The position numbers were made by a program, and so were the translations under genes. Shown here one piece after another: positions 1 through 10,446 of a stretch of 10,446 nucleotides of DNA (the first letter of the stretch is position 1; every line of letters begins with the position of its first letter). A model generated the notes under the pieces. It had not been told where the DNA came from. It saw only the letters and a program-made list of their open reading frames with translations, and ran no database searches. The stretch lies in assembly GCA_030628225.1 (NCBI GenBank), contig DAOVRJ010000067.1, positions 1 to 10,446 on the forward strand, written 5' to 3'. Source of the stretch: Candidatus Zixiibacteriota bacterium (lineage in GTDB: Bacteria; SM23-81).

Positions 1-2426
1 ACATGATCGACGGTATACTTGAACCGCACAGCCAGCCGATCAGAGATCCGGTCGGATACCGAAAACCAGTAGCGATAGGAATTGCCGTTCAAAACCATGA
101 ACTCGCTGTCCTCAAAATTCCAGAAAAAACCGTCGTAGATGCCGAAGAAGGTGCGCAGCTTCAGCCGATCGCTAAAGTTATGGGTTAACGTCATTCCCAG
201 CGCCTCAGTGGGCGAGACCAGATTGCCGGTGCTGGGGTGGTTCCCATCCGGCTCCACATTGTCTACCAGTCGCGGACGCGGCGGCCAGAGGGTGTATCCC
301 GTGGTATAGAGGGCCTCCAGTTGATCGTAACCAGAGATCCGCAGCCTCAGACGCAACCGAGTGGTAATGTTATTGAAGCTCCCAGTGGTCAACGAGTTAT
401 CATCGTCCCGGTACTGGTATTTCTGACGAAGCTGCAGCCTTATCGGATAGATGGGCTGATAGTCGATCTTGAGCACCATACGCATATGCTGGGCATTATC
501 GGCTTTCCTTTTCCAAATATCGAATTCCATCTGGGGCGTCAACTCCTGGGTGAGGCGATAGCGGGAGGATATGTAAAAACCCTCCTCTGCCTGGGGCTGT
601 ACGGAATTGTCGTAAACCTGGGCATACAGCGGATTGGTCATGTAATATTCGTCCTCGAAGATGGTCCGTTTGAACCGCTGATAGTTGGAGAAGGCCCGGC
701 AGTAGGGGTTATCATAGGCCACATCGTAATTCCGGTAGATCCCCAGGATGTTCAAATTGTTGTACTGGGTATAGGCGCTGAGGATCACCGCCTGGGGATA
801 GCCGTCCAGATCCACCTGGCGGTCGAAGTCCCGGCCTGTGTCCAAAATGCCATACTCGCCCTGCAGAGAGACGTTTTTATAGATGGTCTGAAAGTCCACC
901 CCGTACACCCGGCGGTAATTGTCCCACCATTCCTCGGTCCCGGTCCTACCGTAGGGGCTTTCAAAAGAGCTGAGGTACTCGCTGTCAGCGGTGGTGGTCT
1001 TGTCGCGGCGAGATGTAATGGTGGATAATTTGGGGCTGAAAGGACGATCGTAGATACTCTCGTAGAAGCTGAAGCCCACGTGGGTACCCAGCCATGGGCT
1101 GTACCTCAAATTGCCACCCCAGGTTTTCTCGTAGAGGACGTCCCTCATAAGCATGCAGCCATTTTCCTCCAGCACCTTGTTCTCCACCTTGGGAGTCATA
1201 ATAATGTAGCAGTTGGCCGTGGAGTCGGGGTTGAGAATGGCATCCTTGTCATCCCAGGAAAAGAAGAACAGACCCCTCAGTTTCCAGTAGGAGGCCTGCA
1301 GAGCGATCCCGTCCAGGGCAAATTCCTCTGTGCGGGAGACGTCCCCGATGACCCCGTCCAGCCGCTTATCCCAGGAGAAACCGGACTTACGGGGCTTGAA
1401 GAAATCGGTGTTCTCCATCACCAACCCCTGCCCGATGGTTATCATGTAGTTGCCCAAGTACAGCCGGTCCAGGTGGATGGGACCCAGCTGTATGTTCTCG
1501 ACGCCCACAAATCGCTTCACCGTGGGAAAGGTGCGGGTTTTGAACAACTTTTTGTGGCCCAGCTTGACGTCAGTCATAGGTCGTTCTTCCCCCAGGCCGC
1601 GGTAGGCCAGAAACCCGGCTCTGATCTTCTGGCCCCATCTCAGCCGCAGCTTATGCATGGCGGCCGGGGAGGCATTGTCCATGCGCAGCAGGTCCCACCA
1701 GCGCTCATCTCCCTCGTTGAGCAAATCGTGGAAATCTCCAAAAAGGGGCGTGTTGTATAAACGAAACTGATAATTGCCGTGGAATTCAAGGCCCTTGTCC
1801 GGCTCGGAATAACGCAGGAAATTCCGGGCGTTACGGTAGCCCCAGTCGGAGATGCCGGGCACTCTGCCCAGGTCCCTCCTGCTGTTCAATGTTCCAATCC
1901 TGTTGCGCTGTTTGACGATGGCCAGGGCGTCAACTGGAGAGACGTTTTGCAAATTCATCAAATCGGTGATGGTGGCCGCATTGACGTTGATGGGATCCTT
2001 GGCCTGGTCGATCCAGATATCGACGAGCCCCTCGTTTGTACCCTCATTCGCGGCCCACTGCTCGATGCGGAAGTAGATGGAGTTCAGCCGGGCTATTTCT
2101 TCATCTGTTTCCGTCACCGGCAGAACTTTGACCAGGGGCTTGATGCGATCGAACTTGCCCTGATCGAATCCGGGGAGTTTGCGGATCTCATAGATGCTCT
2201 TGAAATAGGAGGTATACTCCCGATATTCGTAAAGAGTCTGCGCGTCTTGTTCATCGATGGGCAGAGATCGTATCTCATCCAGGGTAGCCCGGTTGATATC
2301 CACCTGCTGAACAGGAGCCTCCTCGGCCCGGATCACCCTCACTCCCAGCGGAAGGAGCAACAAACAGACGACGATCACCAAAAGGGGAGGTCTCAGAGCG
2401 GTTATTCCTCGGGCGAAAGGTTCCAT
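1..2426 (-). CDS. Helix-hairpin-helix (ComEA-like) outer-membrane beta-barrel protein, 3' end beyond window
   Basis: The minus strand is open without a stop from the ATG at 2426 to the window edge, giving 808 codons with the C-terminus missing. Residues 1-34 form a signal peptide with a hydrophobic run (PPLLVIVVCLLLLPLG) ending near VIRA/EE. Two ComEA-like helix-hairpin-helix regions follow: about 41-100 (starts VDINRATLDEIRSLP) and about 145-205 (starts PINVNAATITDLMNL). From about 212 onward the protein is rich in alternating, aromatic-ended beta strands (LEFHGNYQFRLYN, LRLRWGQKIRAGFLAY, WGGNLRYSPWLGTHVGFSFY), as in a large outer-membrane barrel. The start overlaps the stop of the PorV-like gene as TGATG, implying translational coupling. 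ComEA binds incoming DNA in the periplasm, but here the hairpins read PID and NVS instead of the usual GIG type, so DNA binding is uncertain. Similar HhH-plus-barrel proteins occur in FCB-group bacteria, to my knowledge without a settled function. The open frame is seen directly, the HhH call is strong and the barrel call is inferred. Confidence 0.85.
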   Translation of the reverse strand, partial: MEPFARGITALRPPLLVIVVCLLLLPLGVRVIRAEEAPVQQVDINRATLDEIRSLPIDEQDAQTLYEYREYTSYFKSIYEIRKLPGFDQGKFDRIKPLVKVLPVTETDEEIARLNSIYFRIEQWAANEGTNEGLVDIWIDQAKDPINVNAATITDLMNLQNVSPVDALAIVKQRNRIGTLNSRRDLGRVPGISDWGYRNARNFLRYSEPDKGLEFHGNYQFRLYNTPLFGDFHDLLNEGDERWWDLLRMDNASPAAMHKLRLRWGQKIRAGFLAYRGLGEERPMTDVKLGHKKLFKTRTFPTVKRFVGVENIQLGPIHLDRLYLGNYMITIGQGLVMENTDFFKPRKSGFSWDKRLDGVIGDVSRTEEFALDGIALQASYWKLRGLFFFSWDDKDAILNPDSTANCYIIMTPKVENKVLEENGCMLMRDVLYEKTWGGNLRYSPWLGTHVGFSFYESIYDRPFSPKLSTITSRRDKTTTADSEYLSSFESPYGRTGTEEWWDNYRRVYGVDFQTIYKNVSLQGEYGILDTGRDFDRQVDLDGYPQAVILSAYTQYNNLNILGIYRNYDVAYDNPYCRAFSNYQRFKRTIFEDEYYMTNPLYAQVYDNSVQPQAEEGFYISSRYRLTQELTPQMEFDIWKRKADNAQHMRMVLKIDYQPIYPIRLQLRQKYQYRDDDNSLTTGSFNNITTRLRLRLRISGYDQLEALYTTGYTLWPPRPRLVDNVEPDGNHPSTGNLVSPTEALGMTLTHNFSDRLKLRTFFGIYDGFFWNFEDSEFMVLNGNSYRYWFSVSDRISDRLAVRFKYTVDH

Positions 2427-3319
2427 CAGTTACCCCCGAAATGATAGGAGATGGACATCTGATGGGTCAACGGCAACACGGTGTGGTTGATCAGAGCGTA
2501 ATCAAAATGAATGCCCTGATACTTGAAGCCCACCCCTCCCATCAACCTGTCGGGTTTGGTCTGCACCCCAAAACGAAGTGTCATAAAGGGCACGATCCGA
2601 GCCTCGATCCCACCGTTAACCCGGGTATCCTCTCCAAATCTCTTGGCCAGGTCCAGAGCGGTGACCACCCCCGGATAGGGCTGGTAGGCAATCCCAAAGG
2701 TCATATATTGGGGCAAATCCTCCCGATACCCCTCGCCCATGCGCGGACGGTTGATATTGCGTATGGCAGCGCCCATGCGCGTTCTCTTCCGCAGGACAGC
2801 CATGATGCCCAGGTCAACTCCCATGGTCTGGGCTGAACCCAGAACCTGTCCCTGTGTAGAGGTTCCAAACTCCAGGTCATAGAGGTTGAGCGCATACCCC
2901 AGAGCCAGGGAAGAGTGCACGTCCTCCATCACCGAAAATCCATGAGAAAAGCTGAAAGTTTTCTCGCTCTCCAGATCCTCGCCCTGGTAGGTCACCCCCA
3001 GCTTCTGGAAGCCGAAACCCAACACACCATATCTGGGCAACGGCACGGTGACGCTGGCTGCTATATGCTCCAGAAAATCCAGCCCGTAAGGCCGATGATA
3101 GGAGGTGAAAAGCTGGTAGCCGGCCAGCTGGCTCAGCCCAGCGGGATTGTAGAAAAGGGCGCAGCCGTCATCGGCCAGAGCGGTAAAGGCCCCTCCCATG
3201 GCCCGAGCCCTGGGGCTGGGACTGTAATCGTCAAATACGGCTCCCGCCGGCCCGCCGATCAGCAGGGTGATCAGCAAAACTAAAAGCGGCGCCCAACCCG
3301 CCGTTCCCATTTTTCGCAA
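2426..3319 (-). CDS. PorV/PorQ-like (UPF0164-type) outer-membrane beta-barrel protein
   Basis: The product is a 297-residue outer-membrane protein of the PorV/PorQ/UPF0164 type. The diagnostic segment lies just after the signal peptide: RARAMGGAFTALADD at about 37-51, then FYNPAGL at 56-62. The remainder is glycine- and aromatic-rich beta strands ending MSISYHFGGN, with the near-terminal aromatic residue typical of barrels. It is shorter than PorV of Porphyromonas (about 390 residues). I chose a TTG start at 3319 because a GGAGGAG ribosome-binding site lies 6 nt upstream and because it gives a clean signal peptide (MRKMGTAGWAPLLVLLITLLIGGPAGA, cleavage before VFDD). The frame is open upstream to another TTG at 3370, and an ATG at 3325 abuts the ribosome-binding site. 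PorV in Bacteroidetes shuttles type IX cargo for surface attachment, but many relatives in this broad family have no assigned role. The stop codon overlaps the start of the HhH-barrel gene, so the two proteins are probably made together. Confidence 0.82.
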   Translation of the reverse strand: MRKMGTAGWAPLLVLLITLLIGGPAGAVFDDYSPSPRARAMGGAFTALADDGCALFYNPAGLSQLAGYQLFTSYHRPYGLDFLEHIAASVTVPLPRYGVLGFGFQKLGVTYQGEDLESEKTFSFSHGFSVMEDVHSSLALGYALNLYDLEFGTSTQGQVLGSAQTMGVDLGIMAVLRKRTRMGAAIRNINRPRMGEGYREDLPQYMTFGIAYQPYPGVVTALDLAKRFGEDTRVNGGIEARIVPFMTLRFGVQTKPDRLMGGVGFKYQGIHFDYALINHTVLPLTHQMSISYHFGGN

Positions 3320-3398
3320 GGTCATCTCCTCCATGAGAGAATTGATGAGAAATATCTGGCTCGTCGTCAAAATATGTGAATGCTGTCAGTGAAAGACC

Positions 3399-3541
3399 GA
3401 TCCTGGATCCTAGATCCTGGTTAAAGGCCGAGATTCGAGACTCGTAAAGGCTGAAGTCAAAATATTTTCCCATTTTGCATTTTTCACTTTTCATTTTTCA
3501 CTTTGCATTTCTTTTACCAGGATCCAGGATCTAGGATCCAG
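3399..3541. repeat. Palindromic intergenic element with inverted heptamer arms
   Basis: The left arm (3399-3420) is about three copies of a 7-mer, GATCCTG GATCCTA GATCCTG. The right arm (3517-3541) carries the inverted heptamers CCAGGAT CCAGGAT CTAGGAT. A perfect 18-bp inverted repeat pairs CTGGATCCTAGATCCTGG at 3403-3420 with its reverse complement at 3524-3541. In another register, 3399-3425 pairs with 3512-3538 at 24 of 27 positions. The interior holds a near-palindrome around CGAGATTCGAGACTCG (3429-3444) and the AT-rich tandem repeat. No transposase is present, so this looks like a small non-autonomous or REP/MITE-type intergenic repeat. Copy number elsewhere in the genome is unknown. Confidence 0.75.
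3478..3516. repeat. AT-rich 14-bp tandem repeat inside the palindromic element
   Basis: Two adjacent 14-mers, CATTTTTCACTTTT (3478-3491) and CATTTTTCACTTTG (3492-3505), are followed by a partial third copy (CATTTCTTTTA, 3506-3516) and preceded by a related CATTTTG at 3471-3477. Read on the minus strand the units are AAAAGTGAAAAATG. They form the central part of the palindromic element, between its two heptamer arms. Confidence 0.75.
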
Positions 3542-3601
3542 AATGAACTCTTTTGAAGACCCAAATCCCTTTTTATTTACATCTTGATCTTACCTTCCGG
3601 T

Positions 3602-3820
3602 TCATCTAGCCTCCGGGGCCTCGGGCACCACCAGCCAGGCGATGATATAGGCCAGCAGGCCTCCTCCCCCGGCCAGGGTGAAGAAAATCCACAACAGCCG
3701 GATCAAGACGGGATCCACTTCAAAATACTCACCAATTCCGCTACAGACCCCGGCTAATTTCCGATCGGCCCTGGAGCGATACAGCTTTTTGGGCCCTGTG
3801 GGGGCCGTCTTTGCGCTCAT
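3602..3820 (-). CDS. PspC-domain small inner-membrane protein
   Basis: A 72-residue protein made almost entirely of a PspC domain (residues 11-66). The signature is KKLYRSRADRKLAGVCSGIG at 11-30, followed by EYFEVDPVLIRLLWIF and a hydrophobic membrane segment (about 38-65, including AYIIAWLVVP). PspC proteins belong to the phage-shock/envelope-stress response. In Escherichia coli, PspC senses secretin and outer-membrane protein mislocalisation together with PspB. Stand-alone PspC proteins of this size are common in other phyla and their partners are usually unknown. I chose the ATG at 3820 because GAGG lies 5 nt upstream; a GTG at 3826 overlaps that site. The gene begins 29 nt after the stop of the 918-residue secreted protein, so it is probably the last gene of that operon. 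This could link heavy export of beta-domain proteins with envelope protection, which is inference. No psp partner genes are in the window. Confidence 0.9.
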   Translation of the reverse strand: MSAKTAPTGPKKLYRSRADRKLAGVCSGIGEYFEVDPVLIRLLWIFFTLAGGGGLLAYIIAWLVVPEAPEAR

Positions 3821-3849
3821 GTCCACCTCGAATTGTGTTAAATAACCGG

Positions 3850-6606
3850 TCAGTTCAGGGGCGTTCCCACAACGATGGGCGCCTGATCGGTGGTGGTAAT
3901 CCCCTTATCGCGGTCCGTGGCCTCCAAATGACAGATGTACACGCCCATGGGAACCACTCCTCTCAACTCATCCCGTCCGTTCCACACCACCTGACCGGGA
4001 CCGGCATATTGCTCTTCATCCACCAGCGTGCGCACCACCCGCCCCTCGATATTATACAGGCGCAGGACCACATCGCTGTTGGTGGGCACGTTGAACTCGA
4101 TGAGGAACCCATCGGTATCGGTGTAAGATCCTCGATTGGGCACAAAAACCCGCGGTTCAATGGACAGAATAGCTTTATCCAACCCCTCAACGGTCACCCG
4201 GGGTGAATTTTGGATCTCCTTGAGCGACTGCCCGGACACGGCTGTTTTAACCCGAAAAACGGATATCTCGCCGATGGTCGGAGCGTTCAGGTCCAAAATG
4301 GCCATGACCCCCTGATCGGTCTCGGTCACCGCTGCCTGATGGATGATAATGGTCCGCTCGCCGGATATCTCCACGGTGGTGCTACTGGGAAAACCCGCTC
4401 CCGATAGCTGGATACTGCCCACCTGCGGAAGGTTCCATGTCCAGCTGAGGGGGATCTCCACGGAAAGATCGGTGAGAACGTACGTGCTCTCGCTCCAGAT
4501 GGTAACCGTCTCGGTGAAACCCTCGTCCGTGGCATTCACCGTGGCCGGGGAAATAGAGGCGTATCCGATCCCCTCGGCCTGAGGCTGACCCTCGAAGATG
4601 TCCTCCTGATACCCGGTGAGAATCTGGTAGGTGCTGGAATAAACGGAGCCGACCCCGATGGCAGTGACGGTGTCGCCCTCGGTGAACTCGCTGACGTCGA
4701 TCCCGGTGGTCTCCCAAATCCGTATGCAGATCTGTCCACTGCCGTCATCCAGGTTAACGTTGTAGCCCCCGCCGATAAGATAGGGATCCTCCAACATAAC
4801 GCCGGTCACCTGAATCCAGGTGCCGTCCCACTCCGCGTCATTGGCTCCCCCGGTGGACAGAAGTATCGGATCGGGCAGCGCCTGATTTGTGTCCAGCACG
4901 GTGACGGTGATATCCTTGATCTCAGTGGTGGCACTGATATATCCGGAGCCCAGATAGTCCTCCACCTCGCCGGTGACCTCCACCAGGTTGCCCCTGGCCA
5001 GCGTGCTGTGCAGATCATAATCGAAGAGGTTGATGCCTCGTCCCGACTCGTCCTGTACATAGGCCCGGGTCTTGGTATTGTCCAGAGGCCCCGCCCCAAT
5101 GGTCACCACTGCCCTGACGGTGACGGTCTTGCCCTCGTACTGGCTCGGGTCCGCCTGGATATCAGCTATGGGGGTGATCTCCGGCCCCACGGCCCCAACC
5201 ACTACCTGGGGCGGGCTGTCGATCTCCGCCGGCGCCCCACCCTCCACGGATGTCTTGACCAGGAAAGTGGAGGTGGTCATCGATCCCGGCGAGGTGAGGC
5301 CGGCGATGATCACCTGTCCTGGAGTGCGGTCGTTCACAGCAGCGCTGGTGACGGTGATTGTATCACCGACAACCCCCACCGTCGCCCCGGAAAATCCCTC
5401 CTCAGCCAGGCTCACATCCGCGGCGCTCTGGGACCAGCTCCATCCCTGAGGCACCACGACGATCACGGTGACCAATGGCGTCTGCAGCGCCGGCTCGCCC
5501 GTGACGGTGAGAGTCTCCACCACCGCCTGGGACAGATCGACGCTGTCCGGGGAGATGATGGCCGTTCCCGACCCATCCCCGGGCAATCCGCCGCGAACGA
5601 CGTAAGAGTAAGTAGAAGTTGGGGCATTCTGCGGATCGAAGGACTCCAGGTCCTCATTGTCTGTGGCCTGGATGTAGTATTCCACCTCTATCCCCTCAGC
5701 CTGGGCACCGATCAGGCCCGTGTACACATCATCTGCGGCCGTTTCGTCGGGAGCCACGCCGTCGTCCGTCATGGAGGTGAAATCCCAGCTTGTCCCTCCA
5801 TCGGCAGAGTAAAACAGAGTCACCGAGCTGACGGTGCCATCGTCGGTCACCTGTGATGTGACCGTCACCGACTCGGTGAACAGGGGGCTGACCGGATCAT
5901 GAGCCGTGTTTCTTATGGTCGGTGACCCGGTAATCTCCAAGATGATGTCGTCGGCATCCCGGGGGATGAGCTCGTATTCGCTGTAGCTGTAATCGGCCAA
6001 TCCGATGATGACCGCAATGTTCTCTCCCATCACGGGGTCATAGTGAAAGAGATCATCGTCGATCTGACACTCTCCGGATCCATCGTCCACATACCACTGG
6101 CCATGGCTATCGAGCCCCTGGGTAACCACAACATCACGCACCCTCACCAGCATGCCCTCGTAGGCCTCCGAGTGGGCGTTGCAGCCCCCGGCCAGATCGG
6201 CGGTGGTGATATCCAGGATCGAAGGCATAGGGTTGCCGGAGGAGTGGAGCTCAAAATTGCTGACGCTCTTCATCTCCGTCAACCCGTAGTACTCATCCGG
6301 GGTGGCGGTTATGGTCAGACTGTCTCCCGGAGAGGGTTTGATCGTACTGTCAAAGATGAAAACTCCACCCCACAGCCCATTGTCGAAATCCTCTAACCAG
6401 AAATTCTGATATGTACCGGTCATGACAGCGGTGACGATGCCCGAGATGGTCACCTGCTGGCCGTCCAGGGGTGAGGGATAACAGTCGTCCCCGCTTCCCT
6501 GGTTCGTTTCGTTATATTGCACATCGTAAATGGTGGTCGCCATACCCACCCATGGCAGTCCCAGAATCATGACCGCCACGAAAATGGCCCTCCAGCCACA
6601 CTTCAT
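3850..6606 (-). CDS. Large secreted multidomain protein: OB-fold modules, Ig-like domains, FlgD-like C-terminus
   Basis: A 918-residue exported protein. Residues 1-23 are a signal peptide ending VGMA before TTIYDVQ. Residues 24-221 form a double OB-type module with DEYYGLTE at 104-111, VDDGSGECQIDD around 173-184 and three cysteines (42, 142, 180). This resembles the OB domain preceding the catalytic part of secreted YhcR/ExeM-type nucleases. About 228-338 is an Ig/Fn3-like domain (VTLFYSADGGTSW). About 346-472 and 680-808 are two copies of one beta-domain. About 474-671 is a divergent second double-OB region (DDGSGQICIRIW). About 811-918 is a FlgD-like Ig domain (RLYNIEGRVVRTL) ending APIVVGTPLN, a sorting-tail type common in FCB lineages. 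No catalytic domain is visible, so a binding or adhesive role is likely. The ATG has GAGGAGG 6 nt upstream. The gene lies 31 nt after the related 538-residue gene and 29 nt before the PspC gene. Ligand unknown. Confidence 0.88.
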   Translation of the reverse strand: MKCGWRAIFVAVMILGLPWVGMATTIYDVQYNETNQGSGDDCYPSPLDGQQVTISGIVTAVMTGTYQNFWLEDFDNGLWGGVFIFDSTIKPSPGDSLTITATPDEYYGLTEMKSVSNFELHSSGNPMPSILDITTADLAGGCNAHSEAYEGMLVRVRDVVVTQGLDSHGQWYVDDGSGECQIDDDLFHYDPVMGENIAVIIGLADYSYSEYELIPRDADDIILEITGSPTIRNTAHDPVSPLFTESVTVTSQVTDDGTVSSVTLFYSADGGTSWDFTSMTDDGVAPDETAADDVYTGLIGAQAEGIEVEYYIQATDNEDLESFDPQNAPTSTYSYVVRGGLPGDGSGTAIISPDSVDLSQAVVETLTVTGEPALQTPLVTVIVVVPQGWSWSQSAADVSLAEEGFSGATVGVVGDTITVTSAAVNDRTPGQVIIAGLTSPGSMTTSTFLVKTSVEGGAPAEIDSPPQVVVGAVGPEITPIADIQADPSQYEGKTVTVRAVVTIGAGPLDNTKTRAYVQDESGRGINLFDYDLHSTLARGNLVEVTGEVEDYLGSGYISATTEIKDITVTVLDTNQALPDPILLSTGGANDAEWDGTWIQVTGVMLEDPYLIGGGYNVNLDDGSGQICIRIWETTGIDVSEFTEGDTVTAIGVGSVYSSTYQILTGYQEDIFEGQPQAEGIGYASISPATVNATDEGFTETVTIWSESTYVLTDLSVEIPLSWTWNLPQVGSIQLSGAGFPSSTTVEISGERTIIIHQAAVTETDQGVMAILDLNAPTIGEISVFRVKTAVSGQSLKEIQNSPRVTVEGLDKAILSIEPRVFVPNRGSYTDTDGFLIEFNVPTNSDVVLRLYNIEGRVVRTLVDEEQYAGPGQVVWNGRDELRGVVPMGVYICHLEATDRDKGITTTDQAPIVVGTPLN

Positions 6607-6637
6607 CCAAAACCTCCTCGCGTTCTATATCAAAGGG

Positions 6638-8254
6638 CTATTTGAGATAAATCATCTTCTTGACGGCCGAGAACTCCCCCGCCTGCAGCCGGCAGAAATA
6701 GATGCCGCTGGCCAGGGAGCCGCCCGCATCGCCAGTGCCATCCCAGCGCACGGAAAACTCGCCTGGCTGATGAATTCCATCGGCCAGACTGGCCACTCTC
6801 TGACCCAGCAGATTGTAGACCTGCAGACGGACATAAGTCCGTTCCGGCAGGGTGTAGCGGATCTCCGTCTCCGGATTGAAAGGATTGGGGTAGTTCTGAT
6901 AGAGGGCGTAACACCCGGGAAGCGTTGCGGCATCGCCGCCGCTTTCTACAGAGGTGAGCTCCGTCTGGATGTCGCTCGCCTCTCTGGGTAATATCTCGTA
7001 CTCGCTGTAGCTATAATGCACCACCCCGATGATGGCGGCGAAGGAATCTCCCAGGGCGGGCTCGTGGTGATAGATGTAATCATCGACCTCACACGCACCA
7101 GAGCCATCGTCTATAAACCACTGGCCATGCTCATCGACCTCCTGGGTGACAACAACGCCCAGCACCCGCACCAGTATGCCCTCATAAGCCTCGGACGAGG
7201 CACTGCAGCCTCCGGCCAGATCGGCTGTGGAAATATCCAGGGGGGCGGGCAGCGGATTGCCGCTGGAGTGGATGGTGAAGTCGGTGACGTTTTTTATTTC
7301 TGTTAAGCCATAGTATTCGTCAGGGGTTGCAGTAATAGTTACCAAATCGCCCCGCGTCGGCCCAACGGAGAGATCATATACGAAAACCCCACTCCACAGC
7401 CCCTTGTCCGCGGTCTGCATCCAGAAATTGGGATAGTCGCCGGGCAGAACGGCGGTGACCACCCCCTCGATGGTCACCGACTGGTCATCATAGGGCGAGG
7501 GATAGCAATCGTTTCCCGTGCCCTGATTGGTCTCGTTGTACTGCACATCGTAGATGGTCTGCGCCGTGTCGGGAGGCGCTCCCCCGACCACGTCATCGGC
7601 ATCTCTGGGGTTGATCTCATATTCGCCGTAGCCGTATTGAACCACGCCGACAATGGTCTCCAGGGTGTCTCCCAGGGCCGGGGAGTGAGCATAGAGGTAG
7701 TCATCGATCTGGCACTGGCCGGAACCATCGTCCACATACCACTCGCCATAGGTGTTTGCCGCCTGGGTGACCACCGCGTTCGACACGCGCACCAAAACGC
7801 CCTCATAAGCCTCCGCCCCGACATTGCAACCCCCGGCCAGGTCGCCGGTGGTGATGTCCACAACAGGGGGCAGAGTGTTGCCACTGGAGATGATCTGGAA
7901 GCTGCTGATGTCCTTCAGCTCCGTCAAACCATAGTATTCGTCGACCGCTGCCGTGATGGAGACCTGATCGCCCCGGGAGGGCTCGACGGTGACATCATAG
8001 ACATAAATACCCTTCCACAGCCCACCGTCCGCCTCCTCCAGCCAGAAATTGGGATAATCACCTGCCCGGACGGCGGTGACGATACCCTCCACGGTCACCG
8101 TGCTATCAGCAAGGAGAGAGGGATAACAATCATCCCCAGTGCCCTGGTTGGTATCGTTGTGCTGCACATCATAAATAGTGGTCGCCAGCCCGGCAGCGGG
8201 AGCCAGGGCAAAGAAGGCGACCATCACAAGGATAAAATAACGGCGACACGCCAT
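6638..8254 (-). CDS. Secreted protein with two tandem OB-type modules and type IX-like C-terminal sorting domain
   Basis: A 538-residue exported protein. Residues 1-24 are a signal peptide (MACRRYFILVMVAFFALAPAAGLA). Two 198-residue double-OB modules follow at 25-222 and 232-429. Each has TIYDVQ near its start, EYYGLTE, SEAYEG or AEAYEG, and DDGSGxC, plus three cysteines at identical spacing (43/143/181 and 250/350/388). Residues about 449-538 are a classic type IX-like sorting domain: NYPNPFNPETEIRY at 454-467, then VYNLLGQRVASL, LASGIYFCRLQ and a terminal KKMIYLK. The modules resemble the OB nucleic-acid-binding region of YhcR/ExeM-type secreted nucleases, but no nuclease domain is attached. 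I chose the ATG at 8254 because GGAGG lies 9 nt upstream; the GTG at 8263 abuts that site. The gene is first in a unit with the 918-residue relative and the PspC gene, behind its own promoter. The sorting domain call is very secure. The binding target is unknown. Confidence 0.9.
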   Translation of the reverse strand: MACRRYFILVMVAFFALAPAAGLATTIYDVQHNDTNQGTGDDCYPSLLADSTVTVEGIVTAVRAGDYPNFWLEEADGGLWKGIYVYDVTVEPSRGDQVSITAAVDEYYGLTELKDISSFQIISSGNTLPPVVDITTGDLAGGCNVGAEAYEGVLVRVSNAVVTQAANTYGEWYVDDGSGQCQIDDYLYAHSPALGDTLETIVGVVQYGYGEYEINPRDADDVVGGAPPDTAQTIYDVQYNETNQGTGNDCYPSPYDDQSVTIEGVVTAVLPGDYPNFWMQTADKGLWSGVFVYDLSVGPTRGDLVTITATPDEYYGLTEIKNVTDFTIHSSGNPLPAPLDISTADLAGGCSASSEAYEGILVRVLGVVVTQEVDEHGQWFIDDGSGACEVDDYIYHHEPALGDSFAAIIGVVHYSYSEYEILPREASDIQTELTSVESGGDAATLPGCYALYQNYPNPFNPETEIRYTLPERTYVRLQVYNLLGQRVASLADGIHQPGEFSVRWDGTGDAGGSLASGIYFCRLQAGEFSAVKKMIYLK

Positions 8255-8332
8255 CGCGTACACCCTCCCTCTAAGGTGAAAAAGTGAATTCGGCCTCGTG
8301 AACAGAGACCTTCATTCCACTACAGAATTGTC

Positions 8333-8361
8333 AAAATAGCCAATTTGTCCCTCGATGTCAA
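8333..8361 (-). promoter_or_regulatory. Sigma-70-type promoter for the OB-module operon
   Basis: On the minus strand a perfect -35 box TTGACA (8361-8356) is followed after exactly 17 bp by a -10 box TATTTT (8338-8333). Transcription would start near 8326, giving a leader of about 72 nt before the ATG at 8254. It lies in the only sizeable gap upstream of the 538-residue gene and points at it. It probably drives that gene, the 918-residue gene and the PspC gene. Confidence 0.6.
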
Positions 8362-8365
8362 ATAA

Positions 8366-8378
8366 ATTCTCGGAGAAT
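8366..8378. promoter_or_regulatory. Palindrome just upstream of the -35 box, possible operator
   Basis: ATTCTCGGAGAAT is a perfect 6-bp inverted repeat around one central base, ending 5 bp upstream of the -35 box of the promoter. The position would suit an activator or repressor site. It could also be a remnant weak terminator of the upstream operon, since TTATTT follows on the transcribed strand. Function is inferred from position and symmetry only. Confidence 0.3.
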
Positions 8379-8435
8379 GCCAGTCGTTGAAGAACCTCAC
8401 CACAGGCGAAAAACCGGAAAAGAAAACCTTGCTCC

Positions 8436-9737
8436 CTATTTGCCCTCAGCCAACTTCCGGTTCAGCTTCTCGGCCACGGCGTCCAGCCCTTTCTTGGCGG
8501 ACTTCTTGCCCCTCATGGCCGTTTCCACTGCTTCCTCTTCCAGCTGCCGTCTGCCGGAGAACCATTGCCGGGTTTTCGGCTGGGCCACAGCGTAGTCCAT
8601 CTGGCGCATCACCGCCTCCAGGCCGGGGACCCTCTCGAACTCGGCCTTCATCTTGTCCGTCTCCAGGGCGGACCGCCGGATGGGCACGTAGCTGGTCTCC
8701 ACAGACCAGCGAGCCTGCTGTTCCACCTCCGTCAGCCACCTCACGAAGGTCCAGGCTGCCTGCTGTTGTTGTTCCGAGGTCTTGGAGAAGATGGCCAGGT
8801 TGGTCCCGGTGAGCATCACCGCCGGCTTCTTTCCCCGGGGGATGGGGGCTATACCGGGTACAAAGGTCAGCTGAGGCTCCATGTATTTCCGCGAGACGAT
8901 GTGCCCCTGGATCATGGCCGCTTTCCGGGCGACGAAATCGGTCTGGTGCTCATAGGCTCCGGGAGCAATGTAGGCCACATGATCCTTCTCCACCAGATCC
9001 ATGAGATACTGCAGAGCATCGACGCCGATGGGAGTGTTGAACAGGAACTGAGTCCCGTCGGGGCTCATTATTTGACCTCCGTTTTGGACCAGGATCAACT
9101 GGAACATGGCAAAAATGGTGGGGATGGAGAAGGAAGTGCCCCATTGCTCGGGCCTGCCGTCGCCATCGGCGTCCAGGGTCAGCTTGGCGGCCATCTCCCG
9201 GAACTCCTCCCAGGTCTGCGGAGGCCGGTCCGGATCAAGACCGGCTTTCTGAAACATCTCCTTGTTGTAGTAAAGAGCTGGAAGCCCCTTGTTGAAAGGA
9301 AAGGTCCACAGCTGGCCAGCGAAGGTGCCCCCGTCAAGAAAAACGGGAAAGATATCCGCCAGCTCCTCCTGGGAAAGCCCATTGGACCCATCCACGAATT
9401 TTTGCAGGGGCACGATGGCTCCGGCGTCGATAAAGTTGGCCGTCCAGTTCTCGTAGACCTGCGCCATGGTTGGTGGGCTGTTCGCGGCGATGGCGGCCAT
9501 GATCTTCTGGCTCAGGGCCGCGTATTGCCCCATGCTCACTCCGCTGACCTGGATCTCGGGGTGAGTGGCGTTGAAATCCGCGATCATCTTCTCCAGGCTC
9601 TCCCCCAGAGGACCTCCAAAACCGTACCAGAAGGTCACCAAGGTTTTGCCCTCCTCCCCTTCCTGCTTTTTACCGCATCCGGCCGCAGAAAAAAAGCAGG
9701 CCAGGACCAATAACAGAACCACGCTCTTTTTGACCAT
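8436..9737 (-). CDS. Carbohydrate ABC transporter solute-binding lipoprotein, UgpB-like family 1
   Basis: A 433-residue extracytoplasmic sugar-binding protein (SBP_bac_1 family) that would deliver ligand to a MalFG-type importer. The N-terminus is a lipoprotein signal: MVKKSVVLLLVLACFFSAAG, then cysteine 21, followed by a charged linker. The lipobox AAGC lacks the preferred leucine at -3 but is acceptable. The mature protein begins VTFWYGFGGPLGESLEKMI at 34-52, the usual first strand and helix of the family. This segment with its GG(P/E)LG turn is reminiscent of the glycerol-3-phosphate-binding protein UgpB. YNKEMFQKAGLDPDRPPQTWEEF is the hallmark mid-protein motif. Length is normal for the family. 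The ATG has GGGAGGG 7 nt upstream. The gene follows the permease by 60 nt and is the last gene of the operon before the OB-module promoter. The substrate cannot be fixed: a sugar, oligosaccharide or glycerol-phosphate derivative. Confidence 0.93.
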   Translation of the reverse strand: MVKKSVVLLLVLACFFSAAGCGKKQEGEEGKTLVTFWYGFGGPLGESLEKMIADFNATHPEIQVSGVSMGQYAALSQKIMAAIAANSPPTMAQVYENWTANFIDAGAIVPLQKFVDGSNGLSQEELADIFPVFLDGGTFAGQLWTFPFNKGLPALYYNKEMFQKAGLDPDRPPQTWEEFREMAAKLTLDADGDGRPEQWGTSFSIPTIFAMFQLILVQNGGQIMSPDGTQFLFNTPIGVDALQYLMDLVEKDHVAYIAPGAYEHQTDFVARKAAMIQGHIVSRKYMEPQLTFVPGIAPIPRGKKPAVMLTGTNLAIFSKTSEQQQQAAWTFVRWLTEVEQQARWSVETSYVPIRRSALETDKMKAEFERVPGLEAVMRQMDYAVAQPKTRQWFSGRRQLEEEAVETAMRGKKSAKKGLDAVAEKLNRKLAEGK

Positions 9738-9797
9738 AACATCACCCTCCCAGAAATAGGGTTCTCTGGCCCAGACGAACGGGCAACGCCGAGGATG

Positions 9798-10446
9798 TCA
9801 CTCCTTCAACCCGCTGTGGGCGAAACTGGAGATGATCTGTTTTTGGGCAATGAAGAAGATGGCCAACAGCGGCGCGATGCAGAAGGCGGCGGCGGCCATC
9901 ATCAAGGTGTACTGGGTGCCCTGCTCCGTGGAGAAATAAGCCAACCCCACCTGGATGATCCGCTTGTTGACGCTGTTGGTCACCACCAGGGGCCACATAA
10001 AACTGTTCCAGCTGCCGATAAGGGAGAACAGGGAAACGGCCACCAGCACGGATTTGGACAGGGGGATCACCACCCGCCAGAGAAACCCGAACCGGCTGCA
10101 GCCGTCGATAGTGGCGGCGGCGTAAAGGTCGTTGGGGATGGTCCGAAAGTGCTGACGCAGCCAGAAAATGCTGAAAACATGGGCAGCCCAGGGGATAATC
10201 AGGGCATAGAAGGTGTCCACCCAGCCCAGCTTGGAGAGGATCACGTAGCTGGGGACCAAATAGACCGGCATGGGCACCATCATCATGCTCAAAAACAACA
10301 GAAAGATGGTCTCGCGTCCCGGGAAGCTCATCCGGGCAAAGGCATAGGCGGCCAGGGAGGAGGAGACCAGCACGCAAAGCATCACCGTCAGGGCCACGAA
10401 GATGGTATTGAAGAAATACAGGGGAAAAGGCACAGCCTGCCAGGCT
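9798..10446 (-). CDS. Carbohydrate ABC transporter permease, MalG/UgpE type, 5' end beyond window
   Basis: This inner-membrane permease is open to the window edge, leaving 215 visible residues of an expected 270-290. The frame continues upstream of the internal GTG at 10433 as AWQAVPFPLYFFNTIFVA, the typical start of the first conserved MalG membrane segment, so the true start lies outside. Five hydrophobic segments are visible. The EAA loop that docks the ATPase reads LYAAATIDGCSRFGFLWRVV then IPL, matching the EAAxxDG...I.LP consensus except for Ala in place of the Glu. The C-terminus (FFIAQKQIISSFAHSGLKE) is standard for the family. It precedes the solute-binding protein by 60 nt. The partner MalF-type permease is presumably just upstream, outside the window. 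No ATPase gene is visible; such importers often share a distant one. Confidence 0.93.
   Translation of the reverse strand, partial: AWQAVPFPLYFFNTIFVALTVMLCVLVSSSLAAYAFARMSFPGRETIFLLFLSMMMVPMPVYLVPSYVILSKLGWVDTFYALIIPWAAHVFSIFWLRQHFRTIPNDLYAAATIDGCSRFGFLWRVVIPLSKSVLVAVSLFSLIGSWNSFMWPLVVTNSVNKRIIQVGLAYFSTEQGTQYTLMMAAAAFCIAPLLAIFFIAQKQIISSFAHSGLKE

Follow-up and report, generated by a model that had tools for sequence, protein, structure and literature searches.

What might a protein do that joins two ComEA-type HhH domains to a giant outer-membrane barrel? The gene that raises this question, here called the HhH-barrel gene, lies in a window of 10,446 nucleotides that makes up all of contig C266 in a draft genome of 2.34 Mb. 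A first-pass annotation had described its minus-strand frame as open for 808 codons to the edge, and we confirmed this reading frame (positions 3-2426, Table 1) and retrieved the rest of the gene from contig C18 of the same genome. The end of C18 (L157) carries the 34 C-terminal codons, IDARYFNQASGPDPEGSNVREDNRAFRLQIDYGW-stop, and the protein, whose terminal residues thus lie on C18, ends in RLQIDYGW-stop. At full length it has ~848 amino acids, with the last ~40 codons located outside the window contig. No exact overlap was found between C266 and C18, and alignment with a homologue from candidate division Zixibacteria bacterium SM23_81 (L029) suggests that ~6-7 residues are missing between them. 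This homologue, whose source belongs to the same family as the window genome, is the closest relative of the HhH-barrel. Because it is 81% identical over its full length in a sister genome, and because homologues of ~800-880 amino acids occur in 42 genomes, the gene is, judged by its conservation, real and under selection.

Table 1. Features of the window, with positions counted from its first nucleotide.
Feature	Position	Strand	Evidence or remarks
HhH-barrel gene	3..2426	minus	open for 808 codons up to the contig edge
Signal peptide region, ~residues 1-35	2322..2426	minus	by inspection: hydrophobic run, VIRA/EEAP
HhH domain 1, residues ~40-99	2130..2309	minus	hairpins LPID, PGF; E 3.7e-8
Helical linker, residues ~100-143	1998..2129	minus	conserved; motif EGxN/SxGLxD invariant
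HhH domain 2	1812..2003	minus	E 4.4e-12; hairpin LQNVSPVDA kept in the family
Predicted ~26-strand outer-membrane beta-barrel, residues ~214-808	3..1787	minus	last strand off-contig
PorV/PorQ-like outer-membrane barrel	2426..3370	minus	immediately upstream of the HhH-barrel gene; PorV_fam E 2.9e-17
Secreted multi-domain protein with OB-fold repeats	3850..6606	minus	ExeM/NucH-type OB E 9e-12; FlgD_ig
C-terminal sorting domain of the cargo	3850..4137	minus	ends APIVVGTPLN; tail conserved in cluster cargos across phyla
Second OB-fold secreted protein	6638..8263	minus	tandem ExeM/NucH-type OB; ordinary type IX tail

The domain order that the annotation had read from the letters, namely a signal peptide, two ComEA-type HhH domains and a giant barrel, was borne out by profile matches, by AF2 models and by the ComEA fold. 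Neither of the two outcomes that the annotation had named as refuting it, a profile search giving no HhH match for residues 41-205 or a predicted structure lacking a closed barrel, was obtained. A hydrophobic N-terminus is also present in the homologues. The Pfam model HHH_3 (PF12836) matches the protein in two stretches, with an E-value of 2.8e-20 that is above the curated cut-off, and the hairpins lie exactly where they had been placed (LPID at 55, PGF at 85, NVS at 161 and PGI at 190). In an AF2 model of the tandem HhH region (179 amino acids, mean pLDDT 80.9), both domains are well predicted. The model of HhH domain 1 superposes on Geobacillus ComEA (8dss) with a Z of 11.8 and an rmsd of 1.4 Å over 65 aligned residues, and the next fold matches are Tex, GspK and PsbU.

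The remainder of the protein is likely a closed outer-membrane barrel, to judge from an AF2 model of moderate confidence. For the complete Zixibacteria homologue (841 amino acids; mean pLDDT 66.5, pTM 0.66), the model places ~26 strands over residues 208-840. Hydrophobic alternation inside the predicted strands amounts to 2.17, compared with 1.30 +/- 0.19 in shuffles (z 4.5), and the C-terminus is aromatic (DYGW). By sequence, no match was found between the barrel and solved structures. By structure (Foldseek/VIA-align), FimD aligns to the model over 371 residues (Z 15.6, rmsd 5.0) and MtrB (6r2q_B) matches it at E 4e-9 with a low TM-score; we rejected these matches as a guide to function, as they share barrel architecture only and name no function. 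The strand positions are net positive in 51/51 homologues (median +12, range 3-20, counted without a control barrel), which suits an anionic substrate, and loop charge is for the most part negative (median -23 over the 51 homologues).

All four hairpins of the HhH region, LPID, PGF, NVS and PGI, depart from the canonical GhG. Where the annotation had called them degenerate, we found instead an altered sequence conserved across phyla. The form [NG]V[ST]xxDA (LQNVSPVDA in the window) is largely conserved over 51 homologous loci, and the hairpins are therefore best read, on this pattern, as an altered sequence under selection and not a decaying one. The HhH region is also acidic, with a pI of 5.0 in the window and a median of 4.8 over the 51 homologues (44/51 below 6); HhH2 taken alone is often mildly basic. 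By contrast, the host's stand-alone ComEA keeps canonical GIG hairpins (LPGIGPQ and VRGIGEK) and its HhH pI is 10.8. The stand-alone ComEA proteins of two genomes of the same phylum have pI values of 9.3 and 9.8, and ComEA-like domains in more distant genomes range from 5.4 to 10.5. The whole-protein ComEA model TIGR01259 gives the HhH-barrel 51.6 bits, below its cut-off of 152.35. Three roles had been suggested for the tandem: a periplasmic plug, a peptidoglycan or protein contact, or a weak DNA clamp. Because the region is acidic and has lost GhG while the host's separate ComEA is canonical and basic, a plug or a protein-contact (docking) role is favoured by these sequence features, and the weak DNA clamp fits least.

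The surroundings of the gene extend the picture beyond the first-pass annotation by a five-gene cluster, its occurrence in SprA-positive genomes, a dedicated cargo tail and a short paralogue with one HhH domain. The cluster runs from a cargo with its own sorting tail through a PorV-like barrel, the HhH-barrel in third place and a FadL-like barrel to a UshA-like phosphatase. The host carries all five genes, split over C266 and C18, where two of them follow the C-terminus of the HhH-barrel. Profiles derived from the neighbours and run across all HhH-barrel loci placed the PorV-like gene next to the HhH-barrel gene in 45/49 loci, a cargo with the distinct C-terminal sorting domain in 40 of the 46 loci having enough sequence, the FadL-like barrel in 36/46 and the UshA-like phosphatase in 25/40; these are counts of loci and not of independent events, as some loci represent one genome reached through near relatives in two collections.

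Against PorV_fam (NF033709, curated cut-off 90), the PorV-like protein of the window scores 63.2 bits and that of L027 scores 76.7; the start codon of the window gene is uncertain, with MTLRKMG likely. The secreted protein encoded at 3850-6606 is presumed to be the type IX cargo of the cluster. It reaches 24.7 bits against FlgD_ig (cut-off 27), and the tails of the cluster cargos share a signature near [AK]P[IVL]V[VI][GA]TxL. The protein encoded at 6638-8263 scores 29.4 bits against Por_Secre_tail, above the cut-off, and ends in KKMIYLK, unlike the cluster cargo tail. Cluster cargos are acidic overall, with pI values mostly of 4-5. A tRNA_anti-codon OB domain scores above cut-off in the L125 cargo, lamin-tail (LTD) domains occur in other cargos, and DUF5689 is above cut-off in those of the relatives L136 (E 1.7e-12) and L060 (E 2.1e-11); a Pfam profile search did not detect DUF5689 in the window's own cargo. 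In the UshA-like gene of the host (L157 3134-4819), the catalytic histidines are replaced (TNDIGG, GHIE), the L029 protein reads TNDIAG, and most other loci have intact catalytic motifs.

Other genes at these loci vary. L060 encodes a NucT-like phospholipase-D-family nuclease within the cluster (4661-5251), and L140 and L144 show a similar-sized gap at this position. In the KSB1-type loci L031 and L032, the HhH-barrel gene is followed, by eye, by succinyl-CoA synthetase alpha, KsgA and RecO-like genes that stand in place of the FadL-like and UshA-like genes. The window itself also contains sugar-type ABC transporter genes (solute-binding protein and permease; 8436-10446), and similar ones lie upstream in L027. 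A role in anti-phage defence was considered and dropped, as the five cluster proteins gave no PADLOC matches.

Among 386 sampled genomes around the host, the long HhH-barrel (called at E below 1e-30) is present in 42, from 26 families. SprA (called at E <= 1e-12) occurs in 42/42 of these genomes versus 86/344 others (Fisher 4e-23, a statistic that ignores kinship). Since shared ancestry is not corrected for in this count and may explain the association, the result shows that the HhH-barrel is confined to SprA-bearing lineages and not that it depends on SprA. In the first 60 genomes, a long or short HhH-barrel was found in 13/16 SprA-positive and 0/44 SprA-negative genomes; ComEC (56/60) and secretin (55/60) are too widespread there for co-occurrence to be informative. 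HHH_3 frames of 714-800 amino acids in many genomes were rejected as barrels, as on sequence inspection they look like Tex. One of 15 contig matches, L039, is titled Puniceispirillum and is probably a mis-binned contig. The host's SprA translocon, which scores 632 bits over the frame, is encoded on its contig C258. The same strand carries a small canonical ComEA-like gene (L046 3924-4319) ~55 bp downstream of sprA, an adjacency also seen in G001, G002 and G009.

The short HhH-barrel has ~660 amino acids and one HhH domain and occurs in the host and others (L045, L048, L049 and L057), in each of these loci after a PorV-like gene. The host's copy, at L045 1270-3270 (contig C70), has 666 amino acids, one basic HhH domain and the PorV-like gene before it, and the HhH domains of short paralogues within the host's phylum are basic. 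In L057, a PorV-like barrel with a C-terminal ComEA-type HhH fusion (3233-4327) directly precedes the short HhH-barrel gene.

What joint function could these genes serve? The best explanation, which we offer tentatively, is that they encode an outer-membrane complex, assembled with the type IX secretion system, for the capture and import of nucleic-acid material. The HhH-barrel would be the channel component of this complex. The type IX system would export the OB-fold cargo, whose dedicated C-terminal tail would let its own PorV-like barrel retain it on the cell surface. There, the cargo would capture nucleic-acid material, which may then pass through the HhH-barrel along its cationic strand faces. 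On the periplasmic side, the acidic HhH tandem would act as a plug or docking module and not as a DNA clamp, and in most lineages the UshA-like phosphatase would process periplasmic nucleotides. In line with this proposal, the five-gene set is maintained in many families, SprA accompanies the HhH-barrel in 42/42 genomes, cargo-shuttle pairs from adjacent genes are known in type IX secretion (PMC12618676), and the neighbours point, by domain assignment, to nucleic acid: ExeM/NucH and tRNA_anti-codon OB domains, DUF5689, lamin-tail domains, a 5'-nucleotidase-like enzyme and the NucT-like nuclease. Against it stand the acidity of both cargo and HhH region, neither of which is an obvious DNA binder, the phosphatase, which looks inactive in the host lineage, the failure to detect DUF5689 in the window cargo and the moderate confidence of the barrel model.

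A more specific form of the import proposal does away with pilus and secretin: an OB-fold capture protein, exported by type IX secretion and seated on a PorV-like anchor, would work beside a ~26-strand barrel, and the tandem HhH would have given up DNA binding and would gate this barrel from the periplasm. We rate this version as rather unlikely. If real, such a pilus-free importer would be found in a large number of uncultured, Bacteroidota-related phyla.

The main rival reading does without import. In Flavobacterium johnsoniae, cognate cargo-shuttle pairs of the type IX system are encoded side by side (PMC12618676), and it is therefore a reasonable inference, by analogy, that the cargo and the PorV-like barrel form a dedicated pair. 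On the rival reading, the PorV-like shuttle and the HhH-barrel would anchor the OB-fold cargo as a dedicated display or assembly platform, with the HhH tandem docked to components of the periplasmic type IX machinery or of the cell wall. The dedicated tail and PorV-like gene, the presence of SprA in every homologue genome and the acidic, non-canonical HhH region all accord with such a platform, as does the use of cognate neighbouring barrels by type B CTD proteins (PMC12618676, PMC9143113). It accounts neither for the UshA-like enzyme and the FadL-like barrel in the cluster nor for the size of the HhH-barrel, and we consider it somewhat unlikely.

Alternatively, the complex could import another nutrient, such as phosphate esters, nucleotide sugars or lipids, on which the OB-folds and the phosphatase would act. 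OB-folds do not always bind nucleic acids, UshA-family enzymes include UDP-sugar hydrolases, and a FadL-like barrel lies downstream; the ExeM/NucH-type OB, DUF5689, LTD and NucT neighbours nevertheless lean towards nucleic acid, and this reading is distinctly unlikely. It is very improbable that the tandem is a classic ComEA-like clamp, tethered to the outer membrane, that pulls DNA through the barrel for transformation: the HHH_3/ComEA profile matches, the ComEA fold, the mildly basic HhH2 and the basic HhH domains of the short paralogues in the host's phylum would fit, but every one of the four hairpins deviates from GhG, 44/51 homologues have an acidic HhH region, and a canonical, basic ComEA is encoded separately in the host.

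It is still a question how Bacteroidota-like bacteria bring DNA through their outer membrane, and a screen in Riemerella anatipestifer has turned up surface, barrel and HhH proteins that await explanation. The cluster is a compact and widely conserved candidate analogue of the Riemerella set, linked to type IX secretion and recorded from 26 families, mostly of uncultured bacteria. Our literature search, which covered papers other than those in subscription journals and preprints, found only the Riemerella screen for the five-gene set. Even if import were excluded, there would remain a cargo-specific surface module of type IX secretion that has three outer-membrane barrels, and of such a module we found no description in those papers.

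Transformation of Riemerella requires the DUF5689 protein RA0C_RS04920, and it equally requires an outer-membrane barrel and a periplasmic HhH protein (PMC8459023). The combination of a DUF5689 surface protein, a barrel and a periplasmic HhH (RA0C_RS04920, RS04915 and RS02645; PMC8459023) resembles the cluster described here, most closely in the relatives whose cargo carries DUF5689. In Riemerella, the HhH protein stands apart from the barrel, which bears a carboxypeptidase-regulatory domain, whereas here HhH is fused to the barrel, in which the carboxypeptidase-regulatory domain (pfam13620) found no Pfam match. As in the PorV and PorP-SprF cargo-shuttle pairs, the cargo adjoins a PorV-family barrel and SprA is encoded in the same genomes; unlike those pairs, the cluster adds the HhH-barrel, the FadL-like barrel and the UshA-like enzyme, its cargo has its own tail type, and its PorV-like protein falls below the curated cut-off. 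The barrel is similar in strand number and size to MtrB and the FimD/PapC ushers but is only ~7-10% identical to them, and accessory domains are not common to both. GspK, a pseudopilin, and PsbU have the same HhH fold (Z 6.4-7.6), and neither is attached to a barrel. Their HhH domains serve protein contacts. With ComEA, finally, the protein shares the HhH fold and the HHH_3 profile match, and it differs in that two domains are fused to a giant barrel, are acidic and have GhG replaced.
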